64,000 bases of DNA. Origin: Synechococcus sp. JA-2-3B'a(2-13) (GTDB taxonomy: Bacteria > Cyanobacteriota > Cyanobacteriia > Thermostichales > Thermostichaceae). Made by a program: the position numbers and the translations under genes. This document shows positions 1 to 64,000 of the stretch, in pieces; within the stretch, counting starts at the first letter, position 1, and each line of letters opens with the position of its first letter. The DNA is taken from contig NC_007776.1 in NCBI RefSeq assembly GCF_000013225.1, positions 515,277 through 579,276 of the forward strand, in the 5' to 3' direction. The notes under the pieces are model-generated. The model was given only the letters and a program-made list of their open reading frames with translations. It did no database searches and was not told the origin of the DNA.

Positions 1-1315
1 AATTTCTAGGGATCCCCCCGAAGGGGGAACGTATGTCCTAAAACTACCTCGGGGTTGCAGCCGTACTGCGTTTCCAATTTCTAGGGATCCCCCCGAAGGG
101 GGAACGTATGTCCTAAAACTACCTCGGGGTTGCAGCCGTACTGCGTTTCCAATTTCTAGGGATCCCCCCGAAGGGGGAACCAAGATCCCGCAAAAGCGCG
201 CATCTCTCGGCACGAATGATGTTTCCAATTTCTAGGGATCCCCCCGAAGGGGGAACTACATACTACTGGATATACGGACACCGCCGTGTAAGGTTTCCAA
301 TTTCTAGGGATCCCCCCGAAGGGGGAACTTGGATCCAGCAAAATCCGCAAAACGGATTGACTAGAGTTTCCAATTTCTAGGGATCCCCCCGAAGGGGGAA
401 CTGGAATGCCAGTGTCATGCTCTGGCAACGTAGTTTTGGGTTTCCAATTTCTAGGGATCCCCCCGAAGGGGGAACTCCTTCACTGACCATACGGTCAGCT
501 CACGCAACACCGACTCCCGGTTTCCAATTTCTAGGGATCCCCCCGAAGGGGGAACCTCCGTCTGAGTCAACCGAATACCGCTATAGTCCTTATTCGGGGG
601 TTTCCAATTTCTAGGGATCCCCCCGAAGGGGGAACAGGTTCAGTCTTTCCCTGCCTTAGGAGGAAACTATGGTTTCCAATTTCTAGGGATCCCCCCGAAG
701 GGGGAACAGCTCACTGATATCCAGCGCGAGCAAATTCGTGCGGCGAAGTTTCCAATTTCTAGGGATCCCCCCGAAGGGGGAACGCTCGACAACCTCACAT
801 GGGAAGCAATTCCCGGGGGAGTGGGGTTTCCAATTTCTAGGGATCCCCCCGAAGGGGGAACGCTACCCTCGTGCGTACACAAAAGCCGCCCATTTTGGCG
901 TTTCCAATTTCTAGGGATCCCCCCGAAGGGGGAACTCGGGCTAGAACAGGCAACGGAGGAAGACATAAAAACCATCAGTTTCCAATTTCTAGGGATCCCC
1001 CCGAAGGGGGAACAGATGTTTGTTACCGTCAATGTAGCAACGAACTTTTTCAGGTTTCCAATTTCTAGGGATCCCCCCGAAGGGGGAACGGGAGGAATCA
1101 TCCAGTAATAGCCGACTTTCTTTTTGTTTCCAATTTCTAGGGATCCCCCCGAAGGGGGAACATTAAAGGGAGGGCTATATGAAGGAACCGGTCATCAAGT
1201 TTCCAATTTCTAGGGATCCCCCCGAAGGGGGAACAAACCTCCTGAATCTCCAGATCACCCCAAAACTGGGCTAGAAGGTGTTTCCAATTTCTAGGGATCC
1301 CCCCGAAGGGGGAAC
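1..1315. CRISPR. CRISPR array, 18 repeats and 17 spacers, open at left edge
   Basis: The repeat is 36 nt: it begins GTTTCCAATTT, contains GGGATCCC and ends CCCCCGAAGGGGGAAC. Complete copies start at 70, 145, 221, 293, 366, 440, 520, 600, 672, 748, 826, 900, 978, 1054, 1126, 1199 and 1280; a copy lacking its first 6 nt occupies 1-30, so the array continues to the left. Repeats look identical by eye; spacers are 36-45 nt. Spacers 31-69 and 106-144 are the same sequence. The complement of the repeat ends in TTGGAAAC, like the GAAAC handle of many cyanobacterial repeats, and contains the hairpin CCCCC-TTC-GGGGG. I therefore infer transcription leftward with the leader right of 1315. No cas gene adjoins the visible end. 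Confidence 0.97.
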
Positions 1316-1670
1316 CCACCCCTATTAAACCCAAGCAGGGCAAGGAATGCAAGACCCATTTGCGAGGGATCCGGAAAAAAGTCGGCAAAAAGAGCTGTGG
1401 CGAGGGGGTTTTGGGGCTGGAAAGCCTTGTGGCGCAAGGCATCGAGGGATCCGACGAAAGAATCGGCCTTTGCGGCTTTTGGCGGATCGCTCGCGGAGGC
1501 GTTGATACCGTTTGGGTGTTGTCTTGGAAACAAGGGTGAGTACCCGAGCCTCAACCGGAGTTTGCGGGGCTTGGCGATTGCCCAAGGCGTGCCCCCTAGC
1601 CGCGGGTGTAGCCGGCTGGGGGATGAAAGCAGATACGATGTTTTCAACTTTTCACAGTCGGAGAAATCTC
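1316..1670. other. Non-coding stretch between CRISPR array and potD; possible leader
   Basis: If the array is transcribed leftward, this is its leader side. It is not obviously AT-rich, which is unusual for a leader. It holds runs of A (1377-1395) and two GGGATCC motifs. I see no convincing gene; the open frames crossing it overlap one another on both strands and have no recognisable product. Confidence 0.4.
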
Positions 1671-2735
1671 ATGAAAAAGTGGATTGCCTCGGCTACAACC
1701 CTGCTCTGCTGTGTGCTTGTCCTGGTTTTGTTTTGGCCCCATGTTACCTCTGCCCAGAGGCAGACCCTCAATCTCTACATCTGGTCAGAATACATCGATC
1801 CCGACATCCTCACCGCCTTTGAAAAAGCCACCAATAGCCGCGTGCTGGTCAGCGTGTACGAATCCAACGAAGACATGGTGGCCAAACTGCGGGGGGGAGG
1901 CACCAGCCAGTACGACATTGTTGTTCCCACCGACTACATTGTGCCCAACATGTTGGAGCTGGGACTGCTGCAGCCTCTCAACAAAGAATTGATCCCCAAC
2001 CTAAGCAACCTGGGCGAAAAATTTGTCGGCCTGCCCTTTGATCCAGAAAACACCTACACCGCCGCCTATCAGTGGGGCACCACCGGCATTGGCTACCGCA
2101 AAGACCGCCTGCCCGAAAACTTTGAACGCTCTTGGGGATTGATTTTCGACCCGCAGCAGCAGTATGGCCCCTTTGTGATGATCGACGAGATGCGCTCCAT
2201 GATCGGCGCTGCTGCCGTTTACCTGGGCTTCGATATGAACACCACCGTTCGCTCCGAACTGCAGCAGATCCAGCAGCTTTTGATCGACACCAAGCGCCGC
2301 AGTGCCGGCCTAATTGGGGGCGTGGGGGGCAAAAACCAACTGGTTTCTGGAACGGCCAATGTAGCCATCGTCTACAGCGGCGATGCCCTGCAAGCTGCCG
2401 AAGAAAACCCCAACATCGGCTATTTTGTCCCCCGCGAGGGTGCCCACATTTGGCTGGATGTAATGGCCATTCCCGCCCAGGCCCCCAACCCCGAGCTGGC
2501 CAATCGCTTCATCAATTTCATCCTGGATGCTGAAGTCGGCGCTCAACTGAGCAACCACAACCGCTTCGCCACCCCCAACGCTGCAGCTCTGCCCATGATC
2601 AACCCAGAAGATCGGCAAAACCCGGCCATCTACCCTGACGAAGAGGCCCTTGCCAAACTCACCTACCTTAAAGTGCTGTCAGGGGAAGAGCTGCGCCTCA
2701 TCGACGCCCTCTGGACAACCGTGAAAAGCAGCTAG
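1671..2735 (+). CDS. potD: Spermidine/putrescine ABC transporter substrate-binding protein
   Basis: 354 residues, a periplasmic binding protein that captures polyamines for an ABC importer. An N-terminal basic and hydrophobic segment with a cleavage-like site near VTSAQ is a signal peptide. The mature protein opens with NLYIWSEYIDPDIL, typical of PotD, followed by the YDIVVPTDY and GTTGIGYRKD blocks of the bilobed fold. ATG at 1671 is chosen because GGAGA lies about 8 nt upstream and the signal peptide begins there; the frame remains open to 1512. No permease or ATPase is adjacent; a PotC-like permease lies about 40 kb away at 42101. The exact ligand (polyamine or related cation) is inferred from family. 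Confidence 0.85.
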   Translation: MKKWIASATTLLCCVLVLVLFWPHVTSAQRQTLNLYIWSEYIDPDILTAFEKATNSRVLVSVYESNEDMVAKLRGGGTSQYDIVVPTDYIVPNMLELGLLQPLNKELIPNLSNLGEKFVGLPFDPENTYTAAYQWGTTGIGYRKDRLPENFERSWGLIFDPQQQYGPFVMIDEMRSMIGAAAVYLGFDMNTTVRSELQQIQQLLIDTKRRSAGLIGGVGGKNQLVSGTANVAIVYSGDALQAAEENPNIGYFVPREGAHIWLDVMAIPAQAPNPELANRFINFILDAEVGAQLSNHNRFATPNAAALPMINPEDRQNPAIYPDEEALAKLTYLKVLSGEELRLIDALWTTVKSS

Positions 2736-2752
2736 GGATCCCTTGTTAGCTC

Positions 2753-2781
2753 TCGACATAAAACTTGACACTTTTTAATAT
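2753..2781 (+). promoter_or_regulatory. Candidate sigma-70 promoter of hli gene
   Basis: TCGACA (2753-2758) and TAATAT (2776-2781) are separated by 17 nt, predicting transcription start near 2788, about 25 nt upstream of the Shine-Dalgarno of the hli gene. TTGACA at 2765-2770 lies within the spacer. Judged by eye only. Confidence 0.4.
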
Positions 2782-2824
2782 CTGAGCCACATTAAAGATG
2801 TCACCCGTTGATGGAGCTAGAACC

Positions 2825-2968
2825 ATGGAAAACCAAGAAGCTAAGTTTGGCTTTACCACCTTCGCCGAAAAATGGAATGGCCGTTTGGCAATGTTGGGCT
2901 TTGTGATTGGCGTTGCGACCGAGTTGCTGACCGGCCAAGGGATCCTCTCTCAAATCGGCCTGATGTAA
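2825..2968 (+). CDS. hli: High-light-inducible protein (one-helix Hlip/SCP)
   Basis: 47-residue single-helix member of the light-harvesting-complex superfamily. Residues 10-30 carry the chlorophyll-binding signature ERxxGRxAMxGF in the form EKWNGRLAMLGFVIG, followed by a short hydrophobic segment. Hlips bind chlorophyll and carotenoid near photosystem II and dissipate energy under high light. GGAG (2813-2816) stands 8 nt before the ATG. The gene has its own candidate promoter and a downstream hairpin, so it is probably monocistronic and stress-inducible, as is usual for the family. Confidence 0.93.
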   Translation: MENQEAKFGFTTFAEKWNGRLAMLGFVIGVATELLTGQGILSQIGLM

Positions 2969-3006
2969 TCCCGGTGGGCCTACGACACTGCTGTAGATCC
3001 TTGCTT

Positions 3007-3045
3007 GCCTGGCTGTAGTTTCCACCCTCTGCAAAGCAGCCAGGC
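3007..3045 (+). terminator. Inverted repeat after hli
   Basis: GCCTGGCTG (3007-3015) pairs perfectly with CAGCCAGGC (3037-3045) across a 21-nt loop and is followed by TTTCG. It lies 39 nt after the hli stop. The short T run makes it a modest rho-independent terminator candidate. Confidence 0.45.
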
Positions 3046-3226
3046 TTTCGCATTGCCCTCGATTCTGGATTTAGGTCTGAATGAATCCAAATGGAAGTGG
3101 AAGCGAAATGCAGGCTGTTAAGTCCAGCTTCCACTGCCTTGCTTCTGCCGCTGACTCTCCTCTTCCACTGGGAGAGGGGCGGGGAGTGAAAGCTAGCAGC
3201 GCAGAAGGCTTGGGATCCCTAGGAAT

Positions 3227-6200
3227 CTACTCTTCCAAATCCTGCAAGTACTGGCGGATATCGGCCAAGATGCGTTCTAGGTCTTCTGGGGCCTGGAGAG
3301 CGCGTGCCCATTCTAGGTCATGACCACCTTGGGATCCCTGCTGGGCCAGCGCCACTCCTAAGTGTTCCAGCTCGCGAACCACTTGGCAAAAAGCGTTGGC
3401 TCCCACATTGGAGCTGGCTCCTTTGAGGCGATGAGCGATCCGCCGCATTCTTTCTGCGTCGTAACCGGCAATGGCTTGGCGCAATTGCGGAAGCTGGGTT
3501 TCGCAATCTTGGATGAACACCTGCAATAGCTCTCGCTGAAACCCCCGATCCCCGCCGGAAACCTGATCCAGGTAGGCAGAGTCGATGGGGTAGGGCTGGG
3601 TGGGAGAAGAGGGATCCCGGCTCTCAGCGGGGGAAGCTGGAGAGGCTGCTTCAGAAGCGGCTTGGTTGGAGGATCCCCCTGCAGACTGGGCAATCACCTG
3701 GCTCCAGTGGTTGAGCAACCTTTGCAAATCTTCCTTCAGCACCGGCTTGCTGAGATAGTCGTCCATACCTGCCTGCAGGCAGCGCTCCCTATCCTCCTGC
3801 ATGGCGTTGGCCGTGATGGCAATCACCACTGTGCGGTGGCCGGATCTCCGTTCCTGTTGGCGTAGGCGGCGGGTGGCCTCGTAGCCGTCCATCACCGGCA
3901 TTTGGCAATCCATGAGAATAAGGTCGTAGCTGACCTTCTGCAGGAGATCCAACACCTCCTGACCGTTGGCCACCACATCGGCCTTGTAGCCCAAACTCTC
4001 GAGCTGGCGCAAAGCCACCTTTTGGTTGACGGGGTTATCCTCTGCCAGCAAAATGCGCAGCGATTGACGGGGACGATCCTCCCTGGGGGTCGTCTGAGGG
4101 AGGACGGGACTCATTCCCAAGAGCGAAGTGGATAAACCAGAAGATTTCCCCAGGGCCATGACCAGCGCTTCCTGCAGACGGCTTTGTTTTACCGGCTTAA
4201 CCAAGTAGGCGGCAAAGCCAATTTCAGCAGCGCGGCGGGAGTGCTCCCCCAGTCCCAGGGAGGTCATCATCACCAGTTGCGTCTCGGCCAGTTGCGGATC
4301 TGCCTTGATCCAGCGGCCCAAGGTCTCCCCATCCACCTCTGGCATTTGCATATCCAAAACGGCCAGGGGGAAGGGTCTGCCTTCCCGAACGGCTTGGCGC
4401 AGTTTGTCCATAGCCTGATAGGCATTTTCGGCCTCTTCCACCACCATTCCCCAAGTCGTGGCCTGGCAGCGCAGGATCTTGCGATTGGTGGCATTGTCGT
4501 CCACCGCCAACAGCCGCTTGCCCTGCAAATCCACCGGGATGCGAGCAGAAGGCTGGGAAAGCTGCTGGACGTAGGGCTGCCGCTCCAGAGTCAGCTCGAC
4601 GCTGAAGGTGCTGCCCTGTCCCTCCTGGCTTTGCAACGAGATGGTTCCCCCCATCAGTTCTGTCAGTTGTTTGCAGATGGCCAAGCCCAGTCCCGTACCT
4701 CCGTATTTGCGGGTAGTAGAGGCATCCACCTGGCTAAACGGTTGAAACAGCTTGCTCTGCGCCGCCGCCGGGATCCCGATCCCGGTATCTCTCACCGAGA
4801 GCTTGAGGTGGGCATGGGTAGCGGTTTCTTGCAGCACCTCTGCTTGGATCACCACCTCCCCCTGGTGGGTAAATTTAATGGCATTGCTCACCAAGTTGTT
4901 GAGGATTTGCCGCAGACGCGAAGCATCTCCCCGCAGGTAGCGCGGCACTTCCGGTGGCATGAGCACCGCCAGCTCCAATCCCTTGGCGTGGGCAGTGGGG
5001 GCAAACAGATCCGCCACCTCCTCCAGACACGAGCGGAGATCGAAATCCAGGATCTCCAGCTCCATTTCCCCGGCCTCCAATTTGGAGAAGTCCAGGATGT
5101 CGTTGATGAGGGTGAGCAGGGCATCGCCACTGATGCGGATGGTCTCTACAAAGTCCCGCTGTTCTGCATTGAGGGGGGTCTCCAGCAGCAGGCCCGTCAT
5201 CCCCAGTACCGCGTTCATGGGGGTGCGGATCTCGTGGCTCATGGTGGCTAAGAAGCTGCTTTTGGCCTGTGCAGCCTGCTCAGCTGCTTTGCGGGCCTGC
5301 TCCAGCTCCAGGCTGCGCTTTCTCTCCCGTTCCAAAAGGGCTGCCTGGGTGAGGGCAATGCCAATTTGGTTGGCCAACTGCGACAGCAGCTCCATCTCAA
5401 AGGGTTGCCACTGACGGGGCCCGGAGCACTGGTGGGCCAGCAACAACCCCCACAACTGCTGCTCCAAAAACAGCGGCACCACCATGTTGGCCCTGACCTG
5501 CATTTTTTGCAGCAGCTCTAGGTAACAAGGCTCCAGTCCTTCACTTTCCACATCGCTAACAACGCGAACGCGGCCCTGGCTGTAGAGCTGGGCGTACTTT
5601 TCCTGAAAACAGGGATCCTCGATCACCTCTCCCAGCAAGGAGGGGATCCCCGGCTGAGTTTTCTCGTTGGAGATGATCCCAGAACCATCCGGCTGGAAGC
5701 GGTAGACCAAGACTCGGTCGGCTTTGAGCAGGGCTTGGATTTCTGTTACCGCCGTCTCTAGGATCTCGGCGATATCCAAAGATTCGCGGATCTTCAAGCT
5801 GAGATTCGCCAGCAACTGAGCCCGGCGGTTTTGCCGCTCCAATTCCTCTGCCGCTTTCTTCTGCTCAGTAATGTTGCGGAAGATGCCTCGCGTAGCCACC
5901 ATCACTCCATCTTCAAAGCGGCAGCTGACATTGCCCTCCAACCAAACAGTTTCACCAGTGGCCGTGAGGAAAGCTGTCTCTACCCTCTCCAGTTTCTCCC
6001 CTGCTAGAAGCTTCTGGAAAAGAGCCTGGCAGTGCTCTCGGCAGTCGGGATGGAGAATGTCGAAGAGGGTCATTTGATAAACTTGAGCTTCGTCATAGCC
6101 CAAGGTCTCTTTCCAAGCGCGGTTGACATATAAAAAGTGCCCTTCAGCATCCACGCTCTGGATGAGGTCAGTGGCATTTTCAAAGAGATCCCGGTAGCGC

Positions 6201-7807
6201 TCTTCGCTTTCTTTCAAGGCCAGCTCCGCCAGCTTGCGGTCGGTGATGTCGATGCCGGTGCCCATGACAAACTCCACCTCGCCGGCAGCGTTGATTAGGG
6301 CGGTGTTAGACCAAGAAATAAGCCGCAGTGCCCCTTGCTTGGTGCGCCAAAAATTCTCATGGCGATTCAAAAAGAGGGAATGATTGCCCTTGAGCTGTTC
6401 AAAAGCTTGCTTCACACCAGGCACATCTTCCGGCGGGATCAAACCCAAATCCCACAGCAGCCGGTTCTTAACTTCTGCCAGCGAGTAGCCAGAAAGCTGC
6501 TCGGCAGCGCGGTTGAAGCGCAGGATACGCCCTTCTGGATCCATGACCACCACCAGCGCCCCTGCCGTATCGATAACCGCGTTGGTAAAATCCCGCTCTT
6601 GCTTGAGGGATCGTTCTGCCTCTTCCCGCTCGGCAGTCTCCCGGCGGATGAGGAAGTAAACCGAGGCCAAAACCAGGTAAGTAAAAATGAGCCCGCCAAA
6701 AGCAATGAGATTGGTTCTAACCCAGGCAAACTGAAATTCCTGGCTGCGTTGCTGCAGAAGGCGATTTTCCTCCTGCTGGAGCACCAGGATCAAATCGGCA
6801 ATTTGCTCCACCAACCTTGGCCCTTCGCTGCTTTCCAGGGCTTCCTGGGTGGCGAGTAGCCCCTCTTGCTCCCTCAGCCGGATCAAGTCTTGGATGACTC
6901 GTAGCCGTTGCTCCAGCAGCAGCTCTAGGCGCTTCAGGCGCTCTTGCTGCAGGGGGTTGTCGACAGTCAGTTCCTGCAGCAGGCGCAGACGGGTAGAGAT
7001 TGCTTCAAGGCTGTCTTGGTACTCACCGAGGTAGCGAGGATTATCGGTCAGAAGATAGCCACGTTTACCGGCCTCGGCGGCGCGGGTTTCCGCCAGCAAT
7101 CCTTCCAAGTTTTGGATCACTTTTAGAGTGTGGGCCACTCGTTCTGTAAGCTGCGGCAGTTGAGAGGCATTCCGCTGAGCTGAGTAGGTGATCCCGCCCA
7201 AAAGCAAGGCAGCCAGGCCAAAACCGGCGGTAACTTTGAGGAGAAAGCGGTTTTTGCGGGCAGGTTTAGTATCCCCCGACTTAGGCAGCAGAGGCGTCTG
7301 AGCCAGTTCCCTCAAAGTACGGCGCAGCTCCAGTTGGGCCACCACCTGATGGGCCAGGGCTTGTAATTGCTCCAGTTGTTCTGGGGTCAGGTGCCGAGGC
7401 TGATAATCGACAACGCAAAGCGTGCCCAGGGCTTGCCCTTCTGGAGTTACCAAGGGAATGCCAGCGTAAAAGCGAATGTGGGGCTCTTGAGCGACAAACG
7501 GGTTATCGGCAAAGCGCGGATCCTGAGTGGCATCGGGCACCACCAGCGGCTCTTTAGGCGACAAGATGGCGTGGGCGCAGAAGGCCACATCCCGTGGGGT
7601 CTCCTGCACATCGACGCCGAATTTGGCTTTAAACCACTGGCGGTGTTCGTCGATAAGGCTGACCAGAGCAATGGGCGTGCCGCAGATGTGGGCGGCAAGG
7701 CGGACGATCTCGTCAAAGGCAGTTTCAGGTGCCGTATCGAGAATCTGATACTGCCGCAGGGCAGCCAGCCGCTGCTCTTCGTTGGGAGGGAGGGGGGCCT
7801 TAGGCAT
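3227..7807 (-). CDS. Hybrid sensor histidine kinase (GAF-TM-CHASE3-TM-PAS-PAS-GAF-HK-REC-REC-HPt)
   Basis: 1526 residues, a complete phosphorelay in one chain. In order: N-terminal GAF (about 25-165), TM helix (about 190-205), CHASE3-like helical region (210-345), TM helix (365-385), two PAS domains (405-655), second GAF (670-820), HisKA with SHEIRTPMN, HATPase with DTGIGIP and GTGLGL, REC1 with [14 protein letters not shown]2 with [11 protein letters not shown], and a C-terminal HPt with [13 protein letters not shown]. All phospho-acceptor residues (His, Asp, Asp, His) appear present. The start fits the N-terminal GAF seen in related proteins. It is transcribed alone with no adjacent response regulator; the signal is unknown. 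The second GAF has no visible canonical bilin-binding Cys, so phytochrome function is not supported. Confidence 0.93.
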
Positions 7808-8270
7808 AGGTCAAACTAAGCGGAGAGGAAGGGTTCCGATCCACCGATCTCGGAGGTCGATAGTCTCAAGGTAAAAGAGGTAACCCCAGCATAACTTCCA
7901 AGCCTCTCTACCGGAAGCTACAGGGATCCGATCCCCAAACCAGCTTCCCGTTGGTTCAGTTCGCTACATTTTCACCACGCCTGCGTCAGCTACTCTAGCT
8001 CCTGCAAACGAGCCAAAATAAGGGTCTGAGCCGTGGCCCGTCCAGAGCCGCCGCGGGCAGAAGGGAAAAAGACTTACCGGATCCCAGTTTCAGTATTTAT
8101 ACTGATGTCAAAGATGAGAAAGCTCAATAAGCTTCCTCTAATGCATTTGGTTTCACTTACCCTATAAATAATCAAATCCTAACATTTTTAAGCAAGCTTC
8201 GAGTTGAAATTTCTCAACGGAAGACTTACTATAGAGCGACGAGCTTTGTAAAGGGGGAACACTCTCAGCC
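7808..8270. other. 463-nt intergenic region between divergent genes
   Basis: Separates the divergently transcribed histidine kinase and Roadblock-like gene and must carry both promoters. The right half (8080-8270) is AT-rich and holds several TATAAT-like hexamers. At 7995-8076 the minus strand reads as 27 uninterrupted codons ending ARLQELE-stop; this may be a gene remnant, but I cannot assign it. Confidence 0.5.
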
Positions 8271-8648
8271 ATGCAAAAACTCCAAGACAGTTTGGTAAAA
8301 GCTCTGAGCATCGATGGAGCACTGGGGGTAGCGCTGGGGGATTGGAAAACTGGGATGTGCTTGGGATATAAGGGCACCAACAGCCCCGCTTTTCCTGAAG
8401 CTAACTTGGAGCTGGCAATCGCCGGAAACACAGAAGTAATTCGCGCCAAAATGCGAGTTGCTGAGTCTCTTAAGCTTACTGACAAAATCGAGGAGGTTCT
8501 TATCCTGCTGGAGACTCAGTACCACCTAATGCATCTAGTCCAGCACATCTCTGGTTTGTTTTTCTATCTGGTTCTGGATCGAGAGAAAGGCAACTTGGCC
8601 CTTGCCCGCATCAAGCTTGGCCAAATCGAAAAGGAGCTGGCCCTCTAG
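8271..8648 (+). CDS. Roadblock/LC7-like domain protein
   Basis: 125 residues. The pattern of an N-terminal helix followed by DGALGVALGDWKTGMCLGY, then a helix (LELAIAGNTEVIRAK) and further strand-helix units, resembles the MglB/Roadblock fold that usually regulates small GTPases or serves as a dimeric scaffold. AAAGGGGGAA lies roughly 15 nt before the ATG. No GTPase is adjacent. The family assignment rests on pattern only; the role is unknown. Confidence 0.65.
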   Translation: MQKLQDSLVKALSIDGALGVALGDWKTGMCLGYKGTNSPAFPEANLELAIAGNTEVIRAKMRVAESLKLTDKIEEVLILLETQYHLMHLVQHISGLFFYLVLDREKGNLALARIKLGQIEKELAL

Positions 8649-8705
8649 AAGTGGAGGTGAAGCCAGACAACCTGGCAGTATCCCCTGAAACCCATTTTGG
8701 GGGAG

Positions 8706-8788
8706 TGCGGAACCGGGGACTTGAACCCCGATGGCATTGCTGCCACTAGAACCTGAATCTAGCGCGTCTACCATTCCGCCAGTTCCGC
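8706..8788 (-). tRNA. tRNA-Leu (anticodon CAG)
   Basis: The minus strand folds as a class II tRNA. The acceptor stem GCGGAAC pairs with GTTCCGC, the D region is GGAATGGTAGACGC, and the anticodon loop is GATTCAGGTTC with anticodon CAG. A long variable arm is present and the T arm is GGGGTTCAAGTCCCC. The discriminator A is at 8706 and CCA is not encoded. The leucine identity follows from the variable arm and the CAG anticodon. Confidence 0.95.
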
Positions 8789-8901
8789 GGCGATCTACAA
8801 GTGTGCCCAAAGCAGGGGATCCCTGTCAAGGCTGGCAAAAGGGATCCCTTGCCGGCGGCTCTATCTGTGCTAAGCTCTGCTGCGCACCAGATGAAAGCTG
8901 A

Positions 8902-10011
<1,110 letters not shown>

Positions 10012-10130
10012 GCCGGTCAGGAGATTTCTCTGGAAATATCCGATCCATCCTAGTTCACTAGATACTCCAATATCCCGTGTATATACTTATACTTAAATTA
10101 TCCCATGTAGCCGCAGGAAGGAGTCAGATC

Positions 10131-10742
10131 ATGGCTATCCGAACCCTCAGCAGCGTGATTGAACAGCACATCGCCGGCCTTCCGGGCTTGATTGCTGTTT
10201 TGATAGGGCGGGCCACTGATGGTGCTACAGTAGCCAAAGTAACCTACGTCAGCGATTCCCAAGAGGAGCAAGCCCTAGAACGTTTGGGCACCTACGCCGG
10301 CGACCTGTTGCAGGCCAATAGCCGCCTTTGTCAAACCGTCAGCCCCGACCAAGAGGCGGACTACCTCTTGGCAGGTACTCCGGCGCTGCGGGTTGTCATC
10401 AAAGCGTTTCCCAAAAGCCCCTACTTTGTCTTGTTTCTGACCCGTTCCATCACCGACCTCAGAGCCATTTCAGAGCGCATCAAAGCCATTCTGATTGACG
10501 GAAAGCCGCTACTGCCCCCTGTGCAGGACAGCACCATGTCTTTGGCTCAGGCTCTGATGGACTATGCCAAGCGCTACGCTCCGGATCCCAACTTTGTGGC
10601 CCTGCGCCTGTCTTTGAAAACAGGTCTAGACCGCAACCGCCTTGAAAAAGGCACCCTGACCCGACAGGAGCTGCGCATTCTTTACAAAGCGGTAGCAGAT
10701 CTTTTGGGCCGAGAGCGGCTGCCTATTGCCATGCCGGTTTGA
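10131..10742 (+). CDS. Conserved hypothetical protein
   Basis: 203 residues, soluble, no signal peptide. The N-terminal part (SSVIEQHIAGLPGLIAVLIG) weakly recalls a Roadblock/LC7 start, and the C-terminal 60 residues are helical and charged. ATG at 10131 is favoured by AGGAAGGAG 8-15 nt upstream, although the frame opens at GTG 10077. It lies between tgt and the V4R-like gene on the same strand with about 100-nt gaps. I do not recognise a characterised family. Confidence 0.75.
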   Translation: MAIRTLSSVIEQHIAGLPGLIAVLIGRATDGATVAKVTYVSDSQEEQALERLGTYAGDLLQANSRLCQTVSPDQEADYLLAGTPALRVVIKAFPKSPYFVLFLTRSITDLRAISERIKAILIDGKPLLPPVQDSTMSLAQALMDYAKRYAPDPNFVALRLSLKTGLDRNRLEKGTLTRQELRILYKAVADLLGRERLPIAMPV

Positions 10743-10830
10743 GTAGTCGAGAATGGCTGGCGAGCTTTGCCTGAGGGCAGTTGCCGCGCTCAGGGGCCTG
10801 CTTTGAGCACTATCATTCATCTCAACCCAC

Positions 10831-12102
10831 TTGTCCATGCTTGAACATCTCCATCTCGACCGCAACCGCAAGCTGATCTCCCTGTTTGGAGAGCCGGTTA
10901 TCTTCCACTGCCATCACTACAACCTCTTCCTGCAGCAGACTATTGAAGATCCCGACTGGATCGATGGAGTAGGGATCCTGCGCACGGCAGCCCAGGAGAT
11001 CTTTTACAGTCTTCTGTACGGAGCTTTCAAGGCTCTTGGCATTCAGGAGACCCAAGAGCGCCTGGCAGTGGCAGCTCAGATCTTCAGTTTTTTAGGATTT
11101 GGGCGGCTGGCGTTTGAGGTGACACCTTCAGGCGGGGAAGTGCAGCTTACCCATTCTCACTATGCAGAAGGTTGGCTGAGCAAGTACGGAGAGCAGGTCA
11201 GCCGCACGCGCCCGATTGACCACTTGGCGGTGGGCTATGTGGCGGCAGCTCTGGATGCCACGTTTGGCGAGCTGGGAAGCTACACGGCAGAAGAAACGGA
11301 GTGCATGGCCGTTACCCGTAAGGATCACTGCGTGATCCAGGCCACTCGGCTGCCGCGGCCCCAGTTGTTGACTCCCAGTCCAGGGATGGGCAAGTTGATC
11401 GAGCAGCCGCTCCAGTTCCCCCGGCCCACAACAGCAGTGGACTACGATGCGGTCAACGAAGCTCTGTGGGGCTTGCCTTTGGCCGGAGATGAGCGGGGGC
11501 AAATTCGCGCGTTTAACGTGTTGCTAACGCGCATGCCTGCCAACTACTACAACCGCATTCAGTATCGCTTTTTACAGGAGCTGAAGGCGGTGCAGGCTGA
11601 GCTGATGGGGGTGGGGGAAGCTCTCATCCGCGAGTCGGGGCATGTTTGTGTCTTCTACACCTTTGGCAACATCATGGAATCGGTGGAGTGGGAAACCCTT
11701 GTGGGGCCGATGCTGGAGAAAGACACCGACTGGATCCACGGCGGCTATGCGGTGGCCAGCAGCCTGGGGTGGGGTCGCTGGCAGGCTTTGGAGGTGGTGA
11801 GTGGCCAGTCTTGCCGGGTGGCCATTGATGGCAACTACGAAGCCAACTACTTTTTGGCTTCCTACCCACGGGCAGAAGATCCCGCCTGCTATTTTGCTCA
11901 AGGGGCGGTGCCGGCGATGATGAATCTGGTCTACAACGGCAACATCCAGCAGAAGCCGGTTTTGGATCAAGTCTTCTACAACCGCCTCTTCCAGCGGGGT
12001 GGGCTCTTCCACGGCCAGGAGACCAAGGCCAGAGAGAAGGGGGATCCCTGGTGCGAGTTCTACGCCGCTCGCGTCAGCGGGACGGAGTCCTTGCGGATGT
12101 AG
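10831..12102 (+). CDS. V4R-like (4-vinyl reductase type) two-domain protein
   Basis: 423 residues. Two halves each resemble the V4R small-molecule-binding domain: about 60-175, ending ETECMAVTRKDHC, and about 240-400, with GHVCVFYTFGNIM. V4R domains bind hydrocarbons or tetrapyrrole-like ligands in signalling and bacteriochlorophyll-related proteins. The N-terminus has a His-rich HCHHYN block. The start is TTG 10831 or ATG 10837; neither has a clear ribosome-binding site. The last ten codons are formed by a dispersed hairpin repeat (12071-12095) encoding RVSGTESLR, so the natural C-terminus was probably altered. The function is inferred only. Confidence 0.7.
   Translation: MSMLEHLHLDRNRKLISLFGEPVIFHCHHYNLFLQQTIEDPDWIDGVGILRTAAQEIFYSLLYGAFKALGIQETQERLAVAAQIFSFLGFGRLAFEVTPSGGEVQLTHSHYAEGWLSKYGEQVSRTRPIDHLAVGYVAAALDATFGELGSYTAEETECMAVTRKDHCVIQATRLPRPQLLTPSPGMGKLIEQPLQFPRPTTAVDYDAVNEALWGLPLAGDERGQIRAFNVLLTRMPANYYNRIQYRFLQELKAVQAELMGVGEALIRESGHVCVFYTFGNIMESVEWETLVGPMLEKDTDWIHGGYAVASSLGWGRWQALEVVSGQSCRVAIDGNYEANYFLASYPRAEDPACYFAQGAVPAMMNLVYNGNIQQKPVLDQVFYNRLFQRGGLFHGQETKAREKGDPWCEFYAARVSGTESLRM
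12071..12096 (+). repeat. Dispersed GGA-loop hairpin repeat, copy in V4R gene
   Basis: AGCGG-GAC-GGA-GTC-CTT with flanking GCG on both sides. The stem GGAC/GTCC closes the loop GGA. It lies in frame at the 3' end of the V4R-like gene. Confidence 0.8.
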
Positions 12103-12108
12103 GGATCC

Positions 12109-12405
12109 ATGCAGGTGCGTATCCTCAGGCGGCGGGAGTGTGGAGCGGGGTGGGCCACTGACCTGCTGCTGCCGCGCTGCCTTGCCTGGTCGGAGGTAGA
12201 GGTTCTGGCCCAGGAATGGAGGGCTGCCTGTCGCTGTTTTCAAGGGCAACTGGTGTGGCTGGATCTGCCCTCAGGCCGGATTACGGCTTCACTGCGGGTG
12301 CCCCGCCTGACGTTGCGACTCCACGATGCCAACGCTGAGGCGCGGATCCTAGATCGCTTGCAGCAGTTGGCGAAGTCTGCTGATTCCAAGGCAGAGGAGA
12401 GTTGA
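12109..12405 (+). CDS. Small hypothetical protein downstream of V4R gene
   Basis: 98 residues, starting 6 nt after the V4R-like stop, so probably translated from the same mRNA. Arg/Leu-rich at first, then a strand-rich centre (VWLDLPSGRITASLRVPRLTLRL) and a helical tail. No recognised domain. Its overlap-free position in a tight operon is the main support. Confidence 0.55.
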   Translation: MQVRILRRRECGAGWATDLLLPRCLAWSEVEVLAQEWRAACRCFQGQLVWLDLPSGRITASLRVPRLTLRLHDANAEARILDRLQQLAKSADSKAEES

Positions 12406-12427
12406 GGGCAAGCCTGGCGCGAACATC

Positions 12428-13087
12428 CTATCCTGCCATGGCAAAGAGGGCGCTCCAGTCGCGGTTGGGCACACCCGGCTTGGCGATGATCTCAAGGATG
12501 CGATTTTGGGCGGCGGGCTGGAATAAACTTTCGACGGCCACTTGGGCTACTTTCGTGCGGGGGATGCTGCCGTCAAAGAGGGTATCCGCCTTGGATAGGA
12601 CAATGCCATCGTCGTTGTCTTGGTTTTTTAGGCCCCCCGGTCGAACGATGGTGTAGGTGAGGCCGCTTTTTTGCAGGTATTCTTCTGCGCGTTTTTTCCA
12701 CACCAAAATCAGCCAAAACAAATTGAGGGGGTGGAACAACTGAGACACGCACAGAGAAGAAATCAAAACAAAGTGTTGGATCCCTTTGGCTTTGGCCACA
12801 TCTACCAGGTTCTTGGTGCCTTCATAATCCACTCGGTAGGGCTGAAAGGGATCCCAACTGGGCCTGGCCCCGGTGGCACAGAGCACCACCGTGCATCCTT
12901 CCATGCCTGTCTCCAGCGTGGCCGGATCCAGCACATCCCCCACCACCACTTCCGCTTCGCGGGGCAAAACCCGAGCGGCCAGCTCATGGCTGCGCACCAG
13001 CGCCCGTACCGGGATGTCGCGGCCCACCAACTCTTTGACAATGCGGCGTCCGGTTTCTCCTGTAGCCCCTGCAACAAAAGCCTGCAT
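12428..13087 (-). CDS. NAD(P)-binding NmrA/SDR-type protein
   Basis: 219 residues, an atypical short-chain dehydrogenase. The N-terminal Rossmann motif is AFVAGATGETGRRIV. The middle part has FVLISSLCVSQ and YTIVRPGGL, as in plant-cyanobacterial TIC62/At2g37660-like proteins. The classical YxxxK is replaced (WLILVWKKRAEEYL), which is common in this subgroup. ATG 13087 is preferred because GGAG lies 6 nt upstream; the frame begins at 13102. It is convergent with the preceding operon. The substrate is unknown. Confidence 0.85.
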   Translation of the reverse strand: MQAFVAGATGETGRRIVKELVGRDIPVRALVRSHELAARVLPREAEVVVGDVLDPATLETGMEGCTVVLCATGARPSWDPFQPYRVDYEGTKNLVDVAKAKGIQHFVLISSLCVSQLFHPLNLFWLILVWKKRAEEYLQKSGLTYTIVRPGGLKNQDNDDGIVLSKADTLFDGSIPRTKVAQVAVESLFQPAAQNRILEIIAKPGVPNRDWSALFAMAG

Positions 13088-13232
13088 AAGTTTCTCCTGC
13101 AAAGCTGTTTATACCCGGTGTAGCTGTTTGAGGATTTGCGGTGGCCCCATCTGCCATTATCTTCCCAAAATCGGCCTCAGGTTCCCTCTTTTCCATGACA
13201 GGATGGTAGGGATCTCACACCCCAGTTATTAG

Positions 13233-16187
13233 ATGGTTGCCCAAGGTGCTCCTACCGCCTACGAGGCTCAAACCCAAGCTCTCGCCCAATCTCTGTTGGC
13301 TTCTCTTTGGGGAGAGAAGAGATCCCTGCTGGCCCAGTGGCGGGATCAACTGCGCTGGGAGGACAAGCTGCTGGCCTGGGCGATGGAGAACCCCCACCTG
13401 CGCACCCAGTTGTTCCGCTTGATTGATGTCTTGCCCAGCTTGAAAAGCAAGGCTGAGGTGGCCCGCCATTTGCAGGAGTATCTTTCAGATCCGGCGGTGG
13501 AATTGCCGGGAATGCTGAAAAGCCTGCTCAACTTTGCAGACCCCGACTCCCTGCCAGGGCAGTTGGCTGCCACCACCCTCACCGCTGCCGTGGAAGCCTT
13601 GGCCCGTCGATACATTGCCGGAGAAACTCTACAGCAAGTCAGCAAAACTCTGGAAGCTCTGCACCGGCAGGGTATGGCTTTCACGCTGGATTTGCTGGGG
13701 GAAGCCGTCATCACCGAAGCGGAAGCCCAATCCTATCTGGATCGCTATCTGCAGGTGATGGAGCATTTGGCAAAGATGGTCAAAACCTGGCCACAACCGC
13801 AGCCTGTGCCGCAAGTGTCGGTGAAGCTGACAGCCTTCTATTCCCAGTTCGATCCCATCGATCCCCTGGGGGCCAAAGCCAAAGTGGGGGAACGGATTCG
13901 CATCCTGTTGCGCCGGGCAGAAGCTCTGGGAGTCGGGATCCATTTCGACATGGAGCAGTACCGCTACAAATCCCTCACCCTGGCCATTTTGCAGGAGCTG
14001 CTGCTGGAGCCGGAGTTCAAAAGCCGCACCGACGTTGGCCTGACGCTGCAGGCCTACCTGCGGGATAGCTACACCGATCTGCAAAACCTGATCGCCTGGG
14101 CCAAAGAGCGGGGATCCCCGGTGACGGTGCGCTTGGTCAAGGGGGCCTACTGGGATCAAGAGACCATCCTGGCGGCGCAAAAGCACTGGCCACAGCCGGT
14201 TTACAACAGCAAGTCTGCTACCGACGCCAACTTCGAGCGCATGACCCAGCTTTTGTTGGAGCACCACACCCATCTCCACGCCGCCATCGCCAGCCACAAT
14301 GTGCGCTCTCAGGCCAAAGCCATCGCCATTGCCCAAGCCCTGGAGGTGCCCCAGTCTGCTTTTGAACTGCAGGTGCTCTATGGCATGGCCGATCCCCTGG
14401 CCAAGGCCTTGGTGCAGAAGGGACAGCGGGTGCGGGTGTACTGCCCCTACGGGGAGCTGCTGCCGGGTATGGCCTACCTGATCCGGCGTTTGCTGGAAAA
14501 CACCGCCAACACCTCTTTTCTGCGGCAAAGCGTTCAGGGTTACACCCCCGAGCAACTGTTGGCCCCACCGGTCTTGGAGGAGGGATCCGTTTTTCCAGCT
14601 CCTTCCCTCTCGTTTGCCGCCGCTCCCGATACGGATTTCAGCCAGCCCCAGCAGCGGGATCCCTTTTTTCAGGCATTGGACGAGATCCGGCCTCAACTGG
14701 GTCAGAGGGTTCAGCCCTGGATTGCCGGAGAATATCGCCCCACCCAACAAGCCATGCTCTCCCTCAACCCTGCGGATCCCCAACAGGTGGTAGCGGAAAT
14801 TGGGTTGACCGAGCCGGAACAGGTGGAGCAAGCCTTGGCAGCGGCCCAAGCCAGCTTCCCCAGCTGGAGGCGCACCCCTGTGGCTGTGAGGGCGGGGATC
14901 CTGCGGCGGGTGGCGGAGCAAATCGAAGCCCAGCGGGCGGAGCTGGCTGCCTGGATGGTGCTGGAGGTGGGCAAGCCCATTGCCCAGGCCGATGGGGAAA
15001 TTTCTGAGGCCATCGATTTTTGCCGCTACTACGCCCAGCAGATGGAGGCCCTGGATCGGGGACGGGAGTGCAACCTGCCCGGCGAAACCAACCATTACCA
15101 CTACCAGCCCCGCGGTGTGGCGGTGGTGATCGCCCCCTGGAACTTCCCCCTCTCCATCCCCTGTGGCATGACAGCGGCGGCTTTGGTGGCCGGAAACTGC
15201 GTGCTCCTCAAGCCGGCGGAGCAATCTTCGCTGATCGCCGCCAAACTGGCGGAGTTTATCCTCAAGGCCCTTGCCGAAGCTGGGATCCCGGAGGGTGTCT
15301 TTCAATTCCTGCCGGGGGTGGGCGAAGCCATCGGCCCCCTGTTGGTTCAAGACCGGCGGGTGCACCTGATTGCCTTCACCGGATCCCAGGCGGTGGGTTG
15401 CCAGATCCTCGCCCAAGCCGCGCAACTGCAGCCGGGCCAGCACCACATCAAACGGGTCATTGCCGAGATGGGGGGCAAAAACGCCATCCTCATCGACGAA
15501 AGCGCCGACCTGGATCAGGCGGTCAAAGGAGTGGTCAACTCCGCCTTTGGCTACAGTGGCCAGAAATGCTCCGCCTGCTCGCGGGCGATCGTTTTGCAGT
15601 CCATTCACGACCTGTTCTTGGGGCGGCTCATCGAGGCGGTGCGCTCTTTAAATGTGGGGGATCCAGCCCACCCCAGCACCCAAGTTGGCCCGGTCATCGA
15701 TGCAGAGGCCCAAGCTCGCCTGCAACAGGCCATTCAATCGGCTAAGGCTGATGCCCGCCTCGACCTCAGCCTGCCCGTGCCGGAAAAAGGCTACTTCGTC
15801 GGCCCCACTGTGTTCAGCCAGGTGGATCCCCAGTCAGAGCTGGCGCAGCGGGAGCTGTTTGGCCCGGTTTTGGCGGTGATCTCAGCGCCGGACTTTTCTT
15901 CTGCTCTGCAGATGGCCAATGCCACCCCCTACGCTCTCACCGGCGGCCTCTACAGCCGCACCCCTTCTCACATTCAACAGGCTCGCCGGGACTTTGCCGT
16001 CGGCAACCTCTACATCAACCGCGAGATCACCGGGGCGCTGGTGGAGCGGCAGCCCTTCGGCGGCTTCAAGCTCTCCGGCGTGGGATCCAAAGCCGGCGGC
16101 CCCGACTACCTGCTGCAATTTTTAGAGCCGCGCACCGTAACCGAAAACACGCAACGGCAGGGCTTTGCTCCCATCGAGGGATCCTGA
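13233..16187 (+). CDS. putA: Bifunctional proline dehydrogenase / P5C dehydrogenase (PutA-type)
   Basis: 984 residues. It oxidises proline to P5C with FAD and then glutamate semialdehyde to glutamate with NAD+. The proline dehydrogenase barrel spans about 120-430 and includes the RLVKGAYWD motif. The aldehyde dehydrogenase half spans about 500-970 with VVIAPWNFPLSIP, FTGSQAVG, EMGGKNAI and the catalytic Cys in GQKCSACSR. There is no N-terminal DNA-binding domain, so it is not autoregulatory like the enterobacterial PutA. ATG 13233 follows a long AT-poor gap without a strong Shine-Dalgarno. Confidence 0.95.
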   Translation: MVAQGAPTAYEAQTQALAQSLLASLWGEKRSLLAQWRDQLRWEDKLLAWAMENPHLRTQLFRLIDVLPSLKSKAEVARHLQEYLSDPAVELPGMLKSLLNFADPDSLPGQLAATTLTAAVEALARRYIAGETLQQVSKTLEALHRQGMAFTLDLLGEAVITEAEAQSYLDRYLQVMEHLAKMVKTWPQPQPVPQVSVKLTAFYSQFDPIDPLGAKAKVGERIRILLRRAEALGVGIHFDMEQYRYKSLTLAILQELLLEPEFKSRTDVGLTLQAYLRDSYTDLQNLIAWAKERGSPVTVRLVKGAYWDQETILAAQKHWPQPVYNSKSATDANFERMTQLLLEHHTHLHAAIASHNVRSQAKAIAIAQALEVPQSAFELQVLYGMADPLAKALVQKGQRVRVYCPYGELLPGMAYLIRRLLENTANTSFLRQSVQGYTPEQLLAPPVLEEGSVFPAPSLSFAAAPDTDFSQPQQRDPFFQALDEIRPQLGQRVQPWIAGEYRPTQQAMLSLNPADPQQVVAEIGLTEPEQVEQALAAAQASFPSWRRTPVAVRAGILRRVAEQIEAQRAELAAWMVLEVGKPIAQADGEISEAIDFCRYYAQQMEALDRGRECNLPGETNHYHYQPRGVAVVIAPWNFPLSIPCGMTAAALVAGNCVLLKPAEQSSLIAAKLAEFILKALAEAGIPEGVFQFLPGVGEAIGPLLVQDRRVHLIAFTGSQAVGCQILAQAAQLQPGQHHIKRVIAEMGGKNAILIDESADLDQAVKGVVNSAFGYSGQKCSACSRAIVLQSIHDLFLGRLIEAVRSLNVGDPAHPSTQVGPVIDAEAQARLQQAIQSAKADARLDLSLPVPEKGYFVGPTVFSQVDPQSELAQRELFGPVLAVISAPDFSSALQMANATPYALTGGLYSRTPSHIQQARRDFAVGNLYINREITGALVERQPFGGFKLSGVGSKAGGPDYLLQFLEPRTVTENTQRQGFAPIEGS

Positions 16188-16206
16188 GGATAGGGCTTGG
16201 GAAAGC

Positions 16207-17259
16207 TCATTGGACAGGCTTGGCTACATCCCCAACCTTGAAGCCTGCCCCGCTGAGAATGCGTCCCACACTGGAGCTGTCATCCACCTCCGTCAGTTGG
16301 ACCTGTCCGGCTGGCTCAGTCAATTTGCGCAAGACTGTCCCCGTGGCCGGATCCTTCACCTCGCGGACGACGCGCTCCACAGAAAGAATCAATCCCACCC
16401 GATAGCCATCGCGGCTGCCCTTGTTCAGGATCACCTGGTTGCCGTAGACATCCGCCACCAAGGCGTCAACCGTTGGCAGAGAGCGAGGCTGAGCTGCCAA
16501 GCGCCCGGCAAAACCGGCCAACTGCTGGGCAATTTGCTCCACCGCTTGTTGGCTTGCCAATACCAACAGCTTCTCTTCGTTGCTGGTGGCGGATCCCCCG
16601 CCAAAGCCGGCAACCGTGACCGTGCTATCCGACTGGCTGGCGTTGCCTTTGCCCTCGACCACGGCCAAGATCTCGGCAGTACTGGTGCTCACCAAGCGGG
16701 CATTCAGCTGCACGTTGGCATCGGCATCCACTGACTCAGCGCCCACCGCCAGCGGGAAGCTGCCGAAGGGAGTTAAGACCGGTGCCCCACCCCCAGAACG
16801 GCGCACAGACACATCAAACTGGGTCACACTGCCGAGGATCACCGCATCGACCCCTAGGATCCGGCCTACCTGAGCAGCGGTGTTGGCATCCAGTCGACCG
16901 GATAGACCCAGGTTCTGCTCGGCCAAGATCGCGTCCAGCCGCGAGCGCTCGATGACGGAAAAGGTGCCATCTCTCACCAGCCGATCCACCAACAGGTCGC
17001 TCACCCCCCGAGAAGCCTCGCGGAAGCTGTAGGGATTGCTGAGGCTGCTGAAATCAAAGTCCAAGACTGCAATCCGAGGACGGGATGTGGGTTGCGGCGC
17101 TTGTCCCACCTGTCTGGGGGCAGAGAGGGTGCAGCGAATGTCTTGGGGAAATTGCTGGCAGAGGGCTGGATTGGCGGATTGGGCCACCACCGGGATCCCT
17201 GTCCAGCCTAGGCTTACCAAAGGGATCCCGAACAGCAAAACGGAAGAGAGGTTGCGCAT
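16207..17259 (-). CDS. CsgG-family secreted protein
   Basis: 350 residues. A signal peptide (MRNLSSVLLFGIPLVSLGW, ending near VVAQ) precedes a CsgG/TolB-N-like domain (about 60-230) with RIAVLDFDF, a DLLVDRLVRDGTFSVIER block and GVDAVILGSVTQF. The C-terminal 100 residues carry a FlgT-like segment (VYGNQVILNKGSRDGYRVG). CsgG proteins form outer-membrane export channels in curli systems; no curli genes are visible here, so that role is not implied. ATG 17259 is taken because AGGAG lies 11 nt upstream and the signal peptide starts there; the frame runs to 17346. Confidence 0.85.
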   Translation of the reverse strand: MRNLSSVLLFGIPLVSLGWTGIPVVAQSANPALCQQFPQDIRCTLSAPRQVGQAPQPTSRPRIAVLDFDFSSLSNPYSFREASRGVSDLLVDRLVRDGTFSVIERSRLDAILAEQNLGLSGRLDANTAAQVGRILGVDAVILGSVTQFDVSVRRSGGGAPVLTPFGSFPLAVGAESVDADANVQLNARLVSTSTAEILAVVEGKGNASQSDSTVTVAGFGGGSATSNEEKLLVLASQQAVEQIAQQLAGFAGRLAAQPRSLPTVDALVADVYGNQVILNKGSRDGYRVGLILSVERVVREVKDPATGTVLRKLTEPAGQVQLTEVDDSSSVGRILSGAGFKVGDVAKPVQ

Positions 17260-17504
17260 GGTTAAACGATCTCCTAGATCTGGGAAGTGGCCACAGTTAC
17301 TCTCAGCTTGCACCCAAAAGAGCTTCAGGGCGGTGACCGGTATCACCTGGCAGCTAAGGGCTAAGGATCCTGACGTCGCCTGTTCCCAGAAGATGCCCTA
17401 CACTCTACCGACTACAAGGTTGTTGAAAAAAGGGATTGAGAAGGTTTGTATAGAAGAGTTGACAAATCTCAACCCTGTTGAGCAAAGGTACTCGCTCTCT
17501 GCAA

Positions 17505-17720
17505 TTGACATCCTCCCCGGCCTGAAGGCCGGAGATTCCTACCACGCTACGCATGGATGGCTCCTTGCGCAGTCGTCTCGGCGGGTTCCTGCTTCCGACC
17601 GCCCGTGCAGTTCGATCCACAGGCCATCCGGGCTGACACGGGTGGTTCACCCACCCGCATCCCGACCGCAGCGTCGGCCGTGTCCTGCCCTTCGTCTCGC
17701 AACAGCTATATCCCGCGAGC
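17505..17720 (-). ncRNA. Probable omega-RNA / right-end region of tnpB element 1
   Basis: By analogy with characterised TnpB systems, the right end overlapping the 3' part of tnpB is processed to a guide RNA whose guide is the flanking DNA, here left of 17505. The region ends in the strong stem GGCC-TTCA-GGCC. This is inference from family knowledge and position; no conserved secondary structure was computed. Confidence 0.4.
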
Positions 17721-18884
17721 AAGGATGTTGATGGCACCGACCAGAAAGGCCTCCGGCCCGCTGCCGCGAAAGGCCTCCGGCCCGCTGCCGCGATCGGCGT
17801 TATTCTCATAGCCGCACGCCACGCACTCGAACCAGGCTTGGGTCTGGCGGTTGTCTGATAAAACATGGCCGCAACATGGACAGGTGCGGCTCGGGTTCTG
17901 CGGCGGCACGACAATGAGCCTGCCGCCTTTCCAGGCCAGCTTGTACTCCAGCATGCAGCGGAACTCATACCACCCCTGGTCGAGAATGGCTTTGTTTAAC
18001 GCTGACTTGGCGCGGACGTTCTTCCCAGGAGCATCTGCTGTCCCTGCCGCCAACTTGGACATATTCCGCACCCGCAAGTCCTCGATACACACCATCGCGT
18101 GGCTTTTGCTAATCGCGGTCGAGACCTTGTGCAGGAAGTCGCGGCGGGCGTTGGCCATCTGAGAATGAATACGCTGGAGGCGGGCTTTTGCCTTCTTCCA
18201 GTTGTTGCTGAACTGGACTTTGCGGGAGAGCGCTTGCTGTGCCTTGCGCAAGCGCGCCTCGTGCCGCTTGAAGCTGTTGAGGGGCGCGTAGAACGTGCCG
18301 TCCGAGAGGGTAGCTAAGCGGGCAATACCGACGTCGATGCCGACTACGCCGCCCTTCGGCTTGGGTTGCTCCACCTCGCGCTCGGTCTGGATCGACACGA
18401 ACCACTTGCCAGCGTGCTTGGATACGGTGACGCTCTTGACCTTGCCCACCACGTCGCGGCTGTTGCGATAACGCAGCCAGCCAAGTTTGGGCAGAAAGAT
18501 GCGGCTGTTGGCCTGGTCCAGCTGGATTTGCTTGGGCTCGGGATAACGGAAACTGTCCGACCGGCCTTTTTTCTTGAACTTCGGGAAGCCGGCGCGCTGG
18601 GCGAAGAAGTGGCTGTAGGCTCGCTCCAAATCCTGGAGCGCCTGTTGCAGCGGATGCACCGGCGCATCCGCCAGCCACGCTGTATCTGCGCTGTGGCGCC
18701 ACGCGGTGAGCAGCTGGCACAAGCCCGCATAGCCTAGCTTTTTCTGGCCTTGCTCGTGACGCTCCTTCTGCAACGCCAGTGCTTTGTTGTAGACGAACCG
18801 GCAGGAGCCAGCAAAGCGGCGCATCTGCCGTTCCTGCTGGCTGTTGGGCAGCAATTCGTACTTGAAGGCTTGAAGTCGTTGCAC
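17706..18884 (-). CDS. tnpB: TnpB RNA-guided nuclease, with repeat insertion in RuvC-III
   Basis: 392 residues. RuvC-I Asp lies in VVGIDVGIARLA, RuvC-II Glu in VCIEDLRVRN, the zinc ribbon is CPCCG...CVACG, and RuvC-III Asp lies in ENNADR. Normally NAD is followed directly by LVGAINIL. Here 16 residues, two copies of RGSGPEAF, are inserted right after the Asp (17744-17791), caused by a tandem 24-bp hairpin repeat. The frame stays open but the active site may be disturbed. The start is the first ATG; an N-terminal helical region precedes the OrfB domain. Confidence 0.88.
   Translation of the reverse strand: MQRLQAFKYELLPNSQQERQMRRFAGSCRFVYNKALALQKERHEQGQKKLGYAGLCQLLTAWRHSADTAWLADAPVHPLQQALQDLERAYSHFFAQRAGFPKFKKKGRSDSFRYPEPKQIQLDQANSRIFLPKLGWLRYRNSRDVVGKVKSVTVSKHAGKWFVSIQTEREVEQPKPKGGVVGIDVGIARLATLSDGTFYAPLNSFKRHEARLRKAQQALSRKVQFSNNWKKAKARLQRIHSQMANARRDFLHKVSTAISKSHAMVCIEDLRVRNMSKLAAGTADAPGKNVRAKSALNKAILDQGWYEFRCMLEYKLAWKGGRLIVVPPQNPSRTCPCCGHVLSDNRQTQAWFECVACGYENNADRGSGPEAFRGSGPEAFLVGAINILARGI
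17744..17792 (-). repeat. Tandem pair of GGA-loop hairpin repeats inside tnpB
   Basis: Two exact 24-bp units. On the minus strand each contains AGCGG-GCC-GGA-GGC-CTT, stem GGCC/GGCC with loop GGA. Together they encode RGSGPEAF twice. Confidence 0.85.
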
Positions 18885-19085
18885 CGCTCAATCGTATTCT
18901 TGGCCTATGCGTGATGACAACGATATTCACATGGCCGGCACTGCGTTTTTAAAGGGCGTCGGCTACGGTCGGCGCTATCCTTCCCTGCCCTGAAGGACGG
19001 GGCTTGCCGCGCCTTTTGGTCAATACAGCTGCGTCTTGACTCCGCTATGGTGGCGCTATGGTGAATAGAGGGGTGGGAGGATGGG

Positions 19086-20237
19086 TTGAGAGCGGCGATG
19101 GCAACAACAGACGTGACGGCGATGGCAACAACAGACGTGACGGTGGTGGTGAAGATCGGCACCTCCAGCCTGACAGATACTCAGACCGGCTTGTTGCGTC
19201 TTTCGGTGTTGGGGCCGCTGGTGGAGGTGCTGACCCACCTGCGCAGGCAGGGGTATGCGGTGATCTTGGTCTCCTCTGGGGCGGTGGGGGTGGGCTGTGC
19301 TCGCCTTGGCTGGCGGCAACGACCGACGGCTATTGCCGAGAAGCAGGCGGTGGCTGCGGTGGGACAGGGGCGGTTGATCCGCCTTTACGATGACCTCTTC
19401 TCGGCTCTGAACCAGCCAATTGCCCAAGTGCTGCTCACCCGCGGCGATCTGGTGGAGCGCAGCCGCTACGTGAACGCCAATCGCACTTTTGCCCAACTGC
19501 TGCAGATGGGGGTTATTCCCATCGTCAATGAAAACGACACGGTGGCAGTGGAGGAGCTGAAATTCGGCGATAACGACTCGCTTTCGGCGTTAGTGGCCAG
19601 CATGGTGCAGGCCAAGTGGCTTATCCTGCTCACCGATGTGGACAAGCTCTATTCGGCTGACCCCAACCGAGATCCCTCTGCCCAGCCCATTGAGCGGGTG
19701 TTGCCCGGGATCCCGCTACAGGTGAAGGCCGAAGCCCAGGGGAAAAGCGGCTGGGGCACCGGCGGCATGGCCACCAAACTGACCGCTGCTCAAATTGCTA
19801 CAGCTGCAGGGGTAACGGTGGTGATCACCAATGGCAAACGGCCTGAGCAGATCCCGGCAATTCTGGCCGGCGAGGCCATCGGCACCCGCTTTGATCCGGC
19901 TCCTCAGCCCGCCAGCGCCCGCAAGCGATGGATTGCCTACGGCCTCATCCCCGAGGGATCTTTGACTTTGGATGAGGGGGCGGTACGAGCGGTGTGCGAG
20001 CAAGGGCGCTCGCTGTTGCCGGCAGGGATCACAGCCATTTCTGGGGAGTTTGAGGCGGGGGCTGCCGTGCGCCTGTGCGATCCCAGCGGCCAGGAGGTGG
20101 CGCGGGGCCTGGTGAACTACAGCGCCGAGGAGCTGCGGCAGATTAAGGGCAAAAAAACCGCCGAGATTCCCCGCATCCTGGGCTACGAAGGGGTTGATAC
20201 TGCCGTCCACCGGGATAACTTGGCCTTGCTCAATTGA
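19086..20237 (+). CDS. proB: Glutamate 5-kinase
   Basis: About 380 residues. It phosphorylates glutamate in the first step of proline synthesis. Amino-acid-kinase motifs are [21 protein letters not shown] and [17 protein letters not shown]; a C-terminal PUA domain spans about 285-365. TTG 19086 stands 5 nt after GGGAGG and is the best-supported start. ATGs at 19098 and 19122 belong to a 24-bp tandem duplication (23/24 identical) that repeats MATTDVT, so the N-terminus is duplicated. An IS605-type element ends 67 nt upstream, so the native promoter may have been displaced. Confidence 0.93.
19098..19145 (+). repeat. 24-bp tandem duplication at proB start
   Basis: The unit beginning ATGGCAACAACAGACGTGAC occurs at 19098 and again at 19122, differing at one base. 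It duplicates a start codon and eight codons. It is unrelated in sequence to the hairpin repeat family. Confidence 0.9.
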
Positions 20238-20323
20238 GGCCATGGGTGAGGCCATGGGGGCGAGTCCAGGCGCGGTGCTCTGCACCACTAGCACGAATGG
20301 CTACAACGGCGGGATCCCAACGC

Positions 20324-21427
20324 CTATTCTTCCAACTGCCAGGGATCCTGAGCCAGCACCTCATCGAAAACCCGCGGGGGGCGCACGGCCATCAGCACCT
20401 GGCCCAACAGGGGAGAGGAGGGCGAGTCTTCTATCCACTCCACCGCCAGGGATCCGGCCCGATCCACCAGGAAAAATCCCGCCATCTGAGCTCCCTCCCA
20501 AACCCGAGCGGCGCGATCGACCACCAGCAAAACCGGATCCTGTTCTTCACCGGCAGGCACCGGCAAACCCAACAGGGATCCCAAAAGCCGGTTTTCCACC
20601 TGAAGGATCACCGGATCCCCGGCCTTTTGAATCACCGGCCAAGCAGGCAAGGCCATCCAAGTCTGCTCCGCCGGGCTGTTGACCCAGCCAAAGGGCCCTT
20701 GCGGCTCGCTGGGGGGGATCCCTTCCCAGGCGGCAGTTGCAAGAGGCAGGGATCCGGCCACCGGCAGCAGTCGCGGCAGATCTTCTTCCAAGCGAAACAC
20801 GGACAGCTTGGGCAAAACGCTGCGTTGGGGGCGGGAGCTGGTGGCAATCGTGGACAAGAGCTGCTCCACCTGTCGGCGGGCTGTATCACTGTGGACATAC
20901 TGAAATGCTCGACCGATAGCGCGAGTTCGCTCCTGCAGATCGCGGGTTTGCTGGGCCGTCCGCCAGGCTTGATAGGCTACCGCATCGCCGGGGTGATCCG
21001 TAAACCCTTCCGGAAGCTGTTGGAGCTGGGCATAATTTTTCACGGCGCGGGCGATCTCATGAGCATCAGCGGCATGCAAATGGCGACTGAAGATAAATTC
21101 CGCCACCCGAACCCGATCCTGTGGAGAGAGAATGCGCAACTCGTAGAGGATATCGCTACCTTTGTGGGCAAAATGCTCCAGAACTGCTGGGCTGGCTCCT
21201 GCTTTGGCTATCCCTTCGTAAACTTGGGCCGCAACGATGATCTGGTTTTGGTGAATGGGCTCAAACCCCGTCGCCTCGAAGATGGCCTGGGGAGTCATTT
21301 TCTGTCGTTGCAAAGCTTGACAGGCCTTGGCCCAATCCAGCCACCGGCCCTCTTTGCGGCGCAGCCGCTCTACCAACAAGCTGGGATCCTCCTCCACAGC
21401 AGCAGGTTCCGGCAGATACTGACTCAT
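20324..21427 (-). CDS. raf1: Rubisco accumulation factor 1
   Basis: 367 residues, close to the usual length. Raf1 is a dimeric chaperone that joins folded RbcL subunits before RbcS binding. The N-terminal helical domain contains LVERLRRKEGRWLDWAKACQ and IFEATGFEPIHQNQIIVAAQVY, the C-terminal beta domain DPVLLVVDRAARVWEGAQMA; both are typical. ATG 21427 has GGAG 8 nt upstream; the open frame extends to 21505 but without homology-like sequence. It is followed on the same strand by nothing close; the kinase gene upstream ends at 21592. Confidence 0.92.
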   Translation of the reverse strand: MSQYLPEPAAVEEDPSLLVERLRRKEGRWLDWAKACQALQRQKMTPQAIFEATGFEPIHQNQIIVAAQVYEGIAKAGASPAVLEHFAHKGSDILYELRILSPQDRVRVAEFIFSRHLHAADAHEIARAVKNYAQLQQLPEGFTDHPGDAVAYQAWRTAQQTRDLQERTRAIGRAFQYVHSDTARRQVEQLLSTIATSSRPQRSVLPKLSVFRLEEDLPRLLPVAGSLPLATAAWEGIPPSEPQGPFGWVNSPAEQTWMALPAWPVIQKAGDPVILQVENRLLGSLLGLPVPAGEEQDPVLLVVDRAARVWEGAQMAGFFLVDRAGSLAVEWIEDSPSSPLLGQVLMAVRPPRVFDEVLAQDPWQLEE

Positions 21428-21560
21428 GCTTGTTCTCCAACAGGCTGGACAGATCACCACTCCCCTGGTCCACAGCCCAGCAGAGCTGGCCGGGCATCTG
21501 GCCAAACTTGATCTTCAAACTTGATCTTAGGGCTGATAGCGGTTCTGGCCGAGTCCGGTC

Positions 21561-21586
21561 GCGACAGCGGGACGGAGTCCTTGGCG
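21561..21586 (+). repeat. Dispersed GGA-loop hairpin repeat, intergenic copy
   Basis: AGCGG-GAC-GGA-GTC-CTT with GCG flanks, in the gap between raf1 and the kinase gene, ending 5 nt before the kinase stop codon. Confidence 0.8.
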
Positions 21587-21591
21587 AAACT

Positions 21592-23538
21592 CTAGATCGC
21601 TGGGTCGCACAGCATCACCTGGGAAGGCTGTCCACTCACCGGCAAGCAGTTCAGATCCAATTGCCAAAGCTGAGACAGGTGAGATTTCTCTGCTTTGGGC
21701 ACCTGCAGCCAAATCTTGCCCCTTTGGCCCACCTGCAACACCTGTGAGCCGTTAGGCACAGCTACTTGGGCCAAGGGATCCCCTTTTTCACTGTACAGCC
21801 AGAGGGAAGTGGATTGCTCGCCCTCTCGACACAGCAGCAGCACGCCCCAAGGGGCCTTGGCCATCTGGACAGGTTGCCCTTTCAAGAACCAGCGGCGCAC
21901 CCGCAGCGGATTCACCTGCACCGAGTGGAGATAGGGGCAGCAACCTTGCTGGCCTTCCCTTCCCTCATCTGTTGCCGCAAAGAGCAACCGTTCCCCCAGG
22001 CTGATCACCCCCCCTTGGGGATCCAAGGGCAGGCGATAGCGAATGGGCTGGGATCCCGTCTGCAGAGACCAACCGGTCGCAACAGTGGGATGGTGTCCCT
22101 TGGGATAGGGCAAGAGGCTCATCTCCACCCACTGCTGCCCCACACCTGTCAACAAAACCAGATGCTCCGAGAGGGCCAGCAAGCGGGACAGGGATCCCTG
22201 CCAAGGCCAACGAAAATAGCAGCGGGAATCGGGGAAAGGCTGTGTTCCTGTCGATGTGGCCGGCTGCCATTGTACGGCCCCCAACTCTTGGGCGGTGGCC
22301 CAGACCAGCTCCTGTCGCTCTGCCAGCCAGGTGGCCTGCCAATCCTCCTCAAAGCTGAGCAAGGTGCGGATGCGGCTGGGGCTGAGGTGCAAAAGGCTGC
22401 TTCGGGAGAAGGCCAGGGCTTCCGGGAAGGTGTTCAAGGGCAGCACCGCCCGAATTGGCTCGTCCAGGGAAAAACGGGCCAAAGCAGGGGATCCCAGGGC
22501 AAGGTTCTGGAGCTCCAGCCATTCCAGCCTCTGGGGGGTCACCCGCAACAGCAGCGGGGATCTGGAGCCGCTGGGATCCTCGCAGATGCAGAACTTTTGC
22601 TCGGCCAGGAACTCCATCCCGCCAGTGTCAACAGAGCCCAGATCCGGCAGATCCCAAACCTGTACCCCAGGGGGCGGCCATCTGGGCAGGCGAGGGCCAA
22701 CCCAACAACTGGCCGGCTCTTGCCACTCTTGGGCAACCACCGCCAAAGCCGACCGCATTTGGGCAGCAGTGCGGAACCGCCGCAAGGGCAACTTGCGTAG
22801 GGCTATCTCCAGCACCTCCCGCAGCGGGGCAGGGATCCCTTCGGGACAGACAAACGGCTGGTTGAGGTGGGCGTGCATCAACTGGCCGGGGGATCCGGAA
22901 AAAGGCCGCCGGCCTGTCAACAGCTCCAGCAGGATGATCCCCACCGCGTAGAGATCCGAGGCAGGGCTAAACTGACCGTAGAAGCGCTCGGGAGCCATGT
23001 AGGCAGGGGATCCGGTGGCGCTGATCTCATCAGGAAGAGGCTGGGAGTGGCGGGCAATGCCAAAGTCTGTCAGCTTCAGTTGCCAGCCCTGGGGCGTGGG
23101 CTTGAGCAGGATGTTCTCGGGCTTGACATCGCAGTGGATCACCCCCTGCCGGTGGGCATGATCTAACCCGGCCAAAATCTGATCCACAAAGCCCAAAACC
23201 TGCTTGACCGGCAGCCACAGCCCTTGCTCCACCTGGTCGATCAGCTCCCGCAGCGTGCCTCCCTCGCAGTACTCCAACACCAGGTAGCGACCTTCGCGGG
23301 CATGTTCGAGGGCGTAGCAGCGGGTAATGTTGGGGTGGTTCAGGGTGAGCAGATGGCGCAGCTCCCGCAGCAGATTTTGGGTGGGAAAGCGCTCCGCCGG
23401 CAGCTCCTTCAGGGCCACCAGGTCTCCTCCTTGACGGGGACGGGCACAGAATACACGCCCGTACTGCCCTTGGCCGGCCAAACCCAACATTTGGTAGCTG
23501 TCGTGAATCGACTTGAGGGTACGGCTGCGTCGGGACAC
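21592..23538 (-). CDS. Serine/threonine protein kinase with C-terminal sensor-like domain
   Basis: 648 residues. A Hanks-type kinase domain (about 15-275) shows the glycine loop GLAGQGQYGRV, VALKEL, HCDVKPENILL, DFGIARH and YMAPERFYG. The remaining 370 residues are rich in WL/LL strands and may form a propeller-like sensor; there is no transmembrane helix or PASTA repeat, so a cytosolic kinase is likely. Translation appears to start at GTG 23538, since the first internal ATG falls inside the glycine loop. The substrate is unknown. Confidence 0.88.
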   Translation of the reverse strand: MSRRSRTLKSIHDSYQMLGLAGQGQYGRVFCARPRQGGDLVALKELPAERFPTQNLLRELRHLLTLNHPNITRCYALEHAREGRYLVLEYCEGGTLRELIDQVEQGLWLPVKQVLGFVDQILAGLDHAHRQGVIHCDVKPENILLKPTPQGWQLKLTDFGIARHSQPLPDEISATGSPAYMAPERFYGQFSPASDLYAVGIILLELLTGRRPFSGSPGQLMHAHLNQPFVCPEGIPAPLREVLEIALRKLPLRRFRTAAQMRSALAVVAQEWQEPASCWVGPRLPRWPPPGVQVWDLPDLGSVDTGGMEFLAEQKFCICEDPSGSRSPLLLRVTPQRLEWLELQNLALGSPALARFSLDEPIRAVLPLNTFPEALAFSRSSLLHLSPSRIRTLLSFEEDWQATWLAERQELVWATAQELGAVQWQPATSTGTQPFPDSRCYFRWPWQGSLSRLLALSEHLVLLTGVGQQWVEMSLLPYPKGHHPTVATGWSLQTGSQPIRYRLPLDPQGGVISLGERLLFAATDEGREGQQGCCPYLHSVQVNPLRVRRWFLKGQPVQMAKAPWGVLLLCREGEQSTSLWLYSEKGDPLAQVAVPNGSQVLQVGQRGKIWLQVPKAEKSHLSQLWQLDLNCLPVSGQPSQVMLCDPAI

Positions 23539-23664
23539 GGCCCTAGCCCACGAGGAATCAATACCGGCACTTTACATCTTTTTTTGCTCTTTTCGTTCCC
23601 GTCTTGGCTCAGGTTCCAGAACAACGAGCCCAGCAGCAGGTCTGCCGAACTCCCACCGGAAAGC

Positions 23665-24129
23665 CTAAGAGCCAGTCAACTGCTTGAGCAGCTCCGCTGC
23701 GTGGGTTTCCACCTTGACCTTGGTGATAACGGCCTCGATCTTCCCCTCCGGATCAATAACAAAAGTGGTGCGGTGAATGCCGTTGTACTCTTTGCCCATG
23801 AACTTTTTCGGCCCATAGACCCCGTAAGCCCTGGCCACCTTGGCCCCCTCATCCACCAACAGGGGGAAGGGCAGTTGCAGCTTCTGGGCAAATTTTTGGT
23901 GGGAACGGGCATCGTCGGCGCTCACCCCCAAGATGGCGATGCCGTGGGCTTGATAGTCAGCGTAGGCATCCCGAAAGCCGCAGGCTTCTTGGGTGCAGCC
24001 GGGGGTGTTGTCCCGCGGGTAAAAATAGAGCACCACCCGCTGGCCCCGCAACTGGCTCAAGCTGATGGGATTGCCCTCGGCATCGGGCAGGGTGAACTCC
24101 GGAGCCGGATCCCCAACGGCAAGGGGCAT
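23665..24129 (-). CDS. bcp: Peroxiredoxin Q / bacterioferritin comigratory protein
   Basis: 154 residues, thioredoxin-dependent thiol peroxidase reducing H2O2 and organic hydroperoxides. PGCTQEACGFRD holds the peroxidatic Cys and, five residues on, the resolving Cys of atypical 2-Cys PrxQ. An HRTTFVIDPEGKI block near the C-terminus is typical. It ends 127 nt from the kinase gene and begins 16 nt downstream of infC, so infC-bcp may be co-transcribed. Confidence 0.95.
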   Translation of the reverse strand: MPLAVGDPAPEFTLPDAEGNPISLSQLRGQRVVLYFYPRDNTPGCTQEACGFRDAYADYQAHGIAILGVSADDARSHQKFAQKLQLPFPLLVDEGAKVARAYGVYGPKKFMGKEYNGIHRTTFVIDPEGKIEAVITKVKVETHAAELLKQLTGS

Positions 24130-24144
24130 GGGTGGGATCCCTCC

Positions 24145-24702
24145 TCAGACCGATTTTTTGGGAGAGAGAATCATCGTGATGTTTCGCCCTTCCTTTTGGG
24201 GGGGCTGCTGCATTTCCGCCACTTCTTGTAAGTCTTTGAACAAGCGGTGCAGCAATTCTTCCCCTAACTCGGCGTGCTGGGCCTCACGACCGCGGAACAT
24301 CACCGTGGCTTTCACCTTGTCTCCATCCCCCAAGAACTGTTGGGCGCTGCGCAGGCGCACGTTGTAGTCGTGCTCGCCGATGTTGTAGCGAAACTTCACT
24401 TCCTTGATCTCGGCAGTGTGTTGCTTCTTGCGGGCCTCCCGTTCTTTCTTCTCCTTCTCAAACTTGAACTTGCCGTAGTCCATGATGCGGCAGACGGGCG
24501 GGTCGGCCTTTTCGCTCACCAAGACCAAGTCCAGATCTTTTTCTTCTGCCAGGCGCAGGGCTTCGCGCGGGCTCATGATCCCCAACTGAGTGCCGTCGGT
24601 ATCGATAAGGCGGATTTTGGGGAAGCGGATGCGCTCGTTGATAGCCGGCAGCTCTGCGCGCTGCTTGCGGGGGAAGCGGTCAGGTGGACGCTCTACGGTC
24701 AA
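24145..24702 (-). CDS. infC: Translation initiation factor IF-3
   Basis: 185 residues from TTG 24702, which has AGAGAGG just upstream; the frame continues to another TTG at 24738. The N-domain begins [17 protein letters not shown], the linker follows [13 protein letters not shown], and the C-domain carries [17 protein letters not shown] and [14 protein letters not shown]-3 binds the 30S subunit and discriminates start codons; infC genes often use rare start codons, in line with the TTG here. The expected rpmI-rplT partners are not downstream; bcp follows instead. Confidence 0.93.
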
Positions 24703-24949
24703 GTTTTCCTCTCTCAACGAAATAACAACACAAGACAAATGCTAAGTAGGACTAGCCCCCTTCGGAGCAGTGCCGAACCCTGAGTTTGGACTCTCCAATC
24801 AAAGTCGGCCACTGGCCCGCAGGCCAAGGCAGGCTGCACCTATACTAACCGGCATTTTCCGTCTCCTTCTAGAGCTATCAAGAGTTGTCAAGGCCCGCTC
24901 ACTTGGGGATCCTGCCAGATTGGGGCAACAACCGCGGTAGGATACCAAA

Positions 24950-25273
24950 GTGGCGATCCTGATGGGATCAAAGGTTGTTTGTCGGCCAGCAGGGAGGGCA
25001 GAAGCGGTGCAGCTCGGTTTAACGGAACGGGAACTGACAGAGTTGGCCCAAAAGTCGGTTCAGCTCATCCTCAGCCCGCGGGAAGGGGATAGCGAAGCGC
25101 TGATCCAGTACAAGTCTTCGGCAGAATTTCGAGCGGGGGTGCATCTGGCCTGTGCGGCCATGGTGTTGGTCTTGGCAGAGAACAACGAGCGCCTCAGCCA
25201 GCAGTTGCAGGCTACTTTACAAAACTTATCTGCAGCCGTCGAGACACCCTCAGAGAAGGCTGCCGGAAGCTAG
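24950..25273 (+). CDS. Small conserved hypothetical protein
   Basis: 107 residues, starting at GTG 24950 (or ATG 24962). The core LTERELTELAQKSVQLIL and the hydrophobic HLACAAMVLVLAENN suggest a helical soluble protein. It lies 32 nt upstream of aspA on the same strand, so the two are likely co-transcribed. I do not recognise the family. Confidence 0.6.
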   Translation: MAILMGSKVVCRPAGRAEAVQLGLTERELTELAQKSVQLILSPREGDSEALIQYKSSAEFRAGVHLACAAMVLVLAENNERLSQQLQATLQNLSAAVETPSEKAAGS

Positions 25274-25305
25274 CCCAAGGATCCGCGAACGGGGGAGGAA
25301 AAGCC

Positions 25306-26700
25306 TTGGCTGAGGTGCGCAGCGAACGAGACTCAATGGGGGAGCGGCAACTACCCCAGTCGGTTTACTACGGCATCCAGACCGCCCGTGCCCTGGAGAA
25401 CTTCCCCATCAGCGGCCTCAAGCCCCTGCCAGAGTATGTGGAGGCCTGCGTGCTGATTAAAAAGGCGGCGGCGGAGGTCAACGGCGAGCTGGGGTGCATT
25501 CCGGCAGAGGTGGCCAAGGCGATTGTCCAAGCGGCGGATGAGATCCTCCAGGGATCCCTGCGGGATCAGTTTGTGGTGGATGTGTACCAGGCGGGGGCGG
25601 GCACCTCCCACCACATGAACGTCAACGAAGTGCTGGCCAACCGCGCTCTGGAGATCCTGGGGGAGCCCAAGGGCCGCTACGAGCGGGTCAGCCCCAACGA
25701 CCATGTCAACTACGGCCAGTCCACCAACGATGTCATCCCCACCGCCATTCGTCTGGCTGCCCTGCTGCGGGTGCGACGGGATTTTCTGGGCACGCTGGAC
25801 AATTTGGTAGCGGCGCTGGAGCAGAAGGCCCAAGAGTTTCGCGGCATCCTCAAGGCCGGTCGCACCCATTTGCAGGATGCGGTGCCGGTGCGGCTGGGGG
25901 ATAGCTTCGGCGCCTACGCGGCCATCTTTGCCCAACACCGTCGCTGGATTGAGGAGGCCAGCCAGGCCCTGTGCAGCTTGGGGCTGGGGGGAAGCGCCGT
26001 CGGCACCGGCCTCAACACTCATCCCCAGTACCGGCAAAAGGTGGTGCAACGGCTGGCAGAGTATACCCAGTTGCCCCTCACCCCTGCTCCCCACCCCATG
26101 GCGGCGATGCAGAGCATGGCCCCCTTTGTGCATCTGTCGGGATCCCTGCGCAACCTGGCCCAAGATGGCATCAAGCTGGCCAACGACCTGCGGCTGATGG
26201 ATTCTGGCCCCAAGACCGGCCTGAAGGAGATCCAACTGCCGCCGGTGCAGCCCGGCTCTTCCATCATGCCTGGCAAGTACAACCCGGTGATAGCCGAGAT
26301 GTTGAACATGGTCTGTTTCCAGGTGATTGGGCTGGATACCGCCATCACCCTCGCAGCCCAAGCGGGGCAATTTGAGCTCAACGTGATGATGCCCCTGATT
26401 GCCTATGACCTCCTGCACAGCCTGCAGATTCTGAACAGCAGCCTGCGGGTCTTTGCCGAGCGCTGTATTCAAGGCATCACCCCCAAACCGGAGCGCTGCC
26501 GCGGCTACGCGGAAGGGACGCTGGCTTTGGTGACCGCCCTCAACCCCTACATCGGCTATTTGCAAGCTGCAGAAGTGGCCAAGGCTTCTCTGGAAACCGG
26601 CCAGCCCATTCGACAGATTGTTTTGGAGCGCAACCTCATGACCCCAGAGCAGGTGGCGGAAGTGCTGGATCTGGAAGCCATGAGCCAAATGCAGTCCTAA
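25306..26700 (+). CDS. aspA: Aspartate ammonia-lyase (aspartase)
   Basis: 464 residues of the aspartase/fumarase superfamily. Deaminates L-aspartate to fumarate. VYYGIQTARALENFPISG and the early MKKAA-type helix match aspartase more than fumarase. Conserved blocks are GAGTSHHMNVNEVLAN, NDHVNYGQSTND, GRTHLQDAVP and the mobile signature loop GSSIMPGKYNPV with the catalytic Ser. The start is TTG 25306, about 9 nt after GGGGGAGG. Fumarase class II is the alternative, less likely. Confidence 0.88.
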   Translation: MAEVRSERDSMGERQLPQSVYYGIQTARALENFPISGLKPLPEYVEACVLIKKAAAEVNGELGCIPAEVAKAIVQAADEILQGSLRDQFVVDVYQAGAGTSHHMNVNEVLANRALEILGEPKGRYERVSPNDHVNYGQSTNDVIPTAIRLAALLRVRRDFLGTLDNLVAALEQKAQEFRGILKAGRTHLQDAVPVRLGDSFGAYAAIFAQHRRWIEEASQALCSLGLGGSAVGTGLNTHPQYRQKVVQRLAEYTQLPLTPAPHPMAAMQSMAPFVHLSGSLRNLAQDGIKLANDLRLMDSGPKTGLKEIQLPPVQPGSSIMPGKYNPVIAEMLNMVCFQVIGLDTAITLAAQAGQFELNVMMPLIAYDLLHSLQILNSSLRVFAERCIQGITPKPERCRGYAEGTLALVTALNPYIGYLQAAEVAKASLETGQPIRQIVLERNLMTPEQVAEVLDLEAMSQMQS

Positions 26701-26740
26701 CCCATTCGCTACAGTGGAGGCATACTGCTCCTGCCTGGCC

Positions 26741-27481
26741 ATGACCATCGCCCCCTATCGCTGGCCCACCCAGCACGACTTGCCCGATACAGACGACACC
26801 CCCTTGGACAACGAGGATCAAGGCCGCCAATACCCCCTCCTCCGGGAACCGCTGCTGCTGCACTGGTCAGATCGGCAAGACTTTTTTGTGGCTTGCAATA
26901 TGGGCCTTTACTACGCCCTACCCCGGCAGGTCATTGTTCCAGATTTGTTTCTGGTGCTGGGGGTTCCCCGTTGGCGGGATGGCACTGCCCGCAAAAGCTA
27001 TGTGGTTTGGGATGAAGGGAATATCTTGCCTATTCTCATCTTGGAGATCATCTGCAACGACCAGGGGGAAGAAAAACCCGGACAAGCCAAATTCCAGCTC
27101 TACGAAAGGCGGCTGCGGATCCCCTACTACGTCACCTTCGAGCTAGAGACCGATGAGCTGAATGTTTATCAACTCCAGGGCGGACACTATGAGCTGCTCC
27201 CCGGCTCAGGCGCTGGAGAACATCCCCCAATTCTGTTGCCCGATTTGGACTTGAGTATCGGTCGGTGGTGGGGATCCTACGAGGGGCGAGAACGCTTTTG
27301 GGTGCGCTGGTATGATAGGGCAGGGCAATTGTTGCCTACGGGAGCTGAACTAGAACGGCAGCGGGCTGAATTGGAACGGCAACGGGCTGAATTGGAACGG
27401 CAGCGGGCAGAATTGGAACGCTCCCGAGCCGAACGACTGGCCCAGCGGCTACGGGAACTGGGAGAAGACCCTGAATTTTGA
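26741..27481 (+). CDS. Uma2/DUF820-type PD-(D/E)XK nuclease-like protein
   Basis: 246 residues. The core IVPDLFLVLGVPRW ... ILILEIICND ... KFQLYERRLRIPYYVTFE is the Uma2 fold, abundant in cyanobacteria and of uncertain function. The C-terminal 45 residues are a low-complexity coiled coil made of three to four copies of ELERQRA encoded by a 21-bp tandem repeat (27345-27430). ATG 26741 is taken; GTG 26714 upstream is possible. It stands alone between aspA and the GPH symporter. Confidence 0.85.
   Translation: MTIAPYRWPTQHDLPDTDDTPLDNEDQGRQYPLLREPLLLHWSDRQDFFVACNMGLYYALPRQVIVPDLFLVLGVPRWRDGTARKSYVVWDEGNILPILILEIICNDQGEEKPGQAKFQLYERRLRIPYYVTFELETDELNVYQLQGGHYELLPGSGAGEHPPILLPDLDLSIGRWWGSYEGRERFWVRWYDRAGQLLPTGAELERQRAELERQRAELERQRAELERSRAERLAQRLRELGEDPEF
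27345..27430 (+). repeat. 21-bp tandem coding repeat
   Basis: About four consecutive 21-bp units (consensus GAA-YTG-GAA-CGG-CAR-CGG-GCN) encode ELERQRA heptads in the Uma2-like protein. Heptad periodicity suits a coiled coil, and copy number is likely to vary between strains. Confidence 0.85.
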
Positions 27482-27557
27482 TCAGCTTTTCCAGGGATCC
27501 CCAAAAAAGAAATCTCCACCTACCCCCTACACTGGAATCCTGGCATTCCAGGGGGAC

Positions 27558-28949
27558 ATGATGACCAGACAGCGACTCAGTTTGTGGACGAAGCTGGCCT
27601 ATGGGGTGGGGGATCTGGGCACAGGCATGACGGCCAACATCCTCATCTTTTTCCTGCTGCCCTTTCTCACCAATACCGTTGGCATGTCGGCAGGCCTAGC
27701 CGGCAGCATCTACGCCATCACTCGCTTTTGGGATGCCATCAACGATCCCATCATCGGCATTCTCAGCGACCGCACCCGCACCCGTTGGGGCCGTCGCCGC
27801 CCCTGGCTGCTGTTTGCAGCCCTCCCCTTTGGCCTCACGTTCCTGGCCCAGTGGTGGATCCCTTTTCCCGGTCGGATTGGCCCCCTGTTTGCCTACTACC
27901 TGGCGGTGTCGCTCTTGTTCAATACCTTCTACTCTGCGGCCAATATTCCCTACGCCTCCCTGACAGCGGAGCTGACCCAGGATTACGACGAGCGCACCCA
28001 GCTCAACCAATTCCGCTTTGCCTTCTCTGTAGGGGGCAGCATGGTTGCGGTGGTTACCTTTCCGCTCTTGGTCAACCTGCTGCCGGATCGGGCTGCCGGC
28101 CATCTGCTGGCCGGAGCCTGTTTTGGAGTGATCTCGGCTGTGCCCTTGCTGATCTGTTTTTGGGGGGTGCGAGAACGGTATCCATCCCAACGGGATCCCA
28201 TGCCCCTGGTTCAACAACTGCGGGTGGCCTTCAGCAACCGCCCCTACCTGTTTGTCAGCGGCATCTACCTGTGTTCTTGGCTAGCGTTTCAGTTCACAGC
28301 CACAATCATCCCTTATTTCATCGTCTTCTGGATGGGCCTGCCGGAGGTGTGGATTTCCTTGGTGGTACTGGCGGTACAGGGGATCGCAGTGCTGACGCTG
28401 TTCGGTTGGACCCAACTGAGCACCCATCTGGACAAGCGCACCATGTACCTCATTGGGGCGGGGTTTTGGCTGATCTCGCAGGCGGGCTTGTTTTTCCTCC
28501 AGCCCGGCCAGCAGGGGATCATGATTGGGCTGGCTCTGTTGGCCGGCATTGGGGTTTCTGCTACGGCCTATCTCGGCCCTTGGTCGATGTTGCCGGATGT
28601 GATCGATCTGGATGAACTACAAACCGGGGAGCGGCGGGAGGGGATCTTCTACGCTTTTATGGTCTTCTTACAAAAGGTGGGCCTGGCGCTGGGACTGTTT
28701 TTCGTGGGGCAAGCTCTGGATTGGGCCGGCTTCGTGCCTTCGGTGGCCGGAGAGGCCCTGCCCATCCAGCCGGAATCGGCTTTGTTGGCCATTCGCGTTG
28801 CCATTGGCCCCTTACCGGGAGTGGCTTTGATCGGCGGGATCTTGCTGGTGTGGTTCTACCCAATCACCCGGCAGCGTCATCAGCAGATCCTGATGGAATT
28901 GGAAGAAAGACGGCAACAATACCACCCCAGCACCGAAAGATCTCCTTAG
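27558..28949 (+). CDS. GPH-family sugar:cation symporter
   Basis: 463 residues with 12 predicted membrane spans. The glycoside-pentoside-hexuronide family signature is visible: KLAYGVGDLGTGM at the N-terminus, RFWDAINDPIIGILSDRTRTRWGRRRPW in helices II-III (the cation-binding Asp lie here) and DELQTGERREGIFYAF in the second half. The substrate cannot be assigned; homologues move melibiose, lactose and related glycosides with Na+ or H+. AGGGGGA precedes ATG 27558. An insertion element begins exactly at its stop codon. Confidence 0.88.
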   Translation: MMTRQRLSLWTKLAYGVGDLGTGMTANILIFFLLPFLTNTVGMSAGLAGSIYAITRFWDAINDPIIGILSDRTRTRWGRRRPWLLFAALPFGLTFLAQWWIPFPGRIGPLFAYYLAVSLLFNTFYSAANIPYASLTAELTQDYDERTQLNQFRFAFSVGGSMVAVVTFPLLVNLLPDRAAGHLLAGACFGVISAVPLLICFWGVRERYPSQRDPMPLVQQLRVAFSNRPYLFVSGIYLCSWLAFQFTATIIPYFIVFWMGLPEVWISLVVLAVQGIAVLTLFGWTQLSTHLDKRTMYLIGAGFWLISQAGLFFLQPGQQGIMIGLALLAGIGVSATAYLGPWSMLPDVIDLDELQTGERREGIFYAFMVFLQKVGLALGLFFVGQALDWAGFVPSVAGEALPIQPESALLAIRVAIGPLPGVALIGGILLVWFYPITRQRHQQILMELEERRQQYHPSTERSP

Positions 28950-28989
28950 CTAAACCGCCGAGAAGCCCCGCCCTCTGTCCGTAGGACGT

Positions 28990-29013
28990 ATGGCCTACGG
29001 CCCGCTGAAGCGA
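28990..29013 (-). repeat. Hairpin repeat variant in IS left end
   Basis: On the minus strand AGCGG-GCC-GTA-GGC-C, stem GGCC/GGCC with loop GTA instead of GGA. It lies just outside tnpA and faces the copy at 29018. Confidence 0.6.
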
Positions 29014-29017
29014 ACGT

Positions 29018-29041
29018 GCTAGCGGCGCGGAGCGCTTGGGT
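29018..29041 (+). repeat. GGA-loop hairpin repeat at tnpA 3' end
   Basis: AGCGG-CGC-GGA-GCG-CTT, stem GCGC/GCGC, loop GGA. It supplies the last codons and stop region of tnpA. Confidence 0.75.
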
Positions 29042-29459
29042 CGGGATGAGAGGCGGGAGTACCTTGGCTTTCAATGTACTGGCTCAATGCCGAGACTGTT
29101 ACCCCACCACATGAAGCGATGAAATAAGATTCATTCCACAGCACATTTTTCCGGTATATCTTGCTGATGTAATCCGCAAACTCGCTTCTCATCCTGCGAC
29201 TAGAGACGGATTTGATGTTGTTTACCAATTTGGACAGATCCACCTGCGGGTAGTACTGGAACAGCAGATGAACATGGTCTGCCTCGCCGTTGAACTCAAT
29301 AAGTTTGCAACCCCACTTTTGGCAAAGGTCATACATAACTTCATGTAATCGCTGCAGCATTTCGCTGGTAAATACCTTGCGACGGTACTTGGTGGTTAAG
29401 ACCAAGTGCGCCTTCAAATCAGATACAGCTCTGCCGCTGGAAACAAAATCATGCTTCAT
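29019..29459 (-). CDS. tnpA: IS200/IS605 Y1 transposase TnpA
   Basis: 146 residues. A single-strand-specific HUH/Y1 transposase: the metal-binding HVHLLF (HUH) and catalytic Tyr in ALSQYIESQG are both present, with LKAHLVLTTKYRRKVF as the typical N-terminal strand. It is slightly longer than most TnpA, the tail (SHPDPSAPRR) coming from a dispersed repeat. It appears functional. It is divergent from tnpB across a 57-nt gap. Confidence 0.95.
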   Translation of the reverse strand: MKHDFVSSGRAVSDLKAHLVLTTKYRRKVFTSEMLQRLHEVMYDLCQKWGCKLIEFNGEADHVHLLFQYYPQVDLSKLVNNIKSVSSRRMRSEFADYISKIYRKNVLWNESYFIASCGGVTVSALSQYIESQGTPASHPDPSAPRR

Positions 29460-29481
29460 GGTCGCTAATCCCTGCTGGCGC

Positions 29482-29487
29482 TATAAT
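29482..29487 (+). promoter_or_regulatory. Candidate -10 box for tnpB
   Basis: Perfect TATAAT, 30 nt upstream of the tnpB start in the tnpA-tnpB divergent gap. No good -35 hexamer is seen 17 nt upstream. Confidence 0.3.
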
Positions 29488-29516
29488 CAGTGTAGCGGTT
29501 TCTGAGTACGCTTAAG

Positions 29517-30761
29517 ATGAGGACTGCCTATCAGTACCGCCTGCGGCCTACGCCCAGTCAAGTTGTCCTGATGGAGCAATGGCTGGAGCTGTTGCGCAAG
29601 CAGTACAACTATCGGTTGGCAGAGCGGCTTAACTGGTGGGAACAAAACCGCTGTAATATAAACGCCTGCCCCTTAATCTGTCATTTGCCTGAGCTGAAAG
29701 ACAGGCCGGATGTCTACTCCCAAAAACGAGACTTGGTGAATACCAAAGTAAGGTTCCCCGAATACCAAGCAATCCATTCGCAAGTCCTGCAAAACTGCAT
29801 AGAGCGGGTGCACAAAGCATTCGACCGCTGGCTGAAAGGCGACCGTAACGGCAAGAGGGCAGGAAGGCCGAGATTCAAAGGGGCGGGCCGGTATCGTTCC
29901 TTCACCTTTCCCCAGATGAAGCAGGACTGCATTCAAGGGAAGTTTATTCATCTGCCCAAAATCGGAGCAATTAAGCTGATTCAGCACCGTCCGTTGCCTG
30001 ACGGGTTTGTTATCAAGACTGCCACCATCACCCGTAAGGCTGATGGATGGTATGTGACATTAAGCCTGCAAGATGCGTCCGTCCCCGAGTTTGCTCCTGA
30101 GCCTGCAACACTGGAGAACACGATAGGGATCGACATGGGGCTGGACTCCTTTTTGGTGACTGATACAGGGGAGTCCGTCCCAGTGCCCCAGTATTACCGC
30201 CGCGCCCAAAAGCGCCTGGAGAGGCTGCAGCGGTCATTATCCCGTAAGCAGAAAGGGTCAAACCGCCGCAAGAAAGCCTTAGGGCGAGTGGCTAAGGCAC
30301 ACCTCAAGGTGGCCAATCAGCGTAAAGATTTCCACTACAAAGTAGCCAAGAAGCTAGTAAGCAAAGGGAAGCATATTGCGTATGAGGCGCTCAACACCAA
30401 AGGTATTGCGAGAACCCGACTAGCGAAATCCATCTATGACGCTGGGTGGGGGCAATTCCTGCAAATTCTCGCAGTCAAGGCTGAAAGAGCTGGGCTGAGG
30501 GCGATTGCAGTGGATCCAAGAGGCACGAGCCAAGACTGTTCTCAGTGCGGTCAAAAAGTACCGAAAACCATTCGAGACAGATGGCATTCTTGCCCGCATT
30601 GTGGACTGGAACTAGGCCGAGACCACAACGCGGCGATAAACATCAAATACAGAGCGGTGGGGCATCCCGTTCTCAAAGCTCAGGAAACGTCCTTCACAGG
30701 AGTCACTGAGAAGCCCGCACTCTTTCGCTTTAGCGGCGCGGAGCGCTTTGCGTCAGCATGA
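29517..30761 (+). CDS. tnpB: TnpB RNA-guided nuclease of IS copy 2
   Basis: 414 residues. RuvC-I Asp in IGIDMGLDSFL, RuvC-II Glu in IAYEALNTKG, zinc ribbon CSQCG...CPHCG, RuvC-III Asp in GRDHNAAINI: all present, so the nuclease is probably active. ATG 29517 begins MRTAYQYRLRPT, the standard TnpB start. The last residues (RFSGAERFASA) are encoded by a hairpin repeat and replace any natural tail. The right end downstream would specify the omega-RNA. Confidence 0.95.
   Translation: MRTAYQYRLRPTPSQVVLMEQWLELLRKQYNYRLAERLNWWEQNRCNINACPLICHLPELKDRPDVYSQKRDLVNTKVRFPEYQAIHSQVLQNCIERVHKAFDRWLKGDRNGKRAGRPRFKGAGRYRSFTFPQMKQDCIQGKFIHLPKIGAIKLIQHRPLPDGFVIKTATITRKADGWYVTLSLQDASVPEFAPEPATLENTIGIDMGLDSFLVTDTGESVPVPQYYRRAQKRLERLQRSLSRKQKGSNRRKKALGRVAKAHLKVANQRKDFHYKVAKKLVSKGKHIAYEALNTKGIARTRLAKSIYDAGWGQFLQILAVKAERAGLRAIAVDPRGTSQDCSQCGQKVPKTIRDRWHSCPHCGLELGRDHNAAINIKYRAVGHPVLKAQETSFTGVTEKPALFRFSGAERFASA
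30726..30757 (+). repeat. GGA-loop hairpin repeat at tnpB 3' end
   Basis: AGCGG-CGC-GGA-GCG-CTT flanked by CGCTTT and TGCGTCAGC. Stem GCGC/GCGC. It is conserved in the miniature copy at 32987. Confidence 0.8.
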
Positions 30762-30799
30762 GTGCGGGAGTATGTCACACCGCAAAATAGGCTACGGTT

Positions 30800-31152
30800 T
30801 CTAGCGGCAGAGCAACTGGCGCAATTGCGGGGGTTTTGATCTTCGGCCCAGGCTACTCCTCTCTCAGGGGCCTGCAGGATTACCTCATCAATGGCCTGAA
30901 AAAATGGCCTGAAAATCGATCGCTCCTTCATCTCGCGCTTGGGGCCGAATGGAGAAAATGCCGAGACCATTGCCTAATCATCACCTTGGCCCGCAGCCTG
31001 GGAATGGATGTCACTGCCGAGGGGATCGAAACCCTACAGCGACTGCACCAATGAGGCTGTTGAACTGCGAGTATGGCCAGGGCTATTTCTTCGCCAAACC
31101 TCTCTAGGATGCAGAGCAAATGCTGCGGTTGCAACTGGACAAGAGGTGAAGG
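30800..31152 (+). pseudogene. Decayed EAL-domain (c-di-GMP phosphodiesterase) gene fragment
   Basis: Across several frames the sequence matches the last third of an EAL domain: EQLAQLRG, then FGPGYSSLRGLQ, then a degenerate LKIDRSF region, then IITLARSLGMDVTAEGIET in the frame 30836-31054, then CEYGQGYFFAKPL-stop at about 31069-31107. The DFGxGYSS, AEGVE and GYxFxKP motifs are diagnostic. At least two frameshifts and the missing 5' two-thirds mark it as dead. The IS2 right end lies just upstream, so the element may have removed or displaced the 5' part. Confidence 0.8.
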
Positions 31153-31163
31153 GATCCCTGCCC

Positions 31164-31625
31164 TCAGTCTAGGATGATGCGCAGGCCGCTACCCGAGGGA
31201 GTCGCCGGTTCAGGGTTGGGCACAATCCGCAGCCCACTGCCGGAGGGCCGGATCACTGTGTTGTCAGCATTTACGAAGAAGGTGTTGGATTGGCCGTCCC
31301 GCTCATACACTACCACGTCGTTGCGGTTGAACCGGGAGCGACAGATGATGGGGGAGTTGTCGGCAGCAGTAGCCGCACTGCAGCGGTAGCCAGGGGCAGA
31401 GACGATCTTGCCTTCTTCATCGATGGAAAAAGGAACTGCAGAGGGCAAGATTGGAGAAAAGACCGGCTGGTCGGGATTGAGGATCACCGAGCCACCTGTG
31501 CTGGGTTCTACAACGATCCCTCGCCCGTCGATGACAATCCGCTGCGCTTGGGCGGGAGAGATGGCCAACGGGCCCAAGAGCAAAACCAGGCTCAGGCCGA
31601 GTTTGAAGGGGAAAAGCGGGTTCAT
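31164..31625 (-). CDS. Exported hypothetical protein
   Basis: 153 residues with a clear signal peptide (LGLSLVLLLGPLAISPAQA-Q). The mature part is short, strand-rich and contains a single disulphide-capable Cys pair (GYRCSA, IICRSR). The motif PSGSGLRI occurs twice in the last 25 residues. AGGAG lies 7 nt before ATG 31625. No known family; possibly periplasmic. It is convergent with the EAL remnant. Confidence 0.7.
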   Translation of the reverse strand: MNPLFPFKLGLSLVLLLGPLAISPAQAQRIVIDGRGIVVEPSTGGSVILNPDQPVFSPILPSAVPFSIDEEGKIVSAPGYRCSAATAADNSPIICRSRFNRNDVVVYERDGQSNTFFVNADNTVIRPSGSGLRIVPNPEPATPSGSGLRIILD

Positions 31626-31798
31626 CGGACATCTCCTTTTGCCAAGGGCCATGACAGCTTCCAGGGATCCGCCAACGATCCTTGCAGGGGATGGATCCCT
31701 GGCTCAACTTAACTTGATCTTGGCCCAGATGTCGGGCCGAACCCAGGGCGGAAGCCGTCACCTCTGTTGCCAAGATGGGCACTTTGCCGTCGGCTCGA

Positions 31799-32905
31799 CT
31801 ACCACAGCCCCGAGCGGCCCAACGCCAGCCCGACCACCAACATGCCCAACACCAAAAAGGGCTGCGCGCTGGCTTGGTATTTCACATCGTTGTTCAAAGG
31901 ATCCCGCAGCAGGTACATATCTTGGAAGGTTATTTGCGGGATGATCAGCAGCACCAAAAGGGCCGCGTAAAGTTTTAGGCCCGCCCCCAGCAAAAATGAG
32001 GCCATGCCGAACTGGAACAGGTCGATCATCAGCGCCGAGATCCAAGCGGCCCCCATTGCCCCAAACATCACCGGCAAAGAGGCCAAGCCAAACTGCCTGT
32101 CCCCTTCGATGCTTTTGAAATCGTTGACCACGGCAATCCCCAGCCCGGCCAAGCTGTAGATCAGCGTCAGGATGCAGACCGTCCAGTTCAGCTCGCCGAA
32201 CAAGGCGTGACCCGTCCACCAGGGCAGGGCGATGTAGCTGGCACCAAGGGCATAGTTGCCCAGCCAGCCGTTGCGCTTGAGCTTCAGGGGCGGCGCCGAG
32301 TAAATGTAGGCAATGAGGGCTCCCGCCAAGGCAATGCAGGTGATCACCGGTAAGTCATGGCCCGTGTACCAGTCCAGAGCGTAGGCCAAGCCCAACCCCA
32401 AGATCAGCAGCACCCAGATTTGGATAACCACCCGCTGCAGAGAGATGGCCCCCGAAGGGATCGGGCGGTAGGGCTCGTTGATGGCGTCGATCTCGCGGTC
32501 GTAGTATTCGTTCACCGTTTGGGTATAGCCCGTCATCAGGGGGCCCGCCAGAATCATGCCCACCAAAATGAGAGCCACATTCTCCCAAGTCCAGGTGAAG
32601 TGACCGGAAGATGCCGCCCCCGGAATCAGACCCCACACCAAAGGGATCCAGGTGACAGGCTTCATCAGTTGCAAGTGCAACTGCCAAATGGAGCGAGACT
32701 CCACCTCTGCTCCTTTCATGCCCAGCAGTTGACGGACACGCTGCGCATTCGACCCGCCGGTGCCAGGGGATCCCTTGCCGGGATCCGAGTCTGGGGTGGT
32801 TTCTTCCGCAGTAGCTCCTACCTCCTCTAAACTGGGCTCTGCAGCAAAGGCCATCTCAGCCGCCATTTCCGGCGAGGAGGGATCTTGAGGGATCTTTTCG
32901 CTCAT
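31799..32905 (-). CDS. chlG: Chlorophyll synthase
   Basis: 368 residues. It attaches geranylgeranyl or phytyl diphosphate to chlorophyllide in the thylakoid membrane, the last step of chlorophyll a synthesis. UbiA prenyltransferase motifs are NEYYDREIDAINEPYRPIPSG (first Asp-rich loop) and VNDFKSIEGDRQFG (second), with about nine membrane helices. The N-terminal 55 residues are a variable Glu/Pro-rich tail before RQLLGMKGAE. ATG 32905 fits the family; the frame extends to 32980, through the tip of a miniature IS that ends 58 nt upstream of this ATG. Confidence 0.95.
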   Translation of the reverse strand: MSEKIPQDPSSPEMAAEMAFAAEPSLEEVGATAEETTPDSDPGKGSPGTGGSNAQRVRQLLGMKGAEVESRSIWQLHLQLMKPVTWIPLVWGLIPGAASSGHFTWTWENVALILVGMILAGPLMTGYTQTVNEYYDREIDAINEPYRPIPSGAISLQRVVIQIWVLLILGLGLAYALDWYTGHDLPVITCIALAGALIAYIYSAPPLKLKRNGWLGNYALGASYIALPWWTGHALFGELNWTVCILTLIYSLAGLGIAVVNDFKSIEGDRQFGLASLPVMFGAMGAAWISALMIDLFQFGMASFLLGAGLKLYAALLVLLIIPQITFQDMYLLRDPLNNDVKYQASAQPFLVLGMLVVGLALGRSGLW

Positions 32906-32963
32906 GGTGGGATGCGCAATCAAACTGCAATAACGGGGATAACCACCCCCATTCTGAGACATC

Positions 32964-33174
32964 GTGACATACTCCCGCACTCATGCTGATGCAAAGCGCT
33001 CCGCGCCGCTAAAGCGAAAGAGTACGAGCTTCTCAGTGACTCCTGTTAAGGACATTTCCTGAGCTTTAAGAACGGGATGCCCCACCGCTCTGTGTTCACC
33101 ATAGCAAGGGTTTCCGCCTTTCATCCTGACCCTCATGCTGATACATAGAGGGCGTCGCTTCTCGGCGGTCTAGC
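32964..33174 (-). mobile_element. Miniature derivative (MITE-like) of IS copy 2
   Basis: Read on the minus strand it begins AGCTAGACCGCCGAGAAGC, like the IS2 left end, passes about 50 nt of unrelated or diverged sequence, then matches the last ~140 nt of IS2 (from ACAGAGCGGTGGGGCATCC to GGGAGTATGTCAC) with a few substitutions. tnpA and most of tnpB are deleted. Both ends needed for mobilisation by TnpA are retained, and it sits 58 nt upstream of chlG. Confidence 0.85.
32987..33014 (-). repeat. GGA-loop hairpin repeat in miniature IS
   Basis: On the minus strand AGCGG-CGC-GGA-GCG-CTT, the same form as in the IS2 right end. Confidence 0.8.
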
Positions 33175-33525
33175 TGACCGGATTCCTCAAACAAGAGGAG
33201 AGGTTGACGTTCTCCCCACGGCTAAAGCCAGAGGATCCGTTCTCAGCCAGCAAAACAACTCCCACTGACTGAGCTACACCGAGCATGTGGCTTATACCGC
33301 AGCACCGTGGGGGACGCCAAAGCGCTTCGCGCCGCCAAGGCGAACGCACCAGCTACTGGGATGTGGAAACACCCCAGATACTTCTACTTCACCTTCAGCA
33401 CTGCACCTTTCTATAAATGGGTGGAGCGATACTCACATCCTATCAGGAGACGGTAGCTTATCCCTAGGCATAAATGCCGGGGCCTGAGCCGCCGAGTTTT
33501 CGGTCAGCTCGCAGTTCCGGGCCAT
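33175..33525. other. Gene-free stretch with IS debris
   Basis: TTGACGTTCTCCCC at 33204-33217 followed by a short hairpin resembles the right end of a TTGAC-type IS605 element (compare 17505-17520) and is probably a fossil of one. A hairpin repeat lies at 33315-33341. The rest, to the PhyH stop, shows nothing I can identify. Confidence 0.45.
33315..33341 (-). repeat. Hairpin repeat variant, loop GAA
   Basis: On the minus strand GGCGG-CGC-GAA-GCG-CTT, stem GCGC/GCGC with loop GAA. Intergenic, upstream of chlG and downstream of the PhyH gene. Confidence 0.6.
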
Positions 33526-34356
33526 CTACACAATCTGTGCCGTCACGAATAGGTTTTGGTGCTCCGCTGGGATCCGCTCTTTCTCTTGGGCCGGGATCAC
33601 CAGGGGAGGTTGCTGAGTGTAATTGATGGGATCCCGAAACCAAGCGCGGCTGTAGGTGTTGTAGAGAAGAGGACGGGGAGCGGGCGAGCGATTGGCCCGA
33701 CCCAGATGAATCAGGCGGTAGTCGAACAGGAGGCAGGATCCCTTGGCCAAGGGTGGATCGATAAAGGGCATCTGCTGGGCCAGCTCGGTATAGTGGGCAT
33801 CGAAGACCGCATGGCTGCCGGGCCAGAGACGGGTCATGCCGTTCTCTTCGTTGACCTCCACCAGAGGAATAAGCAAATTCAGGGCATAGCAAGGAATGAT
33901 CGCATCCAAGGTCTCGTCGCCAAACAGATGAGACAGATCCCGGTGAACTTGTTGATCGGCGGATCCCGGCAGAGAGACCACCGCCCCCAGCCCGCTCAAG
34001 ATCAACTCTGGCCCCAAAATCCGCTTCAGGATGGGCAAGATCAGAGGATGGGCATAGATGAGGGGATCGTTGAAGGGGCCCTCCAGGCGAACCGTTACCA
34101 TCACCCGTCTATTGCCCACCAACAGGGCATCAGCGTGGTGCTCGTGGGTGCAGTAGCGGCTGTAGGTGGCCAGAAAGCTGCTGTGCAACTTGTCGATGAG
34201 CTCGGGGGGAAAGATCTCCGGCAACACCAGATAGCCCTCTGTGGAAAACAGTTCAAAAGCCTGCTCTACGGTCTCTGGATCCGGCTGCTGGAGCTCCTGT
34301 AAGGACTCCGTCCCGCTGACGCGAACCGCAGGGCTGAAGCGCAACTGGGCCAACAT
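33526..34356 (-). CDS. Phytanoyl-CoA dioxygenase (PhyH) family protein
   Basis: 276 residues, Fe(II)/2-oxoglutarate-dependent oxygenase. The iron site appears as HRD (QQVHRDLSHLFG) with a distal His in YRLIHLGRANRS; the following Arg would bind 2-oxoglutarate. The substrate is unknown. Residues about 10-18 (VRVSGTESL) come from an inserted hairpin repeat. ATG 34356 lies 3 nt after the trpE stop, so translation is probably coupled to trpE although no tryptophan role is evident. Confidence 0.88.
   Translation of the reverse strand: MLAQLRFSPAVRVSGTESLQELQQPDPETVEQAFELFSTEGYLVLPEIFPPELIDKLHSSFLATYSRYCTHEHHADALLVGNRRVMVTVRLEGPFNDPLIYAHPLILPILKRILGPELILSGLGAVVSLPGSADQQVHRDLSHLFGDETLDAIIPCYALNLLIPLVEVNEENGMTRLWPGSHAVFDAHYTELAQQMPFIDPPLAKGSCLLFDYRLIHLGRANRSPAPRPLLYNTYSRAWFRDPINYTQQPPLVIPAQEKERIPAEHQNLFVTAQIV
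34300..34325 (-). repeat. GGA-loop hairpin repeat in PhyH gene
   Basis: On the minus strand AGCGG-GAC-GGA-GTC-CTT; encodes RVSGTESL in frame near the N-terminus, the same peptide as in the V4R gene. Confidence 0.8.
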
Positions 34357-34359
34357 CGG

Positions 34360-35880
34360 CTAGGTCTCCTGCAAACTGGCCACAGCCATTAACATGCCCC
34401 GCGCTTTGTTCAGACATTCTTGATATTCCCGCTCCGGATCCGAGTCGGCTACAATACCTGCCCCGGCCTGCAAGCTCACCTGGCCCTGATGAACCAGCAG
34501 AGTGCGGATGGTGATGGCGGTGTTCAGTTGGCCAGAAAAGTCGTAGTAGCCATAGGCGCCGGCATAGGGCCCGCGGCGGCATCCTTCCAGCTCATGAATA
34601 ATCTGCATGGCGCGGATTTTGGGGGCGCCGGTAACAGTGCCGGCAGGGAAGGTGGCCCGCAGCAGATCCCAGGCGCTGTACTGGGGATCCAGCCGCCCCA
34701 CCACGTTGCTGACGATGTGCATCACATGGCTGTAGCGCTCGATCTGCATCAGGTCGTCCACCTGCACAGATCCCAGTTGGCAGACCCGTCCCAGGTCATT
34801 GCGGGCCAGATCCACCAGCATCACATGTTCGGCCCGTTCTTTGGGATCTGCCAACAGCTCTTGCTCTAACTGCCGGTCTTCCAGAGGGGTGGTGCCGCGG
34901 GGGCGGGTGCCGGCAATGGGGCGCACAGTGGCGATGCGGTCTTCCCCCACGCGGCTGAGTTTCACCATCACCTCTGGGCTGGAGCCGATGAGGCAGAGAT
35001 CCCCAAACTGCAAAAACGCCATGTAAGGGGAAGGGTTAATCAGCCGCAACGAGCGGTAGAGGCGAAAGGGATCCCCGGCAAGGGAGACGGTAAACCGCTG
35101 CGAGAGCACCACCTGGAAGATATCTCCGGCGCGGATGTAGTCCTTAGCCCGTTCCACCGCTTGGCAGTAGGCCGGGCGGCTCAGGGTGCTGGGGGGGATT
35201 TGTTCGCGCCAGCGGGACGGAGTCCTTTCCGACAGGTGGGGCTTCCAGTTGAGGTGCAGATGGGCCAGGGAAAGAGGAGCGCTGAGCTGCTGCATCAGCT
35301 TTTCCACCCGCCGGCAGGCTTGGGCATAGGCTTCCTCAGGAGCGTGGTGACGGGTATCGGCGAAGGCCACCACCCAAATCTTGCGCTTTACCTGGTCAAA
35401 GAGCAGGATGCTGTCCACCTGCATCAAAACGGCATCAGGGGGATCCCCCGGCTGCAGGGGGTGGACGGGCACCTTGGGCTCAATCCAGCGAATCAGCTCG
35501 TAGCCCCAGTAGCCAAATAGGCCGCCGATGCTGCTGGGCAATTCCGGCAAATGCACCGGCTCATAGGGCTGCAAGCAGCGGGCCAAGATGGCAAAGGGAT
35601 CCCCTTGGTGGTGCTCCTGTCGGCCATCGCGGTATCGCTGTAGCGCCTGATCCCCGCGTATTTCCAAAACCCACAGGGGATCGCAGCCCAAGAAGCTGTA
35701 GCGGGCCACCTGTTCCCCCCCCTCCACCGACTCCAGGAGAAAGTTGTAGGGCTGGCCAGCACAGACCCGATACCAGGCAGAAACCGGCGTTTCCAAATCC
35801 GCCACCCATTCCTGGTACACCGGGATAAAGTTGCCCTGCTTGGTGAGGGCAAGAAACTCCTTCAAGGGAGGGTAAATCAT
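34360..35880 (-). CDS. trpE: Anthranilate synthase component I
   Basis: 506 residues. Converts chorismate to anthranilate with TrpG-supplied ammonia. The chorismate-binding half contains YIRAGDIFQVVLSQRF, SPEVMVKL, PIAGTRPRG and GTVTGAPKIRAMQII. The N-terminal part has the tryptophan-feedback-like block ARYSFLGCDP. ATG 35880 gives MIYPPLKEFLAL, the usual cyanobacterial TrpE start; the frame extends to 35967. An in-frame hairpin repeat (35211-35236) adds SERTPSRWREQ in the linker between the two halves. trpG is not nearby. Confidence 0.95.
   Translation of the reverse strand: MIYPPLKEFLALTKQGNFIPVYQEWVADLETPVSAWYRVCAGQPYNFLLESVEGGEQVARYSFLGCDPLWVLEIRGDQALQRYRDGRQEHHQGDPFAILARCLQPYEPVHLPELPSSIGGLFGYWGYELIRWIEPKVPVHPLQPGDPPDAVLMQVDSILLFDQVKRKIWVVAFADTRHHAPEEAYAQACRRVEKLMQQLSAPLSLAHLHLNWKPHLSERTPSRWREQIPPSTLSRPAYCQAVERAKDYIRAGDIFQVVLSQRFTVSLAGDPFRLYRSLRLINPSPYMAFLQFGDLCLIGSSPEVMVKLSRVGEDRIATVRPIAGTRPRGTTPLEDRQLEQELLADPKERAEHVMLVDLARNDLGRVCQLGSVQVDDLMQIERYSHVMHIVSNVVGRLDPQYSAWDLLRATFPAGTVTGAPKIRAMQIIHELEGCRRGPYAGAYGYYDFSGQLNTAITIRTLLVHQGQVSLQAGAGIVADSDPEREYQECLNKARGMLMAVASLQET
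35211..35236 (+). repeat. GGA-loop hairpin repeat in trpE
   Basis: AGCGG-GAC-GGA-GTC-CTT on the plus strand, antisense to trpE. It reads as ERTPSRWRE in TrpE, a different frame from the V4R and PhyH copies. Confidence 0.8.
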
Positions 35881-36020
35881 GGCCTGCAACTTTTGTGCTT
35901 TTCCTGACTCTATCCCAGACACGGGATCCCAAGGGCGTGTGGATCCCTCTGGATTGCCCGGTTGCAACAGCGCCGGAAACCATTAAGCTGAGAGCGGCTC
36001 TACTCTCGGGATCCCTTGCC

Positions 36021-36569
36021 ATGCAAAACCCATCTCAGGTGATTCGTGAGCGCCTGCGCTATCAAGGCCATAAATACACCTTCGTCAGCCAGCGTTTGCG
36101 TTTTCCCAACGGCAAAGAGGGAGAGCGGGAGTACCTCATCCATCCCGGGGGGGTGGTGGCCGTGCCTGTAACTGCAGCAGGCAAGTTCGTCTGCATTCGT
36201 CAATATCGCTTTGCGGTCGCTTCCTATCTTTACGAATTCCCGGCAGGCACAGTCGAGCCAGGGGAGCATCCCGATGACACCATTCGCCGCGAGCTGGAAG
36301 AAGAAACGGGCCTGCGTGCCCATCGCTGGGATCCCCTTGGCCAATTTTATTTGTGCCCCGGCTATTCCAGCGAGATTATGTATGCCTATTTGGCGCGGGA
36401 GCTGGAAGTGCTGGATTCCCCTCCCGATAAAGATGAGGATGAAGATATTACCGTAGTGGAGTTTTCTGCTTCTGAGCTTACAGAAATGGCCCGTTTGGGA
36501 ATGGATTTGGACAGCAAGTCCATTGCCTGCTTTTGGCGGGCCCAATTGTTTTTGGCTGCTGAAAAATAA
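36021..36569 (+). CDS. Nudix hydrolase (ADP-ribose pyrophosphatase-like)
   Basis: 182 residues. The Nudix box is GTVEPGEHPDDTIRRELEEE followed by TG, with the core REELEEETG in the form RRELEEETG. A preceding YEFPAG and following YLCPGYSSE are typical of the NudF/ADP-ribose group. It probably hydrolyses ADP-ribose or a related nucleotide diphosphate in the cytosol. ATG 36021 is chosen over the longer frame from 35895 because homology begins here. It is divergent from trpE. Confidence 0.9.
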   Translation: MQNPSQVIRERLRYQGHKYTFVSQRLRFPNGKEGEREYLIHPGGVVAVPVTAAGKFVCIRQYRFAVASYLYEFPAGTVEPGEHPDDTIRRELEEETGLRAHRWDPLGQFYLCPGYSSEIMYAYLARELEVLDSPPDKDEDEDITVVEFSASELTEMARLGMDLDSKSIACFWRAQLFLAAEK

Positions 36570-36840
36570 AGCTCTCCGTCGGGGGGCTGCCCCTTGCTCC
36601 TGTAGGATCCTTTCCAATTGGCGGGGCGTCTCTCCAAGCCGACTTTGGCGGTTACAGGCGAATCTTGGGGCCTTTTGCGAGAATTCGGTAGTCCACTGGA
36701 ACCGTCTATGGCCATCTAGGGGAGATCTCTAGGGGAGATCTAAGGTGAGCTCCACGTTGAGTTCAACACAAAGGGATCCCTTGGTTTACTGGAGGAGCCT
36801 TGCTGTCTCTTAGAATTTTAGGGGCGAGGAGTGAGGAAAT
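36570..36840. other. Intergenic region with short tandem repeat
   Basis: Contains CTAGGGGAGATCT twice in tandem at about 36715-36740. GAGGAGTGAGG just before 36841 is the ribosome-binding site of the next gene. No gene seen. Confidence 0.4.
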
Positions 36841-37506
36841 ATGCGGAAACTGCTGTATTCCTGTGGTCGAATAGCCTGGGGAGTGGCCTTGGCTGCCACT
36901 CTACCGGTTGCTGCTGTTCCTGCCTATCCCCAGCCTGTGCTTCCGCTGCTGCCGGTTCCTTCTGAGGGCGGCGCTGCTCGAGGTGGGGTTGTGGCTTTAT
37001 TCAATCAATCCATTTGGTGGGATTTTATTCGCGGCAATCGCGGTGAAAACCTGCGCCTGTTCCCGGCCAGCCTAACCTCTCCATCTCGCCAGGATGTGGT
37101 GGCCGTGTTTCAGATTCAGCGGCAGCCCACCGTGGAGCCGGTGGTGCGCGTTCTCAGCTTCGAGCATCAGGGGGGGTATAGCTTTCGTCTGCTCCACACG
37201 GCTGAGCCGATCCCAGGGCGGTTGGTGGAGGCTCACCTGCGCACGGACATCACCTCCAGCCCACAGCCCAAGTTGGTGCTCCTCACCGAGCGAGGGGGCA
37301 TCAGCCTGCTGCGCTCTGTCTTGGTCTTGGAACACCGGCCTGAGGGACTTGTGCCGCTGCTGAGCGTGACGGATCTGAGCAATGCCAGCCTGCGGGTCAG
37401 CCCGCAAGGGATCCTGGTCATCTCAAGCCCGCCCGGTGCCAGCCGTGACTTGAGGGCTACCCTCTACCAATGGGAGGGGGATGGCTTTGTCCGTCGAGAT
37501 CTATAA
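36841..37506 (+). CDS. Exported hypothetical protein
   Basis: 221 residues. A signal peptide (GVALAATLPVAAVPAYPQ) precedes a beta-rich domain with repeated V-x-V-L strands (VVRVLSFEHQGGYSFRLLHT, LRVSPQGILVISSP). No Cys in the mature part. GAGGAGTGAGG precedes the ATG. Likely periplasmic; I do not recognise a family. Confidence 0.7.
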   Translation: MRKLLYSCGRIAWGVALAATLPVAAVPAYPQPVLPLLPVPSEGGAARGGVVALFNQSIWWDFIRGNRGENLRLFPASLTSPSRQDVVAVFQIQRQPTVEPVVRVLSFEHQGGYSFRLLHTAEPIPGRLVEAHLRTDITSSPQPKLVLLTERGGISLLRSVLVLEHRPEGLVPLLSVTDLSNASLRVSPQGILVISSPPGASRDLRATLYQWEGDGFVRRDL

Positions 37507-37595
37507 GTCCATCATCTGTTGTGACTGTTGTGAATCTGCCTGTCAATATCCATCTTTGTCAGCGAGGTCTCGCGCGGAGCGGATGTCCGTCTCGG

Positions 37596-38570
37596 CTATC
37601 GCTGCCCTTGCCAGCAAGCTCCCAAACTGGGGGCTTGTCCCACCTGCCAAAGGAACAGGCTTTCGGCCCCAAGGGGGTGAATACTCCAGGGATCCAGGCC
37701 AGACCCAAACCACCCGTAGGGATCGACGGCAGCCGGTTGGCCCGAGTTGGTGTTGTCGAAGCGACGTACCTCGAAATGGAGATGGGGCCCGCTGGCACAG
37801 CCGCTGTCTCCCGATAGGCCGATGACTGCTCCTGCGGCCACCACTTGCCCCTCCTGCACCCCGATTTGACTGAGGTGGGCGTAGAGGGTCTCCCAGCGGG
37901 GAAGTGCTCTCCCGTCTGTTCTCTCCCCCTCCGAGAGTTCTGGCTCGTGCAGAAGGCGCACCCGCAACCCCCTGACCAGCCGGCCCAAGCTGGGGCAAAA
38001 AAACTCCGGCTCCTCGCGGGCCAAGGTGACCCGTCCTGCGGCAGCGGCCAGGATCGGGGTGCCCACCGGCATCTCCCAGTCATAACCGGCATGGCCATCG
38101 CTTTTGCCACACGGGTGCAGCGGGTCGGGGATCCAAACCTGGCCTTGCCCACTCACAAACCGTCTGTTGCCATCCCTCTCCCCCAAAGGCAGATCATGGT
38201 CGAAGAGATTGGTGACGGGAAATTCTCCGACAAAGGGCTTGTGCAAAAACGGCCACTGGGGCGGCGGCGGATCCCCATAAGCAGAACGATATTTTTCCAG
38301 CTCCAGCCGATAGTCTTCCAGATCCTGACGCTGGGCGGGATCTTCCGTGTGCTGCTGCAACAGATCCACCAGCTGCAGGGCCTGAAGCCAGTCCTGGCGC
38401 TCCACAGCACGAGCCAGTTGGGCGTACACCCCCACCCGGGATCCCTGCGGCGAAGACGGGGAGGAGACCTGAGGAAAAACGGGCGATATGTTTACGAATT
38501 GATACAATAGACAGCAAAATATCAGCAGTGTCACCGTTAGCGGTGGTGACATCTCCGTCCAGAGGGCCAT
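37596..38570 (-). CDS. M23-family metallopeptidase (LytM-like)
   Basis: 324 residues. A membrane anchor or signal (LLIFCCLLYQFVNISPVF) is followed by a helical region and the M23 domain. Its first zinc ligands lie in HAGYDW and the catalytic pair in GPHLHFEV, with YAHLSQIGVQEGQVVAAGAVIG between. Such enzymes cleave peptidoglycan cross-links or serve as LytM regulators of amidases. ATG 38570 (or 38552) is chosen; the open frame continues antisense into cruF to 38924, which is not credible. It is divergent from cruF. Confidence 0.85.
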   Translation of the reverse strand: MALWTEMSPPLTVTLLIFCCLLYQFVNISPVFPQVSSPSSPQGSRVGVYAQLARAVERQDWLQALQLVDLLQQHTEDPAQRQDLEDYRLELEKYRSAYGDPPPPQWPFLHKPFVGEFPVTNLFDHDLPLGERDGNRRFVSGQGQVWIPDPLHPCGKSDGHAGYDWEMPVGTPILAAAAGRVTLAREEPEFFCPSLGRLVRGLRVRLLHEPELSEGERTDGRALPRWETLYAHLSQIGVQEGQVVAAGAVIGLSGDSGCASGPHLHFEVRRFDNTNSGQPAAVDPYGWFGSGLDPWSIHPLGAESLFLWQVGQAPSLGACWQGQR

Positions 38571-38712
38571 TCCAAGTAGGCCGGCCTGCAAGCAAGCGGG
38601 CTTGTTCTTGGCTTTAGGCTCTCTCTTGGGGCCATCCGCTTTTTCCCTCAGCCGCCGTATGGGTTGCAAGGAGACAGAGCGGCTTCGCTTAACCACTCTT
38701 CGGGAGTTTCTC

Positions 38713-39759
38713 ATGCGTTGGTTCTCGTCCTCTGGTGTTCTCGTCAGCCTGCCTTTCCAGTCTTCTGTTGGGCGAAGTGTTCTGCCCCTGTCTGGCTCGA
38801 TTTGGCAGCGGCTGGAGGCCTTAGCTCTGGGTTTGCACATTCTGTCTTTGCTTTTTGGGTTGGCAGGGTTGCTCTGGGTTGTACCCCATCCTGAGTGGGT
38901 GGCCAGTTTGCCCCCCATTGGCATTCAAGCTTTCTCCTTGAGCATGGGCAATGGCGGCGTGGCCTACATGGTGTTCGGTGCGCTGGCGGCAGCTCTGATG
39001 GGATCCCGGCTGTTGGGGGTGCGGCGCCTATTGATGTTTTTGATCCCGGCGGTGGGCATTTCCTTGGGCAGTGAGCTGTTGGGTACCAGCACTGGGATCC
39101 CCTTTGGCAACTATGGCTACCTGAGTGGGCTGGGCTACAAGATTGCCGGTTTGGTGCCTTTTACCATCCCTCTGTCTTGGTTTTATGTGGGGTTGTCATC
39201 CTACTTGTTGGCGCGTGTGGCTCTGCAAACCCAGCGCCACTGGTTGATCCACTTCGAGGCCATCATGTTGGGGGCCCTGCTGCTCACCGCCTGGGACTTC
39301 GTGCTGGATCCGGCCATGACCCGCGGCTTGATTCCCTTCTGGACGTGGTTTCAGCCGGGGCCCTTCTTCGGTATGCCGCTGCAAAACTTCGGTGGTTGGA
39401 TGCTGACTGGGGCTGCCTTCATGACGGTGGCCAATCTGCTGTGGGGCGAGGATCAACCCATCCTTGACCGCCGCCAGTTGGTGGGGCCGCTGGTGCTCTA
39501 TGTAGCTAATTTTGCTTTTGCCCTGCTGATGAGCCTGGGCTCCGGCATTGCTGCGCCGGCGGGGCTGGGCCTGTTGTTGGGGTTGGGGCCCGCTTTGGGG
39601 TTGTGGTGGAGTGCAGAGACTCCATCCCCCTATCGCGACCAGCCTGTGCCGCCTTCCCATCCTGAACAGGACTCCATCCCGCTATTGCAAACGGTCGAGG
39701 GAGAGGCAGGTCGGGACTGGGATACTTTGGAGGATCCCGGTTGGGTTGGCGCGAAGTAA
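38713..39759 (+). CDS. cruF: Gamma-carotene 1'-hydroxylase CruF
   Basis: 348 residues, about eight membrane helices. CruF adds water at C-1' of the carotenoid psi end in myxoxanthophyll synthesis. Typical blocks are GSELLGTSTGIPFGNYGY, LVPFTIPLSWFYVGL, LTAWDFVLDPAMT and FFGMPLQNFGGWMLTG. GGGAG precedes ATG 38713 by 7 nt; the frame is open from 38602 but overlaps the divergent M23 gene. The partner glycosyltransferase cruG, often adjacent elsewhere, is not here. Confidence 0.93.
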   Translation: MRWFSSSGVLVSLPFQSSVGRSVLPLSGSIWQRLEALALGLHILSLLFGLAGLLWVVPHPEWVASLPPIGIQAFSLSMGNGGVAYMVFGALAAALMGSRLLGVRRLLMFLIPAVGISLGSELLGTSTGIPFGNYGYLSGLGYKIAGLVPFTIPLSWFYVGLSSYLLARVALQTQRHWLIHFEAIMLGALLLTAWDFVLDPAMTRGLIPFWTWFQPGPFFGMPLQNFGGWMLTGAAFMTVANLLWGEDQPILDRRQLVGPLVLYVANFAFALLMSLGSGIAAPAGLGLLLGLGPALGLWWSAETPSPYRDQPVPPSHPEQDSIPLLQTVEGEAGRDWDTLEDPGWVGAK

Positions 39760-39805
39760 GCCGGCCCTAACCCTTCCTCGGCGAGATCCCCCAGTTGTCC
39801 AGGCC

Positions 39806-40846
39806 ATGAACTTTTGCAGCGACAATGTTACAGGCGCTTGTCCTGAGGTGATGGAAGCCCTGTTGGCCCTCAACCGGGGATCCGCCATGCCCTATGGAGG
39901 GGACGAATGCACAGCGCAGGTGCAAAGGCTGTTTGCCGAGATCTTCGAGCATGAAGTGGCAGTGTTTCCGGTGGCAACAGGATCTGCTGCCAATGCCCTG
40001 GCCCTTTCGGTGCTCACCCCGCCCTACGGGGCGATTTATTGCCATCCCGAGGCCCACATCAATCTGGACGAATGTGGAGCGCCAGAGCTGTTTACAGGTG
40101 GGGCCAAGTTGGTGGGGATCCCCGGAGAGCAAGGCCGTATCGACTGGGGCAACTTAAAAGCAGCCCTGGAGCGGGCGGGGTTTGGGGTGGTTCATCACGT
40201 GCAGCCTGCCTGCCTCAGCCTGACGCAAGCCACTGAGGCCGGCACCCTCTACTCCTTGGAGCAGCTTGGATCCCTGGCGGATTTGGCCCATCACTTTGGC
40301 CTCAAGGTGCATATGGATGGGGCTCGCTTCGCCAACGCCTTGGTCGGTTTGGGCTGCACCCCTGCCGAGATGACCTGGAAAGCGGGGGTGGATGTGCTGT
40401 CCTTTGGGGCCACCAAAAATGGGGCCTGGGCTGCGGAAGCGGTGGTGTTTTTTCATCCAGATCAGGTGGGCGATTTTGAGTTTCGTCGCAAGCGCAGTGG
40501 CCATCTGGTTTCGAAGATGCGCTTTTTGTCTGCCCAATTGCAGGCCTATCTCCAGGATGGGGTGTGGCTGCGCAATGCCCGCCATGCCAACGCGATGGCC
40601 CAACGGTTGGCCCAGGGACTGGGATCCCTGCCGGGAGCCAGGTTGGTATATCCCACCGAGGCCAATGAGGTTTTTATCGAGCTGCCGGAGCCGGTTCTCC
40701 AGGCCCTGGAGCAGGCGGGGTTTCGGTTTTACCGCTGGCTGGGGGAAGGTCACCACTTAATCCGCCTGGTGACGGCTTTTAACACTTTGCCCGCAGATGT
40801 CGAGCGCTTCTGCCAGGTGGCTCAGCAAGCCAGCCGTTTGCAATAG
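39806..40846 (+). CDS. ltaE: Low-specificity L-threonine aldolase
   Basis: 346 residues, PLP enzyme of fold type I that cleaves threonine or allo-threonine to glycine and acetaldehyde. The PLP Lys is in SFGATKNGA; the cofactor-binding Asp region is VHMDGARFANAL; FPVATGSAANALA binds phosphate. ATG 39806 starts MNFCSDNVTGACPEV, the family N-terminus. It lies 46 nt downstream of cruF, probably in the same transcript. Confidence 0.93.
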   Translation: MNFCSDNVTGACPEVMEALLALNRGSAMPYGGDECTAQVQRLFAEIFEHEVAVFPVATGSAANALALSVLTPPYGAIYCHPEAHINLDECGAPELFTGGAKLVGIPGEQGRIDWGNLKAALERAGFGVVHHVQPACLSLTQATEAGTLYSLEQLGSLADLAHHFGLKVHMDGARFANALVGLGCTPAEMTWKAGVDVLSFGATKNGAWAAEAVVFFHPDQVGDFEFRRKRSGHLVSKMRFLSAQLQAYLQDGVWLRNARHANAMAQRLAQGLGSLPGARLVYPTEANEVFIELPEPVLQALEQAGFRFYRWLGEGHHLIRLVTAFNTLPADVERFCQVAQQASRLQ

Positions 40847-40868
40847 GCGGACGGAGTCCTTGCAGCTG
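40847..40868 (+). repeat. GGA-loop hairpin repeat after ltaE
   Basis: GGC-GGAC-GGA-GTCC-TTGC directly after the ltaE stop; the AGC at the start is degenerate. Stem GGAC/GTCC. Confidence 0.7.
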
Positions 40869-40935
40869 ACCGGGGATCCCCCTGGCCAAAGGCCTGAGCA
40901 TCCCAAGGGATCCCTGAAGGCTGTTCATCGGCTGG

Positions 40936-41460
40936 TCAATCCTTAAAGTGGGTGCTGTCGCGACCGGGCTTTTTCTCCAAGCGAGGCGAGGCGGAAGTCG
41001 ATCCCGTTTTCTTCGAGTTGTCCTGTAGCAGACCAATCAGCAGGCAGGCCACCCCGAGGTTGATGGCCACATCCGCCACGTTGAATACCGGAAAGCGAAT
41101 CCAGATCAAATTGAAAAAGTCCACGACATAGCCGTTGACGAAGCGGTCGATGCCGTTCCCCACCGCTCCTGCCCACACCAAGCCATAGCCCGCCTGTTCC
41201 CAACGGCTCAGGATCCCGCCGCGGATGGCCAGCAGCCCCAATGCCAGCGCTACCCCCAACGAGATCCACTTCAAGAGCTCTGCCGAATCTTCAAACAGGC
41301 TCCAAGCAGCGCCGGTATTCTCCACGTAGGTGAGGTGAAACACCCCTGGCCACAGCTCAATCTCTGGCCCCGGCAGCAGCCGTTCCACTGCCCAGTGCTT
41401 GGTCGCCTGATCCAAGATCACCCCCAGGATCCCGGCCAGCCAAAAGCCTTTGTTTTTCAT
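40936..41460 (-). CDS. lspA: Lipoprotein signal peptidase (signal peptidase II)
   Basis: 174 residues with four membrane helices. It removes the signal peptide of diacylglyceryl-modified prolipoproteins. The two catalytic Asp are in GNGIDRF and FNVADVAI; DQATKHW and ENTGAAWSLF are the other conserved blocks. The C-terminal 25 residues are a polar tail. It is convergent with ltaE. Confidence 0.96.
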   Translation of the reverse strand: MKNKGFWLAGILGVILDQATKHWAVERLLPGPEIELWPGVFHLTYVENTGAAWSLFEDSAELLKWISLGVALALGLLAIRGGILSRWEQAGYGLVWAGAVGNGIDRFVNGYVVDFFNLIWIRFPVFNVADVAINLGVACLLIGLLQDNSKKTGSTSASPRLEKKPGRDSTHFKD

Positions 41461-41663
41461 GTCGTCTTGGCCTCAATCACGTCCACCGGCAAGAGCGCCC
41501 CGATGAGCACTTTTCCCATCCTGACATGCTGCTCTTCTGCCGGCTCATTGCCCAGAAGCTCAAGGGCGGAGCCTTGGATCCAAGGTTGGGCCTGCGGCGG
41601 GATCCAACACCGGTGAGCGGCCTCAGAAGCGATTGGCCGCCTCTGGCTTGAGAGGAGCAGCAA

Positions 41664-41694
41664 GAAAACCGTCCAGCTTAGGCAACTGGACGGG
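41664..41694 (-). terminator. Rho-independent terminator
   Basis: Minus strand: CCGTCCAG (from 41693) pairs with CTGGACGG (to 41669) across a 9-nt loop, followed by TTTT. It lies 27 nt after the stop of the 74-residue gene and separates it from lspA. Confidence 0.8.
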
Positions 41695-41720
41695 GATCCC
41701 CTGGGGGTGGACAGGATTGG

Positions 41721-41945
41721 CTACCGACCCTGCTGCTCCAGGGATCGGCGCAATTCGCTGGCCATCTGCATGAACTCTTGCGGGTTGCCCGCCTTGCCGT
41801 AGGAAGAGCGATCCTGAACCTTTTTGCCGCTGCCTTGGCGGGTGCGGGTGTTGAGCAAAGCGCTGGCCATTTCCATGAACTTGGCAGGATTTCCCTCGCT
41901 GCTGCCCCGCACGAGAGGGGCGCGTCCGGCACGAGTGACAGCCAT
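41721..41945 (-). CDS. 74-residue protein with duplicated motif
   Basis: ATG 41945 has GAGG 5 nt upstream and a good terminator follows the gene, so I regard it as real. Two repeats, NPAKFMEMASALLN and NPQEFMQMASELRRS, are separated by a basic linker (SGKKVQDRSSYGKA). The protein is basic and presumably binds nucleic acid or another protein through amphipathic helices. I do not recognise a family. Confidence 0.7.
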   Translation of the reverse strand: MAVTRAGRAPLVRGSSEGNPAKFMEMASALLNTRTRQGSGKKVQDRSSYGKAGNPQEFMQMASELRRSLEQQGR

Positions 41946-42100
41946 AGATACCTCAATTTCAGAAATGAAATGCTTGTTACATTTTCTCACAAGGGCTCTG
42001 CGATCAACCAGGGCCAGCGTTTCCTTGCTGTTACAGCGACTCCGGCCAATGCTTGGGGATCCCTCCAAGTGCAAACCTTGCATGAGGCTGGAAAGAGCCA

Positions 42101-42904
42101 TCAGCGAGTCGTGGTTTTCTCTTGGGTCAAGTGATGGATCAGCCAAATAGGGAGCACCGTCAGGCCGATCACCCCCAGAGCCACCACGCTGATCACCAGG
42201 CGCTGCCGAGGCTTGGTGAGCTGGCTGAACACCCAAATCGGCAGGGTTTGCTGCTGGCCAGCGGTGAAGGTGGTGACGATGATTTCATCGAAAGACAGGG
42301 CAAACGCCAGCAGGGATCCCGCCAATAGGGCCGAGGCCAGTTCGGGCAGAAGGATGTACCGAAAGGTTTGCAGAGGATTGGCCCCCAAGTCGGCAGAAGC
42401 CTCCAGTTGAGAGCGTCCCATGCGGCGAAACCGGGCCAGCACGTTGTTGTACACCACCACCAGGCAAAAGGTGGCATGGCCGATAACAATTGTCCAAAAG
42501 CTGAAAGGGATATGCAGCAAATGGATCGCCGAGCGCAAGGCGATCCCGGAGACAATGCCCGGCAAGGCGATGGGCAGCAACACCAAAAACGAGATCGTCT
42601 CGCGGCCAAAAAATCGGCTGCGATAGACTGCTGCTGCCGCCAGGGATCCCAGCACCACCGCCACTCCGGTAGCCAGCACAGCCACCCGCAAAGACAAAAA
42701 CAAGGCCCGCCAAATATCGGCCCGCCCCCAGGCCACGGCAAACCAACGCCAGGTCAGCCCCGGCAAAGGGAAGCGCAAAGTCGCCTCATCGGGGCTAAAG
42801 GCGTAAAGGACGATCACCAGCAGAGGAAGATGGAGAAAGAGCAGCACCCCCAGCGAGAACAGGATCCAAAGCCATTGGCCGATGGGAAAAGGGCGAATCG
42901 GCAT
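42101..42904 (-). CDS. potC: Polyamine-type ABC transporter permease (PotC-like)
   Basis: 267 residues with six predicted membrane helices. The EAA loop RRMGRSQLEASADLGANPLQTFRYILLPEL marks an ABC importer permease that contacts the ATPase; FALSFDEIIVTTFTAG is typical of PotC. No other pot gene adjoins it; the binding protein at 1671 is the only other candidate in the window, and the split arrangement is common in cyanobacteria. Polyamine specificity is inferred. Confidence 0.9.
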   Translation of the reverse strand: MPIRPFPIGQWLWILFSLGVLLFLHLPLLVIVLYAFSPDEATLRFPLPGLTWRWFAVAWGRADIWRALFLSLRVAVLATGVAVVLGSLAAAAVYRSRFFGRETISFLVLLPIALPGIVSGIALRSAIHLLHIPFSFWTIVIGHATFCLVVVYNNVLARFRRMGRSQLEASADLGANPLQTFRYILLPELASALLAGSLLAFALSFDEIIVTTFTAGQQQTLPIWVFSQLTKPRQRLVISVVALGVIGLTVLPIWLIHHLTQEKTTTR

Positions 42905-43070
42905 GGATGAGGGAGAATACAGAGCCGGATGGGGAACAGTCTACAGGTAGAGAAATGGTCTGTGAAATAGCCTTGTAGGGAAGCAGCTTTTGGCAAGGAC
43001 TTTAGATTGCTTGGCTGACTCTGGAGCTCCAGTCGAGCAGAGTATCCCAAACCCAGATTAAACTCGCAGC

Positions 43071-43685
43071 ATGATCGCGTTTTTAAGCGGCCACCTTGTG
43101 GCCATCGAATGGGGAGAGCGCAGCAGCCTCACCGTTGAGGTGCAGGGGATCGGCTATCGCGTCAAGGCCCCAGGACGTTTTCTCAAGCAACTGCCCGCAG
43201 TGGGGGAGCCCGTCCGGGTGTTCACCCATTTGGTGGTGCGAGAGACCGAGCTGGTGTTGTACGGGTTTGGCTCGCCAGCCGAGCGCGATTTGTTTGTGGA
43301 ACTCATCAAAGTCTCAGGGGTGGGGCCGGCTTTGGGCTTGGCCCTGCTGAATACCTTCGGCCTGCCGGAGCTGGTGCAGGCGGTGGTGACCGAAAATGTG
43401 CGCCTGCTCTCCCTCACGCCGGGGGTAGGCCATAAAACGGCCCAACGGCTGGCCTTGGAGCTGAAAACCAAGCTGGCCCACTGGCGACAGGGGATGGGGG
43501 TTGCGGATCAACCCTTGGCCGGGGGGCCGCCCATGCCCATCCGAGAAGAGGTGGAAATGGCCTTACTGGCCCTGGGCTACAGCACTCAGGAAATTCAGGC
43601 TGCCTTGCAAGCTCTGCCCACCCACCCCCGCCCAACGGAAGACTGGCTGCGGGATGCCATCACCTACCTGAGCCAGCAGCCATGA
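43071..43685 (+). CDS. ruvA: Holliday junction DNA helicase subunit RuvA
   Basis: 204 residues. Binds four-way junctions and recruits RuvB for branch migration. Domain I starts MIAFLSGHLVAIEW; helix-hairpin-helix motifs are LIKVSGVGPALGLALL and LLSLTPGVGHKTAQRLALEL; domain III (EEVEMALLALGYSTQEIQAAL) contacts RuvB. The stop overlaps the nadD start (ATGA), indicating coupled translation. ruvB is not nearby, as usual in cyanobacteria. Confidence 0.96.
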   Translation: MIAFLSGHLVAIEWGERSSLTVEVQGIGYRVKAPGRFLKQLPAVGEPVRVFTHLVVRETELVLYGFGSPAERDLFVELIKVSGVGPALGLALLNTFGLPELVQAVVTENVRLLSLTPGVGHKTAQRLALELKTKLAHWRQGMGVADQPLAGGPPMPIREEVEMALLALGYSTQEIQAALQALPTHPRPTEDWLRDAITYLSQQP

Positions 43686-44290
43686 AGCACCGCCGCATTG
43701 CCATTCTGGGTGGAACCTTCAACCCTGTACACCACGGCCATTTGATCATGGCAGAACAAGCTCTTTGGCAGTTTGACCTGGATCAGGTGCTGTGGATGCC
43801 GGCAGGGGATCCCCCCCACAAGCCTCTGGCCCCTGGCGCCAGCAAAGCCGACCGCTTGGCGATGGTCAAGCTGGCCATTGCCGACCACGAGCGCTTCGCC
43901 TGCTCAGAGCTGGAGATCCGCCGTTCGGGGCGCTCCTACACCATCGAGACACTGCGCACCCTCATCCAGGAGCAACCCAATACCCAGTGGTACTGGATCA
44001 TCGGCGTGGATGCTCTGCGGGACCTGCCCCAGTGGTATCAAGCGGAAGAACTGGCCCGCCTCTGCCATTGGATTGTTGCCCCACGGGTGGATGCCGGCGA
44101 TGCCGCCCAGGTGCTGCAGGCGGTGGCCGCAAAGCTGCCCATCCAAGCCCAAATCCTGGAAGCCCCTACCCTGACGCTCTCTTCCACCTACCTGCGACAG
44201 CAAATCCAAAAGGGAGGGTCTATCCGCTACCTGGTGCCCCCTGCTGTGGAGCACTATATCCGTCAGCACCGCCTCTATCTGCAGCCCTAA
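43682..44290 (+). CDS. nadD: Nicotinate-nucleotide adenylyltransferase
   Basis: 202 residues. Transfers AMP to nicotinate mononucleotide in NAD synthesis. The nucleotidyltransferase motif GGTFNPVHHGHL and the C-terminal STYLRQQI (ISxTxIR equivalent) are present. It overlaps ruvA by 4 nt. A GC hairpin follows 9 nt after the stop. Confidence 0.95.
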   Translation: MKHRRIAILGGTFNPVHHGHLIMAEQALWQFDLDQVLWMPAGDPPHKPLAPGASKADRLAMVKLAIADHERFACSELEIRRSGRSYTIETLRTLIQEQPNTQWYWIIGVDALRDLPQWYQAEELARLCHWIVAPRVDAGDAAQVLQAVAAKLPIQAQILEAPTLTLSSTYLRQQIQKGGSIRYLVPPAVEHYIRQHRLYLQP

Positions 44291-44299
44291 AGGAAAAAA

Positions 44300-44315
44300 G
44301 GGGGCGGATCCCCCC
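44300..44315. terminator. GC hairpin after nadD
   Basis: GGGGG (44300-44304) pairs with CCCCC (44310-44314). It has a run of six A before it, so on the minus strand it reads as hairpin plus TTTTTT; on the plus strand only TCT follows. It may insulate nadD from the adjacent IS in either direction. Confidence 0.4.
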
Positions 44316-44329
44316 TCTAGAATCACCAA

Positions 44330-45610
44330 ATTTTCGGGCTGGAGGCCCGCACCATAGCCGCAGGCTTGGTGTCGGGAGGAAAGCCCGCCTCCATATAGGT
44401 TTGCTGGTCAAAGCCTGGATGAGCTACAATAAGCCCATGAGCCAGACTATATCCGTACGTTGCAAGCTGATAGTCCCACAAGAGTTGCGTCAAGAAATTG
44501 ACCGCACCTTGCAGAGATTTGCTGACGCTTGTAACCAGATCTTGGATACCGCCAAGCGCGAGAAGTGCTGGAACACCGCCAAGCTGCACCACTTGGTCTA
44601 TCGACCGGTAAGAGCAGCAACGGGGCTGAAAGCCAACCACGTCTGTCAGGCGCTCCGTCGGGTGATTAGCAACGCCAAGGCGGTGAAGCAAGTCCACAGG
44701 TTCCGCCCCACCAGTCTGACTTTGGACGCTCGTACTTTTAAGTACCGAGAGTCCGACCAAACCGTGGGCGTGACCCTGATGAGCGGACGGGTTTGGCTCA
44801 AGCTCAAGATTGGCGGCTATCAAATCGCTTTGCTGCGGGGGCAGAAGCCGACAAGCGCAACCCTGTCCAAGACCAAGCAAGGGGACTACTACATCAACAT
44901 CGCTGTTGAGCTGGATACTCCCCCGACTGGCAAAACTCCAAAGGTAATCGGAGTTGACTTGGGCAGGCGGGATATCGCCACCGCTAGCAACGGACGCTCT
45001 TGGAGTGGAGAGCACATCCAGGCCGTCCGTGACCGGTTCAGCCGTGTACGCGCCAAGGTTCAATCCAAACGCACTCGCAGCTCTAGGAGACTGCTGAGAA
45101 GGCTCTCTGGGAGAGAACGGCGCTACCAGACATGGCTGAACCATAACATCAGCAAAACCTTGGTCAGGGATGCCCAGGCTATTGGTGCGGCACTGGCTTT
45201 TGAAGACTTGACAGGCATCAGAGATTGCCTGAATCAGAAGTCTCGAAGTAAGGCTGAGCGGCGCAGGACTAACAACTGGGCGTTCTACCAGCTCAGGATG
45301 TTTGTAGCCTACAAGGCTGCCATTGCCGGAGTGCCTGTGGTGCTGGTGCCGCCTGCCTACACCAGTCAGACCTGCCACAAATGCCTGCACATCCACCCTG
45401 AGCGGGGTAAGTCCTACCGCAATGGCAAGTCGTTCAAGTGTGGACACTGCGGGTGGGAAGGGGATGCTGACCATAACGCTGCTCAAGTAATCTCTCTCCT
45501 TGGGGCGACTGTAAACTCGCCTGAAATTCCGAAACTTAGCTGTCCTCTGGGGCCGCTAGGGATTGGGATAAAGCTCGCACCCTGCACATAGCGCGGGTGT
45601 CGGGTAGTTT
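44330..45610 (+). mobile_element. tnpB-only IS element (copy 3, different subgroup)
   Basis: Limits are approximate. Left and right flanks share CATAGC...GGTGTCGGG (44353-44380 and 45586-45604) and a GGGC-TGGA-GCCC hairpin is near 44335, as expected for subterminal structures. GGATCC is absent from 44313 to 46225. No TnpA gene is present. Confidence 0.6.
44437..45591 (+). CDS. tnpB: TnpB-family nuclease (OrfB, third type)
   Basis: 384 residues. RuvC-I Asp in IGVDLGRRDIATAS, RuvC-II Glu in AFEDLTGIRD, zinc ribbon CHKCLHI...CGHCGW, and RuvC-III Asp in GDADHNAAQVI are all present, so it looks intact. It is more similar in layout to the MSQTISVRCKL-type proteins of IS1341-like elements than to the other two TnpB here. 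ATG 44437 is taken; an ATG at 44419 is in frame. Confidence 0.92.
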   Translation: MSQTISVRCKLIVPQELRQEIDRTLQRFADACNQILDTAKREKCWNTAKLHHLVYRPVRAATGLKANHVCQALRRVISNAKAVKQVHRFRPTSLTLDARTFKYRESDQTVGVTLMSGRVWLKLKIGGYQIALLRGQKPTSATLSKTKQGDYYINIAVELDTPPTGKTPKVIGVDLGRRDIATASNGRSWSGEHIQAVRDRFSRVRAKVQSKRTRSSRRLLRRLSGRERRYQTWLNHNISKTLVRDAQAIGAALAFEDLTGIRDCLNQKSRSKAERRRTNNWAFYQLRMFVAYKAAIAGVPVVLVPPAYTSQTCHKCLHIHPERGKSYRNGKSFKCGHCGWEGDADHNAAQVISLLGATVNSPEIPKLSCPLGPLGIGIKLAPCT

Positions 45611-45762
45611 ACCAAACAGCTTAAGACCTGCCATACGCCACAGCCTCTCCCCGGAAGAGGGAAAGGCTGGAACTGGGTTGGGAAGTAAACTGCTTTTCTG
45701 GTACTCTGGAATACTTGTGCTCTGTGGGCAGTTGAGAGTGGGGTTGCGGCCAGGTGCCCCCA

Positions 45763-46011
45763 TCAGTAGGCTAAGCCCATGCTGCGGGTGGTTTCGGGGC
45801 CAAGGTAGACTCGGATGCTCAGAAAATCGGTGGGACAAGCGGTTTCACAGCGTTTGCAGCCAACGCAGTCTTCGGTGCGGGGAGCGGCAGCGATCATGCC
45901 AGCCTTGTTGTTCCCCTTCCAGGGCACCATCTCCAACACGTCGGTGGGACAAGCCCGCACACACTGAGTGCAGCCGATGCAGGTGTCGTAGATCTTGACC
46001 GAGTGAGCCAT
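45763..46011 (-). CDS. psaC: Photosystem I iron-sulfur centre subunit PsaC
   Basis: 82 residues. Carries clusters FA and FB at the stromal side of photosystem I and passes electrons to ferredoxin. Both CxxCxxCxxxCP motifs are intact ([12 protein letters not shown] and [12 protein letters not shown]). Canonical PsaC is 81 residues with VPWDGCKA in the loop between clusters; here the loop is [11 protein letters not shown], one residue longer and without the non-ligand Cys. GGAG lies 8 nt before the ATG. Monocistronic. Confidence 0.97.
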
Positions 46012-46211
46012 TAGCGTTCTCCAGTCGAGCAGGTTGAAACGTTAAAAAAAGGTTTACCGAATCCGCAGGGCAGCAGCATCGCTGCGCAAGTGCCCTCAGT
46101 GTACAGTAGTCCTGGGAAGCCTCCAAAATCTCCGATCCAAATGTTCAAACAAATTTACATCCGGTGGGCCAATGGGAAGGTTGCTGGGGTTGGGCTAGGA
46201 TCGGCCTGAAG

Positions 46212-46604
46212 ATGACAGGACAAGGGATCCCGAACATGGGGCGCTCGGTGCAAGATTGGCGAAGGCAAACTCAGGGCAATCTGCGTCGTCTGGGGCCAAT
46301 TTTGCTGGAGATCTTCGAGGAAAACGTCCCTCGCCTACGCCGCTGGGATCAGCAGCTCACCGACTGGGTGCGCAGCCACCGCTGGGGGGTGGATCCGTCT
46401 CTGCCCAAGGTGGCTATCTATGTCCTGGGCGCAGTGGTGATCCTGGCGATCCCACTTCTCACGTTTGTGGCTTTGGGGGCCTTTCTGACCTTTCTGGGCG
46501 TCCAAATTGTCCAAAAGTGGTCACAAGGGGATCCCGCTCGCCAAACTCAGCGCCGCTATCTGCGCAGTGCTGACGCGGATGATGATGACTTTGATCTGGA
46601 TTGA
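46212..46604 (+). CDS. Small membrane protein, hypothetical
   Basis: 130 residues from ATG 46212 (ATG 46236 is also possible). A charged N-terminal half (RQTQGNLRRLGPILLEIF) precedes one or two closely spaced membrane helices (VAIYVLGAVVILAIPLLTF) and an acidic tail (ADADDDDFDLD). No known family. Confidence 0.65.
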   Translation: MTGQGIPNMGRSVQDWRRQTQGNLRRLGPILLEIFEENVPRLRRWDQQLTDWVRSHRWGVDPSLPKVAIYVLGAVVILAIPLLTFVALGAFLTFLGVQIVQKWSQGDPARQTQRRYLRSADADDDDFDLD

Positions 46605-46630
46605 GAAAGGGGCTGCGGGGAATGGGCGGG

Positions 46631-46993
46631 CTAACTGTCCGCCGACCGTTGGGGCTCCTGGGAGTCTTGCTGCATGCCCAAGCGTTGTTTGACCTGTCTG
46701 ATCACCTTCTGGTGAGAGCGGTTTTCCAGCCTGTTCAGGCCGATGGCGCCGGCCAGGATCCCCAACTGCAAGGCCAAGCTGGGCAAGGTGGTGTTCAAGT
46801 CCCGTCCCGCCAGGGCTCGAAAGAAAAACACAAACGCCCCGATGGTAGCCGAGAACCCCACCGCCAAGTAGATGAAGCGCCGCAAGCTGCGGTAGGGAGC
46901 GGCCAGCTCCGTCAACAGCCTCACCTGCTCTGCTGAAGAGGGATCCCGGCGTTGCGACAGGGGCGATCTTGGCTTGGGATCGGAGTCTGCCAT
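46631..46993 (-). CDS. DUF3493-type membrane protein (photosystem-associated family)
   Basis: 120 residues, two membrane helices. The block ELAAPYRSLRRFIYLAVG followed by FFFRALAGRDL is the DUF3493 signature found in cyanobacteria and plastids, where related plant proteins assist photosystem II accumulation. It starts 3 nt after the ccmP stop, so the two are translated from one mRNA. Confidence 0.75.
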   Translation of the reverse strand: MADSDPKPRSPLSQRRDPSSAEQVRLLTELAAPYRSLRRFIYLAVGFSATIGAFVFFFRALAGRDLNTTLPSLALQLGILAGAIGLNRLENRSHQKVIRQVKQRLGMQQDSQEPQRSADS

Positions 46994-46996
46994 TGG

Positions 46997-47638
46997 CTAC
47001 ACCTCCTCAGGCAACAAGAGGGGCTCCCGACCGGAAACCCCCGCCAAGACGGCTTCGGCAGCGCGGCAGGCGGCCAGAATATCTCGCTCTTCCCCTCCCA
47101 AGTACACGCGGCCAAAGCTACCGAAAGGCATCACCTCCAGGATGTTGATCTGGGCAGATTTTTCTGCCTCGTTGGCAGCCAGGGGGGCATAGCCTGCCGG
47201 TTGCACCTCCAGGATGTAGAGGGTTTGGCCGGCCAGGAGCATTTGGCCACGGCGGGAACGGTTAATCAACTGGGTTTGGTGGGGATCGATGTTGCGGATG
47301 ATCTGGCTGGAGATGATGCGGGGCTTGAGGCGCTCCTGTTCGCTCACCCCCAAGGCAGCCAGAATCGCCCGTCCGGCGGTGCGGGTATCCCCTTGGTTGC
47401 TGGAGTGTACTTCCAGAAGGCCGTAGAGGCGTTCCACCACCTGCAGCCCCGGCCTCACCGAGGTGGCCTTCAGGGCAATATCCATAACGCGGTTGATCTC
47501 GATGCCGGGGGAAATCTCGACCCACAAAGAAGTGTCCCCAGGCAGGGGCAAAAAGCCGTAGGCTACTGTGCCCAGATAAGCAGCATACTGGGGTTGCAGC
47601 CGATCCAAAAACACGTAACTGCGAAGGTCGATCCCCAA
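46997..47638 (-). CDS. ccmP: Carboxysome shell protein CcmP (tandem BMC)
   Basis: 213 residues, two tandem circularly permuted BMC domains (about 1-105 and 106-205), each with a YGLLEV/LYILEV-type strand. The first is marked by IGIELRSYV-like [14 protein letters not shown], the second by [15 protein letters not shown]. CcmP forms stacked pseudohexamers with a gated pore in beta-carboxysomes. It sits apart from any ccmKLMNO cluster, as is usual, and is followed by the DUF3493 gene. Confidence 0.93.
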
Positions 47639-47773
47639 AAAAGTCCTCCCTTTGGCCTCAGTTGGATGTTGAGCTGATGGCGATCTACATTCTCATTCTC
47701 CAGCCTCATCCCAGCTCTTGGATCTTGGGCAGACCGGCCAACCTTGGCGCATCAGTTGGGTTGCTGCCCGGCT

Positions 47774-49075
47774 CTACAGATCGCCCTGAGCCACCACCTT
47801 CACCGTTGTCAGGGCTTCCACGTCGATGGGCCCGCGCACGTGCAGCCGCTGGGTAGAAATGCCCAAAGACAGGTCGCGAAACGCTCCCAACGTGGGGATC
47901 CCAGCTCCCCGGCCTGCCGAGAGGGGGGAAGTGTTGATGTGGATCAGGGCGGCATCTACTTCCTGGAGAAAGCGCTGGGCCGCCGATTGGCTATCGGTGA
48001 GGATCGTCTCCGATTGACGGCAACCATTTTTGTTAATCCAGGCGATCGCCTCCGTCAGGTCGGCAATGGGCTGCAGGCGCAGATGAGGTCGTTCTGTCGA
48101 GTCAAAGCCTTGCCCAAGCGGCTGGAGCTGCGGGAACTGCTCTAGGATGGGTGCTGCTGCCTGTACAGCGATCCCGTGACCCAGCAAGTCCTCCACCAAG
48201 GCGGTCAGATGGTTGGCGGCCCAATCGGTGTGGATCAGCAGCCAAAGGGTGAGGGGCTGATAGATAGGGATCCCTTCTGAGCCATACTGGGCGAGGGGAT
48301 CCAACAAAACCGACTTGACCAAAGGCCAAGGGGCGGTGCGATCCAGATAGATGTGGCCGTAGCCCAAATGGGTAGCCAGAGTCGGCACTTTGCTGGCCTG
48401 CAACAGGAACTCCACCCAGCCGGGGCGACCGCAGGGAATCACCAGGTCTAGGTAGCGGGTTTGCTGTAACAACGGCAATAGTGGGGAATCTACTTGGGGA
48501 TCTGCGGTTCGGTCTTGGGCGGGCAAGGTTTGAATGGCTCCTTCCGGGATCCCGTGCTCGTAAGCCGTCTCTGCCAACAGGTTGACCATAGCCTGGTGGG
48601 TTTTCTGGATGGGACCGCTGCTGGCCAAAATCACGCCGTTTCCCGCTTTTAAGCACATGCCAATGCCATTTAGGGCAAACTCGGGGTAGATTTCATAGAC
48701 CAGAGCGATCAACCCCAACGGGACGCGGTAGCGGCCAATAAACAGGCCGTTCTCCTGGCGGTGCCCTTTCTCCAGCTTGCCAATGGGATCCGGCTGCTGG
48801 GCCAGGAGAGTCAGCAACTGGGCGGATCGCTGTAGGCGCTCGGGGGTGAGCTTCAGGCCGTTGAGGATCCACTCCGGTACGGTTTGCTCGCGGCAACTTT
48901 CCAGGTCGAGGGTATTGGCTTCCAGGAGCAGATCGGAGCGCTCCAACAAACACCGCGAGAGAGCCAGCAGGGCCTGGCGCTTGGTTTGGCTGCTCAACCG
49001 CTGCATCTGCGGTAGTAAGCGGCGTACCTGTCGCAGAGTGGTACCTAAGTCAAAGTCTGAACCGAAATCTGTCAC
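47774..49075 (-). CDS. proA: Gamma-glutamyl phosphate reductase homologue, atypical
   Basis: 433 residues, full length for ProA, which reduces glutamyl phosphate to the semialdehyde. Fold-defining blocks are present: GLIALVYEIYPEFALNGIGMCLKAGN, HLGYGHIYLDR and the C-terminal GISTQRLHVRGPIDVEALTTVK. However, the catalytic segment, normally TQRPxVCNAxETLLVH, reads EGIPIYQPLTLWLLIH and has no Cys. It may therefore be a divergent paralogue without reductase activity. proB lies far away at 19086. The start is the first ATG. Confidence 0.8.
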   Translation of the reverse strand: MTDFGSDFDLGTTLRQVRRLLPQMQRLSSQTKRQALLALSRCLLERSDLLLEANTLDLESCREQTVPEWILNGLKLTPERLQRSAQLLTLLAQQPDPIGKLEKGHRQENGLFIGRYRVPLGLIALVYEIYPEFALNGIGMCLKAGNGVILASSGPIQKTHQAMVNLLAETAYEHGIPEGAIQTLPAQDRTADPQVDSPLLPLLQQTRYLDLVIPCGRPGWVEFLLQASKVPTLATHLGYGHIYLDRTAPWPLVKSVLLDPLAQYGSEGIPIYQPLTLWLLIHTDWAANHLTALVEDLLGHGIAVQAAAPILEQFPQLQPLGQGFDSTERPHLRLQPIADLTEAIAWINKNGCRQSETILTDSQSAAQRFLQEVDAALIHINTSPLSAGRGAGIPTLGAFRDLSLGISTQRLHVRGPIDVEALTTVKVVAQGDL

Positions 49076-49212
49076 TTGAACTTCTCCCGCCTAGCCCATT
49101 AGAGACAGACCCGCTGCGTTCTCCAGACCACTGCTAACAAGAAATGGTTGGATCCACAAGTGCTGGGGCTGCCAATTCTGGAGACCAGTCGCTGGAGAAA
49201 ATCTCACTCACC

Positions 49213-49665
49213 TCAGGGCCGCCGCAGCAGCAGGATCGCCGTTACCATCAGCAGCGTTAGCAACAAGCCGAGAATCATGAACCAACTGAGCAACTGGGTT
49301 TGGTTTGGGAAGAGCACTGCGCCGATGAACCCAACCGCCAAGACAATGCCCAAGCTGAGGGTGAGGCCCAAGAGCGCGGATCCCTGTAGGGTGTTTTCCC
49401 GCCGCAACACCCATTGGTAGCCGTTCCAGAACCACATTTTGCGATAGGGATAAGAAACGGCCAGTTGCTCGATGTACAGGCGGTCGGGGGTAATGGCAAA
49501 AATATGCTGGCAACGGCTACACCCAAAGGCTTCGGTTAGGGTGATCAGGCGCAACTGACCTTGATGGCAGCACGGGCAGGGGTAAATTTTGGCGGGCTCA
49601 AGGGTCTGAGCGACACGCGGGGCTGAGTTTTGACGGGGAGACTTGCGGGGAGAAGAGAAGGCCAC
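49213..49665 (-). CDS. Zinc-ribbon membrane protein, hypothetical
   Basis: 150 residues. An N-terminal zinc ribbon (CPCCHQG...CSRCQ) is followed by an amphipathic WFWNGYQW segment and two membrane helices (LLGLTLSLGIVLAVGFIGAV, FMILGLLLTLLMVTAILLL). Cyanobacteria encode such small proteins widely; the function is unknown to me. Confidence 0.7.
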   Translation of the reverse strand: MAFSSPRKSPRQNSAPRVAQTLEPAKIYPCPCCHQGQLRLITLTEAFGCSRCQHIFAITPDRLYIEQLAVSYPYRKMWFWNGYQWVLRRENTLQGSALLGLTLSLGIVLAVGFIGAVLFPNQTQLLSWFMILGLLLTLLMVTAILLLRRP

Positions 49666-49722
49666 AGCTCTCAGCCGGTGAGAAGTTGGGATCCCTCACA
49701 TCCTATCTTCAGGAAAGCGGAG

Positions 49723-51024
49723 TCAAGCCACCCAGAGATGGTGGACGTAGCGCCAGGTGAGGATTTGGTTGAGGGCGAGGAAGATCAAAGCTAGAAGCCC
49801 GTAGCCCAGCTTCAGGATAGTGCCAAGATAGCCAAGCACCCTTTGGGGGATGAAGCTGAAATCGGTGTGTTTGGCCCAATGTACCAACGCCAACACCTGC
49901 AGGATGTGAACCGGCAGACAATAGCGGCTCATGCTTCGCTGGCCCAAGGGGCTCGTACCCGTCAGGGCAATGTAAAACATGGCCCAAGCAGCCAGATGAA
50001 ATCCCAGCCGCTCCCGCCAACACTGGCTTCTACCTGCCATAACTCCTGCCGCATCCATTAAACCTGTAACAAGCAGGGATCCCAGGGTGGCAGACACAAA
50101 CAGTTGGCTAAGAGCGTCAGCCCACAGCCCAGGGTCTTTCATCGGTGCAGAAAGAGAGAGTAAGCTTTGCCAGCGTTCGGCGGAAAGGACATATGTGCGA
50201 GCTTGGAAAATAGCTTGATAATTGGCTTTCACGCCGGTAAAGTAACGCTGCATTTCCAGGTAGAGATCCCAGCGTCCGAAGCGGAGCTGACAGTAGAGAA
50301 AAAAGCCCAGGCCACCCAACAGAGCCAAGCTCGCTGCCATACTCGTCCAAAACCAACGGCGGGCTTGGGTTCTCTCCCCCGCTTTCAGGAGATTCAAAAA
50401 AGGGAGCAGCGCCACCGGCAAGCCGACAATCCGAGTAGCACTCATCACCAAGCCGTGGATCCCAGCCAGGAGCATCAGCAGGGGACGGCCCCCGTGAATT
50501 GACCAGTAGAGAAAACCCAGTAGGCTGGCCATAAACAAAGATTCGCTGTAGCCCACGACCAGGTAAAAGCTGGTGGGATAAAAGAAGATGAGCAAACTGG
50601 CCAAAATTTGCCAGAGGGGGGGAATTTGCCACCTGCGGTAAAGCAGGAAAAGGTAAACCCACATCAGCCAGCAAAAGAGCTGGGCGGTGAGGTAGAGCCC
50701 CAGTTCAGGGTCAACTCCCACAAGGTGACTGATTGCGGCCACTGCCAGGGGATAGCCGGGGAAAAAAGCTACGTTGCTCTGCTCGTAGGCAATCTTGTCA
50801 AAGCCCACAAACTGGTACCCTCGCCGCACAATGCTGAGATACCAATAGCTATCCCGCTGACTCAGGGCTGTGAAGGCAGAAGCATAGTCGCTCTCCTCAC
50901 TCCAGAACGGGATCATGAAGATCTGCAGCACCGTCAAGGCCAAGCTGGGCAACAAGATTTGCCCTAAGAAAGGGGCAAGGTACTGCCGACCTCGCTGCAA
51001 CAGATGACTGAGAGGAAAGCTCAT
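49723..51024 (-). CDS. GT-C type glycosyltransferase (PIG-V/mannosyltransferase-like)
   Basis: 433 residues with about 10 membrane helices. DSYWYLSIVRRGY after the first helix resembles the acidic lumenal motif of GT-C enzymes, followed by VAFFPGYPLA, as in PIG-V-like bacterial mannosyltransferases. It probably transfers a sugar from a polyprenyl phosphate to a lipid or protein at the periplasmic side. ATG 51024 gives MSFPLSHLLQRGR; the frame extends to 51150 without homology-like sequence. Confidence 0.8.
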   Translation of the reverse strand: MSFPLSHLLQRGRQYLAPFLGQILLPSLALTVLQIFMIPFWSEESDYASAFTALSQRDSYWYLSIVRRGYQFVGFDKIAYEQSNVAFFPGYPLAVAAISHLVGVDPELGLYLTAQLFCWLMWVYLFLLYRRWQIPPLWQILASLLIFFYPTSFYLVVGYSESLFMASLLGFLYWSIHGGRPLLMLLAGIHGLVMSATRIVGLPVALLPFLNLLKAGERTQARRWFWTSMAASLALLGGLGFFLYCQLRFGRWDLYLEMQRYFTGVKANYQAIFQARTYVLSAERWQSLLSLSAPMKDPGLWADALSQLFVSATLGSLLVTGLMDAAGVMAGRSQCWRERLGFHLAAWAMFYIALTGTSPLGQRSMSRYCLPVHILQVLALVHWAKHTDFSFIPQRVLGYLGTILKLGYGLLALIFLALNQILTWRYVHHLWVA

Positions 51025-51340
51025 CGCTGAATCGTTAAGGGTGAAGATGGCACTTTGATTTCTTCTTGGTAATCGTCGTCGGAGTTCACCTGCCAGAGGT
51101 CGTGGTTCCTTTTTGATCTCCACCCTAAGGCCCTGTGGATTCCTTGCCAAAGTCTAGGACTTTTGAGATACCGCTTGGTTCAATTGACACCCTCTAAGAG
51201 TGAGAGTGTAAATATTATAAAACGGCTCTAAAACAGGTCGAGAAACTTCCCTACCATCGGCCAACTCCCTGCCAAACCCCAGGACAATGAGGGGAGAAGA
51301 GAAAGGTTAGACTGGTGAGGCTGCGGCTGGAGGCTGGCCT

Positions 51341-52477
51341 GTGCTGTTAACCAAGGGCTTTGAGGTGGAAATGTACACCGGCACCGCCGCCGGGGAAGTG
51401 GTGGGCTTGTCGGATCGCATTTGCCAGGCTTTGCCAGGGTTTGTGCGGGAGCCGGATCGGCGCAATGTGGAGTACATCACCCCCCCTCTCCGCCGCTACG
51501 AAGACCTGCTCTGCGCTCTGCTGCGACCTCGCCTGCAGTTGCGGCAATTTTTGCGCCGTCTTGGCCCTTACACCCTTCTGCCAGGGAGTACGCTGGCTTT
51601 GGGCGGCAGCGATCACTTCGAGCGGTCGGATCCCGGCAACCCCTACCACGACTACATCGAGCGCACCTATGGCACGCGGGTGGTAACTGCTAGCATTCAC
51701 ATCAATGTTGGCCTGCCAGGTACCGAGGCCATCTTCCGGGCCTGTCGCCTGCTGCGAGCGGAAGCATCTCTCTACCTAGCTCTGAGCGCTTCCTCTCCTT
51801 TTCTGGACGGACGGGTGACGGGATCCCATTCCAGCCGTTGGCAGGTGTTCCCCAAAACGCCGGCTCAGGTGCCCTTCTTCCGGGATCACGCCCACTACAT
51901 TGCCTGGATCCAGGAGCAGCTAGCCTTGGGCACCATGCAGAATGTGCGCCACCTGTGGGCCTCGGTGCGACCCAACGGCCCGGAGCGGCCCTACCACCTC
52001 AACCGCGTGGAGCTGCGCATTTGCGATCTGGTGGGGGATCCGGTAATGGTTCTGGCCATTACCGCCTTGGTGGAAGCCCGTCTCTGGCAGTTGCTGGCCC
52101 AGCCGGAAGCGCTGGATCCCTTGCGGGGGCCCTTTACCCCAACAGAGCTGGAGAGCCTTTGCGAAGCCAACGAGCAGGCTGCTGCTCGAGAATCGCTGCA
52201 ATCTCATTTGGTCGATTGGCGGACAGGCCGGGAACGGGCGGCCCAAGAGTGGATCGAAGAGCTGCTGACCGAAGCTTGGCGTATTGGCCAACCTCAAGGC
52301 TTGGGCTGTTTTCTAGCTCCCTTGCAAACTCTGCTCCACCAGGGCAATGAGGCCCAACGCTGGCTGAAGCAAGTCAACCAGGGATCCACACCTGCCCAGG
52401 TGTACCAACAGGCCATCCAGGAGCTGGCCGAACAAGACCGAGAGAGGCAGGAAACCCTCTGTCAAGCTGTCGGCTAA
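51341..52477 (+). CDS. gshA: Glutamate-cysteine ligase (cyanobacterial type)
   Basis: 378 residues. Joins glutamate and cysteine in the first step of glutathione synthesis. Typical of the cyanobacterial GCS family: LLTKGFEVEMYTG at the N-terminus, NVEYITPPLRRYE, TASIHINVG and NRVELRICDLV. Translation starts at GTG 51341. The 51151-51340 gap upstream is AT-rich and would carry the promoter. Confidence 0.9.
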   Translation: MLLTKGFEVEMYTGTAAGEVVGLSDRICQALPGFVREPDRRNVEYITPPLRRYEDLLCALLRPRLQLRQFLRRLGPYTLLPGSTLALGGSDHFERSDPGNPYHDYIERTYGTRVVTASIHINVGLPGTEAIFRACRLLRAEASLYLALSASSPFLDGRVTGSHSSRWQVFPKTPAQVPFFRDHAHYIAWIQEQLALGTMQNVRHLWASVRPNGPERPYHLNRVELRICDLVGDPVMVLAITALVEARLWQLLAQPEALDPLRGPFTPTELESLCEANEQAAARESLQSHLVDWRTGRERAAQEWIEELLTEAWRIGQPQGLGCFLAPLQTLLHQGNEAQRWLKQVNQGSTPAQVYQQAIQELAEQDRERQETLCQAVG

Positions 52478-52585
52478 GCCTCTGCCCAACGGTGAGCGTT
52501 CTCAACCCGGTGCTTTCTACACACTAGCTCGCCGAGCCAACTTATAGTCATTTCAAACTGGATTGAGACACTCCTACTGCTGCCC

Positions 52586-52610
52586 AAACGCTCCGCGCCG
52601 CTTCCGCGAC
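52586..52610 (-). repeat. GGA-loop hairpin repeat, intergenic
   Basis: On the minus strand AGCGG-CGC-GGA-GCG-TTT; the stem is CGC/GCG with a G-T pair at the base. Between gshA and the TVP38 gene. Confidence 0.65.
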
Positions 52611-52689
52611 CACCTCCAGTCCTTCTCCCAGAGAGAGAGGAGTTGGGAAGCAATGCAACAGATTTCATTCTTGTTTAAAATGCAATTCC

Positions 52690-53436
52690 CTAGGCAGGCT
52701 CCACCGCTTCTTGTAGGGCTTTGCGGGCAATGCGAGTGACGTAGACGGTAGCGGCTATGGTGGCGATGAGCCCCACGAGGCGAACGACCCATTGGGCGGT
52801 TTGAGCCTGAGGATCCAACTCCGCGCCTTCCATGTCGGCCAGGGATCCCGCCAACGAGCCGATGTACACATACATAAAAGTACCCGGCACGATCCCGGCA
52901 GTGCCCAACAAGTTATCCAGAAAAGAAATTCGGGTCAGCCCTAGGGCGTAGTTGAGCACATTGAAGGGAAACGCAGGCGACAGCCGAATCAGGCCGACTA
53001 TTTTCCATCCCTCACGTCCCACTGCTCGGTCGATGGCCGCAAACTTGGCATTTCCCTCAATCCATTTCGCCACCTGTTCCCGCGCCAAGTAGCGCCCGAT
53101 TAAAAAAGCCAAGTTGGCTCCAATGGTTGCCCCGATCAGCACGTACACAGTTCCGGCCAGCAACCCGAACACAGCTCCTGCCCCCAAGGTCAGCACCGAG
53201 GCTGGTAGAAGCAGCACCGTCGCTACAATGTAAATGGCAATGAAGAGGATCGGCCCCAGCAACCCCAAGCTTTCAATCCAAGCCAGAGCTTCGGCGAGCC
53301 AGTCTTGAATAACTCCAAAAAATCCCAATCGATGGGCTGCCCAAAAGATAAAAATGGCCAAGCCCAAGCCGGTAGCAAGCTTAAGCAAAATCCGCTGCTT
53401 TTGGGGATTTGTGTTGAGTTGAGGTAGCTCTTCCAT
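52690..53436 (-). CDS. TVP38/TMEM64 family membrane protein
   Basis: 248 residues, about six membrane segments. The family core is GAGAVFGLLAGTVYVLIGATIGANLAFLIGRYLAR and the re-entrant block LIRLSPAFPFNVLNYALGLTRISF. Related to DedA and VTT-domain proteins, implicated in lipid scrambling or membrane homeostasis. Monocistronic. Confidence 0.92.
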   Translation of the reverse strand: MEELPQLNTNPQKQRILLKLATGLGLAIFIFWAAHRLGFFGVIQDWLAEALAWIESLGLLGPILFIAIYIVATVLLLPASVLTLGAGAVFGLLAGTVYVLIGATIGANLAFLIGRYLAREQVAKWIEGNAKFAAIDRAVGREGWKIVGLIRLSPAFPFNVLNYALGLTRISFLDNLLGTAGIVPGTFMYVYIGSLAGSLADMEGAELDPQAQTAQWVVRLVGLIATIAATVYVTRIARKALQEAVEPA

Positions 53437-53516
53437 TGGCTAAACTCCTACAAAGTTCTTGTGAGGCGAGCTAGGGCAAGCCAGAGTAGACAGCTCTTGG
53501 AGTGGGGGAAGTATCT

Positions 53517-53867
53517 TTACCCGAAAGTCGTGCCGTTCCATCCCCAAAGATAGCCTTTGGCATCGCTGAACTCAATGTAAATCCTCTTCTTGGGGATCCC
53601 CAATCGGGCCTCGATGGTGCCACAAAAAAACTCGCTCATGGCCCGGGTTTGTTGGGCGGAAAATTGCCCGATACTCTTGATTTCTAGGTAACAACAGGGA
53701 TCCCCACTGCCAGCAAAGGTCATCGGGATCCCACCTTCAAAGGCAGTCATCACGTAGGCTTCCGACTTGCCCAACTGTTCCGATAGAGCAGCAGACAGCA
53801 CCTTGAGCAGTTCCTCTACTGCGGCGATTTCTGGTTGCACAGACGTTTGCAGCTTGATCAAAGGCAT
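53517..53867 (-). CDS. MIF/tautomerase superfamily protein
   Basis: 116 residues, the size of macrophage migration inhibitory factor. The catalytic Pro follows Met (MPLIKLQTSV), and the second half (KRIYIEFSDAKGYLWGWNGTTFG) matches the MIF C-terminal strand. Cyanobacterial homologues have tautomerase activity in vitro; the physiological role is unknown. Confidence 0.92.
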   Translation of the reverse strand: MPLIKLQTSVQPEIAAVEELLKVLSAALSEQLGKSEAYVMTAFEGGIPMTFAGSGDPCCYLEIKSIGQFSAQQTRAMSEFFCGTIEARLGIPKKRIYIEFSDAKGYLWGWNGTTFG

Positions 53868-53978
53868 GGATCCCTCTCCCTATCAACAAATTCATCTTGA
53901 AATTCATCTTGGCATTCTTGGCCCCGCTCTTCGGCAATCCACCTGTGGTAGCGTAGCGACAGAGTTGGGCAAACCTCT

Positions 53979-54434
53979 ATGGAGCAGACGAAGCCGGCCC
54001 AGCCAGAGATCGGCCACCAGCAGGGCCAAATCGGGCCAGGCCCTTGTGCTGTGCAAACTGAGGCTGCCCCCGCTCCTGTCGGCCCTTACAGCCAGGGCGT
54101 TACTGCTCTGGGGCCGTTTCTGTTCACCGCCGGACAGGTGGGCCTGGATCCCAAAACCGGCAAACTGGTGGGGGAGGACATTGTTTCTCAAACTCGGCAG
54201 GCGTTGCTGAACGTGCAGGCAGTGCTGGAAGCGGGGGGCACCACTCTCGCCAATGTGGTGAAGACAACGGTTTTCCTGGCCGATATGGAGGACTTTGCGG
54301 CCATGAACGAGGTTTATCGAGAGTTTTTTGCCACCGATCCGGCTCCGGCCCGCTCTTGCGTGCAGGTGGCTCGCCTGCCCCTCAATGCCCGAGTGGAAAT
54401 CGAGGTTGTAGCCTGCTACCCACAATCGACCTAA
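53979..54434 (+). CDS. ridA: RidA/YjgF reactive-intermediate deaminase
   Basis: 151 residues. Hydrolyses enamine/imine intermediates such as 2-aminoacrylate. Key blocks are APVGPYSQGV, LFTAGQVGLDPKTGKLV and RSCVQVARLPLNARVEIEVVA with the substrate-binding Arg. A 30-residue N-terminal extension (Gln/Pro-rich) precedes the fold; a later start cannot be excluded. Confidence 0.95.
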   Translation: MEQTKPAQPEIGHQQGQIGPGPCAVQTEAAPAPVGPYSQGVTALGPFLFTAGQVGLDPKTGKLVGEDIVSQTRQALLNVQAVLEAGGTTLANVVKTTVFLADMEDFAAMNEVYREFFATDPAPARSCVQVARLPLNARVEIEVVACYPQST

Positions 54435-54451
54435 ATGTCTCCTGAGTCCGG

Positions 54452-54721
54452 CTAGCGGAATGGTTTCTGGGTCGGCGCGGATCCCGGCAAATCGGGAACT
54501 GGATCGTAGCCCCCTGGGTGCCAGGGATGACAGCGACAGAGGCGACGGATCCCCAGCCAACCCCCTCGTAGGGCACCGTAGCGCCGCACCGCTTCCAAGG
54601 TGTACTGGGAGCAGGTGGGGTAGTAGCGACAAGCAGGCGGCAGCCAAGGAGAAATACCCACCTGGTAACCCCGGATCAGGGCAATCAAGCTGCGAGTGAG
54701 GGGATCCGATCGTTCAGGCAT
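54452..54721 (-). CDS. yidD: YidD-type membrane insertion efficiency factor
   Basis: 89 residues. The conserved pattern [27 protein letters not shown], with the Cys pair, and [17 protein letters not shown] is diagnostic of YidD, which aids YidC-dependent membrane insertion. It is not next to yidC or rnpA here. Convergent with ridA, 17 nt between stops. Confidence 0.95.
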
Positions 54722-54952
54722 GGGTCGGAGTCCAAAAAGCGCATCTCTAGGTAACTTGAGGTTAGCTGTTATCCCAGACTGGAGGCGCCTGCAAAGGCGA
54801 GCAGGGCCGGTTCCCAGCCCCAGACCATACGGTTACAATCAGAAAGGTTAGTACCTAAATATTTCGGGCTGAGGGATCCGGCGAAGGTGGGCTTATCCTA
54901 GGGCGCGGTTCTGGGAGAACGCTTTGAGTTCCATTTTGCATAAGGAGTTGGC

Positions 54953-56254
54953 GTGAGGGTATTCGGGCAGCTGCAGCCGGCACAGCGGCGCAACTTGGGC
55001 ATTTTGTTTGTGGCTGGGCTGCTCTTTTGGGCCAGTTTATCCTCGCTGCTGCCCACGTTGCCTCTCTACGTCAGAGATGCCGGTGGCACCAGCCAGCAAG
55101 TGGGCTGGGTAATGGGGGCCTTTTCGATTGGGTTGCTGGCCTTTCGCCCTGCGTTGGGTCGCCTGGCGGATGGCCACAGCCGGCAGATCGTGCTGCTTAT
55201 CGGCATGGGGGTGGTGGGGATGGCCCCCATAGGATACTGGCTCTCCGATTGGATCCCATGGGTAGCGCTGGTGCGAGCCTTTCATGGGGTTAGCATCGCC
55301 GCTTTTGCCACGGCCTATGTGACTTTGGTGGTGGATTTTGCCCCAGAAGAAAAACGGGGTGAGATCCTGGGCTACATGAGTTTGGTCAATCCGATCGGCG
55401 CAGCCATTGGCCCTGCTTTGGGCGGCTTTTTGCAGGAGTTTGCCGGCTATGGCCCTTCGTTTCTCTTCTCTGCTCTGCTGGGGTTGGTGGGCTTTCTTTG
55501 TACCCAACTGGTTCGAGAACAGCGGCGTGAGCATTGGGGATCCCTGCCGATGGATGGGGCCTTCTGGAGCTTTCTGGGCAGCCCGAAGGTGCGCTCCCTC
55601 GCTTGGGTGATGTTTTTGGTGGGGTTGGCCTTCGGCACCCAGACCACCTTTGTGGCCTTGTTAATCCAAGAAGCCGGAGCTCCCCTGAATCCAGGTCTTT
55701 TTTATACGGCAGTGGCCTTTGCCAGCTTTGGAGTGCGCCTGCTCACCGGTCGCGCTTCCGATCGCTATGGGCGGGGGCCGTTTATCTCCCTCAGCTTGGT
55801 CACCTATGCCCTGGCGATGGGGATCCTGATTGTTGCCAATAGCAGCGGCGCTTTTCTGGCTGCTGGGGTCGCGGTAGGCTGCGGTTTTGGGACTTTGATC
55901 CCTCTCATTTCTGCCCTCGTGGCCGATCGCTCGGAGCCGGCGGAGCGGGGTCGCCTGTTTAGCTTGGTGATGTGCGGGTTTGATTTGGGCATTGGCCTGG
56001 CGGGGCCCCTTTTGGGCACCTTAGCAGCGGGATCCGGCTATCGAGCCATGTTTGGCTATGCGGCTCTTCTTTCCTTGGCTTCCTTGGGTTCTTTTCTCTT
56101 CTTCTCCAATGGACGACCGGGGGACTCGCTGCGCTTTGCCTTGGGCCTGGGGCCGGATAGCCTTTCGGGTTGTCTGGAGGACAGCCGCAACCCGACCTCC
56201 TGGAGCCACCGGGTCAGCCCGCTCCCCCGGAGACGGGATCCCGTTCATAGATAG
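54953..56254 (+). CDS. Major facilitator superfamily transporter
   Basis: 433 residues, 12 membrane helices. The MFS motif A is GRLADGHSRQ after helix 2 and a second copy, GRASDRYGRGP, follows helix 8. The pattern resembles drug:H+ antiporters of 12-helix type. The start is GTG 54953 with AAGGAG 6 nt upstream. The last 35 residues are polar. Substrate unknown. Confidence 0.9.
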   Translation: MRVFGQLQPAQRRNLGILFVAGLLFWASLSSLLPTLPLYVRDAGGTSQQVGWVMGAFSIGLLAFRPALGRLADGHSRQIVLLIGMGVVGMAPIGYWLSDWIPWVALVRAFHGVSIAAFATAYVTLVVDFAPEEKRGEILGYMSLVNPIGAAIGPALGGFLQEFAGYGPSFLFSALLGLVGFLCTQLVREQRREHWGSLPMDGAFWSFLGSPKVRSLAWVMFLVGLAFGTQTTFVALLIQEAGAPLNPGLFYTAVAFASFGVRLLTGRASDRYGRGPFISLSLVTYALAMGILIVANSSGAFLAAGVAVGCGFGTLIPLISALVADRSEPAERGRLFSLVMCGFDLGIGLAGPLLGTLAAGSGYRAMFGYAALLSLASLGSFLFFSNGRPGDSLRFALGLGPDSLSGCLEDSRNPTSWSHRVSPLPRRRDPVHR

Positions 56255-56414
56255 TCTCATATCTCTATCAGATCCCCCCTGCTCCACACCTGATCCACAC
56301 CTGAATTGAGACTCAAGCCCTCTGCAGTTTCTACAGACAAACCGGCCCATTTCTGGAAACTCGCCCTATCCTAAGTTGGAGTTGGTGTACAAAAAGCAAC
56401 TCTGGGCACGGGCT

Positions 56415-57251
56415 ATGGAAGCGCGGCATTGGCTGGCCCTGATGGGATCCCTGGTGGTCAGTGCCTTCTGGGGATGGGTGGAGTCTGTCTGGGGGGTGAC
56501 AGTGCGAGTGCAATTGGCCGATACCACTGCCCCTCTGGTGGTAGGCGTTTCTCTCCCTGCCCAACTGATCAACGGTCGGGGAGAGGTGCTGGCAGATCTG
56601 CCCCCTATGCAAGGGTTTTTGGCTCAGCCCAGCCCTCAAGGGGTGCGTCTGCATGGGGTGGTTGACCCGGTGCTGTTCATCGAACCTCAGGAGGGTGGCC
56701 TGGTGGCAGTGAATGGCCGCTGGTACTCCGGCAAGGTGCTCTTGACTGGCTACAACATGGTGATGGCCATCAACTACGTGGATCTAGAAGACTATGTGGC
56801 CAGTGTGGTGGATGCAGAAATGGGATCCCGGTTCTTCCCAGAAGCCCTGAAGGCGCAAGCGGTGGCAGCCCGCAGCTACGTTCTTTACCATCGCAACTCC
56901 CGCGGTTGGTTTGATGTGTTTAGCGATACTCGCTCCCAGGTGTACCGAGGGCTTTCCCAGCGGTCGGCAGCCGCCCTGGAAGCAACACAAGCCACCCGTG
57001 GTGTGGTCATGGTGTATGGGGGTCAGTTTGTCAATGCCATGTACAGCGCCAGCAGCGGCGGCCAAACCGTCGGGGTGAGTGGGATCCCTTATTTGAGGAG
57101 CTTACCGGATGTCAGCCCCTATCCCAAGTTTGGGCATGGCATTGGCATGAGCCAGTGGGGCGCCCAAGAATTGGCCCGCCGAGGCTGGACTTACCGCCAA
57201 ATTTTGGCCTACTACTACCGAGGGGTCAGCTTTGCTCGTTTGCCAGAGTGA
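56415..57251 (+). CDS. SpoIID/LytB-domain protein
   Basis: 278 residues with a signal-like N-terminus. The SpoIID domain includes VDLEDYVASVVDAEMGSRFF, LKAQAVAARSYVLYH and GHGIGMSQWGAQELARRG. SpoIID in sporulators is a lytic transglycosylase; cyanobacterial homologues are probably wall enzymes or amidase enhancers. The part between YSASSGGQT and GHGIGMSQ is unusually short. ATG 56415 is preferred; TTG 56376 is possible. Confidence 0.87.
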   Translation: MEARHWLALMGSLVVSAFWGWVESVWGVTVRVQLADTTAPLVVGVSLPAQLINGRGEVLADLPPMQGFLAQPSPQGVRLHGVVDPVLFIEPQEGGLVAVNGRWYSGKVLLTGYNMVMAINYVDLEDYVASVVDAEMGSRFFPEALKAQAVAARSYVLYHRNSRGWFDVFSDTRSQVYRGLSQRSAAALEATQATRGVVMVYGGQFVNAMYSASSGGQTVGVSGIPYLRSLPDVSPYPKFGHGIGMSQWGAQELARRGWTYRQILAYYYRGVSFARLPE

Positions 57252-57521
57252 GACCTTCAGTGCCCTGATTTGCTCTGTCTCGTCTGCGTCAACCGAACCG
57301 CGGCTTTTGGGCCTGAAAGACCTCTTGGGCTTTGGGATCCCCTCGCTGAGGGCGGCGTTGAACTCCACTTCGGTCATGGTGCTAGAGCCGAGATAGTAGC
57401 CCCAACGATACACCAGATCCCCAAGGATGCCGTAGTGTCTCAGGGTTTGCAGATCTTTCATCAGGAGCGCACCGTCACGAACGGATCCCACACCAGAAAC
57501 CCTGCTCTGCTTTTTCGCCAT
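57102..57521 (-). CDS. Possible hypothetical gene overlapping the SpoIID gene end
   Basis: 139 codons. In favour: ATG 57521 has AAGGGA 8 nt upstream, and the first 85 residues (MKDLQTLRHYGILGDLVYRW, TMTEVEFNAAL) look protein-like. Against: the last 150 nt run antisense to the SpoIID gene, so the true 3' end may be lost. No family recognised. It could be a truncated neighbour of the cas1 remnant. Confidence 0.4.
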   Translation of the reverse strand: MAKKQSRVSGVGSVRDGALLMKDLQTLRHYGILGDLVYRWGYYLGSSTMTEVEFNAALSEGIPKPKRSFRPKSRGSVDADETEQIRALKVSLWQTSKADPSVVVGQNLAVSPASAGQFLGAPLAHANAMPKLGIGADIR

Positions 57522-57624
57522 TCGCATCTTCCCTTACAGCATTTTTGGGCCTGACTTTTAACTTGAAGAAGACCCCGTTTTGTTCCCACCTCAGCTTCAA
57601 TTTTAGGCTTCTGGGAGTGGCCTC

Positions 57625-57893
57625 ATGGGTAGAACACTCTATGTGTCCCAACAGGATTGCTACCTCAGCCTCGACCAGGAACGCCTGGTTGTCAAACGGG
57701 CTGGAGCTGTTCTTCAACAGGCTCAATTGCCCCACTTGGATCAGATTTTGATCTTTGGCCATGCCCAAGTCACAACCCAACTGATCCAGAGTTGCCTAGA
57801 GCGCAACATCCCCATCGCCTATCTTTCCCACATGGGGTACTGTGCTGGGCCGTCATCAACCGGCAGGTGCAGACCTACAAGCAGTTTGTATAA
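57625..57893 (+). pseudogene. cas1: Internally deleted cas1
   Basis: GGGAG lies about 8 nt before ATG 57625. The first 73 codons match the Cas1 N-terminal domain: RTLYVSQQDCYLSLDQERLV, QILIFGHAQVTTQLIQSCLE and IPIAYLSHMGYC. The frame then shifts, and at 57846-57893 another frame reads AVINRQVQTYKQFV-stop, which looks like a Cas1 C-terminus. Roughly two-thirds of the protein, including all metal-binding residues of the integrase, is missing. No cas2 or effector gene adjoins. Confidence 0.8.
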
Positions 57894-58007
57894 TGATCAG
57901 ATCCCTGTTTACTTAAGGACTATGAGGAGAACCCTCGGGTAAGCGAGGCCTGGGTCTACCTGGGCATGCTACGATTGTTGGTGAAGCGGCTAGCCAAGGC
58001 CGCGTAA
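57894..58007 (+). mobile_element. C-terminal fragment of an IS5-family transposase
   Basis: From 57915, 30 codons read KDYEENPRVSEAWVYLGMLR then LLVKRLAKAA-stop, the classical C-terminus of IS427/IS1031-type DDE transposases of the IS5 family (compare KDYExxPxxSEAxIYLAMxRLMxxRLA). The rest of the element is absent. Confidence 0.8.
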
Positions 58008-58035
58008 CTGCCCGTGGAGGACTTTTACGACAGCC

Positions 58036-58041
58036 TATAAT
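58036..58041 (+). promoter_or_regulatory. Candidate -10 box giving a leaderless helicase mRNA
   Basis: Perfect TATAAT ending 8 nt before the helicase ATG. Transcription from it would start at or next to the A of ATG 58050, and no Shine-Dalgarno is present. No clear -35. It lies 28 nt after the IS5 fragment stop. Confidence 0.35.
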
Positions 58042-58049
58042 CCAAATTA

Positions 58050-59582
58050 ATGGCAACGCTAACGGATGAACAAAAAGCGGTCGTAGAAGCCGCAAAGACT
58101 GGTAGTCACCTCAAGGTGGTGGCCTTCGCCGGAGCGGGCAAGACTTTCACCCTGGTAGAGGTCGCCAAGGCGCTGGCAGGCAAGCGCATCCTCTACCTGA
58201 CCTTTAGCAAGGCCTTGGCAGAAGAGGCCAAGCAGAAGTTCGGCAGCCTGGCCGACGTGATGACCAACCACGCCCTGGCCTACAAGGAGACGGGCAAACT
58301 CTTTGCAGAGAAAAAACGCTTGGGGGGCAGCCTCTTCAAGGCCCGCCGCAAGCTGGCAGAGGACATGCCCGACCTCGATTGCCTTCTGGAGTGGGGCTCC
58401 CGCGACCGGGAAGAAGCCCTGTTCCCGGTGCTTGAGACCGTAAATCGCTTCACCCAGTCGGAGGTTGAGACTGTCACAGCTGAACACATCCCTGAAATCC
58501 TGCGCCTGAAGATCGAGGCGGAAGATGAGAGATTTGATGACTTTGCGGCCTGCCTGGTGCCCCTGGCCCAGCGGGCCTGGGAGCTTTTAGTAGATCCAGA
58601 GGCCAGCTATCCGGTCAGCCACGATGTCTACCTCAAGCTCTACCAGCTCTCCCGCCCTCAGCTCCCCTATGATGTGATTCTCTTTGACGAAGCGCAGGAT
58701 GCCAATCCTGCCATGCTGGGCATCCTGCTGCCCCAGGCTGCTCGGCGTATCTTCGTGGGTGACCCCCACCAGCAGATCTACGCCTGGCGGGGCGCGGTGA
58801 ACGCTATGGAACGCCTTGACGGGCAGGAGCTCCCCCTCTCTCAGTCTTTTCGTTTCAAGGAACACATTGCAGACGAGGCCAGCGAGCTGCTCTATCTCTT
58901 CAAAGGGGAGACCCGCCGGGTGCGGGGCAACCCTTACCCAAAACAGGACGGTTCTACCGCCATCCTCAGCCGCACCAACGTCGGGGCCCTTCGGGAGGTG
59001 CTGGTACTATTAGATCAGGGCAAAAAAGTAGCTCTGGTGAATAAGATAGAGGAGCTCACCGATGTCCTGAAAGCCGCCTACGACCTTTACCGGGGGCAGA
59101 AGCCCCGCCACCCAGAGTTCTCGCTCTTCAGAAGCTGGGAGCAACTGAAGTACCTCATCGAGCGCTTTCCCTCTATAGCCGCACAGTACAGGCCCTACGA
59201 GCGCCTTGTCGAGGAGTACAAGGACAGGATTCCCAAGGTGTGCCATACCTTGAGCAACAGTTTGGTGGACGAAGAACATGCTGAGGTGGTAGTCTCCACC
59301 GCTCACCGCTCCAAGGGCCGCGAGTGGGATCGGGTGACTCTGGCAGAAGACTTCACAGGGGTGACCTTAGCCCAGGAGAACCCTACACATCGGTGTGTGA
59401 AGCTGTACCCAGAGGAGGCCAACCTGACCTATGTGGCCTTCACGCGCGCCCGCGATACCCTGGTTAAGGGAGCTTTCACAGAGGCCCTTGAACGACAAAA
59501 AGATCTCGCTAGGGCGCTCAAAGCTGGTAAGCTTCAGCTCTGTACACCAGAGATTGAGGCGCAAGCACGCAAGGCCGATTGA
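58050..59582 (+). CDS. UvrD/Rep-like superfamily 1 DNA helicase
   Basis: 510 residues. Motif I GAGAGKTFTL, motif II LFDEAQD, motif III GDPHQQIYAWRGA, motif V VVSTAHRSKGREWD, motif VI YVAFTRARD. The architecture is short, like phage- or plasmid-borne UvrD-like and FBH1-like helicases, and lacks extensive 1B/2B domains. No GGATCC occurs in the gene or its surroundings (57489-59969), pointing to recent acquisition. Its placement next to cas1 and IS remnants suggests defence or mobile-element baggage; the substrate is unknown. Confidence 0.9.
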   Translation: MATLTDEQKAVVEAAKTGSHLKVVAFAGAGKTFTLVEVAKALAGKRILYLTFSKALAEEAKQKFGSLADVMTNHALAYKETGKLFAEKKRLGGSLFKARRKLAEDMPDLDCLLEWGSRDREEALFPVLETVNRFTQSEVETVTAEHIPEILRLKIEAEDERFDDFAACLVPLAQRAWELLVDPEASYPVSHDVYLKLYQLSRPQLPYDVILFDEAQDANPAMLGILLPQAARRIFVGDPHQQIYAWRGAVNAMERLDGQELPLSQSFRFKEHIADEASELLYLFKGETRRVRGNPYPKQDGSTAILSRTNVGALREVLVLLDQGKKVALVNKIEELTDVLKAAYDLYRGQKPRHPEFSLFRSWEQLKYLIERFPSIAAQYRPYERLVEEYKDRIPKVCHTLSNSLVDEEHAEVVVSTAHRSKGREWDRVTLAEDFTGVTLAQENPTHRCVKLYPEEANLTYVAFTRARDTLVKGAFTEALERQKDLARALKAGKLQLCTPEIEAQARKAD

Positions 59583-59718
59583 GCTCCTCTCGGTCCATTC
59601 CGCCCTCCATGCTTAACCCACAAAATACGCGACACTACCTGGCGGAATATCGACAGCGGTATTTCCGTCAGGTGGTGCTGCTGCTTGAGTTTGAGGTAAA
59701 GCCCAGCCCTACAGGTCG

Positions 59719-59734
59719 CTTCCCTTCGGGGAAG
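59719..59734. other. Stable TTCG hairpin downstream of helicase and menB
   Basis: CTTCCC-TTCG-GGGAAG. A UUCG tetraloop with a perfect 6-bp stem on the plus strand, between the convergent helicase and menB stops. No T run on either side. Confidence 0.4.
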
Positions 59735-59757
59735 TGGAATTAATGAAAACAAACAAA

Positions 59758-60582
59758 CTATGGCAGCCAGGGAAACTGGCGAAAGTTAGGTGGGCGCTTT
59801 TCCAAAAAGGCGCGTTTGCCCTCAGCAGCTTCTTCGGTCATGTAGAACAGCAACGTCGCATCTCCGGCCAGCTCCTGCAGCCCCACCTGCCCATCGCAGT
59901 CGGCGTTGAAGGCGGCTTTGAGGCAGCGGATGGCTAAGGGGCTGTGCTGGAGAATTTCTTGCGCCCAGCGGATCCCTTCAGCTTCTAGCTCTTCCACTGG
60001 CACCACGGCATTGACCAGACCCATCTCTAGGGCTTGGGCTGCGGTGTATTGGCGGCAGAGGAACCAAATCTCGCGGGCTTTTTTTTGCCCCACCACTCGC
60101 GCCAGGTAGGCGGCCCCAAAGCCCCCATCGAAGCTGCCCACCCTAGGGCCGGTTTGCCCAAAGATGGCATTATCGGCGGCAATGGTCAGGTCGCAGATGA
60201 GATGCAAAACATGGCCACCCCCAATGGCGTAGCCTGCCACTAGGGCAATCACCACCTTGGGCAAAGAGCGGATGATGCGCTGCAGATCCAGCACATTGAG
60301 ACGAGGGATCCCGGCCTCATCCAGGTAACCGGCCTCGCCCCGTACGCTTTGATCCCCGCCGGCGCAGAAGGCATACTTCCCATCGGTATGGGGCCCGGCG
60401 CCTGTTAAGAGCACTACTCCAATCCTGGGATCCTCTCGCACATCGGCAAACGCATCAATCAGCTCGGCAATGGTCTTGGGGCGGAAGGCGTTGCGCTTGT
60501 GGGGACGGTTGATGGTGATCTTGGCAATGCCATCCGTTTTTTCGTAAAGAATGTCTTCGTAGAGCTTGGCCGTCTGCCACAT
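59758..60582 (-). CDS. menB: 1,4-dihydroxy-2-naphthoyl-CoA synthase
   Basis: 274 residues, crotonase fold. Closes the naphthoate ring in phylloquinone (vitamin K1) synthesis, required for photosystem I. Typical blocks: [23 protein letters not shown] (oxyanion hole), [21 protein letters not shown] and [18 protein letters not shown]. The C-terminus RQFPWLP is standard. Monocistronic. Confidence 0.97.
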
Positions 60583-60699
60583 GGTGTCTGGGTGTATCTG
60601 CTTGGGATGCCCGGCTGGCTGACGCGGGCGGCATGGGCGGGTTCATTATAGAGGAGCACCTGGGTACTCTGCACCGCTACCGCGAACGGCCTGAAAAGG

Positions 60700-62202
60700 C
60701 TAGGTAGAACGGTTGGTCGCTTGGATGAGGGCTTCCACCAATCCTTCCAAAGTATACTCCTGGGCTGCGATGTCCACTCGACCAAATGCAGCCTTGCAGG
60801 TTGCGGCCGTCTTGGGGCCAATGGCGGCAATCTGCACGGGTGGATCCCAGATCTCAGGGCCTAGCCCTGCCTGCCGGATCAAGTGGGCAAAATGCTGTAC
60901 TGTCTTGGAGCTGGCAAAGGTGAGGATGTCCACCTGGTGGGCTTTAAGAGCTTCCAGGACCTGGGGATCCGCTGCTGCTGGACAGGCAGACTGATAGGCG
61001 GCCACCTCCACCACCTCTGCCCCTCGCTGCCGCAAACCCTGTACCACCTCCTCCCGGCCTCCCGACTCCACTCTGGGAAAGAGAATCCGCTGCCCTGAGA
61101 TCGGCTCCGGCCAAACTTGAAGCAGGGCCTCGGCCACAAACTCTTGGGGCATGAGATCGGGATGGATGCCGTACTGGGCGAGCACGGAAGCGGTCTTGGA
61201 TCCCACCACCGCCACTTGTACGGGGTGGAGAGCCCGACTGTCCCGACCTTGCCGGTGCAACCGCTCAAAGAAAGCCTGCACCCCGTTGGCCGAAGTCAGC
61301 AACAGCCAGTTGAATTGGCCCAGGCGGGCAATGGCGGCATCCAAGGGATCCCAACAGGTGGGCGGCTGGATCACCAGGGTGGGCATTTCCAGCACCCGCG
61401 CTCCCTGGGCCTGTAGCAGCTCCCGAAAAGCTGGCGATTGCCCCTCAGAACGGGTAACCAGCACCGTCTTGCCTGCCAGGGGAGCCGGCGGAGGCAAAGG
61501 AGGGATCCCCGGCAAAAAGTCCTGCCGCAACCGGATCACCTCCCCAACCACCAGTAGGCCCGGCAACTTTGCCTGACTCTCCCCCTGCTGCAGCTCGGCC
61601 AAGGTGCCCACCCACACCTGCTGCTCTGCTTGCCCCGCCCCCCAGATCAAGGCCACCGGTCGGTCTGCCGGGATCCCAGACTCCATCAGCCGTGCGCCAA
61701 TGTGCTGTCGCTGCCGGGATCCCATCAAAATCACCAAAGTATCCAACTGGGCCAGGGCGCTCCAGGGCAAGGCCTCTAGATCGTGGGCAGTCAGCACGGC
61801 AAAAACGCGGCTTAAGTGCTTATCGGTCAGGGGGATCCCTGCCCAGAGGGGGCCAGCCAGGGCCGACGACAACCCCGGCCAAATCTCAAAGGGACAGCCC
61901 GCCTCCCTAAGGGCTTGGATCTCTTCGCGAGCGCGGCCAAAGATCAAGGGATCCCCTGACTTGAGGTGAACCACCTGTTTGCCTTCTCGGCAGCGCTGGA
62001 TGAGCCAGTGGATGCCCTCCTGGAGGCTTCCTGGCCCAGAGCGTCGCCACACCTGCGCCTGCGGCGGCAACTCTGCCAACAAGCGCTCATCCACCAGCTC
62101 GTCGATCCAGATAGCCTCAGCCTGCCGTAGGATCTCCAGTGCTCCCTGCGTCAGGCCCGCCCGCCCGCCCAGCCCTGCCCCCACTAGATACACCTTGCCC
62201 AT
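60700..62202 (-). CDS. cobA/hemD: Uroporphyrinogen-III C-methyltransferase / uroporphyrinogen-III synthase fusion
   Basis: 500 residues. The N-terminal half (1-240) is SUMT: VYLVGAGLGG, LKSGDPLIFGR and AGIPLTDK. The C-terminal half (250-500) is HemD: GKTVLVTRSEGQSPAFRELL, LLLTSANGVQAFF and LTFASSKTVQHF. It thus both closes uroporphyrinogen III and diverts it to precorrin-2 for sirohaem and cobalamin. Fusions of this type occur in several bacterial groups. Confidence 0.95.
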   Translation of the reverse strand: MGKVYLVGAGLGGRAGLTQGALEILRQAEAIWIDELVDERLLAELPPQAQVWRRSGPGSLQEGIHWLIQRCREGKQVVHLKSGDPLIFGRAREEIQALREAGCPFEIWPGLSSALAGPLWAGIPLTDKHLSRVFAVLTAHDLEALPWSALAQLDTLVILMGSRQRQHIGARLMESGIPADRPVALIWGAGQAEQQVWVGTLAELQQGESQAKLPGLLVVGEVIRLRQDFLPGIPPLPPPAPLAGKTVLVTRSEGQSPAFRELLQAQGARVLEMPTLVIQPPTCWDPLDAAIARLGQFNWLLLTSANGVQAFFERLHRQGRDSRALHPVQVAVVGSKTASVLAQYGIHPDLMPQEFVAEALLQVWPEPISGQRILFPRVESGGREEVVQGLRQRGAEVVEVAAYQSACPAAADPQVLEALKAHQVDILTFASSKTVQHFAHLIRQAGLGPEIWDPPVQIAAIGPKTAATCKAAFGRVDIAAQEYTLEGLVEALIQATNRST

Positions 62203-62383
62203 GCCCTACCCCTTGGAATGTCGATCTTGCCCCTTGTAAGAAGGGGATCCCGCTTGCTTTGCAAATATAAATATAAATCGAAGACGCCTCCCAACAGCTC
62301 CTCTTCCAAGGGGTGGCCAGCCTGAGGAAAAACTGGTCTACTTGCGAGATACTGAAAGCGTGGCCGCCTGAGGATCCCTGCCT

Positions 62384-63394
62384 ATGTCCGGTGTAACTCC
62401 AGAGCCTTGGCCGCGGCGGCGTTTTTTGGCCAGTGGAGCTGCTCTGCTAGCAGTAGGAGCGGGCTCCCGCCCCTCTTCGGCCAGATCCCGGCCCTTGCGA
62501 CTGGTCACCAACTGGTACGCCCAGGCCGAACACGGCGGCTTTTACCAAGCCCTGGCCACCGGCATCTACGCCGACTACGGTCTGCAGGTGGAAATCCGCA
62601 TGGGGGGAACGGCGGTTAACGTGCTGCAACTGCTAGCCGGGGGAGCGGCAGACTTTGTGCTCGGCGGCAGCCCCGACGCTCTGGCGGCTCTGCAAGCTGG
62701 GATCCCTGTTCTCACCGTGGCCGCCTTTTTCCAGAAGGATCCCCAGTGTCTCTTGGCCCATCCAGGGGTGGGCATCGAGCGCCTGGAAGACCTGCGGGGC
62801 AAGCCCATCTGGGTGTCACCGGGGGCCAACCTCACCTACTGGCCTTTTTTGCGGGCCAAATTTGGCTTTACCGACGAGCAGAAGCGCCCCTACAACCTCA
62901 GCCTCACGCCCTTCTTGCTGGACAAGTCTTCTGCCCAGCAGGGCTATGTGACCTCCGAGCCCTTCCGCGTGCGCCAGGAGGGGGGCTTTGATCCCGTCGT
63001 TTTTCTGCTGGCCGACTACGGCTATTCCCCCTACGCCACCACCCTGGAGACCACCCGCCCCTTTGCCGAACAGCACCCGGAGCAGGTGCGAAAATTTGTA
63101 GCTGCCTCCATCCAGGGCTGGCAGAGCTACCTAGAGGATCCCCGCCCCGGCAATCGCCTCATCCGCCAAGACAACCCCAACATGAGCGAGGCCCTCCTGG
63201 CCTACGCCCACCAAGCCCTAAAAGACTACGGCCTTCTCACCAGTGGAGATGCCGCCACGCTGGGGATCGGGGCCATGACCCACCAGCGCTGGCAAACCTA
63301 CTTTCAGGAGATGGTGGCCCTGGGAACGGTGGAAGCCAACTTGGATGTGGGCCAAGCCTATACCCTCGACTTCCTCCCCGGCCCCACTGCCTAA
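62384..63394 (+). CDS. NMT1/THI5-like ABC substrate-binding protein
   Basis: 336 residues. A twin-arginine-like signal (PRRRFLASGAALLAVG) precedes a type II binding fold: VTNWYAQAEHGGFYQALATG, ADFVLGGSPDALAAL and GKPIWVSPGANLTYWPF. The WYAQAEHGGFYQA motif is characteristic of NMT1/THI5-like proteins that bind pyrimidine or thiamine precursors. No permease or ATPase is within the window; it is convergent with the linker gene. Confidence 0.88.
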   Translation: MSGVTPEPWPRRRFLASGAALLAVGAGSRPSSARSRPLRLVTNWYAQAEHGGFYQALATGIYADYGLQVEIRMGGTAVNVLQLLAGGAADFVLGGSPDALAALQAGIPVLTVAAFFQKDPQCLLAHPGVGIERLEDLRGKPIWVSPGANLTYWPFLRAKFGFTDEQKRPYNLSLTPFLLDKSSAQQGYVTSEPFRVRQEGGFDPVVFLLADYGYSPYATTLETTRPFAEQHPEQVRKFVAASIQGWQSYLEDPRPGNRLIRQDNPNMSEALLAYAHQALKDYGLLTSGDAATLGIGAMTHQRWQTYFQEMVALGTVEANLDVGQAYTLDFLPGPTA

Positions 63395-63924
63395 GGGATC
63401 CCCACTTCCATCGCCGCCAAACTGTGCAAAAGCGGGGATCCCTGCATCCCCAGCTCATGGCGCCGGTGCATTTGGTTTGTCAGCAAGTAGGCCAAAGGTG
63501 GGTGGCCGCTCAGCCGTTGGCGGGGGTGGGGCAGATGGTCGTTGCCGAACTGGTGGCGGTACTCCTCCGAGTCGATAAAGGCATTGACCATGGCCTGCAA
63601 GCCCTGGTGCACCAAAATGTCGTGGTAGGCGGCCACCTCCTCCTTGCTGGCCGGGGCCCGTCCCAAAAAGTGCTTGAAGCCCTGCTCTACACAGCGGGTG
63701 TTGCAGCCGGCACTGAAAAAGAGTTGCCGGTAGAGCCGGGATCCCCCAATCTGGCGAACCAAGCGCTTAATCCCGATCCGCCCCCGCAAGAAGTCCTGCT
63801 CGATTTTCTCCAGCTCTCCTGTTTTCTCGTGCTGGTAGGGCTGGCGTTCCAAAAGCTGTTGGTAGGCAGCCCGCAACAGGTTTTGCAACGTTTGCGGATC
63901 CTGCCGGCGCTGGCGCGATTCCAT
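63391..63924 (-). CDS. Phycobilisome linker-domain protein
   Basis: 177 residues. One PBS-linker (pfam00427-type) domain at about 10-135: LRAAYQQLLERQPYQHE, FLRGRIGIKRLVRQIGGS, CNTRCVEQGFKHFLGRAPAS and FIDSEEYRHQFG. Such domains insert into phycobiliprotein rings. The C-terminal 45 residues are unlike CpcG or ApcE, so this may be a small auxiliary linker. ATG 63924 has GGAG 8 nt upstream; its stop overlaps the convergent gene by 4 nt. Confidence 0.9.
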   Translation of the reverse strand: MESRQRRQDPQTLQNLLRAAYQQLLERQPYQHEKTGELEKIEQDFLRGRIGIKRLVRQIGGSRLYRQLFFSAGCNTRCVEQGFKHFLGRAPASKEEVAAYHDILVHQGLQAMVNAFIDSEEYRHQFGNDHLPHPRQRLSGHPPLAYLLTNQMHRRHELGMQGSPLLHSLAAMEVGIP

Positions 63925-64000
63925 AACCCTAGCTCCCAATCGACGAAGCCAACAAAAACAGAAAAGATCGATTTACAGACAAAATGGGGGACTACTTTAA

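Follow-up and report, generated by a model that had tools for sequence, protein, structure and literature searches.

A cysteine-less ProA homologue found through most of the cyanobacteria, probably retained as a non-catalytic protein beside a membrane zinc-ribbon gene

What does a protein with the fold of gamma-glutamyl phosphate reductase (GPR, ProA) do once the residue that carries its chemistry is missing? The question is raised by a gene in a 64,000-nucleotide stretch of the Synechococcus sp. JA-2-3B'a(2-13) genome (NC_007776.1, positions 515,277 to 579,276; the window hereafter), whose features are collected in Table 1. In GPR, a cysteine nucleophile attacks the acyl phosphate to form a thioacyl enzyme intermediate (PMC8963878), and of the usual ALDH triad ALDH18A1 has this cysteine alone (PMC10650815). 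Because the thioacyl step needs the cysteine, and because both it and neighbouring invariants are gone from the window protein, the latter should not be a GPR; with no GPR chemistry expected, we read it as a putative pseudoenzyme with a conserved binding role.

Table 1. The cysteine-less proA gene of the window, its neighbours and proB (positions are those of the window)
Feature	Position	Strand	Remarks
Cys-less ProA (GPR fold)	47774-49075	-	433 aa; GTG start; open frame
IYQPLTLWLLIH, replacing the catalytic VCN(A)xETLLVH segment	48230-48265	-	residues 271-282; aligned with active ProAs
Membrane zinc-ribbon protein	49213-49665	-	150 aa; CPCC...GCSRC; predicted membrane helices 93-118 and 123-147; 137 bp upstream of Cys-less proA
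ccmP (beta-carboxysome shell)	46997-47638	-	downstream of Cys-less proA
DUF3493 / low-PSII-accumulation-like gene	46631-46993	-	downstream, same strand as Cys-less proA
Normal ProB	~19140-20225	+	~27 kb from the Cys-less gene, unlinked

The initial annotation held that the segment bearing the catalytic cysteine had been replaced while the rest of the fold and the length were kept, and both statements are borne out. Where active ProAs read (V/A)CN-A-x-E-x-L-L-(V/I)H, the window protein has IYQPLTLWLLIH, which aligns with YPAACNAIETLLVH of another ProA in the same genome and with RPSVCNAAEKLLVH of the Gloeobacter ProA; none of its five cysteines (residues 42, 61, 141, 215 and 352) falls in the catalytic column, and the second invariant cysteine of active ProAs, that of GNCH, has become Gly240. 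A relocated catalytic cysteine was considered and rejected on the same alignment, in which Cys215 occupies the invariant Arg of IPRG. The missing residue does not stem from a sequencing error, since five more genomes from the genus lack it as well, as do three more distant relatives. An AlphaFold2 model built on an alignment of 28 relatives adopts the GPR fold (pLDDT 83.8, pTM 0.82), with pLDDT <50 at residues 267-274, where the active-site loop used to be, and also at 387-400; its nearest PDB structures are the GPRs of T. maritima (1o20, the best match, TM ~0.80) and E. coli, and the ALDH18/GPR fold and homology extend over the full length. ProA models are the best-scoring families of the protein, which nevertheless falls below both of their cut-offs (251 bits against 289 for NF001221; 221 against 317 for TIGR00407). 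The catalytic cysteine, equivalog-level scores and about a dozen other ProA invariants, the marks of a functional ProA, are all missing from it.

This is a feature of most of the class and not a single local case. Most of the 291 genomes searched in the class contain two ProA homologues, and the set extracted from them comprises 77 window-type copies, 9 from Gloeobacterales and 34 of normal ProA, the labels Gloeobacterales and Thermosynechococcus denoting what we take to be the assignments of these genomes. The catalytic cysteine is present in 34/34 normal and 9/9 Gloeobacterales copies and absent from 77/77 window-type copies, which are spread over the cyanobacterial families. Most of these read PDPVNAIEKVL in place of the cysteine loop and those of Thermosynechococcus type PDRALAIEKVI; the Thermostichales, the group of the window, lack even the PDxVNAIEK motif. 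A scan of a collection of named genomes gave 80 loci, every one of them cyanobacterial and lacking the cysteine. This count is not independent evidence of the loss because the cysteine-less motif was among the scan patterns; the names and the gene order are independent. The copies of one Thermosynechococcus-type genus (L112, L113, L114) are extremely divergent, with a branch of 2.8 changes per site and lengths of 357-391 aa, and still adjoin a zinc-ribbon gene despite this divergence.

The initial annotation was right that the cysteine segment had changed, but the change is larger than the cysteine, about a dozen further ProA invariants having been replaced. Compared over 84 columns conserved to at least 90% in 69 active ProAs (numbered along the E. 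coli ORF, starting at the stop codon that precedes it), the cysteine-less clade has lost R74, R131, R190, R209, H235, K255, C262, E321, T379, D383, G384, E392 and T397, whereas the residues it keeps (N54, D57, P119, G121, E128, P131, N146, G216, N381 and G415, window numbering) are mainly structural. Several substitutes are themselves near-invariant within the clade: W for R74, Y for R209, Y for H235, V for C262, P for T379 and R for D383. Such clade-specific invariants point to a new constraint, as though the active site had been rebuilt and not merely eroded. The Thermostichales have kept some of the clade invariants (R217, T55, T77 and R80) and lost others. Within the window's genus, dN/dS is 0.055-0.127 for the cysteine-less gene and 0.040-0.119 for normal proA; purifying selection thus persists despite loss of the catalytic residue, a combination taken here as the mark of a pseudoenzyme. 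The long branches and the very divergent Thermosynechococcus-type copies might suggest a decaying pseudogene, or an artefact of sequencing, but open frames, dN/dS of ~0.1, conservation across families and a conserved operon speak against either, and the selection and conservation data refute this explanation, whose probability we regard as negligible.

The same selection and the same new invariants would also suit a protein that is still an enzyme, acting together with the zinc-ribbon protein on another substrate or by a chemistry that dispenses with a Cys302-type nucleophile (hydride transfer, or another Cys or Lys). The typical clade offers candidate residues, namely the Lys just after the motif (NAIEK) and the retained GNC cysteine, and outside the Thermostichales the Rossmann domain preserves much of its glycine-rich KGGSEA region, so that to judge from sequence a nucleotide may still be bound there. 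The window's branch, however, remains under strong selection although NAIEK, the KGG motif and the GNC cysteine are all missing from it, and several invariants are gone, among them E321, which aligns with what is presumably the nicotinamide-ribose Glu of ALDHs. We consider a surviving enzyme unlikely.

How, then, does the cell make proline? The initial annotation had proposed either that another ProA serves proline synthesis or that the protein has changed function, and had suggested a search for a second proA. The source genome (one contig of 3,046,682 bases) does encode one at G000:C1:853143-854507, a normal, cysteine-bearing ProA that carries YPAACNAIETLLVH and passes the NCBI ProA cut-offs. 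With a normal ProA and a normal ProB in the same genome, proline synthesis is independent of the window protein. The changed function is well supported in its turn, by the loss of the cysteine in every sampled copy, the separate clade, purifying selection and the new invariants; the more specific suggestion of a regulator or ProB partner found no support, proB being unlinked and the conserved neighbour being the membrane zinc-ribbon gene. Considered more broadly, a proline-synthesis subunit or regulator, bound to ProB or to normal ProA and tuning or channelling gamma-glutamyl phosphate, would fit the homology to oligomeric GPR, the substrate channelling proposed for fused P5CS filaments (PMC8963878), and the response of Synechocystis to nitrogen starvation, which raises both sll0461 and sll0373, the two genes called proA and treated there as glutamate-to-proline enzymes (PMC12386471). 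It would also fit two genomes of family f17 without the cysteine-less protein, in which the zinc-ribbon gene lies ~43 bp upstream of a normal, cysteine-bearing proA (G049:C8:98101-99846, L142; G085:C66:44877-46613, L317). Set against this, apart from the unlinked proB, are the small-genome marine-type lineages (family f3), which have proB and normal proA but not the cysteine-less protein, and genome G142, which retains that protein though normal ProA is absent; such a role appears quite unlikely.

In three genomes (G142:C1, L316; G066; G226), the only ProA match is the cysteine-less one. Both G142, a complete genome, and G066 have a good proB match and lack normal ProA, and the chief sign of a possible surviving role connected with proline comes from G142, which leaves a residual ProA function in that genome conceivable. 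A slow GPR, in which a shifted loop brings another Cys or water to do the chemistry, could draw on these two genomes, on the conservation of fold and length, and on the invariance of Cys215 in the window's branch. But the cysteine and about a dozen invariants are absent from all sampled copies, Cys215 stands where active ProAs have an invariant Arg and the other clade members a Tyr, and normal ProA is kept in nearly all genomes, which together make this the kind of explanation we would accept only with great surprise.

The gene that regularly accompanies the cysteine-less one lies directly upstream. The family encoded there is ~140 aa long and has at least four cysteines, arranged as a CPxC or CPC knuckle and a GCxxC knuckle, a pattern that suggests zinc binding; two membrane helices are predicted in 77/79 copies. 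The gene lies directly upstream at 70/77 cysteine-less loci, as it does in the window, at 8/9 Gloeobacterales loci and at 1/34 normal proA loci, always on the strand of the ProA gene when adjacent and with a median gap of 13 bp; in the named genomes, it is adjacent at 78/80 cysteine-less loci. Since the Gloeobacterales carry the same operon with a cysteine-bearing ProA, the operon is older than the loss of the cysteine. The family occurs in 54/64 Cyanobacteriia and 0/82 non-photosynthetic relatives, and the small-genome marine-type f3 lacks both it and the cysteine-less ProA. The pairing is strong but not obligate: seven of the 77 cysteine-less loci have no adjacent zinc-ribbon gene (L067, L068, L029 and L053 among them), including two Synechococcus elongatus-type genomes, and conversely family f17 and part of f13 have the gene but not the cysteine-less protein.

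Profile comparison assigned the zinc-ribbon protein to no Pfam or NCBIfam family, and a fold search with its model gave no significant PDB match. The partner and one paralogue have weak, sub-threshold similarity to DUF2396 / TIGR02652, below the family cut-offs, and the ProA-linked type itself is not a named family. Most cyanobacterial genomes hold one zinc-ribbon paralogue besides the ProA-linked type; in Gloeobacterales, paralogous membrane zinc-ribbon proteins of 165-180 aa are found in other contexts (L312, L313, L314, L315), one of them with weak DUF2396 similarity. Two other associations were considered and set aside: a carboxysome link through the downstream ccmP, a neighbour seen in the window's genus only, and an association with lumazine synthase, whose gene ribH, identified by eye, lies ~0.9 kb upstream in 22 loci as a matter of synteny only and is absent from the window. 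Elsewhere in the window, a long ORF at 43792-45591 (+), read from a GTG inside nadD (43682-44290), has a C-terminal part that looks by eye like an IS605-type TnpB, and a psaC-like ORF, likewise recognised by eye, lies at 45763-46011 (-).

An alignment of ProA from deep-branching cyanobacteria had also been proposed; the Gloeobacterales protein, the single ProA of that group, keeps its cysteine and groups beside the cysteine-less clade. In a quick tree of 96 ProAs (SH-aLRT support only), the 47 cysteine-less sequences, the window protein included, fall on one side of a single branch (SH-aLRT 99), and a further split (97) separates them together with the Gloeobacterales ProA from 22 outgroup and 18 normal cyanobacterial ProAs; the latter join haloarchaea, Peptoclostridium and part of the non-photosynthetic Cyanobacteriota (100). 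BLAST agrees with the tree in distinguishing two ProA types, the Gloeobacter ProA being ~54% identical to Firmicutes ProA and the normal cyanobacterial ProA ~53% identical to haloarchaeal ProA. The cysteine-less branches are long and their placement could reflect long-branch attraction, but it gains independent support from the synteny common to the Gloeobacterales and the cysteine-less loci. The most parsimonious history is that the old proA stayed in place, that a proA of a second lineage arrived or was already there, and that the old copy lost its chemistry.

We posit that the window protein is a displaced ancient ProA retained as a non-catalytic protein, probably with the zinc-ribbon membrane protein as its partner, and regard this as the likely explanation. 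The cysteine-less gene would be the original proA of cyanobacteria, passed down vertically; once the Gloeobacterales had split off, a second, haloarchaeal-type proA would have taken over proline synthesis, and the old protein would then have lost its nucleophile and most invariants of the substrate and cofactor sites while its ALDH fold and its gene's position behind the membrane zinc-ribbon gene were kept. What remains would be a soluble ALDH-fold pseudoenzyme subunit that serves as a scaffold or sensor; its partner would probably be the co-encoded membrane protein, and it may still bind a nucleotide. The parts of this proposal differ in strength. The missing cysteine, the separate descent, the operon, the purifying selection and the new invariants are direct results of the analysis. 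Loss of GPR chemistry in the clade is well supported, the likely absence of activity being deduced from the residues replaced, and the function almost certainly differs from the reaction that databases assign. From gene order alone we infer physical binding to the zinc-ribbon protein, and the protein may sense a ligand. More tentatively, ProA may have given up catalysis after the Gloeobacterales split and become a module that signals a metabolite or redox state while docked on a membrane zinc-ribbon protein specific to the lineage, a possibility that deserves attention though not yet belief. If it is true, a two-protein system runs through most of the class, masked by the label glutamate-5-semialdehyde dehydrogenase.

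That label is easily acquired. Two typical cysteine-less ProAs score 322 and 340 against NF001221 (PRK00197; cut-off 289) and pass it, though not TIGR00407, and typical members would accordingly be named glutamate-5-semialdehyde dehydrogenase. An equivalog model thus names proteins that lack the catalytic residue, and many cyanobacteria are credited with two proline enzymes when they probably have one. The literature searched, with subscription journals mostly outside it, contained no report of the missing cysteine or of the zinc-ribbon operon. That a protein stripped of its chemistry has been strongly selected across most of the cyanobacterial radiation suggests a basic function that nobody has named, and the retained operon, the displaced enzyme and the cysteine-bearing relatives in Gloeobacterales make a clean, testable case of displacement followed by repurposing.

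Among known systems, ProA/GPR itself (TIGR00407, PRK00197; PDB 1o20, 8zok) is the closest, sharing fold, length and whole-chain homology, and the Gloeobacterales relatives look like ordinary ProA; the cysteine-less clade differs from it in the catalytic cysteine and about a dozen more invariants, and the window protein in falling short of both NCBI cut-offs. The GPR domain of P5CS (ALDH18A1; PDB 7f5t) is the same domain with the same fold, but its nucleophilic Cys is present and a kinase domain is fused to it. Human ALDH16A1 is a pseudoenzyme that has the ALDH fold without the catalytic residues and is thought to act by protein interaction (PMC10650815), although it belongs to another ALDH subfamily and has no zinc-ribbon operon partner. 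ALDH pseudoenzymes are already known; what is new here is the conservation of a probable one through most of a bacterial class, together with an operon partner of its own.
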